Assembly (NCBI RefSeq): GCF_000023225.1
Contig: NC_013173.1
Span: 1,056,501-1,120,500, forward strand
DNA length: 64,000 nt
From: Desulfomicrobium baculatum DSM 4028
GTDB taxonomy: Bacteria; Desulfobacterota; Desulfovibrionia; Desulfovibrionales; Desulfomicrobiaceae
Reading direction: 5' to 3'
Both the position numbers and the translations under genes were made by a program. Under the pieces are notes generated by a model that worked only from the letters and a program-made list of their open reading frames with translations, had not been told where the DNA came from and did not search any database. Each line of letters starts with the position of its first letter. Within the stretch, counting starts at the first letter, position 1. Below are positions 1-64,000 of the stretch, one piece after another.

Positions 1-1
1 G

Positions 2-394
2 TCCGAGACGAGTCGTGTGGACGTGATCATGTCCCAGGTCGTGCCACCGCCCCTGAGTCGCGACGGCACCGTGGCTGAAAGTGCAAAGGAATTCGCGCAG
101 TTGCTGGAGAAATATTTTCCTGGCGAGGAGCCAAACTTTGTCGGGTTCGAGGGGTATATCAATGCCAAGGTCCTCGTGGAGGGACTCCGGCGGGCCGGAC
201 GGGATTTGAGCCGCCAATCCTTTCTGGAGGCCATCACCTCCATGACGGATTTTTCTCTGGGCGGTGACGTCGGGCTGACTTTCGGCCCCCAGGATCATCA
301 GGGCATGGACAAGGTCTACTTCACCCGCCTGCGTGAAGGCCGGTTCATACTCCTCGACGATTGGACGCAGCTTGTCAGGGAGGGGCGCCGATGA
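2..394 (+). CDS. Periplasmic binding protein of branched-chain amino acid type, C-terminal part
   Basis: Open from the first base of the window, so only about the last 130 residues are present and the true start lies upstream. The text (YFPGEEPNFVGFEGYINAKV, then LVEGLRRAGRDLSRQSFLEA, and DHQGMDKVYFTRLREGRF) matches the C-terminal lobe of the Peripla_BP_6/LivK family, which binds amino acids or small amides in the periplasm. The stop codon overlaps the next start as ATGA, so it is translationally coupled to the sensor kinase. That arrangement suggests that the binding protein feeds ligand information to the kinase rather than to a transporter; this is inference, as no permease genes are visible here. 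Confidence 0.8.
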   Translation, partial: SETSRVDVIMSQVVPPPLSRDGTVAESAKEFAQLLEKYFPGEEPNFVGFEGYINAKVLVEGLRRAGRDLSRQSFLEAITSMTDFSLGGDVGLTFGPQDHQGMDKVYFTRLREGRFILLDDWTQLVREGRR

Positions 395-2442
395 AGCCGT
401 ACGCACGCATTTCGCTCAAGAACAAGATATTCGCCTCCATCCTGGCCGTTATCCTCATCATCAGCGTGACCATCGCGCTCCTGGCCCGCTGGATCCTCAT
501 TTCCGGACTGACCAAGGAGCTGGAGCTGCGCGGTATTGCAGTAGCCCACTCCATTGCCGAACGAGGCGGCGGGTTTGTTCTCGACAAGAACTATTCGGAG
601 TTGCTCAGCCTCATTTTCGAAGAAGCGCGCCTGCGGGAACGCCAGCACATGATCAATTACATCTTCGTGCTCGATCGCAGCGAAAAGGTTCTCTCCCACA
701 CCTTCACGGTGCCTTTTCCCGGCCCCTTGAGCACTGCCAACCCGGTGCTCGAAGGAAAAATGAACAGCGTGCGTCTGGTCGCGGTGGGAGCGCAGACCTC
801 CTACGACATCGCCGTGTCGATGAACGAGGGCCTGTACCGCATTGGAACGGTGCACGTGGGCCTGAGCAAGGAGCATATCGACAAACTCGTTTCCAAGCTC
901 AGATTCATGTTCCTGGGGTTCATATCGGCGGTCATCATCATCATCTTTTATGTCAGCCATCGCATTTCGCGCTACATAACCAGTCCGATTTCTCGCCTGA
1001 CGAACATTTCGGATGAACTCAGCCGGGGAAATTTCGATGTGCATCTGGACCTTGGCGAGGACCTTGACTGGGCGGTGACCAACTGCCCGGCCTACAAGGA
1101 CACCAACATGCCCTGCTGGCATTTTGATGAACAGGGGCGCAAATCCCTCAAATCCAAGGGCAAGACCGGCCAGGTCTGCGCGACCTGTCTCTTCTATCGC
1201 AAGCGGGAGGGGGACGAGGTCATCCAGCTCGCCGACTCGTTCATGAGCATGGTCTGGTCCATCCGTCTCTACCGCAAGCGTCTGCAGGAATCGGAGATGA
1301 AGTACCGCTCCCTCTTTGACTCCGGCCCCGACCCCATTTTTGTCGTGGACTGCAACACGGACCGGATACTCGACGCCAACCCCAGAGCCGAGGAGCTGTA
1401 CGAGTATTCCAAGGGCGAACTGCTGGGCGTGTCTTTCATGGTGCTGGGACACGACCAGGTCCGGGAATGCCTGAACTCTCTCAATGAGGCGCAGACGAAC
1501 AGCGGCTGCGTCTATTATCCGAAGGTGCTGCACTACAAAAAGGGCGAACGCCCCTTTTACGTCAACATGCACGCCTGCCCCATCAGCTACGGGGGCACTC
1601 ACGCCATGATCGTGGCCGTGACCGACATCACCGAGATGATGGAGAAGGACGCACAGCTCGTGCAGGCGGCCAAGATGAAGACTCTGGGCGAAATGAGCGC
1701 GGGCATCGCCCACGAGATCAACCAGCCCTTGAACGCCATCAAGATGGGCAGCGAGTATCTGAACCTGCTCATCGAGCAGAACCGGCAGGTGACCGAAACC
1801 CAGATCCGGGACATGGCCACGGAAATCAGCCAGCAGGTGGACCGGGCCACGGACATCATCAACAACCTGCGAGCCTTCGGCAAAAAGTCCGGACTGGTCA
1901 TGGAGCGGGTGGACATGAACGAGCCCATCCGTGGGGTGCTGTCCATCATCGGCCGTCAGTTCTCCATCCAGCGCATCACCATCCGCCTGGAGCTGGGCGA
2001 GGGCTTGCCGTACATCAAAGGGCACAACAACCGGCTGCAGCAGGTTTTTTTCAACCTGCTCAACAACGCCCGTGACGCCATCCAGGAGAAGATGGAAAAT
2101 GAGCCCGGCATGTGGGGCGATATCCTGGTGCGTACCTATACCCAGGACGGCCGCGTTTTTGCATCCTTTGCAGACAACGGCCCCGGCATAGCCGATTCGG
2201 TCCGCAATAAGATCTTCGAGCCTTTTTTCACCACCAAGCAGACCGGCAAGGGCATGGGGCTCGGCCTCGCCATAACATATGGCATTGTTCGGGATTATGG
2301 CGGAATCATTACTATTGACAGCCAGCCGGGTCAGGGGACAACGTTCATCTTAAGTTTCCCGAGCGTCGAAAGTCATCAGGCGCTTGAGCATAACGCAAGC
2401 CGAGTGGACGAGAACCCGGCACAACCCAGCGAGATATCCTAA
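391..2442 (+). CDS. Membrane sensor histidine kinase with Cys-rich insert and PAS domain
   Basis: About 683 aa from the ATG at 391, chosen because it overlaps the upstream stop (ATGA) and has AGGGAGGGG before it. Order: N-terminal membrane segment (about 14-36), periplasmic sensor region, second membrane segment (about 175-195), HAMP, a cysteine-rich insert (Cys232, Cys242-Trp243, Cys263, Cys266), PAS (about 300-420), HisKA with [13 protein letters not shown] (His441), and HATPase with [18 protein letters not shown] and [13 protein letters not shown]. The kinase core is complete and should autophosphorylate. The four-cysteine insert resembles the CW-type cysteine domains of sensors in sulfate reducers and could bind metal or sense redox state, but that is inference. 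It overlaps the response regulator gene by one base (TAATG), so the regulator is its likely partner. Confidence 0.9.
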
Positions 2443-3155
2443 TGACGCAAGACAAAATCCTGGTCATCGATGATGAGAAGGCAACGCTCAAAATGTTTCG
2501 GCTTTTTCTGGATGTGTACGGATTCGACATCTTTACGGCAGAATCCGGGGAAGAGGGACTGGACGTTTTTGACAGGGAAAAACCCGATATCGTCCTGACC
2601 GACATCAAGATGCCCGGCATGGACGGGATCGAGGTCCTGCAACAGATCAAGAAGCGTTCGCCCGCCACGGAGGTCATCGTCATCACCGGGCATGGCGACA
2701 TGGATCTGGCCATTCAGGCCCTCAATCTGGACGCGGCCGATTTCATCAACAAGCCCATCCAGCGTCAGAGCCTTGAACAGGGTCTGTCCCGGGCCAGGGA
2801 ACGGCTCAAGCTGGCCAAGAGCCGGCAGAACGAGGTCAGCGTCAGTCGGCAGGGCCGGGCGCTGGTCATTGAAATCCAGGGCAGCGTCAGTTCCCATAGC
2901 GAACCGTATCTGCGCGAAGCCTACGCCAAGGCCCAGGAGGCCAAGGTGCAGCGCATCGTGCTGCATTTCGACCCCAACACCTCCGTAAACGGGGCCGGTA
3001 TCGCCATTTTGACCCAGCTTGTGCTGGAGAGCGAAAAGGACGGTATTGAGATTGTGATGGCCGGACTTTCCGAAAATTTCCGCAAGGTTTTCGGCATAGT
3101 GGGCCTGACCCGCATGATTCAGATTTTCGACAGCCTGGATCAGGCCTGCGCCTAG
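2442..3155 (+). CDS. Response regulator with STAS-like output domain
   Basis: 237 aa. Residues 1-120 are a complete receiver (acidic pair D10/D11, phospho-acceptor D54 in LTDIKMPGMDG, Lys in FINKP). After a short linker, residues about 130-237 (ALVIEIQGSVSS, IVLHFDPNTSVNGAGIAIL, FGIVGLTRMIQIFDS) have the pattern of a STAS/anti-anti-sigma domain rather than a DNA-binding domain. The output is therefore probably protein-protein interaction, for example partner switching with an anti-sigma factor, although no such partner is encoded in this window. The start overlaps the kinase stop by one base. Confidence 0.85.
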   Translation: MTQDKILVIDDEKATLKMFRLFLDVYGFDIFTAESGEEGLDVFDREKPDIVLTDIKMPGMDGIEVLQQIKKRSPATEVIVITGHGDMDLAIQALNLDAADFINKPIQRQSLEQGLSRARERLKLAKSRQNEVSVSRQGRALVIEIQGSVSSHSEPYLREAYAKAQEAKVQRIVLHFDPNTSVNGAGIAILTQLVLESEKDGIEIVMAGLSENFRKVFGIVGLTRMIQIFDSLDQACA

Positions 3156-3187
3156 GCTTTTTTTCGGCCCGGGGCCAAGGAGTTTTC

Positions 3188-3730
3188 ATGACAGGTTTTA
3201 TCCGAATCGCATTGTGTCTTTTTCTTTTCTTTGCGGCCCAGCCCGCCCTGGCCGCTCCGCCTGCCACGGGCGACACCATGCCCGAACTGATCCTGCCCGT
3301 CCCCTTCGATCCGGCCGGACAGGAGATGCTTGGCCTGCAGGGGAAATCGACCTTTACCCTTGCGGACCTTGACGCCGAACTCATTTTTATCGAGATCATC
3401 GGCGTGTATTGCCCGCAATGCGTGAAGCAGTCACCGGGCTTCAAGACGCTTTTCAACAGGCTTGGCAAAGGCAAGCTCAAAGGGCGGGTGGCCATGTTCG
3501 GCCTGGCCGCCGGCGGGACGGACGCCGAGGTCAAGCAGTTGCTGGCTACGGGGCAGTATCTTTTTCCTGTCGTGAGCGATCCCGACTACGTGGCCCACAA
3601 AGTGCTGGGCGAACCGCTTACGCCCTACACCATCATCTGCCGGCCGGACGGAAGCGTGGTTTACGACCACCTCGGAGTCATTCAGGACATTGACGCGCTG
3701 TACCAGCAGATCAAGACACTGCTCGACTGA
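3188..3730 (+). CDS. Secreted thioredoxin-like (TlpA/redoxin) protein
   Basis: 180 aa. An N-terminal signal peptide (hydrophobic stretch ending in AQPALA, about residue 22) points to the periplasm. A thioredoxin-fold domain follows with a CPQC active site (VYCPQCVKQSPGF) and a cis-Pro region (TPYTIICRPDG). AAGG and VVSDPDYVAHKVLG resemble the AhpC/TSA-redoxin branch. It likely exchanges disulfides in the periplasm. The gene starts a run of four closely spaced genes encoding a rhodanese-like membrane protein, a MauE/DoxX-type membrane protein and a lipoprotein, so it may be the soluble electron or thiol carrier of that set. Its exact substrate is unknown. Confidence 0.8.
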   Translation: MTGFIRIALCLFLFFAAQPALAAPPATGDTMPELILPVPFDPAGQEMLGLQGKSTFTLADLDAELIFIEIIGVYCPQCVKQSPGFKTLFNRLGKGKLKGRVAMFGLAAGGTDAEVKQLLATGQYLFPVVSDPDYVAHKVLGEPLTPYTIICRPDGSVVYDHLGVIQDIDALYQQIKTLLD

Positions 3731-3744
3731 CCGCGGAGCGGGAG

Positions 3745-5358
3745 ATGACGGTTCAAACCGATAGCGATGCCGATCGCGCCAGATACCAGTTTCAGATTCT
3801 GTTCGAGACGGCTGCGGAGCTGAGCGGGGCGCGTTATCCGCACAAGATCCTGGAGGCCTTTTTACTCTCGGCCCAGGGCGGGGTGGGCGCCAGGGGCGGT
3901 TTTGCGGCTATTCTGGGGCAGAGCGAATTTCAGCTCATGACCCGCTCCAGCCTCTCAAAAAGCCTTACTCCGGAGTATGCGAAGGTGCTGCGCGAGCATC
4001 TGGACGCTCTGGGCGAGGAGCGCAAATCCTCTTTTTTCGTGCCTTCGCTGCAGGGCGAACTCTGCCCCGGAAAATGCGAGCTGCTCCTGGTCTGTCCTCT
4101 CGATGACGGCCAGGATGGTGTGCTCGGTCTGGAAGAGAGCCTCGCCGGGCGTCCCTACGACGAGAATGACAAGCAGCTCGTAGCGGGTCTGGGCACCCTT
4201 TTTCAGACCAGCCTCAGGTTCTCGCTCTATGCCACCCGTGTCGAACTGCTCAACGCCGAGCTGACCAAGCAGAACGATACCCTTGATCGCCAGATTTATC
4301 ATCTGAGCGCCCTGCGCGACCTTTCCGGAGAAATCCTGCGCGTGGACATGGCCGAGGTCATGTCCACGTTTCTGCTGACCCTGCTCGGGCACTTCGCCCG
4401 CCCCCAGGGCCTTCTCCTGCTGCATGATCGCACCTCGCGGCAAATCCATGAAATTTCCAGCGGCCTGAAAGCAAAGCCGGGCCTTGGCGAGCAGGACGTG
4501 GGCAGGCTGTTTTTTCTGTGTCTGGCCGGAGTCCGCGAGAAGCATCTGCAGCCCCTGCAGGTCGAGCCTGTCGAAGACATGGGCGGGCTGGCGGAGGTTG
4601 CGCTGGGTTTTGCTCCTGACCGGGGCTACCTCTTCATGCTGCGCGAAAACATGTACGGAGTGCTGCTGTTGGGGCAGAGTCTGGGCGCGACGGTTCCCGC
4701 CGAGGACGGCCTCCTGCAGGCTTTTGTTTCCCAGGGAGTCCTGCATCTCAAGAATGCCGACTCCTTCAGGACCATCATGTCGCTGAATGATGACCTGGCC
4801 AGGCAAAACGAAGAGCTGCGCCGCACCATCGACGAGCTGACGACGGCCAAGGACCACATCAGCATGCTTGAGGCCGCGGGCAGACGAATCGCCGGCATCG
4901 TGCACAGCAAGGCCGAGAGCCTGACCCGGGTGCGCCTGTTCGATTTCTTCCTCATCCTCGTTTTGAGCCTCGGCCTGGCGCTCGCGTTCAACCAGCAGAA
5001 TCCGCGCGGGATCGTCCTCATCGAGGCGCCCGGCCCTGAAATTCCGTTCGTCACTCTGGACGAGGCTCTGGAGCTCATCGCAAAAGAGGACGCGCTCCTT
5101 GTCGATGCCCGCCCGCGTGAGTTCTACGAGCGCGAACATGCGCAAAAAGCCGTCAATGTTCCGGCGCAGCTTTTTGATCTGGTCTACATGATGCAAATGA
5201 CCGCAGAGGACCCTGAGCGGCCCATCGTGGTCTTCGGACGCAGCGTGAGCCGTCGCTACGATCGGATCGTGGCCGCGAAATTCCTGGGCAGGGACCATGA
5301 GCGGGTCTATATCGTCAAGGACGTTCCGCCCTTGGCCCTGGACGGAGGCGCGCAATGA
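3745..5358 (+). CDS. GAF-like / coiled-coil / membrane / rhodanese-like fusion protein
   Basis: 537 aa, an unusual architecture. Residues 1-330 look like two GAF-type sensor domains (RYPHKILEAFLLSAQGGVGA and LRDLSGEILRVDMAEVMST are typical openings). A predicted coiled coil follows (about 345-385, FRTIMSLNDDLARQNEELRR), then one membrane segment (about 395-413). The last 110 residues are rhodanese-like (VTLDEALELIAKEDALLVDA, REFYEREHAQKAVNVPA). In the place of the catalytic loop the sequence reads VVFGRSVSRR, with no cysteine, so sulfur transfer by the usual mechanism is not expected. If the N-terminus is cytoplasmic, the rhodanese-like part lies in the periplasm with the thioredoxin-like neighbour. 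It overlaps the next gene by 4 bp. Confidence 0.7.
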   Translation: MTVQTDSDADRARYQFQILFETAAELSGARYPHKILEAFLLSAQGGVGARGGFAAILGQSEFQLMTRSSLSKSLTPEYAKVLREHLDALGEERKSSFFVPSLQGELCPGKCELLLVCPLDDGQDGVLGLEESLAGRPYDENDKQLVAGLGTLFQTSLRFSLYATRVELLNAELTKQNDTLDRQIYHLSALRDLSGEILRVDMAEVMSTFLLTLLGHFARPQGLLLLHDRTSRQIHEISSGLKAKPGLGEQDVGRLFFLCLAGVREKHLQPLQVEPVEDMGGLAEVALGFAPDRGYLFMLRENMYGVLLLGQSLGATVPAEDGLLQAFVSQGVLHLKNADSFRTIMSLNDDLARQNEELRRTIDELTTAKDHISMLEAAGRRIAGIVHSKAESLTRVRLFDFFLILVLSLGLALAFNQQNPRGIVLIEAPGPEIPFVTLDEALELIAKEDALLVDARPREFYEREHAQKAVNVPAQLFDLVYMMQMTAEDPERPIVVFGRSVSRRYDRIVAAKFLGRDHERVYIVKDVPPLALDGGAQ

Positions 5359-5834
5359 TTTCACGCTTGAAGGCTCTCCTGACCCACCCTGTCCTTGCCC
5401 TGCTCCTGCGCCTCTATCTGGCCGGGGTTTTCATTTACGCCAGCCTGCACAAGATCAATTTTCCTGCTGAATTCGCGGACAACATCGCCGGTTATCTCAT
5501 TGTCCCGTATTGGCTGATCAATCCTCTGGCCGTGTTCATGCCCTGGCTGGAGCTGGTCTGCGGGCTTTTTCTGCTGGGCGGCGTCAGGGTGCGGGCGGCG
5601 AGCCTGCTCATCGGCGCAATGCTGGTCATGTTCACCGTGGCGGTGCTGGTGGCCCTGATTCAGGATACGCCCATCGGTTGCGGCTGCTTTCAGAGCGTGG
5701 GAGAGCCCATCTCCTGGTGGACGGTGCTGAGGGATCTGGCCTGGCTGGCCATGGCCGCGCATGTTTATTTTTATGACCGGCTGGTTCACCTGGACCGGCT
5801 CTTCATGCTCAAACCGGAGGAACTTGGGCTGTGA
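5355..5834 (+). CDS. MauE/DoxX-family redox-associated membrane protein
   Basis: 159 aa with four predicted membrane segments (about 12-32, 50-72, 76-98, 118-136). Typical DoxX/MauE features are RLYLAGVFIYASLHKI near the N-terminus and a GCGCF motif (TPIGCGCFQSVGEP) between segments 3 and 4. MauE-type proteins act in disulfide handling or electron transfer at the membrane. The gene overlaps the rhodanese-like gene upstream (ATGA) and the lipoprotein gene downstream (TGATG). The cysteine pair could exchange electrons with the secreted CPQC protein three genes upstream; this is inference. Confidence 0.82.
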   Translation: MISRLKALLTHPVLALLLRLYLAGVFIYASLHKINFPAEFADNIAGYLIVPYWLINPLAVFMPWLELVCGLFLLGGVRVRAASLLIGAMLVMFTVAVLVALIQDTPIGCGCFQSVGEPISWWTVLRDLAWLAMAAHVYFYDRLVHLDRLFMLKPEELGL

Positions 5835-6145
5835 TGAAAATACTGCCGTTTCTGATGCTGCTGCTCTGCCTGTCCTGCTCCTCCCGGCCCGATCTCGCCG
5901 GGCGCTACGAGGCGTCGCACACAGGACCCAGCGGGCCGGTGAACGCGGTCATGACTCTTGCCGAGGATGGCAGCGGAAAATGGGAGATCGAGGGCGAGGT
6001 GCTGCCTTTTTCCTGGTTCGTGCGCGCCGGGGCGATCAACGTGCACACCCGTGACGGCGCGGTGGTCGAAGGCGTGCTTGAAGGCGACAACGTGCGTCTG
6101 GACGTGCCGGGGGTTGGAAAGCTTGATTTCGTTCGCGGGAAATAG
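5834..6145 (+). CDS. Small putative lipoprotein
   Basis: 103 aa from the ATG at 5834, which overlaps the upstream TGA; a GTG one codon earlier is also possible. A short hydrophobic signal with lipobox-like LCLSCSS is followed by a small beta-rich domain (AGRYEASH, GKWEIEGEVLPFSWFVRAG, VHTRDGAVVEGVLEGDNVRL). I do not recognise the family. It is the last gene of the redox run, and its probable location is the periplasmic face of a membrane. It converges with mobA only 6 bp away, and no clear terminator lies between them. Confidence 0.65.
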   Translation: MKILPFLMLLLCLSCSSRPDLAGRYEASHTGPSGPVNAVMTLAEDGSGKWEIEGEVLPFSWFVRAGAINVHTRDGAVVEGVLEGDNVRLDVPGVGKLDFVRGK

Positions 6146-6151
6146 GTGTTT

Positions 6152-6721
6152 TCAGCGGCCTTGCAGCTGCTCCAGGTCGGCGGGGTAGTTGACGTTGAAG
6201 AAAAGGCGCCGCTCGTCTTCATTGTAGATCAGCGTATGGCGGAGTTCGGCCGGGATGAGACGGCTGAGCTTGAAGATTCCCCTGGCCACGCCATCCTCCA
6301 GCAAGGGCAGGGATTCGGGTTCGTAGATCGCGACCAGGTTTTCGATGAATCCCGAATCCTTGAGCTGCCAAGTCGTCAGCACGCAATCGTGTGGACGCTT
6401 TTCGCGGGCGTCCATGAGTCGTTCGATGATGCTGTCCTCCATGAAAGGCAGGTCGCAGGCGAGGACGAAAATCGGTTTTTCAAATTTTCGCAGCGCCGTG
6501 ATGATGCCTCCGGCGGGTCCTATGCGTTCCGTCTCGTCGGTGATGAAAGGCCAGGGGCTATCTGTTGCAGGGGCATGCCGGCAGGAGACATAGACCTGGT
6601 CGATATGGCGTTGCAGCAGCGTGGCCGTGCGGGTGAGCAGGGTCTGCCCTTCATGCACGACACGGGTCTTGTCCTGTCCGAGCCGGGAAGATTTTCCTCC
6701 AGCGAGCACCAATCCGATCAT
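6152..6721 (-). CDS. mobA: Molybdenum cofactor guanylyltransferase
   Basis: 189 aa from the ATG at 6721, which has AGGGAA at proper spacing; an upstream in-frame extension to 6835 runs into the inverted repeat and is unlikely to be translated. The nucleotide-binding motif GLVLAGGKSSRLGQDK is at the N-terminus; DETERIGPAGGIITAL and FVLACDLPFM follow. The enzyme attaches GMP to molybdopterin to make the MGD cofactor used by formate dehydrogenases and related oxidoreductases. It lies leftward, downstream of fdhE, and beside moeA genes, which supports the assignment. Confidence 0.92.
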   Translation of the reverse strand: MIGLVLAGGKSSRLGQDKTRVVHEGQTLLTRTATLLQRHIDQVYVSCRHAPATDSPWPFITDETERIGPAGGIITALRKFEKPIFVLACDLPFMEDSIIERLMDAREKRPHDCVLTTWQLKDSGFIENLVAIYEPESLPLLEDGVARGIFKLSRLIPAELRHTLIYNEDERRLFFNVNYPADLEQLQGR

Positions 6722-6796
6722 GATTTTCCCTGTACCGCGATCCGCAGCCGGAAGGCAGCGGGTGAGGCATTTTTTTGGTTTACAGCTTGAGCCAGG

Positions 6797-6978
6797 GAGG
6801 CCGCGATCCGGTTCGATCCGGGTCGGGTTCGCCAAAACTCCTTCAGCGGCCTCGTACTGTTTTCCCGTCGCTGCTGCCGAACAAGCGGATGCGCTTCGTG
6901 CGAGAGGCGACGGGAAAACAAACGATTTCAGGCTCAGTCAGACAGTTGCCGAGCCCGACCCGGATCGAACCGGATCGC
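6797..6978. repeat. Nested inverted repeat between mobA and fdhE
   Basis: Outer arms of 25 bp at 6803-6827 and 6954-6978 are perfect reverse complements. Inner arms of 14 bp at 6858-6871 and 6907-6920 are also perfect, and a small hairpin (aagcg, loop gatg, cgctt, 6883-6896) sits at the centre. A further 8-bp pair (gaggccgc 6797-6804 and gcggcctc 6846-6853) competes with the outer arm. The sequence can fold into one long branched hairpin in DNA or RNA. It may be a REP/MITE-like element or a processing signal between the two leftward genes. Confidence 0.85.
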
Positions 6979-7036
6979 TGGGACCGGGCGTTGGTCGGGT
7001 TAAGGCTGTTGTATAGATGCTGTCTGTCTAGCGCTC

Positions 7037-7921
7037 TTAGAATCCCCAGGCCGAGAGGGTGGGGCGCTTGTATTTCTTTTCCCGTGCCGCCACGTCAAGG
7101 CTCAGGGATTCCAGGTCGTCCACCAGGGGCAGTGTTCTGCGGTCCAGATTTCTAAAATCCGTGAGCTTGATGTACAGATTGCAGGTTTTGCAGGCGTTGA
7201 TGCGCACTCCGGGCTCTTCATCGGATTCATAATATTCGAGCTTGGCCATGTCCTTTTCCAGACAGAAGGGACACTGCAGCCGGGGCGCGTGATATTCTGC
7301 GTGGCAGAATCCGCAGATATTGTATCTGAATCCTTCCTTTTCGCGCAAATCCGACATGATCGGCAGGCTTCCGCACAGGGGGCAGTGTCCGTGGTCCCAG
7401 GACTGCGAAAGGTCGGTCCGGGCCTCCAGGGCGATGGCGGCGCGTTCCAGGGACGGGGTCATGGCCGCCTGCACGAGCATGGGCAGGATGCGCGGCGCGG
7501 AAGGAGTGGCGGCGGTCCAGGTGGAGAAAAAACCTTCGTCGCCATTCAGATGCGCCTGCATGGCCAGGTCCAGATCCAGGGATTTGTCCGCGATGGCTGC
7601 GGTGATTGCCGTAGCGGCTTCGCCGAGGGCCGGGCTGACCGATTTCGCCAGCTCCAGAAATTCGTTGAAAAGATCAAGGCTCTGGCTTTTATCAAAGGGA
7701 AAATTGGCTCTTTCGAGCAGCGGCGCGCCCTGGCTGTGCTGAAGCGGATCGGCGATTTCCTGTGTCGCGGCGGCGGGAACCTGGGCCTTGTCCCGGGCTT
7801 CGAGCTGGCGGGTGTAGATCTTTTCGACCAGATCGATCAGTTCCACGGGCAAAAAGCCGCGTTTTCTGCACGAGTCGATTTTCTTGGCAAGCAATTCCTG
7901 GGCTTTTACAGCTTTGATCAT
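7037..7921 (-). CDS. fdhE: Formate dehydrogenase accessory protein FdhE
   Basis: 294 aa from the ATG at 7921, which is 8 bases after GGAG; another ATG two codons upstream (7927) sits too close to the same site. Four Cys-x2-Cys knuckles in the C-terminal half (CPLCG, CGFC, CPFC, CKTC) are the rubredoxin-like iron or metal sites of FdhE, and the length is normal. FdhE is needed to make active formate dehydrogenase. It is transcribed toward mobA, which makes the guanine dinucleotide cofactor for the same enzyme. No formate dehydrogenase structural gene is in the window. Confidence 0.93.
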   Translation of the reverse strand: MIKAVKAQELLAKKIDSCRKRGFLPVELIDLVEKIYTRQLEARDKAQVPAAATQEIADPLQHSQGAPLLERANFPFDKSQSLDLFNEFLELAKSVSPALGEAATAITAAIADKSLDLDLAMQAHLNGDEGFFSTWTAATPSAPRILPMLVQAAMTPSLERAAIALEARTDLSQSWDHGHCPLCGSLPIMSDLREKEGFRYNICGFCHAEYHAPRLQCPFCLEKDMAKLEYYESDEEPGVRINACKTCNLYIKLTDFRNLDRRTLPLVDDLESLSLDVAAREKKYKRPTLSAWGF

Positions 7922-7978
7922 GGGCATTCTCCGTTGGTGAAGGGCGAGGTGTGAATCCGGGCCGGAACCGTTCCTAAC

Positions 7979-7992
7979 GTGTCTTTTGACAC
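7979..7992. promoter_or_regulatory. Small palindrome in the fdhE/modE divergent region
   Basis: gtgtc-tttt-gacac lies in the 160-bp space between the divergent fdhE and ModE-like genes. The rest of the space is AT-rich. It could be an operator for the ModE-like protein or another regulator; there is no second copy in the window to support this. Confidence 0.3.
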
Positions 7993-8083
7993 ATCACAAT
8001 GCTTGTTTTGTATCTGGCTTTGATTTAACAAAATATGTGTTTGAATTTTAATCACATCATCCTCATCACAGGAGGAGGAATCC

Positions 8084-8488
8084 ATGACCGAGTCCAAAGT
8101 TGAGGGCACCTTGACCTTGCGTTTGCATGTCTGGTTCGAGCGGGACGAAAAAATTTTTCTGGGCATCGGCCGGGCTCTTTTGCTGGAGAAAATCGAGGAG
8201 TGCGGGTCGCTCAGGCAGGCGGCCACGGACATGAAGATGTCGTACCGGGCGGCCTGGGGGAAACTCAAAGCCGCCGAGGAGAGCATCGGCAAGCCTTTGG
8301 TGCAGAAGATCAAGGGCAAGGGGCAGCGCTATGAGCTTACCCCCGTTGGGCGTCAGCTTGCCAGGCAGTTTCTGCAGCTGCAAAGCGACATCGAGACCTA
8401 CGCCAAGGGCAAGGCCCAGGATATCTTTGGCGAGGAAGTGCAGTATTACGCCGACGCCTACCCGGAAACCAAATTATCATCTTTATAA
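8084..8488 (+). CDS. ModE-like winged-helix regulator without molybdate-binding domain
   Basis: 134 aa, preceded by a strong GGAGGAGG site. The N-terminal 100 residues match the LysR/ModE-type winged helix (LLEKIEECGSLRQAATDMKM, then SYRAAWGKLKAAEES, with KGQRYELTPVGRQL). In E. coli ModE this domain is followed by a pair of molybdate-binding TOBE/MOP domains; here the protein ends shortly after the DNA-binding part. It thus probably regulates molybdenum or formate genes but must sense its signal in another way or not at all. It is 12 bp upstream of moeA and divergent from fdhE. Confidence 0.88.
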   Translation: MTESKVEGTLTLRLHVWFERDEKIFLGIGRALLLEKIEECGSLRQAATDMKMSYRAAWGKLKAAEESIGKPLVQKIKGKGQRYELTPVGRQLARQFLQLQSDIETYAKGKAQDIFGEEVQYYADAYPETKLSSL

Positions 8489-8500
8489 GGCGGATTACGA

Positions 8501-9739
8501 ATGGATCATGGTTTTTTCCGGGTGATCACTCCGGCCCGGTTTTGTGAGTTGCTGCGCGGTTTCGCGCCCGTGGGCTCCGAAATCTGTCCCCTGGAGGACT
8601 GTCTGGGCCGCGTCCTGGCCGAGGACATCCTGTCCGCCGAAGACATCCCCGCCCTGGACCGCTCCTGCATGGACGGTTACGCCGTGCGTGCCGCGGACAC
8701 TTTTGGCGCGAGTGAGGGCAATCCCGCCTATGTGGAGCTTGCCCGCAGCGCGGCCATCGATGAAATTGTCAGTCGCCCTCTGAACTCCGGGGAATGCATG
8801 GGCATCGCCACCGGCGGGAGCCTTCCGCCCGGCGCGGACGCCGTGATCATGGTCGAGCATACCCAGATGCTCGGGGATACGACCGTTGAGATCCGCAAGA
8901 CCGTGACCCCCGGCGAAAATGTCATGCTGCGGGGCGAGGATGTGGGCCAGGGACAGGTGGCCGTACCTGCCGGTCGGCGTCTGCGTCCGCAGGATGTGGG
9001 GCTCATGGCCGCCATCGGCCGTCTTTCGGCAACGGTTTTTCGCCAGCCTCGGTGCGGCATTGTCTCCACGGGCGACGAGCTGGTTCCTGTCGACAGTTTG
9101 CCCAGACCCGGGCAAATCCGGGACGTCAACTCCCACACCCTGGCCTGCATGGCCCGGCAGGCGGGAGCCCTGGGCTGTGTTCACGGGTTGGTCCCCGATG
9201 TGCGCGAAGTGCTGCGGGAGGCCCTGGCCCAAAGTATGGAAAAGAATGACGTGGTCTTCATCTCCGGCGGCAGCTCCATCGGGACCCGGGATCTGACCAT
9301 AGAGGTCCTGGAATCCTTTGCGGACAGCGAAATCCTGGCCCACGGCGTGTCCATCAGTCCCGGCAAGCCGACCATTCTTGCCCGCGTCGGGGGCAAGCCG
9401 GTGCTTGGGCTCCCCGGTCAGGTCACCTCCGCCCAGATCGTCATGCTGGTTTTCGGGCAGCCGCTTCTGGTGCATCTTGGGGGCGATGCGGGAGCCTTCG
9501 ATCCCGGACGCATGATCCTGCGCCCGGCCAAGCTCGGGGCGAATCTGTCCTCCAAACCCGGCCGCGAAGACTATGTGCGGGTGCGGCTTGAAGAGCGGGA
9601 CGGGGAGTGCGTGGCCATGCCCCGGCTCGGCAAGTCGGGGCTGCTGCGGACCATGCTTGATGCCGACGGGCTGGTGCGGCTGCCTGCCTCCCTGGAAGGC
9701 ATGACGGCCGGACAGGACGTGGATGTCTGGATATTCTAA
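8501..9739 (+). CDS. moeA: Molybdopterin molybdotransferase MoeA
   Basis: 412 aa, full length. Characteristic stretches are SCMDGYAVRA, IATGGSLPPGADAVIMVEHT, IVSTGDELV, FISGGSSIGTRD, GVSISPGKPTILA and VLGLPGQVTSA. MoeA inserts molybdate into adenylylated molybdopterin in the cytoplasm. It directly follows the ModE-like gene and precedes a second MoeA, so the three genes are probably one operon serving molybdo- or tungsto-enzymes such as formate dehydrogenase. Confidence 0.95.
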   Translation: MDHGFFRVITPARFCELLRGFAPVGSEICPLEDCLGRVLAEDILSAEDIPALDRSCMDGYAVRAADTFGASEGNPAYVELARSAAIDEIVSRPLNSGECMGIATGGSLPPGADAVIMVEHTQMLGDTTVEIRKTVTPGENVMLRGEDVGQGQVAVPAGRRLRPQDVGLMAAIGRLSATVFRQPRCGIVSTGDELVPVDSLPRPGQIRDVNSHTLACMARQAGALGCVHGLVPDVREVLREALAQSMEKNDVVFISGGSSIGTRDLTIEVLESFADSEILAHGVSISPGKPTILARVGGKPVLGLPGQVTSAQIVMLVFGQPLLVHLGGDAGAFDPGRMILRPAKLGANLSSKPGREDYVRVRLEERDGECVAMPRLGKSGLLRTMLDADGLVRLPASLEGMTAGQDVDVWIF

Positions 9740-9753
9740 CCTGTGAAAAAATA

Positions 9754-11688
9754 ATGAAAAAAAGAAATATATATTTAAAGACGTTGCCTGTTCCCGAAGC
9801 TCTGCGGCTGACCATGGAAGCCCTTGACCGGGACCGGCTGGTCAATCGGGAAACAATCCCCTCGCACCAGGCCTGCGGCCGGGTCACGGCGCAGGCGGTG
9901 TACGCGGTGTGCTCCTCTCCGACGTTTCACAGCGCGGCCATGGACGGCTACGCACTCAAAGCCGAGTCTACCTTTGCCGCTCGCGAAGGACGGCCCGTGC
10001 GGCTGCTCAAGGGCAGCCAGTGCGCGGCCGTGAACACGGGGCACCCTCTGCCCGAGGGCATGGACGGGGTGCTCATGATCGAGAAGGCCGTGCGCGACAC
10101 CGATGACGCCATCGAGCTTGAAACTCCGGTCTTCCCCATGCAGCACGTACGCCGCATCGGTGAGGACATCGTGGCCACGGAGCTGCTTCTGCCGCAGAAC
10201 AGGCTGCTGTCCCCCTACGACGTGGGCGGGCTGCTCAGTGCCGGCATCTGGGAGGTGCCGGTCTGGGAGCAACTGCGCATGGCCTTCATCCCCACCGGCG
10301 ACGAGGTCCTCGACTTCGCCACGCGCCCAAGCCCGCGTCCGGGCCAGGTCATCGAAAGCAATTCCCAGGTCTTCGCAGGCCTGGCGGCCGCCCAGGGGTG
10401 TCTCTTCACCCGCGTCGATCCGGTCCCGGACAATGAGGAGGCTCTGACTGCGGCGGTGCGCGAGGCCGTGAACGGCCCCAACCATGTGATCGTCATCGGA
10501 GCGGGCTCCTCGGCCGGTTCCAAGGATTTTTCCCGCTCCATCATCGAGAGCCTCGGGCGGGTACTGGTGCATGGGATCGATCTCATGCCCGGCAAGCCGT
10601 CCATTCTGGGCGTGGCGGGCGGCAAGCTGATCGTCGGCGCGCCGGGGTATCCGGTCTCGGCGGTGGTCTGCTTCGAAGAACTGCTCATTCCGCTTTTGTC
10701 CTGGCTGTCCCGCAAGACGCCGCCTGTCCGGGCGGTTGCAACGGTGGAGCTGTCCCGCAAGGTGCCCTCCAAGCTTGGCACCGAAGAGCTGGTCCGCCTG
10801 GCCATCGGCCGGGTCGGGGAAAAGCTGGTGGCCACGCCCCTGGGGCGCGGGGCGGGCATGCTGACCACCCTCATTCGCGCCCAGGGCGTGACCCGCATCC
10901 CGGCGGACAGCGAGGGGGCCGAGGCCGCCTCCATGGTCCGGGCCGAGCTGCTTGTCCCGGAAGCGGAGCTGGATCAGACCCTGGTCGTGGTCGGCAGCCA
11001 CGACAACATCCTCGACGTGCTTGGCAACGAGCTGATGGGCCTGGCCCGGCCGGTGCGCATCGCCTCCAGCCATGTGGGCTCCATGGGCGGCCTCACGGCC
11101 CTTAAAAACCGTTCGGCGCTCATGGCCGGCACCCATCTTTTCGACGAGGACAGCGGGGATTTCAATTTTCCCTTTTTCCGCAAGTACCTGCCCGGACTGA
11201 GCGTGGCCTGCGTCAATCTGGCCATCCGTCATCAGGGGCTCATCGTGGCCAAGGGCAACCCCCAGGGCATCACCGGAGTCGAGGATCTGGTCCGGCCCGA
11301 AGTGCGCTTCATCAACCGTCAGCGCGGCGCCGGAACGCGCATCCTGCTCGACTATCACCTGCGGCAGGCCGGGATTGGCCCGGAGCAGGTGAACGGGTAC
11401 GAGAAGGAGGAGTTCACGCACATGGCCGTGGCCGTCAACGTGCTGACCGGAACGGCCTCCTGCGGATTGGGTATTTTCGCGGCCGCGAACGCCCTGGGGC
11501 TTGATTTCGTACCCCTGGCCAGGGAGCGCTACGATCTGGCGTTTTTGCCGGAACTTGCGGACTGGAAGATCGAAACGGCGCTGGAACTGATCCGCTCCCG
11601 AGTCTTCAAGGAGCGGATCGAAAAGCTGGGCGGCTACGAGACCACGCTCACCGGCCGCATCATGGAGCCGGGTCAGGGGCTGGGGTAG
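9754..11688 (+). CDS. MoeA fused to a binding-protein-like domain
   Basis: 644 aa. Residues 1-405 are a MoeA domain (AAMDGYALKAE, MDGVLMIEKAV, IPTGDEVL, VIGAGSSAGSKDF, DLMPGKPSILG). From about 410 the protein continues as a periplasmic-binding-protein-type II domain lacking a signal peptide (VVVGSHDNILDVLGNELMG, RFINRQRGAGTRILLDYHLR, GIFAAANALGLDFVPL). MoeA-PBP fusions are known in anaerobes and archaea. The added domain may bind molybdate, tungstate or a cofactor precursor in the cytoplasm, and a pair of different MoeA proteins could separate Mo from W insertion; both points are inference. No obvious Shine-Dalgarno precedes the ATG. Confidence 0.9.
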   Translation: MKKRNIYLKTLPVPEALRLTMEALDRDRLVNRETIPSHQACGRVTAQAVYAVCSSPTFHSAAMDGYALKAESTFAAREGRPVRLLKGSQCAAVNTGHPLPEGMDGVLMIEKAVRDTDDAIELETPVFPMQHVRRIGEDIVATELLLPQNRLLSPYDVGGLLSAGIWEVPVWEQLRMAFIPTGDEVLDFATRPSPRPGQVIESNSQVFAGLAAAQGCLFTRVDPVPDNEEALTAAVREAVNGPNHVIVIGAGSSAGSKDFSRSIIESLGRVLVHGIDLMPGKPSILGVAGGKLIVGAPGYPVSAVVCFEELLIPLLSWLSRKTPPVRAVATVELSRKVPSKLGTEELVRLAIGRVGEKLVATPLGRGAGMLTTLIRAQGVTRIPADSEGAEAASMVRAELLVPEAELDQTLVVVGSHDNILDVLGNELMGLARPVRIASSHVGSMGGLTALKNRSALMAGTHLFDEDSGDFNFPFFRKYLPGLSVACVNLAIRHQGLIVAKGNPQGITGVEDLVRPEVRFINRQRGAGTRILLDYHLRQAGIGPEQVNGYEKEEFTHMAVAVNVLTGTASCGLGIFAAANALGLDFVPLARERYDLAFLPELADWKIETALELIRSRVFKERIEKLGGYETTLTGRIMEPGQGLG

Positions 11689-11813
11689 CAGGCTGGCCCA
11701 AAACGGCGATCTGCTTTGTCACTGCAGAAAATCCAGCCCCTCACGTATATCAGAATACGCTTCGGGCCTGGATTTTCTTTGTTCCTCGCATCTCACCATT
11801 TTGGAACAGCCTG
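11689..11813. repeat. 125-bp imperfect palindromic intergenic element
   Basis: The sequence starting right after the second moeA stop folds on itself over its whole length. The arms 11689-11748 and 11755-11813 flank a 6-base loop (atcaga). The ends match best (aggctg...ccaaaa near 11690, and its complement near 11812), as does an inner block (agaaaatccag near 11727, with its complement near 11776). It resembles a non-autonomous REP/MITE-like element or a very long stem that could end or protect the moeA transcript. No second copy is in the window. Confidence 0.75.
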
Positions 11814-11897
11814 ACAGCCGTTTTTTGAACAATCAGCTAAACCCTTCTTTTTCCTTGACGCTGGAAAGTGGTTGAAGTAGCTGCATGATCCTCGCGG

Positions 11898-11973
11898 GCG
11901 GGAGTAGCTCAATGGCTAGAGCATCAGCCTTCCAAGCTGAGGGTTGCGGGTTCGAGTCCCGTTTCCCGCTCCA
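11898..11973 (+). tRNA. tRNA-Gly (TCC)
   Basis: A 76-nt cloverleaf with encoded CCA. Acceptor gcgggag pairs with ttcccgc; the D arm is gctc/gagc, the anticodon arm tcagc-CTTCCAA-gctga with anticodon TCC at 11931-11933, and the T arm gcggg-TTCGAGT-cccgt. It is the first of three tRNA genes in a row. A TTGACG hexamer at 11855-11860 may be part of the promoter, but the -10 box is poor. Confidence 0.96.
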
Positions 11974-11982
11974 CGAGAAAAT

Positions 11983-12057
11983 GGCGGCATAGCCAAGCGG
12001 TAAGGCAGAGGTCTGCAAAACCTCCATTCTCCAGTTCAAATCTGGATGCCGCCTCCA
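11983..12057 (+). tRNA. tRNA-Cys (GCA)
   Basis: A 75-nt cloverleaf with encoded CCA. Acceptor ggcggca pairs with tgccgcc; the anticodon stem is gaggt/acctc with loop CTGCAAA (anticodon GCA 12015-12017); the T arm is ccagt-TCAAAT-ctgg type. It lies 9 nt after tRNA-Gly(TCC) and is probably co-transcribed with it. Confidence 0.96.
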
Positions 12058-12064
12058 TAGAAAT

Positions 12065-12139
<75 letters not shown>

Positions 12140-12178
12140 GATTTTTAGGCCGGTCCTAGGCTGGCTCATATCAATGAC

Positions 12179-12216
12179 AAACCCTCGTCGTAATTTTCGA
12201 CGAGGGTTTCTTTTTT
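12179..12216 (+). terminator. Terminator of the tRNA cluster
   Basis: A perfect 12-bp stem, aaaccctcgtcg (12179-12190) with cgacgagggttt (12198-12209), has a 7-base loop and is followed by cttttttc. It is a classical rho-independent terminator about 40 nt after the last tRNA. The 260 bp that follow it, up to the P-ATPase, are AT-rich and contain no gene. Confidence 0.93.
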
Positions 12217-12479
12217 CTCAGACCAGTTGAAACGCGAGACAGGATTTCCTTCGACCATAATGGAAGCGGAGAGCAGATGGGCGTTCCCATTTGCCCTCCG
12301 GATCTGTGCTATTATCAAATTGCTGCAAACAGATCGTCAGACCCTTGCCAAGACCGCAAATATTCATTTATGGTTATAAGTGACTTTGTTGACGAATGCA
12401 CAATCAGTAAGGCTGTCTGAATGATGTAATATTCAAAAATAAAAGGTTTTTTTTGCCAGCAAGGCAGGGAGATATGTCT

Positions 12480-14912
12480 ATGAGTGCAAAATCAAATACA
12501 AAAAAAGATCATCACAAAGATCCTGTCTGCAATATGGTTGTATCAAGTGATTCCGAATTCCATACCCATCATAAAGACAAAGACTATTATTTTTGCAGTG
12601 CTGATTGCTTGAAAAAATTCAAAAAACATCCGGATAAATATCTGGATCAGCAGAACGTGGAAGGTCAAGAGGCACGCCGCGAGGAGAGCCTTTACACATG
12701 CCCCATGCATCCTGAAGTTCAGCAACCGGAACCTGGAAATTGCCCCAAATGCGGGATGGCTCTGGAGTCGATGAGCGCACCGGCGGCCTCGGCCCAAGCC
12801 GAGTACACATGCCCCATGCATCCCGAGGTAGTACAGGATCATCCGGGTAGCTGCCCCAAATGCGGGATGGCACTCGAACCAGTTGAAACATCCGTCGGCG
12901 ATGAAAAGAATGAAGAACTCGTCTACATGACCCGACGATTCTGGGTGTGCTCCGCGCTCACTCTACCTGTGTTTTTCCTGGCCATGATAGCCGATATGGT
13001 CCCCGCCTGGCTGCCGGATTGGCTTTCAATGCAAGCGGTCCAATGGATCGAGTTCGCGCTTGCTACTCCTGTTGTGTTATGGGGTGGCTGGCCCTTTTTT
13101 GTGCGTGGCTGGCAATCTCTTTGGTCCTGGAACCTCAATATGTTTACGCTGATTGCGCTGGGTGTCTCTGTAGCCTGGGGGTATAGTGTTGTAGCCTTAG
13201 TGTTCCCACATCTTTTTCCGCCGGTCATGCAGCTGGAACATGGTTTGGTCGCTGTCTACTTTGAAGCAGCAGCCGTGATTACGACTCTGGTCCTTATGGG
13301 GCAAGTGCTCGAATTGCGCGCCCGCTCACGAACTAATACGGCCATTCAGAAGCTGCTTGGCCTTGCTCCGAATACAGCCCGCATCGTGAACGACGACGGA
13401 ACCGAAGAAGATCTTCCGCTTGAGAAGGTAAAATCCGGCGATACCTTGCGGATCCGGCCGGGCGAGAAAATCCCGGTGGATGGTACGGTCATCGAAGGTG
13501 AAAGTAATGTCGATGAATCCATGGTGACCGGAGAACCGGTTTCGGTCCCAAAATCAAAAGATGACAAACTCATCGGCGCGACGGTGAATGGAACCGGCAG
13601 TTTGCTGATGCGGGCGGAAAAAGTCGGCTCCGATACTCTGCTGGCGCAAATCGTAAAAATGGTGGCTGATGCACAACGCACGCGAGCGCCCATTCAAAAA
13701 TTGGCGGATATTGTCGCAAGTTACTTTGTCCCTGCGGTGGTCGGCGTGGCCGCGCTCGCTTTTATTGTCTGGTGGGTGTGGGGCCCGGAGCCGCGTCTGG
13801 CGCATGCTGTTGTGAATGCTGTTGCTGTGCTTATCATCGCCTGTCCGTGCGCATTGGGGCTTGCCACGCCAATTTCTATCATGGTGGGAACGGGGCGCGG
13901 CGCTCTGGCCGGAGTCTTGATTAAAAATGCCGAAGCACTGGAGATTATGGAAAAAATCGACACCCTGGTGGTGGATAAGACCGGCACGCTAACCGAAGGC
14001 AAGCCCAAGCTGGTTGCCGTGCAGGCGGAAACAGGATTTAGCGAAGATGAAATATTGCGCATGGCCGCCAGCCTCGAACGCGCCAGCGAACATCCTTTGG
14101 CAGAGGCTATTGTGCGTGGAGCGGAAGAAAAGGGAGTTGAGTTGGTCAAGGCCAACAGCTTTCAGTCGATTACCGGTAAAGGCGTCACCGGCGAAGTGGA
14201 TGGGCACAAGGTAGCTGCCGGGAACATAAAATTATTGGAAGAGCAGGATATCAGTACGGGAGACGTATCTCAGAAAGCGGATAAACAACGCGTCAAGGGG
14301 ATGACGGTCATGCTGATTGCTATTGACGGCCAGGTAGCAGGTTTAATCGGCGTCGCTGATCCCGTCAAAGCCGCAACAGGTGAAGCCATTCGCGATTTGC
14401 ATGCCGAGGGTATTCGGATCGTCATGCTTACCGGTGACAGTAACGCCACTGCAAAAGCAGTTGCCGACCAACTGGGGATCGATCAGGTGCATGCTGAAGT
14501 TTCTCCTGAACAAAAAGCTGAAGTAATTAAAAAGCTCCAAGCAGAGGGCCGCATCGTCGCCATGGCTGGTGATGGTATTAACGATGCCCCGGCATTGGCG
14601 CAGGCCCATGTCGGTATTGCCATGGGCACAGGTACAGATGTGGCAATAGAAAGTGCTGGCATCACTTTAGTCAAAGGAGATTTGCGGGGAATTGTCAAAG
14701 CCAGACGGCTGAGTCGGGCCACCATGAGTAATATAAGGCAAAATTTATTCTTTGCGTTTATTTACAACGTAGCTGGCGTTCCGGTTGCGGCAGGAATATT
14801 GTATCCGTTCTTTGGAATACTGTTATCGCCAATGATTGCGGCTGCTGCAATGAGCTTCAGTTCGGTGTCCGTGATCACTAATTCACTCAGGCTTACACGC
14901 GTAAAGTTGTAA
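12480..14912 (+). CDS. Copper/silver-type P1B ATPase with YHS and paired metal-binding motifs
   Basis: 810 aa from the ATG at 12480, 8 bases after AGGGAG; an ATG two codons earlier is too close to it. Order: YHS domain (1-55; [16 protein letters not shown]), two copies of a CPMHPE...CPKCGMALE motif (about 71-95 and 108-132), membrane helices, VTGEPVS actuator, CPC metal site (about 453-455), DKTGT phosphorylation site (D499), SEHPLAEA, and GDGINDAP (about 697-704). The CPC motif suggests export of monovalent Cu or Ag. Base composition is visibly less GC-rich than its neighbours and it follows a tRNA cluster, which suggests acquisition by transfer. No copper regulator or chaperone gene is adjacent. 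Confidence 0.93.
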
Positions 14913-14956
14913 CTAACGAACCATGATGCCAATATTTCAATCGGAACGGTTCAGGA

Positions 14957-14983
14957 ATAAAAAAAGCTCCCGAAAGGGAGCTT
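14957..14983 (-). terminator. Terminator of the small leftward gene
   Basis: An 8-bp stem aagctccc/gggagctt with GAAA loop at 14964-14983 has an A-run on the plus strand at its left, which reads as a U-run on the minus strand. It ends transcription of the gene at 15006-15215 and faces the end of the P-ATPase. Confidence 0.88.
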
Positions 14984-15005
14984 AGAAGTGTCGAATGCAA
15001 GAAGT

Positions 15006-15215
15006 TTATATCTCGCCCATGGAGTAGCGCAATCTGAGTTCGTTCAGGATGGCGTTCTCGTAGTGCATTGATGGCGGTTCTTCGTGTTCCGCAGGCTCGA
15101 GATAACGGTCGAGCATCTGACTTTCTTCCCAGAAATCGAGCAACTCGTCGTTGCCGAGGATCTTGAGCTGGTCTTCCAGGGTGAAGGGATCCTCATTGGG
15201 AAGGAATCGTGCCAT
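15006..15215 (-). CDS. Small acidic hypothetical protein
   Basis: 69 aa from the ATG at 15215, chosen because AAGGAG lies 6 bases upstream; longer in-frame starts lack such a site. The protein starts MARFLPNEDPFTLEDQLKIL, is acidic and mostly helical, and has no membrane segment or cysteine. I do not recognise the family. It has its own terminator, which supports it being a real gene. Confidence 0.6.
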   Translation of the reverse strand: MARFLPNEDPFTLEDQLKILGNDELLDFWEESQMLDRYLEPAEHEEPPSMHYENAILNELRLRYSMGEI

Positions 15216-15431
15216 GAACTGCTCCTTGGGAGTGAGTGGTGAACGGTTGCGTACGCGTTGACCATTACGCACCCGTTTCAGACCTGTCCACCAAAATGTC
15301 CGGCCTTGGCAGACTGTTTTTGGCGGAGCTTTTGCCCTGCGTGCAAGTGCTTGACCTTGCCTCTCTTTTGGGCAACGTAAAATGACTTGGCGTGGGCTGG
15401 TGAAGCATCCGCCCGAACGTATTGGAGGCTC

Positions 15432-15460
15432 AAAGCCGCTCCTTACCGGGGGCGGCTTTT
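15432..15460 (+). terminator. Terminator-like hairpin just before mfd
   Basis: aaagccgc (15432-15439) pairs with gcggcttt (15452-15459), followed by a short T-run. It lies within the only region that could carry an mfd start earlier than 15494, so it argues for the later start, or it could act as an attenuator in the mfd leader. Confidence 0.5.
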
Positions 15461-15493
15461 CCCCGTTCCTTTCAACTTCAGACCGGTCGAAAC

Positions 15494-18400
15494 GTGATCA
15501 TCCCCCAAGCCTTGCAGAAGCTCATCGACGGATCAGAGCGTCAAACCAGAATCTTCAAAAGCGGTCCCGCTTCGCAGATGTTTCTGGCTCAGGCGTTGAT
15601 TGAAAAGGGCCACAATGTCGTGCTGGTGCTGCCGCCAAGCGCGGATCTGCCCTTGTACGACTCCCTGGCGCGCCTCTTTTCGCCTGCGGACAGAAACCTT
15701 TCCTTTTGGGAGCGGCGCTGGCTGCGTTTTCCCCATTATTCAGTGGAGGACCCACGTCGTTCCCCTTGGCCGGAACGCTGGCGGACCCTTTTTGCCCTGA
15801 CGCAGAAAAAGCGGGGACGCGGGGTGCTCCTGCCGCTTGAGAACCTGATTCAGAAATGGCCGCACCCGGAACTCTTGCAGCGGGAGCATCTGAATCTGTC
15901 GGAAGGCGAGGAGATTTCCCAGGAGGATCTCCTGGAGACTCTGGTCAACTGGGGGTATGCACGCGTTTCCATGGTCACCGCCGTTGGCGAGACGTCCCTG
16001 CGCGGCGACATCATGGATATTTTTTGTCCCGGCTACGACCACCCGCTGCGACTGGAATTTTTCGGCGACACCCTGGAGCGCATCCGGCTTTTTGAACCCA
16101 TGTCCCAGCGGTCTCGCGCCGAACTCAAATCCCTGACAATTCTGCCCGTGGCCGGATGCATAGGTGCCGACACATACAAGGAAGAAGCCCGGAGCATGTT
16201 CGACGGATGGTTGCGGCTGGGTGAGATTGCAAAGCCTGCTCGCGCGGGGCTTGAAAAGGAGCTGCTGCAGGTCCATCCGCATTTGCCGCCGAGCATGTAC
16301 TACCCTCGGACCGTCGGCCTGGAGGCCTGGCTTCCCGAAGGGAGCGTCTTCATCATGGCCGAGGCCCAGGATTTGCGGACCAAGCTCGACGAGACAAGCT
16401 GGGCCTGGCAGAATTATTTTCGCGACGACGAGCGGCAGTGGCCCCGGCACGGCCTGATCCAGACTCCGGGCGACGTGCGCAAGACCTGGGAGGACAGTCG
16501 GCAGATTCTCTGCGAGAGTCTGGTCATGGGGGTGCGCGAAGAAGGGCTGGACCTGCCTGAAGAGGGGGTAAGTTCGTTCGAGGAACTTTTCTGGACCCCG
16601 GAAAGCCGCTCCCGGCCATGGCGGGCGCTGATGCAGGAACTTGCCGTCTGGCGCAGAACCTACGCCCAGACCATTTTTTGTTTCCATACCGAACAGTCCC
16701 GCAAAAAATTTCTGCAGCTCGCGGCCCAGGACGACCATGTGCTCAAAACCGAGTACGATGCCCAGGGCAAGGGAATCTTCGCCCTGGTCGGGTCTTTGGG
16801 ACATGGCATGCGCCTGCCTTGGGCCGAAATCCAGATTCTGCCCGAGTCCGTGCTCCAGCCGGGGGCTCCCAAGGCGCAGCGTAGCGCAGGCAAGGCATTC
16901 AAGGGTCTCGATGCCTTTGACGAGCTTGAAAGCGGCGATCTTCTGGTTCATCGCGATTATGGCCTGTGCCGCTTTGGCGGCTTGCATCGCATCAAGTTCG
17001 GGGACGTCGCCAACGATTACCTGCTGCTGCAGTACGACGGTGAGGACCGGCTCTATCTGCCGGTGGACCGTCTGGGGCAGGTGCAGCGCTACAAGGGGCC
17101 CGACGGCGCGGCCCCGGCTCTGGACCGTCTGGGCAGCGCGGCCTGGAGCAAGGCCCGCGAGCGCACTCGCCAGTCCATCGCCAAGATCGCGCGCGACCTG
17201 GTCGAGATGTACGCATTCCGCAAGATCGCCAAAGGTTTTCAGTACAATCCCATCTCCGAGCTGTATTGGGAATTCGAGGCCAGTTTCGGCTTCGAGGAGA
17301 CGCGCGATCAGGAAAAGGCCATCGCCGACGTTCTGGCCGACATGGAAAAGCCCGAGCCCATGGACCGGCTGGTCTGCGGCGACGTGGGCTTCGGCAAGAC
17401 CGAGGTGGCCCTGCGCGCGGCTTTCAGAGCGGTCCTGGACGGCAAGCAGGTGGCTCTCTTGTGCCCGACCACCGTTCTGGCCGAACAGCATTTCCAGACT
17501 TTCCGGCAGCGCATGGAGCCGTTCTCCATCACCGTGGGGCTCCTGAGCCGCTTTGTGCCTGCCGCCGGACAAAAACGCACCCTTGAAGCCGCGCGCCGCG
17601 GCCAGGTGGACGTCCTCATCGGCACCCACCGCATGCTCTCCAAAGACGTGGAGTTCGCCAATCTGGCCCTCCTGATTCTCGACGAAGAGCAGCGGTTCGG
17701 CGTCAAGCACAAGGAGCGCATCAAGAAAATGCGTTCGACCATCGATGTCCTGACCCTGACCGCCACGCCCATCCCGCGCACCTTGCAGCTCTCCCTGTCC
17801 GGGATCCGGGGCCTTAGCGTCATCGAGACCCCGCCGCGCGATCGCAAGCCGGTGGAGACCTCATTGCTGGAACGCGATCCGGCCCAGCTCAAGGTCATCC
17901 TGGAGCGCGAGCTGGCCCGGGGCGGCCAGGTTTTCTGGGTCTACAACCGGGTGCAGGGACTAGAGCGGGTGGTGGAGTTCGTGTCCTCCCTGGTTCCCGG
18001 TGCGCGGGTCGGCATGGGGCATGGCCAGATGAAGGCCCACGATCTGGAAGAAACCATGCACAAGTTCTGGCATGGCGAGCTCGACGTGCTGGTCTGCACG
18101 GCCATCATCGAGTCGGGCCTTGATTTTCCCCGCGCCAACACTCTCATCGTCGACCAGGCTCAGCTTTTCGGGCTCGGCCAGCTGTACCAGCTGCGCGGCC
18201 GGGTAGGGCGCTCCAGCGAGCAGGCCTACGCCTATTTCATCATCCCCGACCTGGACCGCCTGCAGGAAACCTCGCGCAAACGCCTGAAAATCATCCTCGA
18301 CATGGACTACTTGGGCGCGGGCTTCAAGGTGGCCATGGAAGACCTGCGCCTGCGCGGAGCCGGCAACATCCTCGGCGAGGCCCAGTCCGGGACTATCGGC

Positions 18401-18934
18401 AAGGTCGGCCTCGACCTCTTTTTGGAAATGCTTGAGGAAGAGGTGACCAGATTGCGCGGCGGAAAGGTCGAAACGGAGATCGAGCCGGAGCTCAATCTCG
18501 GCTTCCAGGCCCTCATTCCCGAAGAGTACGTGGCCGACGGCAAGGAACGCCTGCATTATTACAAGGCCCTGTCCTCCTGTCACGACGAGGGGGCCATCGT
18601 CGAAATCGTGGACGACATGCGCGACCGCTTCGGCTCTCTGCCCGAGGCGCTGAAGACCTTTGTGGCCGTGCTCATGATCAAGATTGACGCACGCAGGCTG
18701 GGCGCGGTGCGGGTGGACCTGTTCGAGGACCGGGCGCTTATCCACTGGGACGAAACCCGGCATAATGTCGACCTCTCCAAGCTCATGGGTTGGGTGGGCG
18801 AAAATGCCGCCTGCGCCCGGATTTTGCCACCGGCCAAGCTGGAGCTGCGCCTGCCTGCCGCGGCCTCGCCGACCCATGCCATGCATGGGTTGAAAGACCA
18901 GCTGCTGGTGCTCAGAGAGCGGATCAAGCTGTGA
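15494..18934 (+). CDS. mfd: Transcription-repair coupling factor
   Basis: 1146 aa from the GTG at 15494, close to the usual Mfd length; the frame is open back to a TTG at 15422, but a terminator-like hairpin lies in that stretch. The N-terminal part is UvrB-like; the RNA-polymerase-interacting region starts near AFDELESGDLLVHRDYGLCR; the helicase has Walker A GDVGFGKTEVAL, box DEEQRFGVKHKE, TLTATPIPRTLQ and the TRG region (RLRGAGNILGEAQSG). Mfd removes stalled RNA polymerase and recruits UvrA to damaged template strands. It opens a rightward housekeeping run. Confidence 0.95.
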   Translation: MIIPQALQKLIDGSERQTRIFKSGPASQMFLAQALIEKGHNVVLVLPPSADLPLYDSLARLFSPADRNLSFWERRWLRFPHYSVEDPRRSPWPERWRTLFALTQKKRGRGVLLPLENLIQKWPHPELLQREHLNLSEGEEISQEDLLETLVNWGYARVSMVTAVGETSLRGDIMDIFCPGYDHPLRLEFFGDTLERIRLFEPMSQRSRAELKSLTILPVAGCIGADTYKEEARSMFDGWLRLGEIAKPARAGLEKELLQVHPHLPPSMYYPRTVGLEAWLPEGSVFIMAEAQDLRTKLDETSWAWQNYFRDDERQWPRHGLIQTPGDVRKTWEDSRQILCESLVMGVREEGLDLPEEGVSSFEELFWTPESRSRPWRALMQELAVWRRTYAQTIFCFHTEQSRKKFLQLAAQDDHVLKTEYDAQGKGIFALVGSLGHGMRLPWAEIQILPESVLQPGAPKAQRSAGKAFKGLDAFDELESGDLLVHRDYGLCRFGGLHRIKFGDVANDYLLLQYDGEDRLYLPVDRLGQVQRYKGPDGAAPALDRLGSAAWSKARERTRQSIAKIARDLVEMYAFRKIAKGFQYNPISELYWEFEASFGFEETRDQEKAIADVLADMEKPEPMDRLVCGDVGFGKTEVALRAAFRAVLDGKQVALLCPTTVLAEQHFQTFRQRMEPFSITVGLLSRFVPAAGQKRTLEAARRGQVDVLIGTHRMLSKDVEFANLALLILDEEQRFGVKHKERIKKMRSTIDVLTLTATPIPRTLQLSLSGIRGLSVIETPPRDRKPVETSLLERDPAQLKVILERELARGGQVFWVYNRVQGLERVVEFVSSLVPGARVGMGHGQMKAHDLEETMHKFWHGELDVLVCTAIIESGLDFPRANTLIVDQAQLFGLGQLYQLRGRVGRSSEQAYAYFIIPDLDRLQETSRKRLKIILDMDYLGAGFKVAMEDLRLRGAGNILGEAQSGTIGKVGLDLFLEMLEEEVTRLRGGKVETEIEPELNLGFQALIPEEYVADGKERLHYYKALSSCHDEGAIVEIVDDMRDRFGSLPEALKTFVAVLMIKIDARRLGAVRVDLFEDRALIHWDETRHNVDLSKLMGWVGENAACARILPPAKLELRLPAAASPTHAMHGLKDQLLVLRERIKL

Positions 18935-19125
18935 CGGACCTCGCCGGGAGCTTCCCAAGTTTGAACTGGACTCGGTCTGCGCTGAAGGGTAGTACCTTGT
19001 GCGCATTGTCAACTTCTTCGCAAGCTGCCAAGTGGTTTCCGGGATACCGGATTTGCCTGCTCCGGAATATTTCATGCGGGGCAAATGGTCTTGCGAGGTT
19101 CCTTAAAAAAAATGAGACCTGATTT

Positions 19126-20043
19126 ATGAAAAAATTCGGTGTTCGTGCTGTTTTGACGTTTTCTCTTTTCTTTGTTCTCGCAGGCCTTGGACAGGCTGCG
19201 CAGTTGGTTGATCGCATCGTGGCCGTGGTCAACGGCGAGATCATCACTTTTCAGGACCTGCAGCAGCAGATCCGCCTGAGCGTGGGCCAGACCCCTGATC
19301 CTGCCACAGCCGAAAAAATCGCCCCGCAGGTGCTCGACGGCATGATCGACGACGTCATCCTGCGCCAGGAGGCCCAGCGGCTTAAAATCGAAGTCTCCGA
19401 TTCCGAGGTGGATAACGAAATTCGCCAGTTCAAGGCCCGCCGCCGTTTGAGCGAAGAGGATTTCGAACGCACATTGCGTCTCCAGGGCCTGACCCCGGAA
19501 CAATTCAAGGAACGCAGCCGTGAAGACATCACGAAGCACAAGATGCTCGGCTACATGGTGCGGCGCAAGGTCGTGGTCACCCAGGAAGAGATTGACGCGT
19601 ACATGGAGCAGAACCGCTCTGAATTGACCACTGAGCGCATCGTGGATGTGCAGATGCTCGTGCTTGTGGATGAGGAACGCGCCAATTCCCTCTGGAAGTC
19701 CTTGAGCGAGGGGGAGGTCAGCCTGGAGGAGGCGGTGGAGCGTTATTCCATCGGTCCCAAGGCCGAAAATGGGGTCATGCGCGATGTGAGCTGGCGGGAA
19801 TTGGCCGAGCCCTGGCGCGATGGCCTGCGGAATTTGAGCGCGGGCGAGCTGAGCAAACCTTTTCTGGTCCAGGACAAATGGGTTATCTTGAAGCTGCTGG
19901 ACCGTCGGGACGGCGTGCGTCAGGAAGATGCCGCCGTGGAAGAAGAGGTGCGGGAAGCGATCATGCGTCCCAAACTCGAAGAGCGCTTCAAGGAATACAT
20001 GAATGGATTGCGCAGCAAGGCCATCATCCAGAAGAAGCTTTAA
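19126..20043 (+). CDS. SurA-like periplasmic chaperone / parvulin isomerase
   Basis: 305 aa with a signal peptide ending AGLGQA (about residue 24). The SurA_N domain follows (AQLVDRIVAVVNGEIITFQD, then IDDVILRQEAQRL), with one parvulin-type domain (about 170-265, ERYSIGPKAENGVMRDVSW, LSAGELSKPFLVQDKWVI). It should help outer-membrane proteins fold in the periplasm. E. coli SurA has two parvulin domains, whereas this shorter version has one. It precedes the rodZ-like gene by 39 bp. Confidence 0.88.
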   Translation: MKKFGVRAVLTFSLFFVLAGLGQAAQLVDRIVAVVNGEIITFQDLQQQIRLSVGQTPDPATAEKIAPQVLDGMIDDVILRQEAQRLKIEVSDSEVDNEIRQFKARRRLSEEDFERTLRLQGLTPEQFKERSREDITKHKMLGYMVRRKVVVTQEEIDAYMEQNRSELTTERIVDVQMLVLVDEERANSLWKSLSEGEVSLEEAVERYSIGPKAENGVMRDVSWRELAEPWRDGLRNLSAGELSKPFLVQDKWVILKLLDRRDGVRQEDAAVEEEVREAIMRPKLEERFKEYMNGLRSKAIIQKKL

Positions 20044-20082
20044 TTCTGCGTTTCGACAAACCATCCATGGAGTTTCCAGCAT

Positions 20083-21027
20083 ATGGATTTGATTGAGATC
20101 GGAACCGCGTTGCGCGAAGGCCGCGAACAGAAGGGGCTGACAGTCGAGGCGGTCGAAGAGAAGACCAAGATAGCCCCTTCCGTCATTATCGCGCTGGAAG
20201 AAGGCAACAGCGCACGATTTCCTCATGCAGTCTATGCCAGGGGGTTCGTACGGAGCTATGCCATGCTGCTGGGCCTGGATGCGCAGGAGTTGTGCGCTCA
20301 TTTCAGCCGTGAATATCCTGTGCCCAAGGATACCGACCAGCCGGATTCCCATGCGCCCCAGATTCACGTCAAAATGCACGATTCAGGCAATGTCGTGGTC
20401 ACCGTGCGCATTGTCGCGATTCTCGGCATTCTGATCCTCGGAGCCCTCGGCTGGTATGTTTTCGATCATTATCGTTCACGGGCCTCCGAGGCACCCGCCC
20501 CGGTGGGAGAGCAGACGGCGCCTCCCGCCCCCCCCGCGGAAGTCCTGCCGTCCGGATCTCTGCCTGCTCCATTGACCCAGATGCAGGAAGTGGCGGCCAC
20601 GCCGGCAGAACAGCCCGCAGCGAACATGACCGCGAGCAACGCCTCTGAAGAAGCGCTGAACGCGACAGCGGGAGTTTCGTCTTTTGCCGCGACAGAGGCC
20701 GTCCCGGGACAGGACCCGGTCGCCGCGCCGGAACCGGTCGTCGCAGCGGAACCGGCCGCCCAGACGGAAACGGTCACTGCATCCGCGGCATCCGCCGGGG
20801 AGCGTACTATGCGCATCGTGGCCCATTCCGCGAGTTGGCTGCAGGCACGGCCGGACGACAGGATTCTGGATTATTTTTTGCGCAAGGGCGAAACGACCAC
20901 CATCACCTTCAGCGAGTCCCTGAGCATCAAGTTCGGCAATGCGGGCGGGGTCAAGCTTGAACTCGACGGCCAGCCCTATCCTTTCGAGGGAACACTCGGC
21001 GAGGTCAAGACCCTGGTCGTGGAGTAG
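20083..21027 (+). CDS. rodZ: RodZ-like membrane helix-turn-helix protein
   Basis: 314 aa. The N-terminal HTH of the Xre-like HTH_25 type (IGTALREGREQKGLTVEAVE, FPHAVYARGFVRSYAMLLGL) is followed by one membrane segment (about 106-127), a long Ala/Pro/Glu-rich linker (about 130-240) and a C-terminal DUF4115-type beta domain (SWLQARPDDRILDYFLRKGE, FGNAGGVKLELDGQPYP). RodZ links MreB to the membrane and controls cell shape. The linker is low in complexity, as in other RodZ proteins. Confidence 0.85.
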   Translation: MDLIEIGTALREGREQKGLTVEAVEEKTKIAPSVIIALEEGNSARFPHAVYARGFVRSYAMLLGLDAQELCAHFSREYPVPKDTDQPDSHAPQIHVKMHDSGNVVVTVRIVAILGILILGALGWYVFDHYRSRASEAPAPVGEQTAPPAPPAEVLPSGSLPAPLTQMQEVAATPAEQPAANMTASNASEEALNATAGVSSFAATEAVPGQDPVAAPEPVVAAEPAAQTETVTASAASAGERTMRIVAHSASWLQARPDDRILDYFLRKGETTTITFSESLSIKFGNAGGVKLELDGQPYPFEGTLGEVKTLVVE

Positions 21028-21057
21028 GCGCGGCAGGCGCGGGTCCGGGGATGCCAC

Positions 21058-21801
21058 ATGGAATTTTCTGAGAAGGTCCTGGTGCTGCGGGTGGGCACTT
21101 TTCGAGAAGCGGACTGCTGGGTCCGTTTTTTTTCTCCCACTCACGGCCTCCTGACCGCTTTCGCCTTTGGAGGACGCCGTAGTCGCAAGCGTTTCTGCGG
21201 TTGTCTGGACCAGCTCAGTCTGGTCCATTTTCGTGTCAGCCAGGGGAGGCAAGAGTATTTGTGCCTGCAGGAAGGCACGCTCATCAACGGCTTCGGGGAG
21301 CTGAAACGCGATCTCAAAAAGCTCGGCATGGTCAGCAACTGCGTACGTTTTTTCGAATCCCTGCCATTCACTCCCGACGGGTACGCCCCTGCCCACGAGC
21401 TGCTGCTGGAGACTCTGGAGGCCCTGGACGAGGAGCGGCCGGGGTCATGGTTCATCCCGCTCATGTTCCGCGCCAAGATGGCCTTCTCCCAGGGCTACCA
21501 GCCGGATCTGCAGCGGTGCCGGCAGTGCGGCGGGCCTCTTGACGCCCATCACCGTGCCGTGTTCGCCGTGCAGGAGGGCGGGCTTTACTGCCTGCGCTGC
21601 CCTTCCGGCGGCGGAGCCAAAATTTCCACTTCCCGCGAAACCCTGAGCCTGCTTTTTCGCCTTGCCCGCTCCGGCCCCAAGGAATGGGCGGACTGGGTGC
21701 CTTCGGCCCGGGTGCGGGAGGAATGCGTCCATCTGGTGGACGCCTTTGTTCAATGTCATCTTGGCCTGACCTGCGAAGGCAACCGCTTCGTGCGGAGCTG
21801 A
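21058..21801 (+). CDS. recO: DNA repair protein RecO
   Basis: 247 aa. It begins with an OB-fold (EKVLVLRVGTFREADCWVRF, SPTHGLLTAFAFGGRRSRKR) and carries a four-cysteine zinc site (CRQCGGPL and YCLRC) in the C-terminal half. RecO helps RecR load RecA on single-strand DNA bound by SSB. It lies 30 bp after rodZ and 30 bp before glyQ, so it is probably in the same transcript. Confidence 0.9.
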   Translation: MEFSEKVLVLRVGTFREADCWVRFFSPTHGLLTAFAFGGRRSRKRFCGCLDQLSLVHFRVSQGRQEYLCLQEGTLINGFGELKRDLKKLGMVSNCVRFFESLPFTPDGYAPAHELLLETLEALDEERPGSWFIPLMFRAKMAFSQGYQPDLQRCRQCGGPLDAHHRAVFAVQEGGLYCLRCPSGGGAKISTSRETLSLLFRLARSGPKEWADWVPSARVREECVHLVDAFVQCHLGLTCEGNRFVRS

Positions 21802-21831
21802 GCGGAATGGATCCCTTTTAAGGAGCTGTGC

Positions 21832-22701
21832 ATGAATTTTCAGGACGTGATTACCAACCTGCAGCGTTTCTGGGCCGATCAGGGCTGTGTGCTGCAGTTT
21901 CCATACGACATGGAAGTCGGGGCGGGAACGTTCAACCCGTCCACTTTTCTGCGGGTGCTGGGGCCAGAGCCGTGGAAGGTGGCCTATCCCGAATCCACCC
22001 GCAGGCCCACGGACGGCCGCTACGGCGAAAATCCGAACCGTCTGCAGCACTATTTCCAGTTTCAGGTCATTCTGAAACCGTCCCCGGCCAATGTCCTGGA
22101 ACTGTACCTGGACAGCCTCGGCGTTCTTGGCATCGACAAGCATGTCCACGACATCCGCTTTGTCGAGGACGACTGGGAGAGCCCGACGCTTGGCGCCTGG
22201 GGCCTGGGCTGGGAAGTGTGGCTGAACGGCATGGAAGTCACGCAGTTCACCTATTTCCAGCAGGTCGGCGGCATCAATCTGGAGCCCATCAGCTGCGAGA
22301 TCACCTACGGTGTGGAGCGGCTGTGCATGTACCTGCAGGAAAAGGAGTCGGTCTACGACCTGGCCTGGAACGACCATGTGACCTACGGACAGGTCTATCA
22401 CCAGGCCGAGGTGGAGCATTCCAAGTACAATTTCGACCACTCCGACCAGGACATGCTGCTGGGGTTCTTCAACTCCTGCGAGGCCGAGAGCGCGAAGCTG
22501 TGCGAAGCCGGCCTGCCTTGGCCCGCCTATGATTTCTGTCTGAAATGCTCCCACACCTTCAACCTGCTGGATGCGCGCGGCGCGATCTCCATCACGGAGC
22601 GGGCCAAGTACATTGCGCGGGTGCGGGCCCTGGCGTCGAACGTGGCCAGGCTTTACGTGGAGCAGCGCGAGGCGATGGGGCATCCGCTCCTGAAATCCTA
22701 A
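21832..22701 (+). CDS. glyQ: Glycyl-tRNA synthetase alpha subunit
   Basis: 289 aa, full length. Highly conserved stretches: [80 protein letters not shown]. It is the catalytic class II core of the bacterial alpha2beta2 enzyme that charges tRNA-Gly. The beta subunit gene follows 40 bp later. Two tRNA-Gly genes lie about 10 kb upstream. Confidence 0.97.
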
Positions 22702-22741
22702 CCGTCCCCCCTTTTTTCGGGGTTTTAGATAGGGAGTTTTT

Positions 22742-24823
22742 ATGAGGCATTTTGTTCTTGAAATCGGCGTGGAGGAAATGCCGGCGCGTTTCCTGCCCCT
22801 GCTGGACCGCGAGCTGGCGGATCGTTTTTCAGCCCTGCTTTCCGAAGCGGGCCTTGCGTATGGCCGTGTCGCCACGGCCTCCACCCCTCGGCGGTTGGTG
22901 GTGGACATTACCGGCCTGTCCGCTGTGCAAAAGACCGAGGAGATCGTCGTGTCCGGGCCCCCGGCGCGTATCGCCTTCGATGCGGACGGCAATCCGACCA
23001 AGGCGGGCCTGGGCTTCGCCAAGTCCCAGAACGTTGAGTTCGATCAGATCTACGTCGAGAAGACGGACAAGGGCGAGTATCTGGCCCTCAAGAAAACCGT
23101 GGGCGGGCGCACGGCCGGTGAGATTCTGGCTGAAACCTGCATGGCGATCCTGCCGAACCTCACTTTTCCCAAGAAAATGCAGTGGATGGGCAAGGAATGC
23201 ACTTTCGGGCGCCCGGTGCGCTGGATTCTGGCCATGCTTGACGACCAGATCGTGCCCTTCGCCTTTGCCGGACTGACCGCGTCCAACCAGACCCGTGGTC
23301 ACCGGGTCATGGGTCCCGGTCCGTTCACTGTGCCCCATGCCGACGAATATGCCCGGATTTTGAACGATCAGGGCAAGGTCATTCTGCATGCGGCCGACCG
23401 CAAGCAGGCGATCAGGGCCGAAGGCGACCGACTGGCGGCCGAGATGGGCGGCAGCGTGGAGTGGCTTGAATCCCTGCTCGATCAGGTCGCCAATCTGGTT
23501 GAAACCCCACGCGCCATGCTTGGCGGATTCCATGAGAAGTTTCTGGAACTGCCCGCCGAAGTGCTGCTGACCAGCATGGAGACGCATCAGAAGAGCTTTG
23601 GCCTGCGCGGCGCGGACGGAAAGCTGTTGCCGTACTTCCTGACCGCCGCCAATATCGAGTCCCGCGAACCGGCTTTGGTGCGCAAGGGCTGGGAGAGGGT
23701 GCTGCGCGCCCGCCTGGAGGACGCCCGCTTTTTCTGGGAGGCCGACTGCGCCGCGACCTTCGATCATTGGCTGGACAAGCTGGACAAGGTCATTTTCATC
23801 GGTCCGCTTGGCACCATGGGCGACAAGACGCGCAGGCTGGAAAAGCTGGCCGCCTTCATCGCCTCCCGTGTCGCGCCGGAACTTGGCGAGTCCATGAGGC
23901 GCGCCGGGCGGCTTTCCAAGGCCGATCTGGTTTCGGAGATGGTCTACGAGTTCGACGACCTGCAGGGCAAGATGGGCGGCATTTACGCCCGGCGCCAGGG
24001 CGAGAGCCAGACAGTGGCCGAGGCTCTCTATGAGCAGTACCTGCCCGCCGGACAGGATTCGCCCCTGCCTTCGAGCAAGGCCGGAGCCATCTTGTCCCTG
24101 GCCGACAAACTCGACAACCTGGCGGGCTGTTTCGGCCTCGGCATGATGCCCACGGGCGCGGCCGATCCCTACGCCTTGCGCCGCAACGCCCTTGGCGTGT
24201 GCCGCATCATTCTGGAAATGGGACTGCAGGTCGACATCGAGGTTCTGCTGCGCGAGGCGCAGAAAGGCTATGCGGGCGTGACCTGGAAGTTCGGCGAGGA
24301 CGAAGCCCTGGAAAAACTCATGGATTTCTTCGGGCAGCGTCTGCGCGCCTACTGGAACGGGCAGGGCATCCCGACCCTGGTCATCGAGGCGGCCATGGCT
24401 CCCGGTTTCACGGACATTCATGACACCTGGCTGCGGGTTCGCGCCCTGGCGGAGTTCAGCCGCGAGGATGATTTCGAGGCTTCGGTTCTGACCTTCAAGC
24501 GTGCGGCCAACATTATCCGCAAGCAGGCCGATCAGGATCTTTCGGGCGCAGTGCGCGAAGATCTTCTTGAGGTCGATGCGGAAAAATCGTTTTGGGCCAC
24601 CTTGCAGGGGATCGAGCCTGTCTGGGCGGAACTGGCGGCCACGGCCGACTATGCGCAGATGCTGTCCCGTCTGCGGGTGCTGCGTCCGGCCGTTGACGGA
24701 TTCTTCGACGGGGTCATGGTCATGTGCGACGACCTTGCGTTGCGCACAAATCGCTTGAATTTGCTGTATCGATTGGTCAACACCCTGGGGCGTGTTGCCG
24801 ATTTTGGTAAATTTCAGGTCTAG
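22742..24823 (+). CDS. glyS: Glycyl-tRNA synthetase beta subunit
   Basis: 693 aa, normal length. It begins FVLEIGVEEMPARFLPLLDR, contains FPKKMQWMGKECTFGRPVRW and FHEKFLELPAEVLLTSMETH, and ends in the DALR-type anticodon-binding region (FFDGVMVMCDDLALRTNRLN). The beta subunit recognises tRNA-Gly and is essential for charging. It is preceded by AGGGAG. Confidence 0.97.
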   Translation: MRHFVLEIGVEEMPARFLPLLDRELADRFSALLSEAGLAYGRVATASTPRRLVVDITGLSAVQKTEEIVVSGPPARIAFDADGNPTKAGLGFAKSQNVEFDQIYVEKTDKGEYLALKKTVGGRTAGEILAETCMAILPNLTFPKKMQWMGKECTFGRPVRWILAMLDDQIVPFAFAGLTASNQTRGHRVMGPGPFTVPHADEYARILNDQGKVILHAADRKQAIRAEGDRLAAEMGGSVEWLESLLDQVANLVETPRAMLGGFHEKFLELPAEVLLTSMETHQKSFGLRGADGKLLPYFLTAANIESREPALVRKGWERVLRARLEDARFFWEADCAATFDHWLDKLDKVIFIGPLGTMGDKTRRLEKLAAFIASRVAPELGESMRRAGRLSKADLVSEMVYEFDDLQGKMGGIYARRQGESQTVAEALYEQYLPAGQDSPLPSSKAGAILSLADKLDNLAGCFGLGMMPTGAADPYALRRNALGVCRIILEMGLQVDIEVLLREAQKGYAGVTWKFGEDEALEKLMDFFGQRLRAYWNGQGIPTLVIEAAMAPGFTDIHDTWLRVRALAEFSREDDFEASVLTFKRAANIIRKQADQDLSGAVREDLLEVDAEKSFWATLQGIEPVWAELAATADYAQMLSRLRVLRPAVDGFFDGVMVMCDDLALRTNRLNLLYRLVNTLGRVADFGKFQV

Positions 24824-24836
24824 ACCGTCTCAAGGC

Positions 24837-24864
24837 TTGACAGCGCTAGGCCGCTTCGGCTAAT
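24837..24864 (+). promoter_or_regulatory. Candidate promoter of rpsT
   Basis: TTGACA (24837-24842) is a perfect -35 box; GCTAAT (24859-24864) 16 bases later matches four of six bases of a -10 box. Its position, just after glyS and about 70 bp before rpsT, is sensible. Confidence 0.5.
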
Positions 24865-24932
24865 GACGCCGGATTGCAGAGGCATCTTGATGCTGATAGA
24901 AACACGCGTTTAATTTGAGAAGGAGTTATATT

Positions 24933-25193
24933 TTGGCTAATCACAAGTCTGCCCTGAAGAGACACCGCCAGAGCCTGAAGGCTCGCGAGCGCAACAGAAT
25001 GATGAAGACCCGGGTGAAGAACGCCACAAAGGCCTTGCACGCCGCCATCGCGTCCAACGATAACGAAGCCGTCGCAAACGCCCTGAAGAACGTCACCTCC
25101 ATTCTGGACAAGGCCGCGAGCAAGAAGATTGTTCACTGGCGCACCGCAGCCAGAAAGATTTCCAGGCTCTCCGTGGCCTCGAACAAAATCTAG
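24933..25193 (+). CDS. rpsT: 30S ribosomal protein S20
   Basis: 86 aa from a TTG start at 24933, 8 bases after AAGGAG; starting there gives the conserved ANHKSALKRHRQSLKARERN N-terminus, whereas the upstream in-frame codons are non-conserved. S20 binds 16S rRNA early in 30S assembly. The non-ATG start is common for rpsT in other bacteria, where it takes part in autoregulation; a UUG start is also used in E. coli. Confidence 0.95.
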   Translation: MANHKSALKRHRQSLKARERNRMMKTRVKNATKALHAAIASNDNEAVANALKNVTSILDKAASKKIVHWRTAARKISRLSVASNKI

Positions 25194-25217
25194 TCCCTCT
25201 ACGCCTTCACTTGAGTC

Positions 25218-25251
25218 AAAAAAGCCCGTCATGATGCTGCATGATGGGCTT
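25218..25251 (+). terminator. Terminator of rpsT
   Basis: A 13-bp stem (aaaagcccgtcat with atgatgggctttt, one G-T pair) around an 8-base loop, with a T-run at the end and an A-run at the beginning, so it may work in both directions. It follows rpsT by 24 bp. Confidence 0.9.
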
Positions 25252-25283
25252 TTGTATTTCTGGGGGAATAGGTCTTCTAGGAT

Positions 25284-25348
25284 CCATGAGACCCATGAAA
25301 CCTATGAAAAGCCCAAGAATTGACACTGCTGTGCGATCGGGTTATCGA
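25284..25348 (+). promoter_or_regulatory. 9-bp tandem repeats and candidate promoter of the liv operon
   Basis: Three imperfect 9-bp units (ccatgagac, ccatgaaac, ctatgaaaa) occupy 25284-25310. Ten bases later comes a perfect -35 TTGACA (25320-25325), with TATCGA (25343-25348) 17 bases on as a weak -10. The repeats may be an activator site or a simple-sequence tract. Confidence 0.4.
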
Positions 25349-25403
25349 TTATCGTTCAACAGCCCTTTTCTTTGTTTTTTCTTCAAAATTTCCGGAGGTT
25401 TCC

Positions 25404-26543
25404 ATGAACGCGGCAAAATGTGTCGTTGCTCTTGTCGCCTATCTGCTGACTTGCGTGCCGGCTTTTGCGGCCGATGCCATCAAGATCGGCGCCATTCTTT
25501 CCGTGACCGGCCCGGCGTCCTTCCTGGGAGAACCCGAGAAAAACACGCTGATCATGCTTCAGGATCAGCTTAACGCCGCCGGCGGCGTGAACGGGCAGCA
25601 GGTCGAGGTCATTGTCTACGACGATGAATCCGACGTGAACAAATGCGTCATGGCCGCCAAGAAGCTCCTTGATCAGGACCAGGTTGCCGTGGTCATCGGA
25701 CCCAGCATTTCCGGCAACACCCTGGCCATCTCCAAGTTCTTTTCCTCCGCCGAGGTGCCGCTTGTTTCCTGCGCCGCCGCCGAGAAGATCGTGCGTCCCG
25801 TAGACCCCTGGGTGTTCAATACGCCGCAGCTGGATCGCCACGCCGTGACCAAGATTCTTCTGGACGCGAGGGCCAAGGGGTTTTCACGGCTCGCCATCCT
25901 GACCGTATCCGACGGCTACGGCCAGGCCGGACGCGGCGTGCTGAAGGAGCTCATCCCGGCTCAAGGGTTCGAGCTTGCGGCCGATGAGGTCTACGGACCC
26001 AAGGATACGGACATGACCGCGCAGTTGACCAAGATCAAGGGCGCCGGCGCGGACGCCATCATCTGCTGGGGCACAAATCCCGGCCCGGCGGTGGTCGCTC
26101 GCAACCGTGTGCAGCTCGGTCTGGGCATACCTCTGTACATGAGCCACGGGGTGGCTTCGAACAAGTTCATCGAGCTCGCCGGAGATGCCGCCGAAGGGCT
26201 GGTGCTGCCCGCCGGCAGGCTGGTGGCCGTGGACCAGGTGCCGGCCGATCATCCCCAGAAGGCGGTGCTGGAAGCGTATGTTGCGGGTTACACCAAAACC
26301 TACGGCACCCAGATTTCCTCTTTCGGCGGCTATGCCCACGATGCCTTCGCTCTGGTCATGGAAGCCATTGCCAAGGGTGGGTCCGCAAAATCCGCCGATA
26401 TCCGCGACAATCTGGAAAAGATTTCAGGCTTTGCGGGCACCTCGGGCGTTTACACTTATTCTCCCGAGAATCATAACGGCCTCGACGAGTCCGCTTTTAT
26501 TATGGTCACTATCGAAAATGGCGGCTGGAAGGTCGCGAACTAA
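25404..26543 (+). CDS. Branched-chain amino acid-type ABC substrate-binding protein
   Basis: 379 aa from the ATG at 25404, 5 bases after CGGAGG. A signal peptide ending VPAFA (about 22) is followed by the Peripla_BP_6 fold (IKIGAILSVTGPASFLGEPE, LINDQ-like region DQLNAAGGVNGQQVEVIVYD, VAVVIGPSISGNTLAISKFF). It captures the ligand in the periplasm for the LivHMGF-type importer encoded downstream. A terminator separates it from the permease genes. Because an aryl-CoA ligase ends the operon, the ligand may be an aromatic acid rather than Leu/Ile/Val; this is inference. Confidence 0.9.
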   Translation: MNAAKCVVALVAYLLTCVPAFAADAIKIGAILSVTGPASFLGEPEKNTLIMLQDQLNAAGGVNGQQVEVIVYDDESDVNKCVMAAKKLLDQDQVAVVIGPSISGNTLAISKFFSSAEVPLVSCAAAEKIVRPVDPWVFNTPQLDRHAVTKILLDARAKGFSRLAILTVSDGYGQAGRGVLKELIPAQGFELAADEVYGPKDTDMTAQLTKIKGAGADAIICWGTNPGPAVVARNRVQLGLGIPLYMSHGVASNKFIELAGDAAEGLVLPAGRLVAVDQVPADHPQKAVLEAYVAGYTKTYGTQISSFGGYAHDAFALVMEAIAKGGSAKSADIRDNLEKISGFAGTSGVYTYSPENHNGLDESAFIMVTIENGGWKVAN

Positions 26544-26558
26544 AACGCATAAATGATC

Positions 26559-26594
26559 AAAAAGCCGGTGGGATTCAGGTCCGCCGGCTTTTTT
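26559..26594 (+). terminator. Attenuating terminator between binding protein and permease genes
   Basis: Stem gccggtgg(g) (26564-26571) with ccgccggc (26581-26588), 9-base loop, A-run before it and six T's after it. It lies 15 bp after the binding-protein stop, and its T-run ends only 11 bases before the livH start. Partial termination here would give more binding protein than permease, as often seen in ABC importer operons. Confidence 0.85.
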
Positions 26595-26605
26595 CATGTG
26601 AGAAA

Positions 26606-27487
26606 ATGGATCCATCCAGTCTGCTGCAATATCTGATCACGGGACTCACGCTGGGCAGCACCTACGGGCTGACCGCCCTGGGGTTCACCATCATCTTCAA
26701 TACCACTGGCGTGATCAATTTCGCCCAGGGTGAATTTGTCATGCTCGGCGGGATGATGAGCGTCTACTTCATGCACTCGCTGGGCTTTGGCGAGCCTGCG
26801 GCCGTGGTGCTGGCCGTCCTTGGTGCGACTATGGTCGGCGCCCTGGTGGAACGGCTGGCCATCCGTCCCGTGCGGGACTGTCCGGCCATCAATCTGATCA
26901 TCATCACCATCGGTGTCTCCATCCTTATCAGAGGCCTGGCCATGCTGCTGTGGGGCAAGGACACGCATGTCCTGGAACCCTTCTCCGGCAATCAGCCGAT
27001 CATGTTCCTGGGCGCGGCCATCATGCCGCAGGCCATCTGGGTCCTGACCATTAGCCTTTTTCTGCTCGGGGCCTTGAAGCTGTTTTTCTCCGGCACCATT
27101 CACGGCAAGGCCATGCTGGCCTGTTCGTATGATACCAAGGCCGCTTCACTGGTCGGCATCGGCGTGCAGCGCATGGTCCTTTTTTCCTTCATGATCTCCG
27201 CCCTGGTCGGAGCGGTGGGCGGCGTGATCCTGGCCCCCATCACCATGACCTCCTACGATGTCGGCATCATGCTTGGACTCAAAGGTTTCGCGGCCTGCAT
27301 CCTGGGCGGGCTCGGCAACCCGTTCGGGGCGGCGGCAGGAGGCGTGATCCTTGGCGTGCTGGAATCCCTTGGCGCGGGGTTTGTCTCTTCGGCCTATAAG
27401 GACGCACTGGCCTTCGTCATTCTGCTGATCCTTCTTTTCGTCAAACCCTCCGGGCTGTTCGGCCTCAAAGACTCCAAAAGGGTGTGA
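26606..27487 (+). CDS. livH: ABC importer permease, LivH type
   Basis: 293 aa, with about eight membrane segments. It begins LLQYLITGLTLGSTYGLTAL and has FNTTGVINFAQGEFVMLGGM and LKGFAACILGGLGNPFGAAA, which are hallmarks of LivH. It forms the membrane channel with LivM. The start sits just after the terminator stem, and the ribosome site (GTGAGAA) is weak. Confidence 0.93.
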   Translation: MDPSSLLQYLITGLTLGSTYGLTALGFTIIFNTTGVINFAQGEFVMLGGMMSVYFMHSLGFGEPAAVVLAVLGATMVGALVERLAIRPVRDCPAINLIIITIGVSILIRGLAMLLWGKDTHVLEPFSGNQPIMFLGAAIMPQAIWVLTISLFLLGALKLFFSGTIHGKAMLACSYDTKAASLVGIGVQRMVLFSFMISALVGAVGGVILAPITMTSYDVGIMLGLKGFAACILGGLGNPFGAAAGGVILGVLESLGAGFVSSAYKDALAFVILLILLFVKPSGLFGLKDSKRV

Positions 27488-27488
27488 A

Positions 27489-28454
27489 GTGTCATATCGT
27501 AAGGACATGATCTGGCTGGCGGCCTTTTTCGGAGTGCTCATGCTGGCTCCGACGCTGCTGCCCAACAACTACTACCTGACCATCCTCATCCTGGGCTGTC
27601 TGCACGCCATGAACGCCGTGGGGCTGTGCCTGCTGGTCGGGCATGCCGGACAGATATCCCTGGGACATGCCGGGTTCTACGGGCTTGGCGCATACACGAC
27701 TTCCTATCTGAGCACCACTGTGGGGCTTTCGGTAGGCCTGTCCATGCTGGCGGGTGTGGGCCTGACCGCGATCGTCGCCGTTCTGGTCGGCCTGCCTTCG
27801 CTCAAGCTCAAAGGGCATTATCTGGCCATGGCCACGCTGGGATTCGGCATCATCCTGTCCATTCTCTTCACCGAAACCGTGGACATCACCGGGGGCCCGT
27901 CGGGGTTCGTGGGCATTCCGCGTTTGTCCCTCTTCGGCTGGGAGCTGCGCAAGGACGTGACGCTTTTTCGCCTCGTGGCCGTGATCCTGTGCCTTTTCGT
28001 CTGGCTGTCCTTCAACCTGCTGCACAGCCGTGTCGGCCGGGCGCTCCGCGCCCTGCACACCTCCGAGCGGGCAGCCGAGGCCATGGGCGTGGACATCGCC
28101 AACTACAAGCTTTTGGTCTTTGTGCTGTCCGCCGCTTTTTCGGGCTTCGCCGGAGTCCTCTACGCCCATTACCTGACCTTTATCGCGCCGTCGTCTTTTG
28201 GCTTCATGTTCTCGGTGGAGCTTATCGTCATGGTGGTGCTGGGCGGCATGATCAGCGTGCCGGGGGCCATCGTCGGGGCTTTTTTCATCACCGTGCTGCC
28301 GGAATTTCTGCGCGCTTTTGAAAACATCGAGGTTTTGCTCTTCGGGGCCATTCTGGTGCTGTGCATGATGTTTTTGCCCGACGGCATGGCCGGGGGCTGG
28401 AACAGGCTGTGGGCCTGGGGCAAGGCACGGCTTTCAGGGGCTGTTCATGGATAG
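27489..28454 (+). CDS. livM: ABC importer permease, LivM type
   Basis: 321 aa from a GTG at 27489, one base after the livH stop. About nine membrane segments; typical stretches are LLVGHAGQISLGHAGFYGLG, LRALHTSERAAEAMGVDIAN and VELIVMVVLGGMISVPGAIV. It pairs with LivH. Its end overlaps livG by 8 bp. Confidence 0.93.
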   Translation: MSYRKDMIWLAAFFGVLMLAPTLLPNNYYLTILILGCLHAMNAVGLCLLVGHAGQISLGHAGFYGLGAYTTSYLSTTVGLSVGLSMLAGVGLTAIVAVLVGLPSLKLKGHYLAMATLGFGIILSILFTETVDITGGPSGFVGIPRLSLFGWELRKDVTLFRLVAVILCLFVWLSFNLLHSRVGRALRALHTSERAAEAMGVDIANYKLLVFVLSAAFSGFAGVLYAHYLTFIAPSSFGFMFSVELIVMVVLGGMISVPGAIVGAFFITVLPEFLRAFENIEVLLFGAILVLCMMFLPDGMAGGWNRLWAWGKARLSGAVHG

Positions 28455-29220
28455 CGTGATTCTCGGCTGCAGCGGCGTCGCTGTGCGTTTCGGCGGGGTG
28501 CAGGCCCTGGCCGACATCCATTTCGAGGCCGTGCAAGGACAGATCACGGCCATCATCGGTCCCAACGGAGCGGGCAAGACCACGCTCCTGAACGTCATCT
28601 CGGGCATGGTCACGCAGAGCCATGGAACCCTGACCTTCGAAGGCCGCGACATCACGGTCCTGCCGGCGCACAAGCGGGCCTGGGGCGGGATGGTGCGCAC
28701 CTTCCAGAATCTGGAGATTTTCTCCAACATGACTGTGCTTGAAAATGTGACCATGGGTTGCCACGGGCGATTGTCCCTTCCGGCCTGGCACAGCCTCCTG
28801 CGCACACCGAAATCCAGGCGCCTGGAGAATGAGGTCCGCCGCGAAGCCTTTGAAGCGCTTGAATTCGTGGGCATGGCCGATCTGGCCCAGGCCACGGCCA
28901 AGGATCTGGCCTTCGGCAAACAGCGCTTGCTCGAACTGGCGCGGGCCCTGGCCGCACGGCCCAAGCTCCTGCTCCTGGACGAGCCTGCGGCCGGGCTCAA
29001 CATCGCCGAAACCCAGCTTCTGGCCGACCTGATCCTGCGCATCCGCGACACCTACAATTTGTCCGTCATTCTGGTCGAGCACGACATGGAACTGGTCATG
29101 CGCATCAGCGACGCCATTCTGGTGCTGTGCTTCGGGCAGACCATCAGCCGAGGCACTCCGGCGCAGGTCCAGAAAGACCCCAAGGTCATCGCCGCGTACC
29201 TGGGTGGGGACGAGGACTGA
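28447..29220 (+). CDS. livG: ABC importer ATPase, LivG type
   Basis: 257 aa with Walker A GPNGAGKTTLL, the LivG-type insert (RTFQNLEIFSNMTVLENVTM), a modified signature (DLAFGKQRLLELARAL), Walker B LLLLDEPAAGLN and switch His in LVEHDMELVM. It powers import together with LivF. The signature begins FGKQ instead of YGQQ, which is common in this family. Confidence 0.95.
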   Translation: MDSVILGCSGVAVRFGGVQALADIHFEAVQGQITAIIGPNGAGKTTLLNVISGMVTQSHGTLTFEGRDITVLPAHKRAWGGMVRTFQNLEIFSNMTVLENVTMGCHGRLSLPAWHSLLRTPKSRRLENEVRREAFEALEFVGMADLAQATAKDLAFGKQRLLELARALAARPKLLLLDEPAAGLNIAETQLLADLILRIRDTYNLSVILVEHDMELVMRISDAILVLCFGQTISRGTPAQVQKDPKVIAAYLGGDED

Positions 29221-29222
29221 TC

Positions 29223-29963
<741 letters not shown>

Positions 29964-29974
29964 GGGGAGGCAAG

Positions 29975-31261
29975 ATGTACTGGCAGAGCGAATATGAATG
30001 CATGGAGCGTGGGGAGCTGGAACTCTTGCAGCTGGAGCGGTTGCAGGCCACCCTGAACCGCGTGGCCCGCAATGTGCCGCTGTATCGCAAGCGTTTTGCG
30101 GAACTGGGCATCGACCCCTATGACGTGCAGTCTTTAGAGGACGTGAAACGCCTGCCTTTCACCACCAAGGACGATCTGCGCCAGAACTATCCGTACGGCC
30201 TTTTCGCCGTGCCCCTGCGCGATGTCGTGCGCATGCAGGCTTCCACCGGCACCACGGGCAAGCCTACGGTGGTGGGGTACACCTCCGGCGATGTGCGCCG
30301 CTGGTCCGAGCTGGCGGCCCGCATCCTCACGGCGGGCGGGGTGACCAAGGACGACGCCGTGCAGATCGCCTTCAACTACGGCCTTTTTACCGGCGCTTTC
30401 GGCGTGCATTCCGGCGCGGAACTCATCGGCGCGTCGGTCATTCCCAGTTCCGGAGGCGACCCGCGCCGCCAGATTTCCATCATGCAGGACTACCGCACCA
30501 CGGCCCTTGTCTGCACCCCGAGCTACGCCCTGCATCTGGCCGACACTCTGGACGAGATGAACATCAACAAGACCGCGCTCAGTCTGCGCTTCGGCCTGTT
30601 CGGCTCCGAACCCTGGACCGAGGAGACGCGCCAGGAGATCGAGACCCGGCTCGGCATCCAGGCCACGGACAATTACGGCCTGAGCGAAATCACGGGCGTG
30701 GCCGGGGAATGCCTGGAACGGGCCGGTCTGCACATCAACGAGGACCATTTCCTGGCCGAGATCGTGGACCCGCAGACCGGAGAGGTCTTGCCTGCCGGAG
30801 CCAAGGGCGAGCTGGTGCTGACCACCCTGACCAAGGAAGCCTTCCCCCTGATCCGGTTCCGCACCGGAGACCTGACCACGCTCACCGACGCCCCCTGCGC
30901 CTGCGGCCGGACGCTGAGGCGCATGACCCGTATTCCCGGCCGCAGCGACGACATGCTCATCATTCATGGCGTGAACGTTTTTCCGGCCCAGATCGAGGCG
31001 GTCATCTCCGGCACGGGACTGACCGATCCTCATTACCAGATCGTGCTGGACCGGGTCGGGCACATGGATCTGGCCACCATCATGCTCGAAGCCCCGGAAT
31101 CCTTCTGCACGGACTCCATCAAGATATCCCAGCGCATCGTCGAAAACGTGCGTATCCGACTACAGACGGAGCTGGGTGTGGCTTTTGAGGTCCGGCTGGT
31201 GGAACCGAGGACCATCGAGAGAAACAACGGGAGCAGGATCGTGGATCGTCGCAAGATGTGA
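29975..31261 (+). CDS. paaK: Phenylacetate-CoA ligase family protein
   Basis: 428 aa, full length. The AMP-binding P-loop-like ASTGTTGKPTVVGYT, FNYGLFTGAFGVHSGAELIG, DNYGLSEITG and the C-terminal IPGRSDDMLIIHGVNVFPAQ are typical of PaaK. A Cys pair (APCACGR) is also typical. The enzyme joins an aryl acid such as phenylacetate or indoleacetate to CoA using ATP. It sits 12 bp after livF, so importer and ligase probably work together on a 2-oxo-acid or aromatic amino acid breakdown product, as in peptide- or amino acid-using anaerobes. Confidence 0.92.
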   Translation: MYWQSEYECMERGELELLQLERLQATLNRVARNVPLYRKRFAELGIDPYDVQSLEDVKRLPFTTKDDLRQNYPYGLFAVPLRDVVRMQASTGTTGKPTVVGYTSGDVRRWSELAARILTAGGVTKDDAVQIAFNYGLFTGAFGVHSGAELIGASVIPSSGGDPRRQISIMQDYRTTALVCTPSYALHLADTLDEMNINKTALSLRFGLFGSEPWTEETRQEIETRLGIQATDNYGLSEITGVAGECLERAGLHINEDHFLAEIVDPQTGEVLPAGAKGELVLTTLTKEAFPLIRFRTGDLTTLTDAPCACGRTLRRMTRIPGRSDDMLIIHGVNVFPAQIEAVISGTGLTDPHYQIVLDRVGHMDLATIMLEAPESFCTDSIKISQRIVENVRIRLQTELGVAFEVRLVEPRTIERNNGSRIVDRRKM

Positions 31262-31326
31262 CCGTATCGAAAATCTCACCGAAAACGCTTCCGGTCGGTC
31301 TGTAAGCCGTTCACGATTATGTCGAT

Positions 31327-31358
31327 AAGTTAGAGTGGCTTAACTTTCTGTTTTTTTT
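31327..31358 (+). terminator. Candidate terminator of the liv-paaK operon
   Basis: Short stem aagtta (31327-31332) with taactt (31341-31346), then tctg and eight T's. The stem is short, but position and T-run fit. The rest of the 220-bp space before the Bro-N gene is AT-rich and shows no gene. Confidence 0.5.
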
Positions 31359-31484
31359 AAGTATTTTTTGAATATTGTGAGGGACTCGTTCAGCAAAGGA
31401 GCATTTTGCTTCGTGAACCCCGGGGTGTTCTGAGCCCTTAAGAGCTTCTGGTAACGATATCGTACTGTTTAGGATTCGGATACT

Positions 31485-32300
31485 ATGAAAAGTGACATCA
31501 CCATCTTCGAAGAAGCGAAAATTCGACGTGTTTACGATGAAAAAACAGAAATCTGGTTCTTTTCAGTGGTAGACATTATCAGAGTGCTTACCGACAGCCC
31601 CGACCCTGGTGCTTACTGGCGGAAGATGAAGCAGCGTCTCAAAGCTGAAGGAAGTGAAACCGTGACAAATTGTCACGGGTTGAAACTGACAGCCGAAGAC
31701 GGCAAGCAGCGGTTGACTGACGTGGCCGACGCAGAAACGCTTTTGCGTCTGGTTCAGTCCGTTCCCAGCCCAAAAGCGGAGCCGATAAAGTTATGGCTCG
31801 CCAAGATTGGCTATGAGCGCATGCAGGAAATGGCCGACCCGGAAATTGCCCTGAATCGTTCCCGCGATTTATGGCAAAAACATGGTCGGTCTGAAAAGTG
31901 GATTGAGCAGCGCATGCTCGGGCATGAAACGCGAAACAAGCTGACAGATTACTGGAAAGATCACGACATCAAGGACGGCCAAGAATATGCCATTCTGACG
32001 AATATTATTCACCAGGAGTGGTCTGATCTGAGCGTGAAACAGCATAAGACTCTGAAGAGGCTCAAGTCGCAAAATCTTCGTGATCACATGACTGAAGCCG
32101 AACTCATTTTCACCGCCCTTGCCGAACTCTCTACCCGTCAGATTGCGGAAAGCATGAACGCGACCGGCCTTGAAGAAAACAAGGTTGCAGGGAAGCATGG
32201 CGGCGGTATCGCGCGGCAAGCCAGAAAAGAACTGGAAGAAAAAACGGGGCGTAACGTCATCAGCAGCGAAAGCGGGCTTATGCCCGGTATTGAAGAATAG
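31485..32300 (+). CDS. Bro-N domain protein (phage antirepressor / DinD-like)
   Basis: 271 aa. Residues 1-110 match the Bro-N domain (IWFFSVVDIIRVLTDSPDPG, YWRKMKQRLKAEG, LVQSVPSPKAEPIKLWLAKI). The rest (ALNRSRDLWQKHGRSEKWIE, DYWKDHDIKDGQEYAILTNI) resembles DinD/BRO-family proteins of phages and mobile DNA. Bro-N proteins bind DNA; some act as antirepressors. Base use is less GC-rich than in the flanking operons, and the gene ends exactly where a glycosyltransferase remnant begins, so it was probably brought in by insertion. Confidence 0.85.
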   Translation: MKSDITIFEEAKIRRVYDEKTEIWFFSVVDIIRVLTDSPDPGAYWRKMKQRLKAEGSETVTNCHGLKLTAEDGKQRLTDVADAETLLRLVQSVPSPKAEPIKLWLAKIGYERMQEMADPEIALNRSRDLWQKHGRSEKWIEQRMLGHETRNKLTDYWKDHDIKDGQEYAILTNIIHQEWSDLSVKQHKTLKRLKSQNLRDHMTEAELIFTALAELSTRQIAESMNATGLEENKVAGKHGGGIARQARKELEEKTGRNVISSESGLMPGIEE

Positions 32301-32444
32301 CCGGTTGAGATCCAGAAAGCGCACATTCCCAAGCCCGGCGCAGGCCTTTTCCAGTTCGGTTCGCCCTGTCCCAAAGCCGCAGAAGACAAAATCGATGTCC
32401 GCTCCATGTTCGGTGCAGATTCGAGCTGCGTTCGAGAGGATCGG
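32301..32444 (-). pseudogene. Remnant of a glycosyltransferase (group 4 type)
   Basis: On the minus strand a 48-codon stretch reads like the middle of a GT4/WcaI-type glycosyltransferase (NAARICTEHGADIDFVFCGF, then LEKACAGLGNVRFLDL). It is bounded by a stop at its upstream end and runs into the Bro-N gene at the other, so neither end of the enzyme is left. It lies near an intact WecG-type gene in the same orientation and is probably what is left of a polysaccharide locus. Confidence 0.65.
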
Positions 32445-32483
32445 TCATCGACCGGCGCAAGATGTAGAGCATTCTCTGTCCCG

Positions 32484-32519
32484 AAAACAACACGCCCCTG
32501 GCCGCTTGGTCTGGGGCGT
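32484..32519 (-). terminator. Terminator of the WecG-type gene
   Basis: A 7-bp stem acgcccc/ggggcgt (32492-32498 and 32513-32519) with A-rich plus-strand sequence on its left, which reads as a U-rich tail on the minus strand. It lies 40 bp after the glycosyltransferase stop. Confidence 0.7.
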
Positions 32520-32558
32520 TTGTGCGTGGAGACGAGTGGCGAAGATGCGCGAAATCAG

Positions 32559-33326
32559 TCAGGCCCTGTCCTGTTTCCCGAGCCCAAGCAGTTCAAGAAT
32601 GCTCAAGATCACGAAGCGTGGATTGTGAAGAAGGTGGCGCTTCCATAGCCGACGCGGTTCCACGCACAGGCGGAACAGCCATTCCAGGCCACGGTCCCGC
32701 ATCCATGACGGAGCCTGCGGGATCGCTCCGGCATGGAAATCAAATGCCGCGCCTACACCGAGCATCACGGCCTGCACGCGTCCCTTGTGCTGGTGCATCC
32801 ACCTTTCCTGCTTTGGGCAGCCAAGGCCCACAAAGAGAATGCGAGCGCCGGAGGCGTTGATGTCCCGGACTGTTGCCTCGTCTTCATCCGACGTCGGTTC
32901 CCGGAAGGGCGGGCTACAGGAATAGGTGACACAGAGGCCGGGAAATTTTTGTCGCACGTTTACGATCAACGCGGCCAGCACATCAGAAGACGCGCCGTAA
33001 AAGCCCACCGGGACCTCCTGCATGGCGGCGGCTTCCAGCACCCGCAGCGTCAGGGTCGGTCCATAGACCCTGTCTTTCACGTCATGTCCCAGCAATTTCA
33101 AAATCCACACAATCGGCATGCCGTCCGGCGCGGCCAGATCCGCGCCGTTGACCTCTGCCTCGTAGGCGGGATCGTCGTATGCCTCCATGACCATATGCAC
33201 GTTGGCCAGGCAAACAGACCGGCTTTCAGCCCTGACCGCCCAGCCAAGAATCAGGGCGGTGGCGTCGCGGTAGGTGGTGGGGTGGATGATTGTGCCGAGG
33301 ATGGTGGGGGGAATGGATGGACGCAT
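32559..33326 (-). CDS. WecG/TagA/CpsF-family glycosyltransferase
   Basis: 255 aa. Typical stretches: TIIHPTTYRDATALILGWAV, ADLAAPDGMPIVWILKLLG, VYGPTLTLRVLEAAA, PVGFYGASSDVL, ILFVGLGCPKQERWMHQH and GVGAAFDFHAGAIPQAPSWM. These enzymes add a ManNAcA-like or similar sugar to a lipid-linked precursor of surface polysaccharide. No other intact polysaccharide gene is next to it; only the remnant downstream suggests a former cluster. Confidence 0.92.
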   Translation of the reverse strand: MRPSIPPTILGTIIHPTTYRDATALILGWAVRAESRSVCLANVHMVMEAYDDPAYEAEVNGADLAAPDGMPIVWILKLLGHDVKDRVYGPTLTLRVLEAAAMQEVPVGFYGASSDVLAALIVNVRQKFPGLCVTYSCSPPFREPTSDEDEATVRDINASGARILFVGLGCPKQERWMHQHKGRVQAVMLGVGAAFDFHAGAIPQAPSWMRDRGLEWLFRLCVEPRRLWKRHLLHNPRFVILSILELLGLGKQDRA

Positions 33327-33660
33327 GGTGGCAGGTTTTAGATTCTATGTTCAGATAACGTGGTCAATTTTTTTCAAATTTAGGGAAATGGAAATTGTGA
33401 ATTGTATTCTGATAACAGAGCCAATTCTGTAACTCTATACGGTTTGATACGTATATGATTTATCGAATTTTGCCACGACTGTCGCTCAACTTGAGGAAAA
33501 TGATATCAGAGGCGGGACTGCGCAGGTTCTGTCTTTTCATTTTGCGCCCTGCTCTCGATCAGGCCCGATTCATGGAAGAGGGACGGAAAAACCCCCGCCG
33601 CAGTGCGCGACGAGGGTTTTTCAGAGCCATTGTCAGGTTATCTTATGCCCAGGGGGCAGA
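33327..33660. other. AT-rich gap upstream of the WecG-type gene
   Basis: A 330-bp stretch without a gene. The part near 33340-33480 is clearly AT-rich and probably holds the promoter of the leftward glycosyltransferase gene, but no convincing -35/-10 pair stands out. The right end holds the terminator of the amphi-Trp gene. Confidence 0.6.
33587..33620 (-). terminator. Terminator of the amphi-Trp gene
   Basis: On the minus strand a 13-bp stem with two G-U pairs (arms 33607-33619 and 33589-33601) has a 5-base loop and a U-run. The G-U pairs become C-A mismatches on the plus strand, so it is made for leftward transcription. Confidence 0.88.
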
Positions 33661-33900
33661 TCACGATTTCCAGGAAATCTCGATCTCCAGCTTGGTCTTG
33701 GTGCCGCCGTCCTTTTCCTTTTGTTCCACGCTGTATTCGAGTTCCACATCCTTGGGCACAGTCACCGTGACGGGGCCGTCCTCGGTCTTGAATTCGAACT
33801 GGCGGCGGGAGAGGCCTTCCGCGACTTCCTTGAGCAGCATTCCAGCCATATAAGCCAGGCGGGTCTCTTCAACTTCGATGATTTTTTTCTTGTCGGACAT
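33661..33900 (-). CDS. Amphi-Trp domain protein
   Basis: 79 aa. The pattern EETRLAYMAGMLLKEVAEGL, then VTVTVPKDVELEYSVEQKEK, ending EIEISWKS, is that of the small amphi-Trp domain found in many bacteria and archaea. Function is not known. The gene stands alone with a clear ribosome site (GGAGGAA) and its own terminator. Confidence 0.85.
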   Translation of the reverse strand: MSDKKKIIEVEETRLAYMAGMLLKEVAEGLSRRQFEFKTEDGPVTVTVPKDVELEYSVEQKEKDGGTKTKLEIEISWKS

Positions 33901-34021
33901 GTTTCCTCCGGGTTCTTTTCGGGATTTATTGTCTATTGGTCATTCCATTAAAGATATTCCGGAACCGGGAAAGTCAAGGTCACGCATTCTGTGTGACCGC
34001 ATCGTCACATTCGGCCCGCGC

Positions 34022-34771
34022 TTATTTCTTCTCCAGTCCGATTCTGTACTGAAAGTAAACGTCCTTCATGCTCGTGTAGTGATCAAAGGATTCTTCCTTG
34101 ATGCTCTTGTAGGCCGGAAGGTTGGCCGAGGCCGTGTTGGCTTTGTCATGTCCGATCAGAGCGTATTTGGCGCTGTCCGGGGTCACGAGTGAAAAGGGGT
34201 GTACAAAGGAGTCCGCAACGGAGCCCACTGCGTCACGCAGAGTGGTCGGCCCGAGGATGGGCAGTACGAGATAGGTGCCTGAATCCAGCCCGTAAAAGGC
34301 CAGAGTCTGGCTGAAATCTTCGGGTGAAGACTGCAGGCTCGGCATGTTGTGCGTGATGTGGAAAAGACCGCCCACGCCGAACACTGTGTTCAGGGCAAAC
34401 GACGCGGTCTCTTTGGCCATCTTGTCGAATTTGAATTGCAGCAGGGCGTTTATAAGACGGACGGGATACCCGAGGTTACGGTAAAAGTTGCCGAATCCGG
34501 CGCGGATGTCCGGGGGGAAGAATCCGGTGTAGACCGTATCGATGGGTGAGAAAACGTAGGTTATGAATCCGTCGTTAAACGAAAAAACTCCCCGGTTGAA
34601 ACCTTCCAGAGAGTCGGGATAGCCCCCGTTTTCCGCTGCATCATAGCTTTCCTCATATTCCTGCTCCGCTGCGACGTCTTGATTCAGGGAAGAACCGGCT
34701 TTCTTGCCGGCGCAGCCCTGTAGCAGAATGAGGCCCAAGGCCAGACAGAGCAGTAGAAGACGCTTATTCAT
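34022..34771 (-). CDS. mlaA: MlaA/VacJ-family outer-membrane lipoprotein
   Basis: 249 aa. Lipobox LQGC with Cys20; then the MlaA core (SLEGFNRGVFSFNDGF, GFFPPDIRAGFGNFYRNLGY, LNTVFGVGGLFHI, DFSQTLAFYGLDSGTYLVLP, GPTTLRDAVGSVAD). In the Mla system it removes misplaced phospholipids from the outer leaflet of the outer membrane. It is the last gene of the mlaEFDCA run and overlaps mlaC by 8 bp. Confidence 0.94.
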   Translation of the reverse strand: MNKRLLLLCLALGLILLQGCAGKKAGSSLNQDVAAEQEYEESYDAAENGGYPDSLEGFNRGVFSFNDGFITYVFSPIDTVYTGFFPPDIRAGFGNFYRNLGYPVRLINALLQFKFDKMAKETASFALNTVFGVGGLFHITHNMPSLQSSPEDFSQTLAFYGLDSGTYLVLPILGPTTLRDAVGSVADSFVHPFSLVTPDSAKYALIGHDKANTASANLPAYKSIKEESFDHYTSMKDVYFQYRIGLEKK

Positions 34772-35345
34772 TGGTTTTTTCCCTTAAAGTGGCAATGAGT
34801 TTATCGGGCGAATTGTTTTGCAGAATGCTCCGGAATTGGGAGCGGTAGTTTTTGATCAGGCTCACGTTTTCCACAGAAACATCGTAAACCTTCCACGAAA
34901 CATCTTTTCTGATCATGTAGTAAATGATCGGAATGTTCAAACTGGGGGACGTGACTGTTGTATGAACTTCAGCAAGAGTATCTGATTTGATGATTTCCTG
35001 GTTGTAATTCACCACTTCGCCATTATAGGTAATGGATTTTTTGAGATAGACCTGCTTGATGAGTTTCAGGAACAGGGGTTGGAATTCTTGTTGCTGCTCG
35101 GGAGTGAAAATTCTCCAATATTGTCCAAGGGAACGCTTGGAAAGCTCTTCCGAGTCGAAAAAATTGTCGACTACGGCTTCAATCTGGCGCAACTGCTCAG
35201 TTTTATTTGTTTCCGACTCATATTCAGGAGACGCCAGAATGCTCAGCACTTTGTCAATGTTGGCGCGAATGTAACTTGTCGGGTTGTCCTGCGACAGCGC
35301 TGTAGCCGGCAGGAGCAGGATAAAAAGAAGAAACAGTACTCTCAT
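34764..35345 (-). CDS. mlaC: MlaC/Ttg2D periplasmic lipid carrier
   Basis: 193 aa with a signal peptide (about 18 residues). Typical text: YIRANIDKVLSILASPEYES, FDSEELSKRSLGQYWRIFTP, EQQQEFQPLFLKLIKQVYLK, WKVYDVSVENVSLIKNYRSQ. MlaC carries phospholipid between MlaA and the inner-membrane MlaFEDB complex. It overlaps mlaD by 4 bp and mlaA by 8 bp. Confidence 0.94.
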   Translation of the reverse strand: MRVLFLLFILLLPATALSQDNPTSYIRANIDKVLSILASPEYESETNKTEQLRQIEAVVDNFFDSEELSKRSLGQYWRIFTPEQQQEFQPLFLKLIKQVYLKKSITYNGEVVNYNQEIIKSDTLAEVHTTVTSPSLNIPIIYYMIRKDVSWKVYDVSVENVSLIKNYRSQFRSILQNNSPDKLIATLREKTNE

Positions 35346-35800
35346 TTGTCGACACTTCCGAATACATATTTTGAAATCATTTCCTCAATATCGAGGGCAG
35401 CCTGTGTATCCATGAGGACCTCTTTGTCCTTCAAGAGCACGTCGTCGGCTCCGGGAATGATGCTCACGTATTTGTCGCCGATGAGCCCGCTGGTCTTGAT
35501 CGCCGCCGTGGAGTCAACGGGAATGCCTACGGCGTTTTCAATGCTCATGGTGATTACCGCCTGGTACAAGGTCTGGTCCAAAGAGATGCTCGACACTTTG
35601 CCCACCGCCACGCCGGAAATCTCCACGTTGCTGCCGGCCCTGAGTCCGTTCACAGCCGTGAATTTGGCGGTGATCGTGTAGGAGTCGCCGGAAAAAAAAG
35701 TCGTGTTCGCCAGGGTCATGGCCAGATAGGCGGTGCAGACCAGACCTATGATGATAAAAAGGCCAATGGAAAGATGCAGAGAGGAATTGTTGGTCTTCAT
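35342..35800 (-). CDS. mlaD: MlaD (MCE-domain) lipid transport protein
   Basis: 152 aa from the ATG at 35800, which overlaps the mlaF stop as ATGA; the longer in-frame form runs through the mlaF coding region. One N-terminal membrane anchor (about 10-30) is followed by an MCE domain (AKFTAVNGLRAGSNVEISGV, AVGKVSSISLD, VGIPVDSTAAIKTSGLIGDK). It forms the hexameric ring on the MlaE permease. Confidence 0.94.
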   Translation of the reverse strand: MKTNNSSLHLSIGLFIIIGLVCTAYLAMTLANTTFFSGDSYTITAKFTAVNGLRAGSNVEISGVAVGKVSSISLDQTLYQAVITMSIENAVGIPVDSTAAIKTSGLIGDKYVSIIPGADDVLLKDKEVLMDTQAALDIEEMISKYVFGSVDK

Positions 35801-36990
35801 ACGTACTTCTTGGATGTTGCAAGTGCTTCCTGAATGGCCGAATAGGCGGTCAGTTCTTTGTCTGTCAGCGCTCCGCCGATTTCGACCTGAAGTCTGTGTT
35901 TGTGACAATATGTTTCAATGGTCAGGTTGGTGAAGTATCCCTCAAGTTGATTCAGAAACATCTCAAGGGTCGACTCGTCTTCTGTTTTGTACGCCAGAAC
36001 CAGGATTTCCTTGGAAAACATGCCCGCGCAAGCGTCACTCGGCAGAAAGGTTTGCACGAATTTGGCCAGGTTCTTGATGAAGGCGTGTGCCAGCAGGTCG
36101 CCCTTGTAGTCGATCATGGTTCGCATGCCCAGGAGTCTGACCGTGACCAGGACAAGCTTTTCACCGTCTTTGGCTTCGGCCCCGAAGGCCTCGATTTTGC
36201 GCATGAGCGAGAGCCTGTTGTGTAGGCCTGTCAATTCGTCGATGAGCATCTCGTGACCATGCGTATAGGTGTAAAGCCCCGGATCCGAGGATTGTTCGAG
36301 GGCCACGGGCGAGCCGGAAAAGATGATCCTGCCCTCATCGAGGATGTTCACGGTATGGGCGATGTAGAAAATGTCCGGGATGTCGTGGGTGATGATCACC
36401 GCCGTGAAATTGAGCTGTTCATGGTAGCGGTGGATCATGGAGAAAACCGTCTTCTTGCGGATGGGGTCGAGGCCCGTGGTCGGTTCGTCGAAGAAGATGA
36501 TCTCCGGTTCGGTGACCAGCGCGCGGGCCAGGGCCACGCGTTTCTGCATGCCGCCTGAAATCTGTTTCGGGTACATCTGAGCCACTTCGGCCAGTTCGAG
36601 CTGTTCGATGCGGGAGCGGACCTTGTCTTCAATGTCCGCCTTTCCGAACGTGAATTTTTCCCGCAGGGGCAGGGCGATGTTTTCGAACACGGTCATGGAA
36701 TCAAAAAGCGCGTTGTTCTGAAACATGTAGCTGCAACGGTTCTTGATGGCCGAAAAGTCTTTTCGCTTCATGGTCGAATAGGGAAGCCCGTCAAAAATGA
36801 TCTCTCCGCTGTCGGCAGTGATCAGCCCGATGATGTGTTTGACCAGGACGCTCTTGCCGCCGCCGCTTTTCCCGATGATGGCAGTGATTTCGTTTCGCTG
36901 GATGTCAAAGGTCGCGCCCCGCAGAATATCCCTGCCGCCGAACGCCTTTGAAATGTTGCGAAGCTGAATGAGAGGAGTTGTGCTGCTCAT
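35797..36990 (-). CDS. mlaF: MlaF ATPase with C-terminal degenerate GGDEF-like domain
   Basis: 397 aa, about 130 longer than ordinary MlaF. Residues 1-240 are a complete ABC ATPase: Walker A IGKSGGGKSVLVKHI, signature ISGGMQKRVALARAL, Walker B EIIFFDEPTTGLDP, ITHDIPDIFYIA. From 251 the text DELTGLHNRLSLMRKIE is the classic opening of a GGDEF domain, and the rest has the right length and spacing, but the place of GGDEF (about 324-330) reads MFSKEIL, so it should not make cyclic di-GMP. It might bind a nucleotide or a partner and control lipid transport. mlaE lies 3 bp upstream. Confidence 0.88.
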   Translation of the reverse strand: MSSTTPLIQLRNISKAFGGRDILRGATFDIQRNEITAIIGKSGGGKSVLVKHIIGLITADSGEIIFDGLPYSTMKRKDFSAIKNRCSYMFQNNALFDSMTVFENIALPLREKFTFGKADIEDKVRSRIEQLELAEVAQMYPKQISGGMQKRVALARALVTEPEIIFFDEPTTGLDPIRKKTVFSMIHRYHEQLNFTAVIITHDIPDIFYIAHTVNILDEGRIIFSGSPVALEQSSDPGLYTYTHGHEMLIDELTGLHNRLSLMRKIEAFGAEAKDGEKLVLVTVRLLGMRTMIDYKGDLLAHAFIKNLAKFVQTFLPSDACAGMFSKEILVLAYKTEDESTLEMFLNQLEGYFTNLTIETYCHKHRLQVEIGGALTDKELTAYSAIQEALATSKKYV

Positions 36991-36993
36991 GGG

Positions 36994-37785
36994 TCACATC
37001 AAAAAGGATGTTATGACGTAGTCCGAGACCAGTACGTAAACGCATGACTGGACAACGGCGGATGTTGTTGAGTTGCTGACGCCTTCGGCCCCGGCACTGG
37101 ATTGGTTCTGGTGCGTGTAATATCCGCAGTAGCAGGATATGGTGATGACGATAAAGGCAAAGACGAAAGATTTTATGAACCCTCCGGTCACGTCGGACAG
37201 GAGCAGGCTCGATTGGATCTTGCTGAAAAAGATCCCCGAACGGGAGCTTAAGAGCACGGAGGAAAAATAACCGCCCAGGATGCCGACACAATCAAAAATT
37301 GCGGTCAGGAGCGGAAAACAGATCAGCGATGCGATGATCTTGGGCGTGACCAGATAGCGCACCGGGTCCACGTCCATGGTCGAGAGGGCGTCGATCTGCT
37401 CGGAGATGCGCATGATGCCGATCTCGGCGCTGATGCTCGACCCGGCCCGGCCGATGAGCATAATCGCCGTCAGCACCGGCCCGAGCTCGCGCACCAGGGA
37501 CAGGGCTACGGCAACGCCGAGCATTCCTTCGGCGCTGAACTTGATCAGGGTGTAGTAGCCCTGCAGTCCAAGGACCATGCCTGTGAAGAAGGCCACAAGA
37601 ATTATGATATTCAGGGATTTGAAGCCGATGAAATATATGTCGTAGAGGATTTTGGGTATGAGCCTGCGTATATGGATCATGCCCAGGACAGCCGTGAGAG
37701 AGAAGACTCCCCACTGACCCACGTTTTTGATGATACCGAGTGATGTTGCCCCGAGCAGTGCGGGGATGGCCAATATGTTTTTCAT
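36994..37785 (-). CDS. mlaE: MlaE permease
   Basis: 263 aa, five or six membrane segments. Typical of MlaE: FIGFKSLNIIILVAFFTGMV, LGLQGYYTLIKFSAEGMLGV, LVRELGPVLTAIMLIGRAGS, SAEIGIMRISEQIDALSTMD, VDPVRYLVTPKIIASLICFP. It is the inner-membrane channel of the Mla lipid transporter. The start overlaps the stop of the HAD gene by 4 bp. Confidence 0.95.
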   Translation of the reverse strand: MKNILAIPALLGATSLGIIKNVGQWGVFSLTAVLGMIHIRRLIPKILYDIYFIGFKSLNIIILVAFFTGMVLGLQGYYTLIKFSAEGMLGVAVALSLVRELGPVLTAIMLIGRAGSSISAEIGIMRISEQIDALSTMDVDPVRYLVTPKIIASLICFPLLTAIFDCVGILGGYFSSVLLSSRSGIFFSKIQSSLLLSDVTGGFIKSFVFAFIVITISCYCGYYTHQNQSSAGAEGVSNSTTSAVVQSCVYVLVSDYVITSFLM

Positions 37786-38630
37786 GCGTCCGTCATGCCG
37801 GCATGGAAGCTTTCCATGTAGCGTGCGATGGCGAAAGCCACGGCGTCACTATTTTCCGGAGTTGTAATGTATTTGTCTTCATCGTCCAGAAAAGCGTCTG
37901 CGACTTTGAAGGGCATCTGCACCAGCTCAAGCATGTCCCTGTCGTTGTGGTCGTTGCCGATGGCCGCGCTGGGAGCCCCGTGCAGGCCGTAATGATCGAC
38001 AAGGTGCTTTATGCCCGAGGCCTTGGAGACATCCGCCGCAAAGATTTCGATCCACACGGACTGTCCGTCAAGCGGGGATGTGGCCCTGATGACGCTGTGA
38101 CGTGCAAGTTCCCGGCAGATACGGTCATGCATTGCCGCATCGCTTCCGTCAACGATAACCACGATCTGGGACGCGGCGCGCGCATCGGGGACGCTTGTTT
38201 TTTCCTGGCTGTGGCTGGCGTACAGGGCCAGGCGTCGATCAAAATCCGCGACGTTCTTGTGCCCCCTGTGGTACGCGAAGCGATGATTGTGCGGAAAATC
38301 CTCGTGCACCATGAAGCTCAGGCCCTGTCCATGTAAAAAAAGACAGATGTCCTGCACTTCCTGGCCAGACAGGAATGCGGAGCGCAGAACGTTCTGCGTG
38401 GGCCAGTTCACGATCTGGTTTCCGGTCGAAAGAATCAGGTAATCTGCCGGAAAATCATCCGCAAGACAGGATTTGGCCGAATACAAGGAGCGGCCCGTGG
38501 CGATGACGCGCATGATTCCCTGCTCGCTCAGGCCCCTGAAGGCCTTCAGGTCGCCTTCGGAGATGCGGCCGCCACGCAACAGGGTTCCGTCAAGATCGCT
38601 GACGAATATTCCACGATATGGGCCTGTCAT
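37782..38630 (-). CDS. HAD-superfamily (Cof-type) phosphatase
   Basis: 282 aa. Motif I FVSDLDGTLL near the N-terminus, motif II IATGRS and motif IV AIGNDHNDRDML are all present. Cof-type HAD enzymes dephosphorylate sugar phosphates or small cofactors. It overlaps both pdxY (4 bp) and mlaE (4 bp). Next to a pyridoxal kinase it could act on pyridoxal phosphate, but this is only inference from position. Confidence 0.88.
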   Translation of the reverse strand: MTGPYRGIFVSDLDGTLLRGGRISEGDLKAFRGLSEQGIMRVIATGRSLYSAKSCLADDFPADYLILSTGNQIVNWPTQNVLRSAFLSGQEVQDICLFLHGQGLSFMVHEDFPHNHRFAYHRGHKNVADFDRRLALYASHSQEKTSVPDARAASQIVVIVDGSDAAMHDRICRELARHSVIRATSPLDGQSVWIEIFAADVSKASGIKHLVDHYGLHGAPSAAIGNDHNDRDMLELVQMPFKVADAFLDDEDKYITTPENSDAVAFAIARYMESFHAGMTDA

Positions 38631-39499
38631 ATCAGTTCAAAGCTGCTCATGGACACGGGGGCGTTCAGGCTCGGGAGCACCCGTTCCAGAAAAACCCCTT
38701 CACGTTCCGGAAAATTGTGACCGAAGGTGGCCCGGATGGCCATGGAGACAAACTGCACGGCCCGGTCCAGTGATAAAGGCAGGGAATCGCCCTGCAACAG
38801 TGAACCTGTTATCACACTGGCGAAAATATCTCCAGTGCCAGGGTAACATGCAGGAATATAAGGGCATGCAACCTTCCAGAAACGATTTGCATCCTTGTCG
38901 AAGGCCACGACCGACGTCCCCCTGCCGTGCTCTGCAGGGACGCTGGTGATGATGACGCAACGCGGGCCCAGATCGCTTAAGGCCCGGGCCCAGGCCTTTA
39001 TCTCTTCGGTGCCGGAGATGGCCAAAGGACCGGCCTTGCCCAGCAGCAGTGCCGCTTCGGTGATGTTCGGGGTGATCACGTCGGCCGAGGCGACGAGGCT
39101 GCGCATGCCGTCGACCATGGATCTGTCCATGGTGTCGTAGAGCTTGCCGTCGTCTCCGAGCACCGGATCGACCACGACCAGGGTGGAGTCGGTGCGGAAT
39201 GTCCTTATGAAATCTGTGACGATGTCGATCTGTTCCGGCGAACCCAGAAATCCGGAGTAGATTCCGGCAAAGGACAGGGACAGCTCTCGCCAGTGGTCGA
39301 TGATGTGCCGCATGTCCGAGGTCAGGTCGCGGAAATGAAAATTGGAGAAACCGCCCGTGTGGGTCGAGAGGATGGCTGTCGGCAGACTGCAGACCTGAAT
39401 TCCCAGGGCTGAAAGAATGGGGATCACCGCCGAGAGTGACCCCCCTCCAAACCCGGAAAGATCATGAATCGCTGCAACGCGTTGGATCACGGAATGCAA
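38627..39499 (-). CDS. pdxY: Pyridoxal/pyridoxamine kinase
   Basis: 290 aa. Ribokinase-like PdxK/PdxY features: VAAIHDLSGFGGGSLSAVIP, LPTAILSTHTGGFSNFHFRD, VVVDPVLGDDGKLYDTMD, VITPNITEAALLLG and the catalytic anion hole PGTGDIFASVITGSLL. It phosphorylates B6 vitamers with ATP. It is the first gene of the leftward run ending with mlaA. Confidence 0.88.
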   Translation of the reverse strand: MHSVIQRVAAIHDLSGFGGGSLSAVIPILSALGIQVCSLPTAILSTHTGGFSNFHFRDLTSDMRHIIDHWRELSLSFAGIYSGFLGSPEQIDIVTDFIRTFRTDSTLVVVDPVLGDDGKLYDTMDRSMVDGMRSLVASADVITPNITEAALLLGKAGPLAISGTEEIKAWARALSDLGPRCVIITSVPAEHGRGTSVVAFDKDANRFWKVACPYIPACYPGTGDIFASVITGSLLQGDSLPLSLDRAVQFVSMAIRATFGHNFPEREGVFLERVLPSLNAPVSMSSFELI

Positions 39500-39611
39500 T
39501 GCCGAAGCTCCATAAAAAGACGTCCAATCCGTTCGGGACGAACCGACTGTAGTCTTTCTTTAAGGTGTGCCGCGAGCAATTGCGTCAAAACGGCCCCTCA
39601 TGTCAACGATT

Positions 39612-39887
39612 CTAACCGTTGAGATAGTCCAGCAGACCTTTTCCAGCCTTGAAAAAAGGCATTTTCTTGGGCTTGACCTGCACTGACTCCCCGGTTTTGG
39701 GGTTGCGGCCGATGTATCCTTCGTATTGCTTGATCTTGAAACTGCCGAACCCCCTGATTTCAATCCTGTCTCCGCGCAGCAACGCGTCGCGCATGGAGTC
39801 GAAAAAGCTGTCCACAATGGTGGATGCTTCATCGTTGGAAATCTTGATTTTCTCTGCAAGGGACTGAATAAGTTCGCTTTTGTTCAT
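39612..39887 (-). CDS. HU/IHF-family DNA-binding protein
   Basis: 91 aa. All features of the family: MNKSELIQSLAEKIKISNDE, IEIRGFGSFKIKQYEGYIGR, NPKTGESVQVKPKKMPFFKA GK end. It bends DNA as a dimer. The GRNPKTGE arm and PFFKAGK ending are like IHF-beta as much as HU. It stands alone, about 110 bp before pdxY. Confidence 0.93.
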   Translation of the reverse strand: MNKSELIQSLAEKIKISNDEASTIVDSFFDSMRDALLRGDRIEIRGFGSFKIKQYEGYIGRNPKTGESVQVKPKKMPFFKAGKGLLDYLNG

Positions 39888-40324
39888 TGTTCGCTCCAGA
39901 TTGCGATTCGTGAAAACTCATGATCCTCGAAGGGATGGGTCATGGACGCCGGGGTAATCGTTCCAGGCAGACCGGGTCAGGTCCAAAGCAACGGCTTGGG
40001 GTAAAAGACGCGATCCGCCGTGAAAATTCAGAACTTCATAATAAAAATCAAGAACTATGGGAAGTTATTCTCTTCATGTTCTCAAAAAAAAATCAATTGA
40101 CGACACGATCCTGGTCGCGCTTGGCCTTGTCCTTCCTGCCGGCAAGGGTTTGGCCGAATCATAAATCTTCTTCTATTTGATATTACAGCCTAATCTTAAA
40201 AAAGACAATTCACTTCTTGAAAAGTGTGCACAAAAAAATGAGAGCGCAAAAAAGTCTCCCCGGCAGGCGTGCTGCGCAAAGGGAGGCGTAAGTCGGTCAG
40301 CGGTTTGCAGGTACCAGAGCGATT
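39888..40324. other. Intergenic gap upstream of the HU-like gene
   Basis: 437 bp without a gene. The right two-thirds (40020-40250) are AT-rich with several A-runs, which may bend DNA and hold the HU promoter. No hairpin with a T-run and no open frame with family resemblance was found. Confidence 0.6.
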
Positions 40325-42148
40325 TTATTTCTTTTTGCGGCCCGTCTTTGTCTTGCCGGGACGGGGAAGGGGCCTGGAATTGCGCGAAGGAGCAGGGCAT
40401 CGGCCGGGACAGCTTTTCGGGTGAGGTTCGCGCTGCGTGTCCTTTGGACGTTTGGCGCCTCTGTCCTCAGGCGGGAGCAGGATGCGATGTTGGCGCAGCC
40501 GCTCTTCGTCGGTGCGCGGCACATGGACGGACTTTCCTTCCGGGGTGATGCCCGCATGGTACATGGCCGTGGCCACTGCTCCGGGGATGGGGATGAAGCA
40601 CTGCACCTGTTTGGGCTTCCAGCCCCGGCTGCCGAGCCAGCGGGCAAGGGCGTGCATGTCGTCGTCGGTGGTGCCCGGGAAGGCGCTCATCAGGTAGGGG
40701 ATGACGTATTGCTCCTTGCCCGCGCGCTTGGATTCGCGGTCAAAGATCGTCAGAAATTCCTCGAAGACGCGGTTGCCGGGCTTGCGCATCAGGCGCAGCA
40801 CATGGTCGCAAACATGCTCGGGCGCGATTTTCAGCTGCCCGCCCACGAATTCGCGCAGATAGCCCCCAAGGGCGTCCATGTCTTTCAAGGCCAGGTCGAA
40901 GCGCACGCCGCTGGCCACGCGCACTCCGCGCACTCCGGGCGTGCGGCGCAGGGTGCGCAGCAGATCGAGGTGCGCTTTCTGGTCCATGCGAAAGTGCGGA
41001 CAGACGGTCGGAGTCATGCAACTGGGGCGCTTGCAGGGCTGTCCTTCCTTGGCGCAGCTTGCCCCCCACATGTTGGCGCTGGGGCCGCCGACATCGGAAA
41101 CATGGCCCTTGAAATCCGGGCTTGCGGCCATGCGCCGGACCTCGTCGAGGATGGAAGCCCGGCTGCGCGAAGCGATGCGCCGACCCTGGTGCAGGGCCAG
41201 GGTGCAGAACGAGCACCCTCCGCCGCATCCTCTGTGGCTGGTCACCGAGTCGCGGATCATCTCTTCGGCCGGGATGGGCAGAAGATAGCCGGGATGAGCC
41301 TTGCGGGCGAAGGGCAGGGCGTAGATCGTGTCCATTTCCGTCGTGGTCAGGGGCGTGGCCGGTGGCGCGACAAGGATGGCGCGGTTGGCGACGCGCTGCA
41401 CGGCCCAGTCCGTGCCGTCATGGACCTGCTTTTCGAGCAGCAGCGTGGCCCGCATCAGTTCCTTGGGATCGGCGAGCATGTCTTCGTGGCTCGGCAGCTC
41501 GATTTCAGCTGGAAAATCCTCGCCCACGGTCACGGTGCCGGGGATGCCCAGGATGTCCCGGCCCGCCGCGAGCCGGTCCGCGATGCTCAGGATGGCCCGC
41601 TCTCCCATGCCGTAGACCACGGCGTCGGCCTTGGCGTCGAGGAGGATGGGCTTGCGCAGGGCGTCGGTCCAGAAATCGTAATGCGTGATGCGGCGCAAGG
41701 ATGCCTCGATCCCGCCCAGGATCACGGTCAGGCCGGGAAAGGCGCGGCGCAGCAGGTTGGTGTAGACGATGCACGCCCGGTTGGGCCTGGCTCCGGCCCT
41801 GCCGCCCGGTGTGTAGGCGTCTTCGGAGCGTTTTTTGCGAAAGGCGGTATAGTGGGCCAGCATGGAGTCGATGGCCCCGGCCGAGACCCCCGCGAACAGG
41901 CGGGGGCGGCCCATGGCGAGCAAATCCTCCGGGCCGTCCCAGCGCGGCTGGGTGATGATCCCGGTGCGCAGTCCGTGCGCCACCAGCGCGCGCCCGAGCA
42001 GGGCCATGGCAAAGGATGGGTGGTCCACATAGGCGTCGCCGCTGACCAGGAGCACATCGAGTTCATCCCAACCGAGCGCATCCATTTCGGCGCGGGTCAT
42101 GGGCAGGAATTTGGGCTGGGGCAGGGATTTGCTGGAAAAAAGGCTCAT
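40325..42148 (-). CDS. ygiQ: YgiQ-family radical SAM protein
   Basis: 607 aa. The N-terminal UPF0313 domain (FLPMTRAEMDALGWDELDVL, VSGDAYVDHPSFAMALLGR) is followed by a radical-SAM motif CGGGCSFC, TDDDMHALARWL and the C-terminal DUF3362-type region (FIPIPGAVATAMYHAGITP) with a Lys/Arg/Pro-rich tail. Radical SAM chemistry with a 4Fe-4S cluster is expected; the substrate is not known. It is present in many anaerobes. Confidence 0.93.
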   Translation of the reverse strand: MSLFSSKSLPQPKFLPMTRAEMDALGWDELDVLLVSGDAYVDHPSFAMALLGRALVAHGLRTGIITQPRWDGPEDLLAMGRPRLFAGVSAGAIDSMLAHYTAFRKKRSEDAYTPGGRAGARPNRACIVYTNLLRRAFPGLTVILGGIEASLRRITHYDFWTDALRKPILLDAKADAVVYGMGERAILSIADRLAAGRDILGIPGTVTVGEDFPAEIELPSHEDMLADPKELMRATLLLEKQVHDGTDWAVQRVANRAILVAPPATPLTTTEMDTIYALPFARKAHPGYLLPIPAEEMIRDSVTSHRGCGGGCSFCTLALHQGRRIASRSRASILDEVRRMAASPDFKGHVSDVGGPSANMWGASCAKEGQPCKRPSCMTPTVCPHFRMDQKAHLDLLRTLRRTPGVRGVRVASGVRFDLALKDMDALGGYLREFVGGQLKIAPEHVCDHVLRLMRKPGNRVFEEFLTIFDRESKRAGKEQYVIPYLMSAFPGTTDDDMHALARWLGSRGWKPKQVQCFIPIPGAVATAMYHAGITPEGKSVHVPRTDEERLRQHRILLPPEDRGAKRPKDTQREPHPKSCPGRCPAPSRNSRPLPRPGKTKTGRKKK

Positions 42149-42187
42149 GGTTCGGGCCTATAGGCTCCCGGAGTCATGTGGGCAAGA

Positions 42188-42214
42188 ACAAAAAAGGCGG
42201 CCCGGAGGCCGCCT
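42188..42214 (-). terminator. Terminator of the ZraP-like gene
   Basis: An 8-bp GC-rich stem (42195-42202 with 42207-42214), loop of four, and a plus-strand A-run at 42188-42195 that gives a minus-strand U-run. It lies about 45 bp after the stop of the zraP-like gene. Confidence 0.9.
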
Positions 42215-42256
42215 GAGACTGTGTCTGCTCTGCGCGTGATGCAGCTGGATAGGACG

Positions 42257-42781
42257 TTAGGCATCCGGAGCGCCGGGAGCGGCGTCCAGTTCCGGGTTCA
42301 TGCCTTGGCCCATGCCTTGGCGCATGCCGCGCTGGCCGAAGTCGCCGTGGCCGCGTCCACCCATGCCTCTGCGCTCATCCATTCCAAAACCCATGGGCAG
42401 ATCAATGCCAATTTCCTTGCTCACCCGGGATTGCAGGGCCTCGCGCCTGGTCTGCGCCTGGGCGCGCAGGTCGCTCAACTCGCCAACCAGGGCGGTGATG
42501 GTTTCGGGCTTGGTGTTGGGGTTGACGGACAATGTTTTGAGCAGGGTGCGCTTCTCCCACATGGCATTTCGCATGGGAGTCATTTCTTTGCGGTGTTCGT
42601 CCAAAATGTTCTTAAGCTGGTCCTGCTTTTCCTGGGTCAGCTGCTGCACTGCGGGGTTCTGATTCCAGCCCGGGCAATCGCCGCGCATTCCCTTGCCGCG
42701 CATGGGACCGGCGAAGGTCAGGGTGCTGAGTGCGATGATGCCGAAAATGGCCAGGATTGCGATGGTGGTCGTTCTTTTCAT
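42257..42781 (-). CDS. ZraP-like periplasmic metal/stress protein
   Basis: 174 aa. A signal peptide ends STLTFA (about 24). The core is the Spy/CpxP/ZraP helical domain (NPAVQQLTQEKQDQLKNILD, EMTPMRNAMWEKRTLLKTLS) with a Gly/Met/His-rich tail (FGMDERRGMGGRGHGDFGQR) which may bind metal. ZraP is a zinc-linked periplasmic chaperone that feeds back on ZraS. Here the promoter is of sigma-54 type and a ZraS/ZraR-like pair is encoded nearby on the other strand, which fits the known ZraPSR layout. Confidence 0.88.
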   Translation of the reverse strand: MKRTTTIAILAIFGIIALSTLTFAGPMRGKGMRGDCPGWNQNPAVQQLTQEKQDQLKNILDEHRKEMTPMRNAMWEKRTLLKTLSVNPNTKPETITALVGELSDLRAQAQTRREALQSRVSKEIGIDLPMGFGMDERRGMGGRGHGDFGQRGMRQGMGQGMNPELDAAPGAPDA

Positions 42782-42826
42782 GAGATCCTCCGAATGGTTT
42801 TGAGTGCCGATTGTACCAGAGAGGAT

Positions 42827-42842
42827 ATCAAGTGCCGTGCCA
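42827..42842 (-). promoter_or_regulatory. Sigma-54 promoter of the ZraP-like gene
   Basis: Reading the minus strand from 42842: TGGCACG, four bases, TTGAT. This matches the sigma-54 consensus TGGCACG-N4-TTGCW with only the -12 C changed to A, and spacing is exact. It lies 46 bp upstream of the ZraP-like start. Confidence 0.85.
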
Positions 42843-42959
42843 GAGTGGCTTTTAATATCTAACTATTTGTTTTATTAAATGTTTAAATGATTAACGCGGT
42901 GTTTGCCGCGTTTTGGGCCCCGTGGCGACGGATAGAATCTGACCACCTGCTGTCCGGGG

Positions 42960-42978
42960 CTGGTCAGAACCTGACCAG
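42960..42978. promoter_or_regulatory. 19-bp dyad, candidate ZraR-like enhancer site
   Basis: ctggtcag-aac-ctgaccag is a perfect 8-bp inverted repeat with a 3-bp centre. It is centred about 127 bp upstream of the sigma-54 promoter, the usual distance for an enhancer-binding protein. A further ctgacca half-site lies at 42939-42945. It has no T-run, so it is not a good terminator for the MazG-like gene, which ends 2 bp away. Confidence 0.6.
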
Positions 42979-42980
42979 TT

Positions 42981-43310
42981 TCAGGACGAATGCAGTTTTG
43001 GATTGTTCCGGTGGCGATTCGTGTCGCGCAGGGTTTTCTTTTCCAGGTTGCGGCGCATGGACTCCGTCAGGTCGACTCCTGTCTGGTTGGCGATGCAGGT
43101 CAGAACAAACAGGACATCGGCCAGTTCGTCGCCCAGATCGTTTTTCTCGTTTTCCTTGAAACTTTGATCCCCGTAACGGCGGGTCATGATACGGGCCACT
43201 TCGCCGACCTCTTCCATCAGAATGCCGAGGTTGGTCAGTTCGGAAAAATAGCGGACCCCGATTGTTTTTACCCAGGCATCGACGTCTTCCTGCAATTGAT
43301 TGAGACTCAC
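42981..43310 (-). CDS. MazG-like nucleotide pyrophosphohydrolase
   Basis: 109 aa from the GTG at 43310, six bases after AAGGAG; the frame remains open further upstream but without a ribosome site. Core: SLNQLQEDVDAWVKTIGVRY, LGILMEEVGEVARIMTRRYG, KNDLGDELADVLFVLTCIAN. The EEVGE and DELADVL acidic motifs bind Mg2+. The enzyme would hydrolyse unusual or damaged NTPs to NMP and PPi. It is divergent from the kinase gene. Confidence 0.88.
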   Translation of the reverse strand: MSLNQLQEDVDAWVKTIGVRYFSELTNLGILMEEVGEVARIMTRRYGDQSFKENEKNDLGDELADVLFVLTCIANQTGVDLTESMRRNLEKKTLRDTNRHRNNPKLHSS

Positions 43311-43508
43311 GAAACGCTCCTTTTCGGCCTGCCTACGAAATCCTGCCCAGGGTGGCAATGCGTCCGTGGCGGATGCATTTTCAAAGTCCGCTTCGGTCAG
43401 GCAGGGTATTTGCTAGAAGTGGGCTTCGTTGATAGTTTTCATGTTTACGGATCATCAACAGACCGCAAGGCGTGCCGGGCATGTCTTGCTTCAAGGACGG
43501 CGCGGGCA

Positions 43509-44861
43509 ATGCAGAATCAGGCTCCCTTTTCGACATCCATTTTCTGGCGACGGCGCGGCCTGGTCCTTTTTGTGCCGGCGGTGCTGGCGGCCGTGATCCT
43601 GATCTGGTTCGCCTTGCAGGGGCGGGCGCGGGAGCAGCGCACCATCGCCCGCATTCTGACCACTCAGGGCGAGACATTGATCCGGTCCGTGGAGGCCGCC
43701 CGCCGCATGGGCATGCGGGGTCAGGAGGGGCGGCAGTTTCGCCTGCGATTTCTTATGGATGAGATGATCCGGCAGGGAGATCTGCGCTTTTTGGGACTGG
43801 TCGATGCCCAGGGGAGGTTCGAGGCCTTGAGCGAGGCCGAGCCCGGCAGCGGCGTCGCAGCGGAAGCGCTGACCGCCTTGCCTGCCTCCTTCGAGCCTGC
43901 GTGGTCGATCATCCGGCCTGGCGAGGAGCCGCTCTTTGTGGTTTATCGCTACTCGCGCCCACCCCGGCGCACCATGCAAGGGGGCATGGAACACAACACG
44001 TTTCCGCATCCACCCGGAGAGCGCACGCTTATTGCCGTGGGCCTTGACGCCTCGCTCTATCTGCGCGCCGTGCGCAAGGATGTCTTGACCTTGGCCATGG
44101 CCGGCGGTCTTGGTCTGGCCCTGGCCTTTGCCGGGGCGGTCACGCTTTTCTGGCGGCGCAAGGTGGCAGGTCTCGAACGGGAGGTGGCCAGGCAGGAACG
44201 CCTGGCCGCGCTCGGCACCCTGGCTGCCGGAGTGGCCCACGAGATCCGCAATCCTTTGAGTTCCATCAAGGGGTTTGCCACCTATTTCGGCGCCAAATTC
44301 AAAGCCGGGACGCAGGACCGGGAGTTGGCCGAGGTCATGATCGGCGAGGTCGACCGCTTGAACCGGGTCGTGACCGAACTTCTGGAGCTGACCCACCCTT
44401 CGGAGCTGCGCCTTGCGCCCACCGTTGTGTCCGATCTTGTCCAGCACGCCCTGAAACTCGTGGAGGGAGATTGCCGCAGCAAGGGCATTGCCGTGCAACT
44501 GCGCATCGCGGAGCTCGAAGCGCTGCCCCTTGATCCGGACCGCATGCTGCAGATCCTGCTGAACCTGTTCCTGAACGCCATCCAGGCCATGCCGCAGGGC
44601 GGCACCCTGACCGTTTCCGCCCAGCGCGTGAAGGATCGGCTGGAATTGCGCGTGGCCGACACGGGCCACGGAATCCCTGCGCAGGATCTGGACAGGATTT
44701 TCGATCCGTACTTCACTACCAAAAATCAGGGTACGGGCCTGGGGCTGGCCACGGTGCGAACCATGATGACGGCCCATGGCGGCCAGGTGCGGGTAACTTC
44801 CGAGCCGGGGCAGGGCACGCAAGTGATTCTTGATCTGCCTTTAAAAGGAGAACGCCGATGA
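43509..44861 (+). CDS. ZraS/HydH-like sensor histidine kinase
   Basis: 450 aa from the ATG at 43509 (the frame is open further upstream over the MazG-like gene, but this start begins the membrane protein properly). Two membrane segments (about 16-36 and 192-214) enclose a periplasmic domain with a His-containing stretch (MEHNTFPHPPGE) that might bind metal. The cytoplasmic part has HisKA GVAHEIRNPLSSIKGF (His244) and HATPase NLFLNAIQAMP, ADTGHGIP, GTGLGLATVRTMM. It overlaps the regulator gene by 4 bp. Confidence 0.9.
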   Translation: MQNQAPFSTSIFWRRRGLVLFVPAVLAAVILIWFALQGRAREQRTIARILTTQGETLIRSVEAARRMGMRGQEGRQFRLRFLMDEMIRQGDLRFLGLVDAQGRFEALSEAEPGSGVAAEALTALPASFEPAWSIIRPGEEPLFVVYRYSRPPRRTMQGGMEHNTFPHPPGERTLIAVGLDASLYLRAVRKDVLTLAMAGGLGLALAFAGAVTLFWRRKVAGLEREVARQERLAALGTLAAGVAHEIRNPLSSIKGFATYFGAKFKAGTQDRELAEVMIGEVDRLNRVVTELLELTHPSELRLAPTVVSDLVQHALKLVEGDCRSKGIAVQLRIAELEALPLDPDRMLQILLNLFLNAIQAMPQGGTLTVSAQRVKDRLELRVADTGHGIPAQDLDRIFDPYFTTKNQGTGLGLATVRTMMTAHGGQVRVTSEPGQGTQVILDLPLKGERR

Positions 44862-46195
44862 CGGCGCGAATTCTGGTGGTTGATGATGACCGGGCCCACA
44901 TGACCATGCTCGTGGCCATGCTCGGCAGCTGGGGATATGAGGTCGATACGGCGGATGACGGAGCCATGGCCGTAGCCAGGGTGCGCGAGCGGGCCTACGA
45001 CGTGGTCCTGACCGACGTGCGCATGGCCGAAGTGGACGGGATAGAGGCCCTGCGCAGGATCAAGAGCTACAATCCCTACCTGCCCGTGCTGATCATGACC
45101 GCGTATTCTTCCGTGGACGTCGCGGTCCAGGCCCTGAAAGCCGGAGCGCTGGATTATCTGCACAAGCCGCTTGATTTTGAGGAACTGCGCTTGGGCCTTG
45201 CGCGGGCATTGGAGCAGGGCATGGCCCACCGTTCGGCGCAGGCCCCAAGCGGCGAGGCTGACCCGGTTTCGGAGATGATCGGCGACTCGCTCCCCATGCG
45301 CGAACTCGCCGCCATGATCCGGGCCGTGGCGCCGTCCGAAGCTTCAGTCCTCATCTTGGGCGAATCCGGCACGGGCAAGGAATTGGTGGCCAAGGCGCTG
45401 CATGAGGGGAGCCCGCGCAAAGCCAGACAACTGGTCACGGTCAATTGTGCGGCGCTCGCGGAAAATCTGCTGGAGAGCGAACTCTTCGGGCATGAAAAGG
45501 GCGCGTATACAGGGGCGCAGCGACAGCGGGACGGGCGGTTCGTGCAGGCCGACGGGGGCACCCTCTTTCTGGACGAAATCGGAGAGATGGCTCCCGCGCT
45601 GCAGGCCAAGCTTCTGCGCGCCTTGCAGCAGGGAGAGGTGCAGCGTCTGGGCAGCGACAGATCCATCCGCGTCGATGTACGGGTGCTCGCCGCCACCAAC
45701 CGCGATCTGGAGGCCGAGGTGCGCGATGGCGGTTTTCGCGAGGATCTGTACTACCGCTTGAACGTCATCGCCCTGCGCGTCCCCGCTCTCAGGGAGAGGC
45801 CCGAGGACATTCCGCTATTGGCCCGGCATTTTTTGCACCGTTTTGCGCAGCGCAACCGCAAGACCTATCGCGGTTTTACGCCCAGGGTCATGGACCTGAT
45901 GCTGCATTACGACTGGCCGGGAAATGTGCGCGAGCTGGAAAATGTGGTGGAGCGCGCCGTCATTCTCTCGCCCGGTGAATTTGTCACGGAGAACGACCTG
46001 CCCGCAAATATGCGCGGGGCTGAAAAGCCGGTGAATGGTCCGGCGGTGGGCCTGTCGTTGGAGGACGCGGAGCGTGAGGCGATTGCACGCACTCTGGAGC
46101 AGGTGGGCAACAACAAGAGCGAGGCCGCGCGCGTGCTGGGGGTGACGCGGGTCACCCTGCGCAACAAGATGAAGAAGTTTGGGCTGGATTCGTAA
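44858..46195 (+). CDS. Sigma-54-dependent response regulator (ZraR/AtoC type)
   Basis: 445 aa. Receiver 1-120 (D53 in VLTDVRMAEVDG, Lys in LHKPLDF), AAA+ domain 140-375 (GESGTGKELVAKALH, sigma-54 contact loop GAYTGAQ, GGTLFLDEIGEM, DWPGNVRELENVVERAV) and a Fis-type HTH at the end (EAARVLGVTRVTLRNKMKKF). It is complete and should activate sigma-54 promoters. The obvious target is the promoter of the ZraP-like gene at 42827-42842, about 0.7 kb upstream of the kinase on the opposite strand. The GAYTGA variant of GAFTGA occurs in active regulators. Confidence 0.94.
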   Translation: MTARILVVDDDRAHMTMLVAMLGSWGYEVDTADDGAMAVARVRERAYDVVLTDVRMAEVDGIEALRRIKSYNPYLPVLIMTAYSSVDVAVQALKAGALDYLHKPLDFEELRLGLARALEQGMAHRSAQAPSGEADPVSEMIGDSLPMRELAAMIRAVAPSEASVLILGESGTGKELVAKALHEGSPRKARQLVTVNCAALAENLLESELFGHEKGAYTGAQRQRDGRFVQADGGTLFLDEIGEMAPALQAKLLRALQQGEVQRLGSDRSIRVDVRVLAATNRDLEAEVRDGGFREDLYYRLNVIALRVPALRERPEDIPLLARHFLHRFAQRNRKTYRGFTPRVMDLMLHYDWPGNVRELENVVERAVILSPGEFVTENDLPANMRGAEKPVNGPAVGLSLEDAEREAIARTLEQVGNNKSEAARVLGVTRVTLRNKMKKFGLDS

Positions 46196-46204
46196 GGGTG
46201 CGGC

Positions 46205-46990
46205 CTAATAGCGGTCCGGCGCGTAGCGCCTGGCCGGCAGACCCGTAGCCAGTTCCAGCTCCAGCTGTTGGACCAGAAGTCCCGGCTGCCCGTAGGGCTG
46301 GTGAGCCAGACATGAACCTTCCGGCGAGACCAAACTGGTGGCTGAATCCTGGAAGTTCAGGGCATAATTCACGCTGGCGAAATAGATGCCGTTTTCAACG
46401 CTGCGGCAGACCATGGCCATCTCGTAATAGGGCCCGTCAGGATCTCCCCATCCCTGGGAGGTGCGTCCGGCCGTATTGCTGCCCGTGCATTGGGGATGAA
46501 AGACGATCTTCGCCCCTCGGCAGGCGGCCCAGCGCACGGTTTCCGGATAGCGCCATCCCTCGTGGCAGATGGCCACGCCGAATTTGACCCCATTGATTTC
46601 AAAAATCTGCCGTCCCCTGCCGGGAATATAAAGTCCTTCTTCGCCCGGGTCGAGTTGGGTCTTGCACTGTCGCCCCATGATCTTTCCTTCGGGCGATATG
46701 ACCTGCACCAGGTTGTAGCGGCCCTGCTCCGAAGGCCACTCCATGGGCAGGATGACCCCCAACTCGTGGCTGGCCGAGGCCTTGCAGACCTGATCCAGAG
46801 CGTCACGCAGTTCGGCTTGTTCGCACAAGGGGATGGAAAAATGCTGCCCACGCATTCCGGGCAGATAGGCTTCGGGAAAGCAGAGCAGGTCCACATCGAA
46901 AGATGCGGCCTGGTCCATGAAATCGAGGATATTCTGAAGCGACTGCTCCAGGGACTCGGGAACGGGGGCGGTGGCAAGTCCGATGCGCAT
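46205..46990 (-). CDS. Carbon-nitrogen hydrolase (nitrilase superfamily)
   Basis: 261 aa. The Glu-Lys-Cys triad is visible: CFPEAYLPG (Glu), CKTQLDPGEEGLYIPG (Lys) and AICHEGWRYPE (Cys). The family cleaves amides, carbamoyl groups or nitriles. Sequence alone does not tell the substrate. It converges with the regulator gene 10 bp away. Confidence 0.88.
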   Translation of the reverse strand: MRIGLATAPVPESLEQSLQNILDFMDQAASFDVDLLCFPEAYLPGMRGQHFSIPLCEQAELRDALDQVCKASASHELGVILPMEWPSEQGRYNLVQVISPEGKIMGRQCKTQLDPGEEGLYIPGRGRQIFEINGVKFGVAICHEGWRYPETVRWAACRGAKIVFHPQCTGSNTAGRTSQGWGDPDGPYYEMAMVCRSVENGIYFASVNYALNFQDSATSLVSPEGSCLAHQPYGQPGLLVQQLELELATGLPARRYAPDRY

Positions 46991-47119
46991 GAATGATCCT
47001 TGGATGAGAAGAAGGATTGCATTAATGGAGGCGCATATAACGTGGAATATTTAAAAATTCAAGTACGTAGGTAGGGGTGATCGGTATGGGGTTTGAAGAG
47101 AATGCGTACTTAATTATGC

Positions 47120-47400
47120 TCAAGAGGGTGATGACGGCCAGGTGTTCCAACCCGTTCTCGGTATTGGTCGCCGTGAGCACCACAGAGCCATGATCTTCCA
47201 GATGGTCGACCAAGGTTGACCTCAAAAAATCTTCATCTTCCGCGATCAAAATGACAAGCAAGACAGATATGCATTCTCCAGGGATTTGGATGGTCTGTCT
47301 TACATGTATCGTTGCCAAATGCGTGACCTCGGTTTTGCGCGAAATAATCGAAAAATAATTCCTCGAAGTGAAAGCACGTGCTGCTCTCTACCGTCTTGTC
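47120..47400 (-). pseudogene. Decayed hybrid histidine kinase (ATPase end plus receiver start)
   Basis: On the minus strand, 47123-47265 encodes the first part of a receiver (VILIAEDEDFLRSTLVDHLE, then HGSVVLTATNTENGLEHL) which then loses similarity before the phospho-Asp. Just upstream, in two frames, are traces of the end of a HATPase domain (ELFFDYFAQNRGHAFG, then LATIHVRQ in place of LGLATVYGIVKQ). The layout is that of a hybrid sensor kinase with frameshifts and deletions. The rest of 46991-47755 has no intact gene. Confidence 0.5.
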
Positions 47401-47755
47401 CCATGGCATTGCATCACGAATGCGGTACTCCCTGTCCGTTGTGAACATGTGTAGTGTTCTCAGTGGATCAGCATGATATAGTGCGCAATAAGTTGCTCGG
47501 TTGTATTTTAAATCTTTCAGTCGTCAATCTTAAGTCATAACCTCTGGGTATCAATGAAAAAGAATGTATTGTATCCGGTCAGCGGCATGCATGGACAGAC
47601 AAGCGGTGCAAAGGTGGGCGCGGGTGGCTGCTCGCCGTACAGGGCTTTGTACATTCCATTTGCCGAGAAAGTGATGCAGGCTTTGTGAATTTTGATACAA
47701 GGTGTTTTGCCGGACTCAAGCGGCATTTCGATTCACCGTAACCAGGGAGGACACC

Positions 47756-48061
47756 TTGCCAACCGTATCCATCAACAGTCTGGATCATGAAAAGTTTCAG
47801 GATCTGGTCAGAAGAAAAAGAATTGTATCCGTGATCCTGAGCACTCTCATGCTGGTCATTTATTTTGGTTTCATTCTGGTCCTGGCCTTCAGAAAAGAGC
47901 TCCTCGCGATAAAAGTCGGCGAGCACCTGACCATGGGCGTTCCCGTTGGACTTGCGGTCATCATTTCGGCCTGCGTGCTGACAGGCATTTACGTCACCTG
48001 GGCCAACAGCGCGTACGACGATGCGGTGACAAGCATTGTCGGCAACATGAAGGAGAAATGA
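47756..48061 (+). CDS. DUF485 membrane protein, partner of the acetate symporter
   Basis: 101 aa from a TTG at 47756, six bases after AGGGAGG; no ATG lies near a ribosome site. It has two membrane segments ([40 protein letters not shown]) and the family pattern [11 protein letters not shown]...YFGFIL. DUF485 genes nearly always precede actP; the protein may help the symporter assemble or work. It is one base from actP. Confidence 0.85.
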
Positions 48062-48062
48062 G

Positions 48063-49610
48063 ATGAATGAGTTTACCTCCTCCATCGGACAACCCAACGC
48101 GGTTTCCATCGGGTTCTTTCTGGTCTTCGTGCTGGCCACTCTGGTCATCACCTATTACGCAGCCAAACGCAGCAAAACCGCCTCACAGTTTTACGCCGCC
48201 GGCCGATCTGTCACGGGGCTCCAGAACGGCATCGCCCTGGCCGGAGACTACATGAGCGCGGCGTCCTTTCTGGGCATCGCGGGCCTCGTGTCCCTCAAGG
48301 GCTATGACGGCCTCATCTATTCCATCGGATTTCTCGTGGGCTGGCCGATCATCATGTTCCTGATCGCCGAGCCGCTGCGCAACCTGGGCAAATACACCTT
48401 CGCCGATGTGGTTGCCTATCGCCTCAAGCAAAAACCCATCCGCATCGCGGCGTCCTGCGGCTCGCTCATGACCGTGGCCTTTTATCTCATCGCCCAGATG
48501 GTCGGTTCCGGCTCGCTGGTGAAGCTCATGTTCGGGCTGCCCTATGAAGCGGCTGTCGTCGTCGTGGGCGTGATCATGATCGCCTACGTGCTTTTCGGCG
48601 GCATGCTGGCCACGACCTGGGTGCAGATCATCAAGGCCGTCCTGCTGCTGGGTGGAGCTTCCATTGTGGTTTTCATGGTCCTGGCACAATTTGACTACAA
48701 CCCGGTCAATCTTTTCGATGCCGCCGTGCTCAAGTATGGCGCCAAAGTTCTGGAACCGGGCGGTCTGGTATCGAACCCTTGGGACGCCCTTTCGCTTGGC
48801 ATTGCGCTCATGTTCGGAACGGCCGGACTGCCGCACATCCTGATGCGCTTCTATACCGTGCCCGATGCCAAGGCCGCACGTAAATCGGTGCTCTATGCCA
48901 CCGGCCTCATCTCCTATTTCTACATTCTGACCTTCATCATCGGCTTCGGCGCCATGGTGCTGGTGGGACAGGACGTGATCGCCGGGTTCGACAAGGGCGG
49001 CAACATGGCGGCTCCGCTGTTGGCCGAAGTCACGGGTGGCATCATGTTTCTGGGATTTATCGCGGCGGTTGCATTTGCGACGATTCTGGCCGTGGTAGCG
49101 GGCCTGACCCTGGCCGGGGCCACGACCTTTTCCCATGATCTGTACGCCAACGTGTTCCGTACCGGGCGTTCCACAGAGGAAAACGAAGTGAAGATGGCCA
49201 AGCGCGCCACCGTCGCCCTGGGGATTCTGGCCATCGGGCTTGGTATCGCCTTCAAGGGGCAGAACGTGGCCTTCATGGTCGGCCTGGCCTTTGCGATCGC
49301 GGCCAGCGCCAATTTCCCGGCCCTTTTGCTCTCGATCATGTGGAAGCGCTTCAGCACGGTCGGCGCGACGGCGAGTATTGCCGTGGGAGCGGTTTTGGCG
49401 GTAGGGCTCATCATCATAAGCCCCACGGTGTGGGTCGATGTGCTCGGCAATGCCCAGGCCATTTTCCCCTGGAAGAATCCGGCCCTGATCTCGCTGCCTG
49501 CCGCCTTTGCCGCGGGCTGGCTCGGTTCGGTCCTGGTTCCTGACGAGGGCGCCGAGGCCAGATACGAGAACCAGCGCGTGCGCAACTACCTCGGAGTGGG
49601 CGCTGAATAA
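48063..49610 (+). CDS. actP: Sodium/solute symporter of acetate permease type
   Basis: 515 aa with about 13 membrane segments. SSS-family features: [80 protein letters not shown]. It probably takes up acetate or another short carboxylate with Na+ or H+. A sulfate reducer can use acetate as a carbon source or product. It is followed by a CBS/nucleotidyltransferase gene, an arrangement seen in other proteobacteria. Confidence 0.93.
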
Positions 49611-49663
49611 ACGCGGGAAAGGCATGGTGGCCGGACCTGGCGGCCACCAAATTGCGAGGTCTT

Positions 49664-51505
49664 ATGTCCTCAGATGTGCATTTTTGCCGGGATTTTCTGC
49701 GCAAGGTCTACCCCTTCAGCCTGCTCTCGGCGGAGACACTTGAAGAGTTGCTGCCCGCCGTGCGCGTGCGGCAGCTTCCGGCGCGCGAGATGTTCGTTGA
49801 ACCCGTGGTCGGAGTTGTCCTGCACGGCGCAGTCCATCTGACTTCCCAGGGAGTTCATTTCGAGCGGATCATGGACGGCGATGCCTTTGGCTTCGAGTCC
49901 GTTGTTGATGTGCGTCTGCCCTTTCTGGAGGTGCGCGCCGAGGAGGACACCTCCTTTTTGGCCATCGGGCTTGAAGCTTTCAGGGCAATGCTGGACGGGG
50001 AAAATGCGCTCAAGGCATATTTTGTCCGCAAATGCGAGCGGCTTGCGATGCTGCTCGATGCGTCGCGCTTGCGGGGGTCCGAGCTGGAAACCGATCCATT
50101 CCTGCGCCTCGCCGTGGGAAGCATTGGCCTCAATGACCCGGTTTTTGTCCCTGCCTCCATGTCCGCTTCCGAGGCGGCGCAGACCATGCGCGAGCGCGGC
50201 GTTTCCGCCTGCCTAGTCGGCGATGCGGCTCAGGTTGCCGGGATTCTCACCGAAAAGGACGTGGTCGCCCAGGCCGCGCGCGGAACGCTCGATGTCAGGG
50301 TGGGGGAGATGATGACCGCCGGGCTTATCACCGTGGGCGGCGAGGAGCTGGTGTTCGAGGCGTTTTCAACCATGATCCGCCACGGCATACGCCGTCTGGT
50401 CGTGGTCGATGAGAACGAAAAGCCGCGCGGCCTGCTCCAGGAGCGGGACATGCTCTCGGCCCGGGGGGAGAATCCGCTGCATCTGTCGGGCGAAATCGCA
50501 TCGGCCCAGTCTTTTGCGGCTCTGGCCCAGTGCTTTGAGCGTCTGCGCCTCATGGTGCTGCGCAGCGCCGCCGAGAGGATCGGCGCTGAAAAAGTGGGCC
50601 GGTTCGTGGCCCATATCCACGACCAGATCTTGGTCCGCGTGGCGGGGCTGGTCATGGAGGATCTGGGACGTGGGCCTCGGGAATTTTCGCTCATGGTGCT
50701 CGGCAGCGAAGGGCGCAGGGAGCAGTTTCTGGCCACGGACCAGGACAACGCCCTGGTCTTTTCCGATGAAGGGGAAGACGTGGACTATTTCGCCGCCTTT
50801 GGGCAGCGCTTTGTGCGTGCTTTGGTGGAGATAGGTTTCCCACCCTGTCCCCACGGAGTGATGATCGAGAATGCGCTCTGGCGGCAGTCATTATCCGCGT
50901 GGCGGGACAGCATCGACGCCATGATGCGTGTTGTCGACGCGGACGCGGTGCTGCGCCTGACCCAACTGGCCGATTCCCGGCATATTTTGGGGGCGCCCCG
51001 GCTCTGCGAGCGTCTGCGGGAACATCTCTTCAGGCAGGTGCGCGACACTCCGGTGCTGCTCAAGTACATGGCCAGGGAGGCTCTGCGTTTTTCTCCGCCC
51101 ATGGGCTTTTTTCACAATCTCGTGGTCGAGAAGAGCGGTCCGGCCAAAGGCTGCCTTGATCTGAAAAAGGGCGGGATTTTTCCGCTGACCCAGGGCATCA
51201 AGACCCTGGCCCTGGAGCATGGGCTACACGAGACGGGAAGCATGGAGCGCCTTCTCAGCCTGCGCCGGGAAGGCGTCTTCTCCGAGGCAATGGCGGCCAA
51301 TATTCATGACGCCTTTGATTTTTTCCAGAGCCTGCGCCTGCGCGTCCAGGCCGCCGGTGTGCGTGCGCGGCAGGCTCCGGACAATCATGTCCGTATCGAT
51401 CTCCTGGCCGCGCTCGAACGGGAGCGGCTCAAAGACTGCTTTGGGGTGGTCATCGATTTTCAATCCTTTCTGCACACCAAGTTCGGGCTGCACCTGATTT
51501 CTTGA
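49664..51505 (+). CDS. Cyclic-nucleotide-binding / CBS / DUF294 nucleotidyltransferase protein
   Basis: 613 aa from the ATG at 49664. Order: cNMP-binding-like domain (about 10-135, LLSAETLEELLPAVRVRQLP), two CBS motifs (about 150-275, FVPASMSASEAAQTMRERGV, VGEMMTAGLITVGGEELVFE), a DUF294 nucleotidyltransferase with GSEGRREQFLATDQDNALVF (about 345-365), and its C-terminal substrate-binding domain. Such proteins are thought to respond to nucleotides and uridylylate or adenylylate a partner. Next to actP the partner may be the symporter or acetate metabolism, but this is inference. Confidence 0.88.
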   Translation: MSSDVHFCRDFLRKVYPFSLLSAETLEELLPAVRVRQLPAREMFVEPVVGVVLHGAVHLTSQGVHFERIMDGDAFGFESVVDVRLPFLEVRAEEDTSFLAIGLEAFRAMLDGENALKAYFVRKCERLAMLLDASRLRGSELETDPFLRLAVGSIGLNDPVFVPASMSASEAAQTMRERGVSACLVGDAAQVAGILTEKDVVAQAARGTLDVRVGEMMTAGLITVGGEELVFEAFSTMIRHGIRRLVVVDENEKPRGLLQERDMLSARGENPLHLSGEIASAQSFAALAQCFERLRLMVLRSAAERIGAEKVGRFVAHIHDQILVRVAGLVMEDLGRGPREFSLMVLGSEGRREQFLATDQDNALVFSDEGEDVDYFAAFGQRFVRALVEIGFPPCPHGVMIENALWRQSLSAWRDSIDAMMRVVDADAVLRLTQLADSRHILGAPRLCERLREHLFRQVRDTPVLLKYMAREALRFSPPMGFFHNLVVEKSGPAKGCLDLKKGGIFPLTQGIKTLALEHGLHETGSMERLLSLRREGVFSEAMAANIHDAFDFFQSLRLRVQAAGVRARQAPDNHVRIDLLAALERERLKDCFGVVIDFQSFLHTKFGLHLIS

Positions 51506-51588
51506 AGATCGTCCATGCGTTGCGGCTTTTTTCTTTTCGGAAACGAACACGTACTGTTGACTTATGAATATGAATGCACAATATTTCT

Positions 51589-51622
51589 AGCTGCCCATGT
51601 TTTTCACGGGGCGGCTTTTTTT
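51589..51622 (+). terminator. Terminator after the nucleotidyltransferase gene
   Basis: An 8-bp stem agctgccc/gggcggct (51589-51596, 51609-51616; one G-T pair) with a run of seven T's. It separates the actP group from the HdrD-like gene. Confidence 0.85.
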
Positions 51623-51642
51623 GCCATCGAGCGAGGATAACC

Positions 51643-52953
51643 GTGAGTTCTTCCGCACACTGCATGAGTCCTGAGTTGCTGTCTGTTCTGGAGCGTTTTG
51701 ATTTTTCGGCCTGCATGGTCTGCGGGTCCTGCGCCAATGGCTGTCCAGTCACGGGCACGCCGGGCATGGCCGGGTGGGATACGCGCAAGGTCATGCGCAT
51801 GCTGGCCAACGGCCTGGTCGACGAGGTCGTTGCGTCCGATTTTCCCTGGCTGTGCACGGGCTGCGGACGCTGCGCCGGGGTCTGCCCTGCGGGCATCGAC
51901 ATCCCCTCCGTCATGGGCCACATGAAGAGCCTGCGTCCGCGCGAGGCGGTGCCGGGCTCCCTGCACAAGGGCATGGCCAACAATCTGGCCACGGGCAACA
52001 ATCTGGCCATCAGCCGCGAGGAGTACCTCGAAGGCATGCGCGATCTGGGCGCGGATCTGGCCGAGGAATGCCCCGGCTTTTACGTGCCGGTGGACCGAGC
52101 TGGCGCGGACATCCTTTTCTTTCCCAATTCCAAGGAAGTGTACGGCGATTTCGAGGACCAGTTCTGGTGGTGGAAGATTTTCTATGCCGCCCGCGAAAAC
52201 TGGACCGTGCCCTCCGAGGGCTGGGAGGCCGTGGACTGGGCGCTCTTCACCGGCAACTACGACGCCAATCGCGAGCTGGCCCGGCGCAAGATCCGGTACA
52301 TGCAGGATCACTCCATCGGGACCATGATCATGCCGGATTGCGGAGGCGGTTCCTACGGCTGCCGCAAGGGCATGAGCGCTCTGGTGGCGGAGAACCCGAG
52401 CGACTGTGTGGGCTTTGTCTATCTGTACGACTATCTCCTGCAGCTCCTCCGTTCGGGCCGCATCCGAGTGGACAAGAGCGTGCACCAGGGCAAGCGTTTC
52501 ACCTATCATGACTCCTGCAAGCACGGCCGTGAGCTGGCCGCGCACTATGGACGCGGCTTTTTCGACGAGCCGCGCGAGATCGTGGCGGCCTGCGTCGATG
52601 ATTTCGTGGAAATGACCCCGACGCGGGAGAAGAATTTTTGTTGCGGCGCGGGCGGCGGCATGTGGCCCATGCCCTTTGAACAGCAGTCGGCCTGGCACGC
52701 GCGCTACAAATATCAGCAGATCAAGGATTCGGGCGCGGACGTGGTGGTCGTGGGCTGCTCAAACTGCCGCGACCAGATCATGCGCCGCATCCCCAAATTC
52801 TATCCCGACTGCACCTACGAGGTGAAATACATCTGGCAGCTGGTGGCCGAGGCCCTGGTCATCGAACCGTGGGAAGCCGAGCGCATCGCCACGGCGCAGG
52901 CCGAGGCGCGGGAGCAGTGGGAGCGGCTCGGGATGGAGCCGCAAGAAGAGTAG
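51643..52953 (+). CDS. HdrD-like iron-sulfur protein with CCG domains
   Basis: 436 aa from the GTG at 51643, about eight bases after GAGG. Two 4Fe-4S sites are near the N-terminus (CMVCGSCANGCPV and CTGCGRCAGVCPA). Two CCG-type domains follow; the second is complete (HDSCKHG ... NFCCGAGGGMW ... GCSNCRDQI), and the first has DCGGGSYGCRKG. HdrD, DsrK and TmcB-like proteins with this layout pass electrons between membrane or thiol carriers in sulfate reducers. No membrane subunit or cytochrome gene is adjacent, so the partner is unknown. The family is clear, the exact role is not. Confidence 0.88.
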   Translation: MSSSAHCMSPELLSVLERFDFSACMVCGSCANGCPVTGTPGMAGWDTRKVMRMLANGLVDEVVASDFPWLCTGCGRCAGVCPAGIDIPSVMGHMKSLRPREAVPGSLHKGMANNLATGNNLAISREEYLEGMRDLGADLAEECPGFYVPVDRAGADILFFPNSKEVYGDFEDQFWWWKIFYAARENWTVPSEGWEAVDWALFTGNYDANRELARRKIRYMQDHSIGTMIMPDCGGGSYGCRKGMSALVAENPSDCVGFVYLYDYLLQLLRSGRIRVDKSVHQGKRFTYHDSCKHGRELAAHYGRGFFDEPREIVAACVDDFVEMTPTREKNFCCGAGGGMWPMPFEQQSAWHARYKYQQIKDSGADVVVVGCSNCRDQIMRRIPKFYPDCTYEVKYIWQLVAEALVIEPWEAERIATAQAEAREQWERLGMEPQEE

Positions 52954-52970
52954 CCCGGCTTGGCCGGGCT
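52952..52970. terminator. Hairpin between convergent genes
   Basis: agcccggc (52952-52959), loop ttg, gccgggct (52963-52970). It starts in the stop codon of the HdrD-like gene and lies 6 bp from the stop of the converging gene. The T-tract is poor on both sides, so it may be a weak or assisted terminator. Confidence 0.5.
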
Positions 52971-52975
52971 TTGGC

Positions 52976-53488
52976 CTATTTCTCGAACGCCTTGATCAGG
53001 TACGACATGCCGATGATCGCGGTGCCCTGGGCGCACGCGTCGAGGATGTCGCTGTCCTTCCAGCCCATTCCGCGCAGAGTCTCCATTTCCTTTTCGTGCA
53101 CGGCTTCCTTGGCCAGAACTTTGCGCACCACGTGCAGCAGGGCGTTTTCGGCGTCGGAAAAGACTTCAACGGGCACGCCTCTGGAGAGGTTGTCCATGTC
53201 CTGAACGCTGAGGCCGCTTTTGGTCAGCCAAGTCCGGTTCAGGATCTGGCAGTGGTCGAAGCAGGCCTGACTTGCGGCCAGAAACCGAATCGCCGCCAGC
53301 ATGGGAAAGTTCAAGCGCTCATGGCCCATGAAGTATCTGATCTGCTCGAACTGCAGACCAAGCATTTCAGGACTCGCGCTCAAGAGTTGCAGAGGCGCGG
53401 GGACTTCCGTGCGACCCAGAAAATGGGCGTAAATCTCAGCCACGCCGTCCGTGGCCTGTCCGGGTTTTTGATAATCCAGAAGGAACAT
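52976..53488 (-). CDS. Carboxymuconolactone decarboxylase/AhpD-like protein
   Basis: 170 aa, helical. YAHFLGRTEVPAPLQLLSAS, RFLAASQACFDHCQILN and SRGVPVEVFSDAENALLHVV follow the CMD-fold pattern. The usual AhpD active site is ExxxxCxxC; here the pair is spaced CFDHC (C-x3-C), so activity may differ. The gene lies downstream of a tetR gene and both have the same operator-like palindrome in front, so it is probably induced by an electrophile or peroxide sensed by that regulator. Confidence 0.78.
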   Translation of the reverse strand: MFLLDYQKPGQATDGVAEIYAHFLGRTEVPAPLQLLSASPEMLGLQFEQIRYFMGHERLNFPMLAAIRFLAASQACFDHCQILNRTWLTKSGLSVQDMDNLSRGVPVEVFSDAENALLHVVRKVLAKEAVHEKEMETLRGMGWKDSDILDACAQGTAIIGMSYLIKAFEK

Positions 53489-53503
53489 GGGGCACCTCAG
53501 TAA

Positions 53504-53518
53504 TAGACCGGTCGCCTA
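53504..53518. promoter_or_regulatory. Operator-like site before the CMD gene
   Basis: tagaccggtcgccta, 15 bp, differs by one base from the perfect palindrome before the tetR gene at 54147-54161. Both are preceded by taa. It lies 16 bp upstream of the CMD start, in the right place for repression. Confidence 0.75.
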
Positions 53519-53556
53519 GTTGGAGGTTGAAAAAAAGATGCCGGGCGGCATCCGAT

Positions 53557-54135
53557 TCAAGCCAGCAGGACTTGAAACACCATCGTCTGAAAATTGTCCA
53601 AGGGTTCCGGTCCGGCCGCCGCCTTCATGCGCAGGAGCGCCCCTTGCCAGGCCGAAATGATGAATCGGGCCGTGGCCTCGGGTTCCAGTCCGCTCGCCAG
53701 TTTACCGCGCTCCGACGCCTGTTTCAGGACAATGGTCACGGCCTTGATCAGGTTTTCCAGGCTCTCGTGGAGTTTTTCGCGGAAGGCAGGGTTCACGTCG
53801 CCCATTTCCTGGGTCAAGTTGCCCAGAGGGCAGCCCTTGATGAATCCTTCGCGCTCAAAATTGTCCCGAAACCAGAGGAAAAACCGGGCCAGCCGCTCCA
53901 GCGGCGCCTGACTCTCGTCTCGCAGAATGGGACCGGCCTGATTCGCGAGCTCGGCGCGGTAATGGTCGATGAGGGCAAGCCCGAATTCTTCCTTGCTCTT
54001 GAAATAGAAGTAAAAAGAGCCCTTGGGCACTCCCGCCTCGGAGAGGATCTCCTGCAAGCCAGTAGCAGTGTACCCCTTGTGGTGAACAAGGCGGCCTCCG
54101 ACGTCGAGGATGTGTTCGCGAGTGGTGTGTGACAT
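53557..54135 (-). CDS. TetR-family regulator (NemR/AcrR-like)
   Basis: 192 aa. N-terminal HTH: REHILDVGGRLVHHKGYTAT, GLQEILSEAGVPKGSFYFYF, KSKEEFGLALIDHY. The C-terminal ligand domain has a single Cys (GFIKGCPLGNLTQEMG) at the place typical of the NemR/TetR_C_16-like group, where the Cys senses electrophiles. It is likely to repress itself and the CMD gene through the TAGACCGGTC-type sites. Confidence 0.9.
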   Translation of the reverse strand: MSHTTREHILDVGGRLVHHKGYTATGLQEILSEAGVPKGSFYFYFKSKEEFGLALIDHYRAELANQAGPILRDESQAPLERLARFFLWFRDNFEREGFIKGCPLGNLTQEMGDVNPAFREKLHESLENLIKAVTIVLKQASERGKLASGLEPEATARFIISAWQGALLRMKAAAGPEPLDNFQTMVFQVLLA

Positions 54136-54146
54136 GGGGATGGTAA

Positions 54147-54161
54147 TAGACCGGTCGTCTA
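54147..54161. promoter_or_regulatory. Operator-like site before the tetR gene
   Basis: tagaccggtcgtcta: arms tagac/gtcta around cggtc. It is the better of two copies in the window; the other is before the CMD gene. Autoregulation is expected. Confidence 0.75.
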
Positions 54162-54473
54162 TGGTGTGTCAATATGTGGTGAGCGAAAATTCATGGCAGA
54201 CTGATTGAACTTGGATGGGTGCCGATCACCAAGCGTTTCTTGTTTTTCAATGATAAAGGAAGCGCTTGCTGCTTCCGCAACTTTTATTGTAGCGACGTTT
54301 TCGAAATAAGTTCCAAAGTTCCAGTTCGGCGAAAGGGCTGGAGATGGCAAAATTCAAGATTTAAGATCTGTCCTTTGCTCCTACTAGGTTCATTTGTATT
54401 CAAGACAAAGAATGGCTAACAAAAGACATTAGCATGTTCATCATACGTTTCTCCACCCTGAAAAGAGAATGAG
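54162..54473. other. AT-rich gap before the DUF3644 gene
   Basis: 312 bp without a gene. It is clearly poorer in GC than the region to the left and marks the border of acquired DNA. No tRNA, hairpin or family-like frame was seen. Confidence 0.6.
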
Positions 54474-55187
54474 ATGAAGAAAAGAGCCAGAATACTTTTC
54501 GAAAAGTCATTAGACTCCCTTTTGTTGTCAATCGAGCACTTCAATCGACCTTGGGATAGGGGCCGCCCAGAGGTGGTTTTGATACTGCTTGATCGGTCTT
54601 ATGAGCTTCTATTGAAAGCAATAATTTTGCATAAAGGGGGAAAAATTAGAGAGCCATTTGCGAAAGAAACTATAGGGCACGAAAAATGCGTTAGGAAATG
54701 TCTAACAGAAGAGCAAGTAAAATGTCTGAATGAAGAACAAGGGTTAACAATTCAGATAATCAATAGTTTTCGTGACGCAGCTCAACACGATCTTGTCGAA
54801 CTGTCCGAGCAAGAGCTTTACATGTATAGTCAGGCTGGTCTTACTCTTTACAGGGACCTAATAAAAAGCGAGTTCCAGGAGAACTTAAAAAACTATCTTC
54901 CGGAGAGAGTGCTCCCCATTTCGGTAGAGCCGCCCAAGGATCTGCATAGCATGATAGATGCTGGGTTTGCTGAGGTAAGAGAACTGCTAAAACCACGATC
55001 AAGAAGACAAATCGAGGCTAAGGCTAAATTAAAATCATTGGCAATTGTTGAAGCTTCACTTGAGGGCATTCGCTCGCTGACCTGCCGGGAAACTTCGGAC
55101 CACTCAATTCTTGAGAGTTTCCCCACGGTTCAGGTTTTTCCCATACTGCCGACAGAAATGTTCTGGCGTCATGTTGTTCAGGCTTGA
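54474..55187 (+). pseudogene. DUF3644-type gene truncated by an insertion sequence
   Basis: The first 201 codons (to about 55077) are the original gene: MKKRARILFEKSLDSLLLSI, RGRPEVVLILLDRSYELLLK, IINSFRDAAQHDLVELSEQE fit the DUF3644 family, whose function is unknown. The last 36 codons are read from the IS3-family element in the antisense direction and are not native; DUF3644 proteins are usually longer. Codon use is AT-rich, unlike the rest of the window. The shortened product is unlikely to work. Confidence 0.75.
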
Positions 55188-55958
55188 ATGCGGACGAATG
55201 GAGTTGTAGTGCCGCCTCCATTCCTCGATCACAACCCGCGCCTCGGACCGACACCGGAACCATTCCATCGACAGACACTCATCGCGAAATTTGCCGTTAA
55301 AACTCTCGTTCAAACCGTTCTGCCATGGCTTCCCAGGCTCAATCAGCGCCAGATCCAGAGACTCCTGAGCCGCCCATCTGAGCAGCGCCTTCGACACGAA
55401 CTCCGGTCCGTTGTCAGAACGCAGGCTCAGAGGGGCTCCACGTTCGCTGATCAGGCGGGACAGCACCTCGATCACCCGGCCTGATCTGATGCTGCCGGCA
55501 ACGTCTATAGCCAGGCATTCCCGCGTGTATTCGTCTACCACAGTCAGGCATTTGATCTGCTGACCATTGGCGCAGGCGTCATAGACAAAGTCGTACGCCC
55601 ACAGTTCGTTTGCTCCCATCGGCAGTTGCGGTCTCGGGCGGGACGCCGCCACTCGTTTCCGAGGCCGCTTCCTGGGCACCTGCAACCCGGCCTTGGACCA
55701 CAGGCGGAACGCCTTGTCGGCGCCCATGACATGCCCCAGACGCTCCATGAACACGTTGATCCGGCGATATCCAAAGCGCGGATACGTCGCAGCCAGATCT
55801 GTCATAGCCGCCATCAGTGGCTTGTCCCGGGCCTCCAGCCGTGACTCGTAGTGGAGCGACGACCGGGAAGTGGATAACAGCGCACACGCCCTGCGTTGTG
55901 AAAGTCCGCGACTCCTGGCGTATGCCACCTGGAGGCGTCGGGCGGGTGCGCCTACCAC
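55104..55958 (-). CDS. IS3-family transposase, OrfB part
   Basis: 284 aa. A complete DDE integrase core: first Asp in LWAYDFVYDA, second in LRSDNGPEFVSK, Glu in GLNESFNGKFRDECL. It begins with the HTH_21-like region (RRACALLSTSRSSLHYESRL). OrfB overlaps the orfA end by 7 bp in the -1 frame, so it is made as an OrfAB fusion by frameshifting. Confidence 0.94.
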   Translation of the reverse strand: MVGAPARRLQVAYARSRGLSQRRACALLSTSRSSLHYESRLEARDKPLMAAMTDLAATYPRFGYRRINVFMERLGHVMGADKAFRLWSKAGLQVPRKRPRKRVAASRPRPQLPMGANELWAYDFVYDACANGQQIKCLTVVDEYTRECLAIDVAGSIRSGRVIEVLSRLISERGAPLSLRSDNGPEFVSKALLRWAAQESLDLALIEPGKPWQNGLNESFNGKFRDECLSMEWFRCRSEARVVIEEWRRHYNSIRPHSSLNNMTPEHFCRQYGKNLNRGETLKN

Positions 55959-56215
55959 TTTTTTGCGGCGATCTCCTTCATGACCTCGATTTCGAGGTCC
56001 CGTTCCGCAAGGATCTTCTTCAGTCGCGTGTTCTCTTGTTCCAGCAACCGCAGCCGCTTCACGTCATCGGCGGACATGCCGGCAAACCGCTGTCGCCACG
56101 TATAGATCGTCTGCTCGCTGATTCCATGCTTCTTGGCCACCTGGGCCACCGGACTGCGGTCAGCTTCGCGCAGGATGCCCACCATCTGCTCTTCGGAAAA
56201 TCGTCCCTTTTTCAT
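55952..56215 (-). CDS. IS3-family transposase, OrfA part
   Basis: 87 aa. MKKGRFSEEQMVGILREADR, KHGISEQTIYTWRQRFAGMS is the HTH_Tnp_1 domain and is followed by a leucine-zipper-like coiled coil (LRLLEQENTRLKKILAERDL). It binds the ends of the element. Confidence 0.94.
   Translation of the reverse strand: MKKGRFSEEQMVGILREADRSPVAQVAKKHGISEQTIYTWRQRFAGMSADDVKRLRLLEQENTRLKKILAERDLEIEVMKEIAAKKW
55958..55964 (-). promoter_or_regulatory. Programmed -1 frameshift site A AAA AAG
   Basis: Near the end of orfA the codons read gca-aaa-aag, giving the slippery heptamer A-AAA-AAG in the zero frame, followed by tgg tag. Slippage leads into orfB. This is the usual IS3 arrangement. Confidence 0.85.
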
Positions 56216-56286
56216 CAGTTCCCTCGTGGTTGAGGGGGAACCTATCTCAAGTTTCGACTGGTCTGAAAAGTGCCGGGCAGGTCAGG

Positions 56287-56651
56287 ATCGGGCGTTCCGC
56301 TTTGGGATAGATGTACCCTTCAGGCAGGACGCCGAGGCGAAGCATCTCGGCCAGCCAAGCCGCATCACTGGCGTCGTCGCTGTGCTTGAGCCCAGAATAC
56401 TTCTGGATGGCCGCCGGATTGGCCAAATGCACCCGATACCCTTCGTCCATCAAAGCATCGACGATCCAATACCAGTTAAAAGTCGACTCGATAGCAATTC
56501 CTTGGACCTGCTCTCGATAGGCAGCAAGCGGATGCAAAATTGCCTGGACATCGTTAGCAAGTTTTCGTTTTTCAATGATCTTTCCTGCACTATCGACCAC
56601 AGACAAGAAATTTGAATTTGAATGCAAATCGATTCCTGCGTATATAGCCAT
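56287..56651 (-). pseudogene. IS110-family transposase, N-terminal part only
   Basis: About 121 codons of the DEDD domain remain (MAIYAGIDLHSNSNFLSVVD, IAIESTFNWYWIVDALMDEG, HSDDASDAAWLAEMLRLGVL). The frame then enters the IS3 end at 56286 and soon stops, so the C-terminal domain with its serine motif is lost. It cannot work alone. Confidence 0.88.
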
Positions 56652-56652
56652 T

Positions 56653-56770
56653 GGACACCTCCGATACGAGTGTTTGCCAACTCCTATATAGCAGAGGAAT
56701 CGGTCACCTGCTATTTTCGGAGGTGTCCTTTTGTATGGTTATCAGATCTGTAAAATCAGATCTGTAAAAT
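56653..56770. repeat. Inverted and tandem repeats upstream of the IS110 fragment
   Basis: A perfect 12-bp inverted repeat (ggacacctccga 56653-56664, tcggaggtgtcc 56717-56728) lies just before the IS110 start codon. Fifteen bases after it, cagatctgtaaaat occurs twice in tandem (56743-56756 and 56757-56770). The first may belong to the end of the IS110 element; the second may be a scar. Confidence 0.7.
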
Positions 56771-56865
56771 CAACCCTGCAGACCGGTTTGGATTTGTGGT
56801 ACTTCTTGGTTATGGGCATACTCTCCTCCTTTGGTTTGTCGGCAAAAGGGCCGTTTCGGAATGCT

Positions 56866-57651
56866 TCACAGCGTTGACCCATTGCAGGGCAGGCAGACGC
56901 GGACAGTGGTAGCGCCGGGTTTCGAACAGTCCAGTTCGACGTCGCCGCCCATGGCCCTGGCCATCAGTCGGGCCGAGTAGGTCCCGAGGCCCATGCCCCC
57001 CTTCTTGCCGGATGTGGCGTACTTCTCGAAAAATTCGTCCCGCAATTCGACCGGCACTTCGCCGGCATTGCAGATGATGACGTAGCAACCGCTCAGCCGT
57101 TCAAGTGATACGTTCACCTCGCCTCCACTGGGCGACGCCTCGATGGCGTTCCGAACAAGATTGGCCAGTATCGCATAACACATGAGCGTCTCTCCACGGA
57201 CCACGAAGGGGTCGTCCCACATCAACGGCCAGCCCTCCCGCTCCAGTTCCAGGCACACGTTGAGCTGACGCAGCAGGCTGTCCAGTTCGGTCCTGATGTC
57301 CCGCAGAATCCGGGCCAGATCGACGGCGACGGGATTGAGTTCATAATATCCTTCCTCCATCAGGAACAGGCGCTGGGAAAGGAGGATCATGTCCAGCATC
57401 CTCTGCGCCGAAACCATTATCAGCCTGACTGTTTCCAACTGACTCTGGGTCAGGTTCGATTCAAGCCGCAACACCTGAGACAAGCTGATGACGGCATTCA
57501 GAGGGGTCAGAAGGTTGTGCCTGGAGATGCGGTCCGCTTCTTCGAGCCCTATCCGGTTCGGCCGGGAGTTCCTGTCCCGCTGATTCCGGGAGCCTTCTTG
57601 GTCGGACGGCTCAGGAGTTGTCAGTGTCCGTGTTCTGGTTGTCTTGTTCAT
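56866..57651 (-). CDS. Soluble histidine kinase without sensor domain
   Basis: 261 aa, no membrane segment. After a polar N-terminus comes a HisKA-like segment (ISRHNLLTPLNAVISLSQVL) and a HATPase domain (NLVRNAIEASPSGGEV, GGMGLGTYSARLMARAMGGD). The sensing part must come from another protein. It lies after a PAS-PAS-LuxR gene in the same direction (about 150 bp away), which is a possible partner even though that protein has no receiver domain. AAGGGAG precedes the start. Confidence 0.85.
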   Translation of the reverse strand: MNKTTRTRTLTTPEPSDQEGSRNQRDRNSRPNRIGLEEADRISRHNLLTPLNAVISLSQVLRLESNLTQSQLETVRLIMVSAQRMLDMILLSQRLFLMEEGYYELNPVAVDLARILRDIRTELDSLLRQLNVCLELEREGWPLMWDDPFVVRGETLMCYAILANLVRNAIEASPSGGEVNVSLERLSGCYVIICNAGEVPVELRDEFFEKYATSGKKGGMGLGTYSARLMARAMGGDVELDCSKPGATTVRVCLPCNGSTL

Positions 57652-57800
57652 GTTCGCTCCCTTGATAATTGATAAGGAATACTGACGCAGGTCCGCATGG
57701 CGGATTCTCCCGGTCGGAACTTTTCATGAACGTGAAAATACTGAGAACCAAGGGCAGGGCAATACGAATTGAATGCAGGTTGCATCATGGGGAAATACTG

Positions 57801-59120
57801 TCATCGCGGTTTTGTCTTTTCATCCGTGAGGGCCATCAGATACGCGCCCAGCGTAACCTTCTTGCCGACAAGTCTCAGCTTTTTCCGGATGGACGCGCGA
57901 TAGAAGTTCGCCGTAGTCACGGACAATCCGAGCGCGACGGCGATTTCCTTGCTGGTCATGCCGGAGCGGACCATGTCCGCAACCCGGATTTCGTTTCCGG
58001 TCAGCGTCCTGTATTCATCATTGAGGATGCGGGCGAACCCGGACGTGATATCTTCAAGAGCCTTCACGGCGGAATCCAGATTGTGCGCCGCCTGCGACGA
58101 AAGGTTCTCGCCGCGTACGGCAGCCAGATACGGCGTCACGAGCATGCGCATGTTGTCGAGCACGCGGCGCTCCATCTCCAGGCGGTCCTGCTCGCGTTGT
58201 TCAAAGACTACGCGCAGCGCCACGTGCATGTCCTTGAGACGGGCGGTGGTGGCGTTGAAATCCTTCTCCAGGCGTTTGCGGTCCGTTATGTCCAGACCGA
58301 CCGAGATAATCCGCTTCGCATCGGCGATCTCGATCAGTTCGCCGCTGATCAGCATCGCGGCGAGGCTTCCATCCCGCCTGCGAAGCGCCGTCTCGAAATT
58401 CCGTACGGCTCCGTGCCGTTTCAGCAGAGAGGCGTAGCGCGCCCTTCGTTTCGGGCTAGCCCATATTTCCAGGTCGGTCGTGCTTTTCTGCAGGGCTTCT
58501 TCCCTGGAATAACCCATGCTTTGCTCGAAAACATCGTTCACTTCCAAAAGTTTTCCATCCTCGATGGCGCAGATGATGGTGGCCATGGGAAGGGAATTGA
58601 ACAGCGTGTGGAACTTAACCTCGCTCTCCAGCAGCATGCGTTCCGCCTGCTTGCGTTCGGTGATGTCGCAGAACGTGACGACGATTAGGTCGACATCTCC
58701 CAGACGCAACGGAAGGGCCGAAGTGCTGACCCAGGTAACCCCGCCAGCCGTATTCTTGATGCCCATTTCGACGTTCTCTACAAGCCGGTTCTCTTCAACT
58801 GCCAGCATGCAAGCGAACTCCGCAGGCGGCATGGACGAGCCGTCGGGACGGATCATTTCCCTTTTCGGCCCATGAGCGTTCCGCGAATGCCGCTTTGAGC
58901 CGGGCATTCCCAGCAATGTGCTGGCGAACCCGTTGGATTCGATGATGCTCCCGTGGCGGTCAAAGACGGCAACTCCTACGCGGAAGGTATTAAGCAAAGC
59001 GCGATATCTTTGTTCGGTATCTTCAAGGCTCGCCGTGCCAGCCTCGTGGTCCGCCAGTTTCTGCCGCGTTTGGTGCAGTTCGGCTAGAAACTGCGTCCTG
59101 GATTTCTCGAAATCACGCAT
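57801..59120 (-). CDS. PAS-PAS-LuxR regulator
   Basis: 439 aa. PAS 1 about 35-155 (RYRALLNTFRVGVAVFDRHG), PAS 2 about 165-285 (KFHTLFNSLPMATIICAIED), a helical linker and a LuxR-type HTH at 375-430 (LTGNEIRVADMVRSGMTSKE, then GLSVTTANFYRASIRKKL). The two PAS domains would sense a small molecule or a redox change in the cytoplasm and the HTH binds DNA; a one-component regulator. Similar proteins are common in Desulfovibrionales. Target genes are unknown. Confidence 0.88.
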   Translation of the reverse strand: MRDFEKSRTQFLAELHQTRQKLADHEAGTASLEDTEQRYRALLNTFRVGVAVFDRHGSIIESNGFASTLLGMPGSKRHSRNAHGPKREMIRPDGSSMPPAEFACMLAVEENRLVENVEMGIKNTAGGVTWVSTSALPLRLGDVDLIVVTFCDITERKQAERMLLESEVKFHTLFNSLPMATIICAIEDGKLLEVNDVFEQSMGYSREEALQKSTTDLEIWASPKRRARYASLLKRHGAVRNFETALRRRDGSLAAMLISGELIEIADAKRIISVGLDITDRKRLEKDFNATTARLKDMHVALRVVFEQREQDRLEMERRVLDNMRMLVTPYLAAVRGENLSSQAAHNLDSAVKALEDITSGFARILNDEYRTLTGNEIRVADMVRSGMTSKEIAVALGLSVTTANFYRASIRKKLRLVGKKVTLGAYLMALTDEKTKPR

Positions 59121-59475
59121 GCGCGCCCCTGTCTATGCCTGGTTGAGGATGTTTGAAGAGAATGCCCGTCACTTGAAACTGCAAAGCAGGAAAGGCGAGA
59201 TCGTGAATGCTGAATGTCCGACTCCATTCCCCCTCTATGATCGCCGTCTTGCGGCCATGCTTGTGCATATGCGCTGATTCCAGGCAGAAAAGTACCAAGC
59301 CCATAGCGCACTGAGAAGGCGCGATTCAAGAAATAATTTCAGAGAGTTGAATGATACGTAGACAGTTGTCCTGTTTTGTTGACGGACGAGTAGGTAAGTC
59401 GCAGGCGTTGGCTAGGCATCGATACCTATCAATTTTGCGGCAGTCATGCCTACAACGCATCGTTAAATGGGAAAT
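59121..59475. other. Gap between the PAS-LuxR gene and the RAYT region
   Basis: 355 bp. Short open frames occur but none looks like a known protein or has a good ribosome site. The left part presumably holds the promoter of the leftward PAS-LuxR gene. Confidence 0.5.
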
Positions 59476-59541
59476 GGGGGTCAGGTCTCTCGAAACGGGG
59501 GTCTCTCGAAACGGGGGTCAGGTCTCGCGTTGACTTATAAT
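59476..59541 (+). repeat. REP-like repeats upstream of the RAYT gene
   Basis: Three imperfect direct copies of a gggggtc...tctcg unit start at 59476, 59497 and 59513. The last one continues as a 22-bp arm (59515-59536) that is the reverse complement, with one mismatch, of 60527-60548 at the end of the transposase gene. A perfect TATAAT (59536-59541) abuts it. Confidence 0.85.
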
Positions 59542-59564
59542 CGTCCTTCATTTATGAGGCATCC

Positions 59565-60545
59565 ATGGCCAGACCTTTACGCATCGAATTCCCCGACGCC
59601 TGGTACCACGTCATGAACCGTGGACGCAGGCATGAAGAGATCTTTCTGGATTCCAGGGACTATCAGGCATTCATCGATCTGCTCAAAGCCGTCTCGGAAA
59701 TGTTCAACGCTCAGGTCGCGGCATATGCCCTGATGCCCAACCATTACCATCTGCTTCTGCGTACTCCCGAGGGCAACATCAATCGCATCATGCGCCATGT
59801 CGGCGGCGTGTACACGCAGACCTTCAATCGGCGGCACGATCATGACGGCCAGCTCTTTCGCGGTCGATACAAGGCCATTCTGGTGGACGAGGATGAATAC
59901 CTGCTCGGCCTTGTCCGCTACATCCATCACAATCCTCTCAAGGCCGGCATTGTAACGGCGCTCAAAAATTATGAGTGGATCAGCCACAAAGGGTATCTTT
60001 CCGACGATGACGCATGGGCGTGGCTGTATCGCGAGCCTGTTCTGAAGAGGTTTTCCAATCATCTGGACGAGGCTCGGAGCGGATATCTCCACTTTATGGC
60101 CCATGACGATGACGAGAAAGTCGAGCAAGCTTTTTCCAGGATGAATTTGCCTGCGGTCCTGGGCGGAAAGGAATTCATCAGAAAGATAAAGGATCGTTTC
60201 TTTACGGCAAAAACGAATCGCGAAGTGCCCACCGCAAAGCATCTGGCTCCGTCTGATCAGGAAATCATGACGGCTGTCCTCGCAGTTTACGAAGTGGAAG
60301 ATGCGACGCTCTTCATCTCCAGGCGCGGCTCCACGAATGAACCCCGCGATGTGGCAATTTATCTGCTGCGCACTCTCTGCGGACAACCTCTTCAAAGAAT
60401 TGCCGAATCCTTGTCAGTGCGCAATTACAGCACCGTCAGCACCACCTTGACCCGCGTTGAACGACGACTGGCAGAGGATGCGGAATTCAAAAAGAGATTG
60501 GAAAAGGTGCGGGCGGTGTTAAAGAAAAGTCAACGCGAGACTTGA
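59565..60545 (+). CDS. REP-associated tyrosine transposase (RAYT) with DnaA-like C-terminus
   Basis: 326 aa. N-terminal Y1_Tnp domain: MARPLRIEFPDAWYHVMNRG, LMPNHYHLLLRTPEGNINRI with the metal-binding His-Tyr-His, and GRYKAILVDEDEYLLGLVRY containing the probable catalytic Tyr. The last 100 residues resemble the DNA-binding end of DnaA (VRNYSTVSTTLTRVERRLAE). RAYTs nick single-stranded REP-like DNA and are thought to spread such repeats. The last codons lie within the right inverted repeat. The enzyme looks intact. Confidence 0.92.
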   Translation: MARPLRIEFPDAWYHVMNRGRRHEEIFLDSRDYQAFIDLLKAVSEMFNAQVAAYALMPNHYHLLLRTPEGNINRIMRHVGGVYTQTFNRRHDHDGQLFRGRYKAILVDEDEYLLGLVRYIHHNPLKAGIVTALKNYEWISHKGYLSDDDAWAWLYREPVLKRFSNHLDEARSGYLHFMAHDDDEKVEQAFSRMNLPAVLGGKEFIRKIKDRFFTAKTNREVPTAKHLAPSDQEIMTAVLAVYEVEDATLFISRRGSTNEPRDVAIYLLRTLCGQPLQRIAESLSVRNYSTVSTTLTRVERRLAEDAEFKKRLEKVRAVLKKSQRET

Positions 60546-60594
60546 CCCTCAATCTGACCCCCAATCCCCAAAGTCAACGTGAGACGTGTTCCCC
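60527..60594 (-). repeat. REP-like repeats at the end of the RAYT gene
   Basis: 60527-60548 pairs with 59515-59536 (21 of 22). A second copy of the aagtcaacg-gagac motif lies at 60570-60594 and, reversed, reads gggga..ca.gtctc.cgttgactt like the left side. The gene is thus enclosed by inverted copies of its own repeat. Confidence 0.85.
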
Positions 60595-61014
60595 ACTTAG
60601 CGGTTTCCCTTGATCTAGCGTGACCAGCCTCGTCATATATGGCGTATTTGTTGGATTTGGCAGGTTGCGTTGCGAACTTTCTCTGCTCATTTGCTCTGTC
60701 TCTACATTTAGTCCCTTATAATCAGCATGTTGTGAATATTAATGTCTGCGACCTTCTCCGGCACGGGTGTTGCGAGAAGCTCGGCAGGCGGGGTCATGTA
60801 TGCTTTTTGGCGCTTGAGTGTTCAGTTGCAACAAAATGGCGCAGAGTTTTAATTGCAGCGAAGAAAGCAATTCTAACTGGTGCAGCTATCTTTATGGAAT
60901 CTTCCCTGGTCCGGATTTGGTCTGGATCGTGGTTGTGAGCAACGGCATTCTGCATGAAATAGTATATTCCAAAAGATCCAATTGGTGGCGCAACCTCTAA
61001 CTGGAGGGAGTTTT
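60595..61014. other. Gap between RAYT and BON-domain genes
   Basis: 420 bp of mixed composition. No frame with family resemblance or ribosome site, and no clear hairpin with T-run. The end (61000-61010, ctggagggag) is the ribosome site of the next gene. Confidence 0.55.
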
Positions 61015-61419
61015 ATGAAACAGATATTCAAGGTTTTTTGTCTCATCCTTATGCTTGCGGTCGTTTTTTCCTTGGCCGCGTGTCAAGACGAGGGTCCCGC
61101 AGAAAAAGCCGGTAAAACAGTTGACGAAACGACTGAGAAAATCGGTGATAAAATGGAAAGCGCGGGTGACGCAGTCGTCAAAAGTGCTGAAAATGCTGGT
61201 GTTTACATGGACGACACCGCAATTACAGCCAAGGTCAAAGCGGATATTTTGCAAGATCCGCTCCTGAAGGTGTTTGAGATTGACGTCGTCACGACGGACG
61301 GAGTGGTGAAATTGGGCGGCATGGTGGATTCAAAGGCAAGTATCGACAGGGCGACGGAAATAGCGCGTAGCGTTAAAGATGTGAAGTCAGTGCAGAATGA
61401 TTTGCTGATTAAGGAATGA
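61015..61419 (+). CDS. BON-domain lipoprotein
   Basis: 134 aa from the ATG at 61015, seven bases after GGAGG. Signal peptide with lipobox LAAC (Cys23). A Lys/Glu-rich helical stretch (EKAGKTVDETTEKIGDKMES) is followed by one BON domain (ITAKVKADILQDPLLKVFEI, TTDGVVKLGGMVDSKASIDR, VKDVKSVQNDLL). BON proteins such as OsmY and Kbp bind lipid or support the envelope under stress. Confidence 0.88.
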   Translation: MKQIFKVFCLILMLAVVFSLAACQDEGPAEKAGKTVDETTEKIGDKMESAGDAVVKSAENAGVYMDDTAITAKVKADILQDPLLKVFEIDVVTTDGVVKLGGMVDSKASIDRATEIARSVKDVKSVQNDLLIKE

Positions 61420-61504
61420 TGGATTTGTATTTCGTATTATATTTGTACGAAGATATTCTGTTGCCATGCTGTTGAGAATCCGTGTTTTTTCCAGGAGAGG
61501 AAGA

Positions 61505-62461
61505 ATGGAAATCAAATCGAAATTTAAAAGTTCATTACTCATGTTGTGCATATTTTTGTGCATTGGAAGCGTCGCACACGCTGAAACAGAATTGAAAGTA
61601 CTGGGAACAAGTCCGTTTTCGCAATACGAGTTGAAATCCGTAGATGATTTGCGACAGATGGTTGAGAGCTTACGCTCAGATTTGAAGAATGGCTTTGAAA
61701 GGGTTGGCGCTGCGGATTTGTTCGAGGGGTTTTTGACCCAGGTCAATCAGGGAAATGTTGACACCATCGAGGTCCAGCCTGGCCAAAAAATGCAATGGAT
61801 GATTTTCAGGAATGCAAGAGCGGTCAAGGTGATTACGGACTTGGTTTGGGCCGGTGATGAACCGTTCACGGCATATCAGCTTGATGTCGACAAGTCCGGA
61901 ACCCGGTATTCGTTCATCATACCCGTCATCTGCGGCAATGTTGCTTTAGCCCAGGCAAGCACAGTTCCTGCCTCTGCCGCGGCGCCGATGCCTGTCGCCG
62001 CTCCCCAAGAGACTGCGACTCCTGTGTCTCCGCCAGCGGTCGTCGAGCCCGACAAAGGGCATTTTGTCGCGGATATCGGTGTGATGTATATGGATGAGCC
62101 GGTCACCTATCTGCCGGTTCGCGTCGGGTATGACTATTGGTTTTGCGATTATTTCTCGCTCTTGGGACTGGTCGGATATGCTCCGGTCATCCATGGCAAA
62201 GGCGGAATTGATGACGGCGCGATAATGGCCGATCTGCTAGGTGTTTTCCGCTATGGGCGAATGTTTCTCGGTGCGGGTGCGGGTTACTGGCATTCCGATC
62301 TGAGTGAGCATGTGGACGGTATCGCAGAGCTTGGATATATTATTTTCGGCGAACCGGCGGAGCAAAATGTGTCTCTTTTCGTTGAAGGCCGGTCGGCATT
62401 TGATGAATTTGATCATTTAGAAAAGGGCCGTATCGGCGCAGGCGTGCGTTTTCAGTTCTGA
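61505..62461 (+). CDS. Predicted secreted outer-envelope protein of unknown family
   Basis: 318 aa from the ATG at 61505, after AGAGGAAG. A signal peptide ends VAHA (about 26). The first part (SPFSQYELKSVDDLRQMVES) is helical, then a beta-rich region, then an Ala/Pro/Val linker (about 160-190), and a C-terminal region (about 200-318) with alternating residues and a final Phe (IGAGVRFQF), which suggests a small outer-membrane beta-barrel. Cys residues are few. I do not recognise the family. Confidence 0.7.
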   Translation: MEIKSKFKSSLLMLCIFLCIGSVAHAETELKVLGTSPFSQYELKSVDDLRQMVESLRSDLKNGFERVGAADLFEGFLTQVNQGNVDTIEVQPGQKMQWMIFRNARAVKVITDLVWAGDEPFTAYQLDVDKSGTRYSFIIPVICGNVALAQASTVPASAAAPMPVAAPQETATPVSPPAVVEPDKGHFVADIGVMYMDEPVTYLPVRVGYDYWFCDYFSLLGLVGYAPVIHGKGGIDDGAIMADLLGVFRYGRMFLGAGAGYWHSDLSEHVDGIAELGYIIFGEPAEQNVSLFVEGRSAFDEFDHLEKGRIGAGVRFQF

Positions 62462-62493
62462 TACAGAGGGAAACACAAGCGAAACGTGCTATC

Positions 62494-62535
62494 GAGGGGG
62501 TTAAGGTCAAACGGTCTTAACCCCCTCTTTCTTTT
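62494..62535 (+). terminator. Terminator after the envelope protein gene
   Basis: A perfect 12-bp stem gagggggttaag (62494-62505) with cttaaccccctc (62516-62527) and a T-rich tail. It separates the rightward gene from the converging GGDEF-EAL gene, which ends 6 bp further. Confidence 0.93.
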
Positions 62536-62541
62536 CCGACT

Positions 62542-64000
62542 TCAGTTCGGGACGCCCTCGGAAACTGCTTGGCGAATCATGTCCCCGGCATCCCCCGGAG
62601 CCATGGGTTTTGAGAACATGTAGCCTTGGGCGCGGTCGCAGTTGATGGATTGCAGGCGCTCAAGCTGCTCCTGCGTCTCCACGCCTTCGGCGGTGACTCT
62701 GAGGCCCAGGCTGTGGGCCATGTCCACGATGGAGCGGACGATCTCGGCGTTCTCCTTGGGCGTGTCCGTGCCGCTGATGAAGGAACGGTCGATCTTGAGG
62801 ATGTCCATGGGAAACTGGCGCAGGTAGCTCAAGGAAGAGTAGCCGGTGCCGAAATCGTCCACCGCCAAGAGCACGCCGATCTCCTTCAAGCGGCGCAGCT
62901 TTTCCGCTGCGGCGGCGGGGTCGAGGATGATGGCGCTCTCGGTGATTTCCAGCTTCAGGCGCGGCGGGGCGATGTCGTTCTCGCGCAGCGCTCTTAAGAT
63001 CATGTCGACCAGGGTGTGCTGGGCGAACTGCTTGCAGGAGAGGTTGACGCTCATGGTCAGGCCGTATTCGGCGGTCCCGCTCTCGTCGTCCCAGCTTTTG
63101 AGCTGCCTGCAGGCCGCGTTGACCACCCACTGTCCCAGGGGCACGATCAGCCCGGATTCCTCGGCCAGGGGAATGAAGCGGTCGGGCATGATCATGCCGT
63201 GCTCCGGGTGCCGCCAGCGCACCAGCGCCTCGAACCCTTCGAGTTTGCCGCCGTCGACATCGAAAATCGGCTGATAGTGGAGTTCGAGGCTATTTCCTTC
63301 GATAGCCCTGCGCAGCTCGTTCTCCATGTTGATGACCTCCAGCACCTCCTGGCGCATACGGTTGTGGAAAACGAGATGTCCGCGTCCGCGCTCCTTGGCC
63401 TTGTACATGGCGATATCGGCGTCCCGCAGGATGTCCTCGGCCCCTGCGCAGTCGCGCGTTTGCAGCACGATGCCCACGCTGGCCCCGGAGACGATCTCCT
63501 TACCGTTCCAGAGAAAGGCGCGGCGCACCTCGTTCTGGATGCGGCTGGCCACAGAGATGACCTCCTTGTTGGTCCGGAATTCTTCGAGCAGGATCGCGAA
63601 CTCGTCTCCGCCCAGTCTGGCCACGGTGTCCACGCTGCGCACGCACGACTTCAGGCGCGAGGCGATTTCCACCAGCAGGGCGTCGCCGGCCTGATGTCCG
63701 AGGGAATCGTTGACCCATTTGAACTTGTTCAGATCGATGAGCATGGCGGCGAAGTGATAGTCGGGCCGCCTTTTTGTTCTTTCCACGGCCCGTCCGAGGC
63801 GTTCCCGGAAGAGGGAGCGGTTCGGCAGGCCTGTCAGGGAATCGTGGAAGGCCTGATGGGTGATCTGCCGCTCGAATTCCTTGCGTTCGGAGATGTCCTG
63901 GTAGATCCAGAAGATGTTGGTGATCTCGCCGCCGATGCGCACCGGATGACCCAGAAGGTTGACCGGGACGATGTCGCCCCGACTGGTCCGCCGGAGCGTC
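62542..64000 (-). CDS. PAS-GGDEF-EAL protein, N-terminus outside the window
   Basis: 486 residues are visible; the frame stays open to the window edge and the upstream codons read as the end of a PAS domain (VNLLGHPVRIGGEITNIFWI, YQDISERKEFER), so the start is beyond 64000. GGDEF: DSLTGLPNRSLF and the intact signature RLGGDEFAIL. EAL: FEALVRWRHPEHG (EAL is kept), TESAIILDP, DDFGTGYSSLSYLRQFPMDI and EGVETQEQLERL are all there, so both synthesis and breakdown of cyclic di-GMP are possible. Many dual proteins use only one activity, and sequence does not decide which. Confidence 0.93.
   Translation of the reverse strand, partial: TLRRTSRGDIVPVNLLGHPVRIGGEITNIFWIYQDISERKEFERQITHQAFHDSLTGLPNRSLFRERLGRAVERTKRRPDYHFAAMLIDLNKFKWVNDSLGHQAGDALLVEIASRLKSCVRSVDTVARLGGDEFAILLEEFRTNKEVISVASRIQNEVRRAFLWNGKEIVSGASVGIVLQTRDCAGAEDILRDADIAMYKAKERGRGHLVFHNRMRQEVLEVINMENELRRAIEGNSLELHYQPIFDVDGGKLEGFEALVRWRHPEHGMIMPDRFIPLAEESGLIVPLGQWVVNAACRQLKSWDDESGTAEYGLTMSVNLSCKQFAQHTLVDMILRALRENDIAPPRLKLEITESAIILDPAAAAEKLRRLKEIGVLLAVDDFGTGYSSLSYLRQFPMDILKIDRSFISGTDTPKENAEIVRSIVDMAHSLGLRVTAEGVETQEQLERLQSINCDRAQGYMFSKPMAPGDAGDMIRQAVSEGVPN

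Follow-up and report, generated by a model that had tools for sequence, protein, structure and literature searches.

Why does the ATPase of a phospholipid pump end in a domain that resembles a diguanylate cyclase? The question is raised by the mlaF gene of Desulfomicrobium baculatum DSM 4028, located in a window of 64,000 nucleotides, the whole stretch of DNA that was analysed. The gene is on the minus strand, which the sequence-only reading of this DNA had left out. The features of the locus are the following.

35797-36990, minus strand: fused mlaF-GGDEF reading frame, ATG at 36990 and TGA at 35797-35799, 397 amino acids (397 codons plus stop)
36265-36990, minus strand: MlaF ABC ATPase domain, residues 1-242 (Pfam ABC_tran, 2.4e-31)
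35800-36246, minus strand: C-terminal degenerate domain of predicted GGDEF fold, residues 249-397 (Pfam GGDEF and AF2/Foldseek)
36214-36240, minus strand: DELTGLHNR, the N-terminal motif conserved in GGDEF domains, residues 251-259 (from the sequence)
36001-36021, minus strand: MFSKEIL at the position of the catalytic GGDEF motif, residues 324-330 (from alignments)
36994-37785, minus strand: MlaE permease gene, 263 amino acids, without a STAS domain (Pfam MlaE, 5.1e-77; TIGR00056, 241 bits against a cut-off of 212)
35342-35800, minus strand: MlaD gene (Pfam MlaD, 5.4e-23), its ATG overlapping the mlaF stop (ATGA)
34764-35345, minus strand: MlaC gene (Pfam MlaC, 3.3e-45)
34022-34771, minus strand: MlaA gene (Pfam MlaA, 5.9e-61)

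The fused MlaF supplies the ATPase to a phospholipid-transport operon that is complete (mlaEFDCA). In the Pfam search of the window MlaE lies upstream of it, and MlaD, MlaC and MlaA follow downstream. The same search found no mlaB or STAS gene among the genes of this operon, and the best five of eight STAS_2 matches in the genome are about 150 kb or more away from it. The fitness data for D. alaskensis G20 support an Mla role in the order, as the operon Dde_2297-2301 with homologues of MlaF, MlaD and MlaA displays common fitness defects when phosphate is limiting and in SDS (PMC5193443). The genome of the window has another MCE-type pair (L002, around C1:540058-541835), an MlaE that carries a STAS domain at its N-terminus and, after it, a short, ordinary MlaF-type ATPase of about 255 amino acids.

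Sequence comparisons show that the first part of the protein is an intact MlaF. Homology to the MlaF chains in PDB spans residues 3-242/243 (E 6e-49) and ends at 242-244, and the MlaF proteins of MlaFEDB from E. coli, Acinetobacter and Pseudomonas (6xbd, 6xgy, 7d06, 7cha) align end to end with residues 3-243 (E about 1e-48). The ATPase motifs are present as Walker A GKSGGGKS, signature SGGMQKR and Walker B IIFFDEP. The signature is of the Mla type (SGGM), with methionine at the position of the usual glutamine, a replacement that is a feature of MlaF (PMC7367683). The best NCBIfam match is MlaF PRK11831 (2e-54) with a score of 184.7 bits, below the strict equivalog cut-off of 441, and the best Foldseek match of the full-length model is the 6xbd MlaF with 37% identity. 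MlaF is thus the closest ABC ATPase, and mlaE and mlaD adjoin the gene; mlaE, mlaD and mlaC are operon neighbours in common with MlaFEDB. Two E. coli-type features are absent. The window operon has mlaA but no mlaB, and instead of an extended C-terminal handshake extension of about 25 amino acids the protein has a GGDEF-like domain of about 150 amino acids that is predicted to be folded. In E. coli that extension passes over the second MlaF and over MlaB, and MlaF depends on MlaB for its association with the complex (PMC7367683). The handshake extension is a feature of the solved MlaF structures and not a requirement of the family.

The nature of the tail was examined with profiles and structure predictions. 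Pfam GGDEF (PF00990) matches residues 250-388 with 27.8 bits in the whole protein (E 2.5e-6) and 31.1 bits when the tail is searched alone, against a cut-off of 23.8. The NCBIfam cyclase model TIGR00254 gives 18 bits, under its cut-off of 37.4, as expected for a degenerate member. Among 29 diverse single tails, 26 match PF00990 (best 1.5e-16), and a profile built from the 29 tails matches mostly GGDEF structures in PDB (best E 6.7e-23). The motif D-x-LTGL is conserved across the tails. The full-length AlphaFold2 model has a pLDDT of 81.6 with an alignment ten sequences deep, and its tail runs helix, helix, strand, helix, helix, strand, strand, helix, strand, helix. The structural alignment of the full-length model to PDB is largely limited to residues 4-278 and tells little about the tail, which was therefore also modelled alone; with an alignment of the same depth this gave moderate confidence (pLDDT 73.5, pTM 0.66). 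The top 50 Foldseek matches of this lone model are all GGDEF or cyclase structures (E about 1e-6 to 1e-4, TM about 0.56-0.76). The tail is, on the predicted structure, a domain of about 150 residues with a GGDEF fold, derived from a diguanylate cyclase. Pfam, the PDB profile and AF2/Foldseek agree with what had been proposed from the letters alone, an intact MlaF ATPase followed by a GGDEF-like tail in which MFSKEIL replaces the catalytic motif.

An apparent fusion could also come from a frameshift or misassembly that joins mlaF to an adjacent GGDEF gene. No frameshift was found at the fusion. The genome assembly is one contig of 3,942,657 bases, the fusion frame is also open in each of the 15 genus relatives searched, and the fusion recurs in independent assemblies. 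The overlap between the mlaF stop and the mlaD start likewise argues against an artefact. The open frame in the relatives and the ATGA overlap with mlaD refute this explanation, which is hardly credible.

The fusion is not confined to the window genus. When a fusion was counted if the match started on the ATPase side and ran well into the tail, the junction and tail were found in 40 of 247 genomes in a sample of the order, and the fusion in 52 of 395 genomes, with 19 family codes, in a sample of the phylum. The two samples together show that it is kept in at least 20 families of the phylum. Fused loci outside the order include, among the matches listed from a biased sample, a Syntrophaceae and Desulfobacterales MAGs. 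The fusion was found in none of 640 genomes (195, 299 and 146) from three other phyla in non-exhaustive searches that lacked a positive control. In a tree built with a quick method from 94 ATPase domains, all 46 fused forms group into a single clade (SH-aLRT 85) with one short form among them. The tree shows that the fusion probably has a single origin, early in the phylum. The earlier description of the fusion as a trait of this lineage was right in that the fusion is real but too narrow, since the order, phylum and tree counts point to an ancient architecture at the level of the phylum.

The one short form in the clade (L039, 3971-4741) is a tailless MlaF nested beside a fused form, and its mlaD starts 35 bases past the stop. 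This looks like a clean loss of the tail, and the locus is a natural deletion control. In most Desulfovibrionaceae examined, the short MlaF proteins at the same place in the operon (L153, L156, L158-L160, L163-L165, L170-L177, L181-L183) belong to another ATPase clade, together with the STAS-associated ATPase of the window genome. This suggests that the ATPase has been replaced in place within the mla operons of Desulfovibrionaceae. Other Desulfovibrionaceae genera (L155, L157, L167, L168, L180) have the order mlaE-mlaD-mlaC-mlaA with no ATPase gene between mlaE and mlaD, and the ATPase for these operons is presumably encoded elsewhere. In Bdellovibrio-type genomes (L056, L073, L075, L079, L092, L097, L102) the match extends over about 1000-1530 bases, compared with about 730 for an ordinary MlaF, and might represent a fused or tandem arrangement.

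It could be argued that a tail without its enzyme site is a non-functional leftover of the fusion event. The clean loss in L039 and the divergence of the tails, with a dN/dS 1.3-7.5 times that of the ATPase in seven of nine genus pairs, would fit such a leftover. However, a folded domain has been kept open in at least 22 family codes, with conserved columns, and the tail is under purifying selection, looser than the ATPase. The Nei-Gojobori estimates for the tail are 0.05-0.24 in eight of the nine genus pairs and 0.59 in the closest pair, in which there are few changes, and those for the ABC part are 0.02-0.13 in the same nine pairs. A leftover is therefore very improbable.

The residues that a cyclase needs have been lost throughout the family. 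The roles of the metal, guanine-contact and I-site residues are here presumed to be those of PleD. The GG[DE]E motif is found in none of 70 distinct tails in the alignment, nor is the catalytic metal-binding aspartate of the first strand. The guanine-contacting asparagine and aspartate are absent from the tallied positions in the 70 tails, where the eight commonest residues per position were counted, and neither is present in the window protein. An RxxD at I-site spacing (five residues before the motif) was found in one of the 70 tails and not in the window protein. These losses make canonical cyclase, GTP or c-di-GMP functions of the tail unlikely, and an active or product-sensing cyclase was ruled out as a candidate on the same residues. 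The control of lipid traffic by nucleotide binding, as worded in the sequence-only reading, is not supported for these sites; the tail may nevertheless bind a nucleotide at a re-used or new site.

In one alternative, the tail is a sensor that controls the ATPase of the pump, either by taking up a small molecule or a metal in the former active-site cleft or at a new site, or by redox switching of a conserved pair of cysteines. The domain is old and under selection although the enzyme site is gone, and the position of the guanine-contacting aspartate is occupied by Q or H in 59 of the 70 tails, which suggests a re-used pocket. GTP binding and ATP hydrolysis are both known among degenerate GGDEF domains (PMC10333796). 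The cysteines point in the same direction. A C-terminal cysteine a few residues from the end is present in 50 of 54 distinct tails from outside the window genus (L031-L040, L186-L215 and others) and ranks fourth in conservation among the columns of a region where the median identity between pairs is 29%. Another cysteine, before the 'DFSI-AG' strand, is present in 35 of the 54 and always together with the C-terminal one. A redox or metal role of these conserved cysteines is possible from their distribution. On the other hand, the tails lack the canonical residues for metal, GTP and the I-site, and nearly all members of the window genus have lost the aligned C-terminal cysteine, so a cysteine switch cannot be general. 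A ligand or redox sensor of this kind is possible but improbable. It is doubtful whether the phylum has a whole branch of phospholipid pumps in which a GGDEF-derived sensor controls an ABC ATPase in cis in response to a new signal other than a cyclic dinucleotide, such as a small ligand, a metal or cysteine redox; if true, this would be a kind of ABC regulation so far undescribed.

The tails share the fold and the D-x-LTGL-x-NR motif with diguanylate cyclases of family PF00990 such as PleD, SadC and DgcB but lack the catalytic motif, the metal aspartate, the guanine contacts and, in 69 of 70, the I-site. In this they resemble FimX and GdpP/YybT, where an inactive GGDEF domain is put to another use, in FimX tied to an ATPase (PMC10333796). 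The tail differs from both in being fused straight to the ATPase of an ABC transporter, with no EAL or DHH partner domain. Searches of the open-licence literature found no relevant paper on MlaF or MlaE combined with GGDEF or on ABC-GGDEF fusions. A further alternative is that the tail recruits a separate cytoplasmic protein to the Mla pump, for instance an effector of c-di-GMP, a GGDEF/EAL partner protein or a polar or division factor. Degenerate GGDEF domains do sit in complexes that control ATPases, such as FimX-PilZ-PilB (PMC10333796, PMC8389850), and the FimX GGDEF domain (3hva) is among the Foldseek matches of the tail model. The operons examined contain no extra genes and thus indicate no partner, and we regard a docking platform as unlikely.

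The best reading is instead that the tail is a non-catalytic domain that regulates MlaF or its dimerisation in cis, working like the C-terminal domain of MetN, because the MlaF homology ends where the extension starts, the operon lacks MlaB and there is a precedent in MetN and ModC. We infer this role by analogy and give it an even chance. The ferredoxin-like C2 domain of MetN in MetNI and the C-domain of ModC are likewise compact C-terminal domains after an ABC ATPase, and they act on the association of the nucleotide-binding domains (NBDs) from the same position (PMC7367683, PMC10710835). Foldseek aligns the full model along MetN, including both the ABC part and the C-domain, over 376 columns (rmsd 9.3). 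Unlike these domains, the tail belongs to a different, GGDEF-derived sequence family and has no known ligand. A structural or partner role, which had also been put forward, is still a candidate and fits better than control by nucleotides since the tail begins where E. coli MlaF turns to the handshake extension.

The history and the proposed mechanism are as follows. A GGDEF domain of the diguanylate-cyclase type was fused to the C-terminus of MlaF, once according to the tree and early in the phylum, where E. coli MlaF carries its handshake extension; it lost its active site and has been retained as a domain predicted to be folded and non-enzymatic. In the most likely mechanism, both tails of an MlaF2 dimer would lie beneath or next to the NBDs, in contact with one another or with the adjacent ATPase, and would act in cis on the paired NBDs, stabilising or biasing their open or closed state. 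They would then do by other means the job of the E. coli MlaF extension and MlaB. A simple rule that the tail replaces MlaB was also considered. Tailless MlaF proteins are found in operons without mlaB in L039, in L041 and in most Desulfovibrionaceae operons examined, so the tail is not strictly needed where MlaB is lacking and a plain replacement of MlaB is not demanded. The rule is weakened by these short MlaF proteins, found both among genomes of this order and within the clade of fused forms.

The regulation of the Mla pump is poorly understood, and the handles known in E. coli are the MlaF extension and MlaB. The phylum gives a natural alternative in a fused domain of predicted fold, with an ancient and probably single origin and one apparent natural loss in the same clade. 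The second system in the same genome uses STAS fused to MlaE, and the regulation of phospholipid traffic can therefore be tested by comparison. In the Mla pump of this phylum a dead diguanylate-cyclase domain appears to have been recruited into an ABC transporter.
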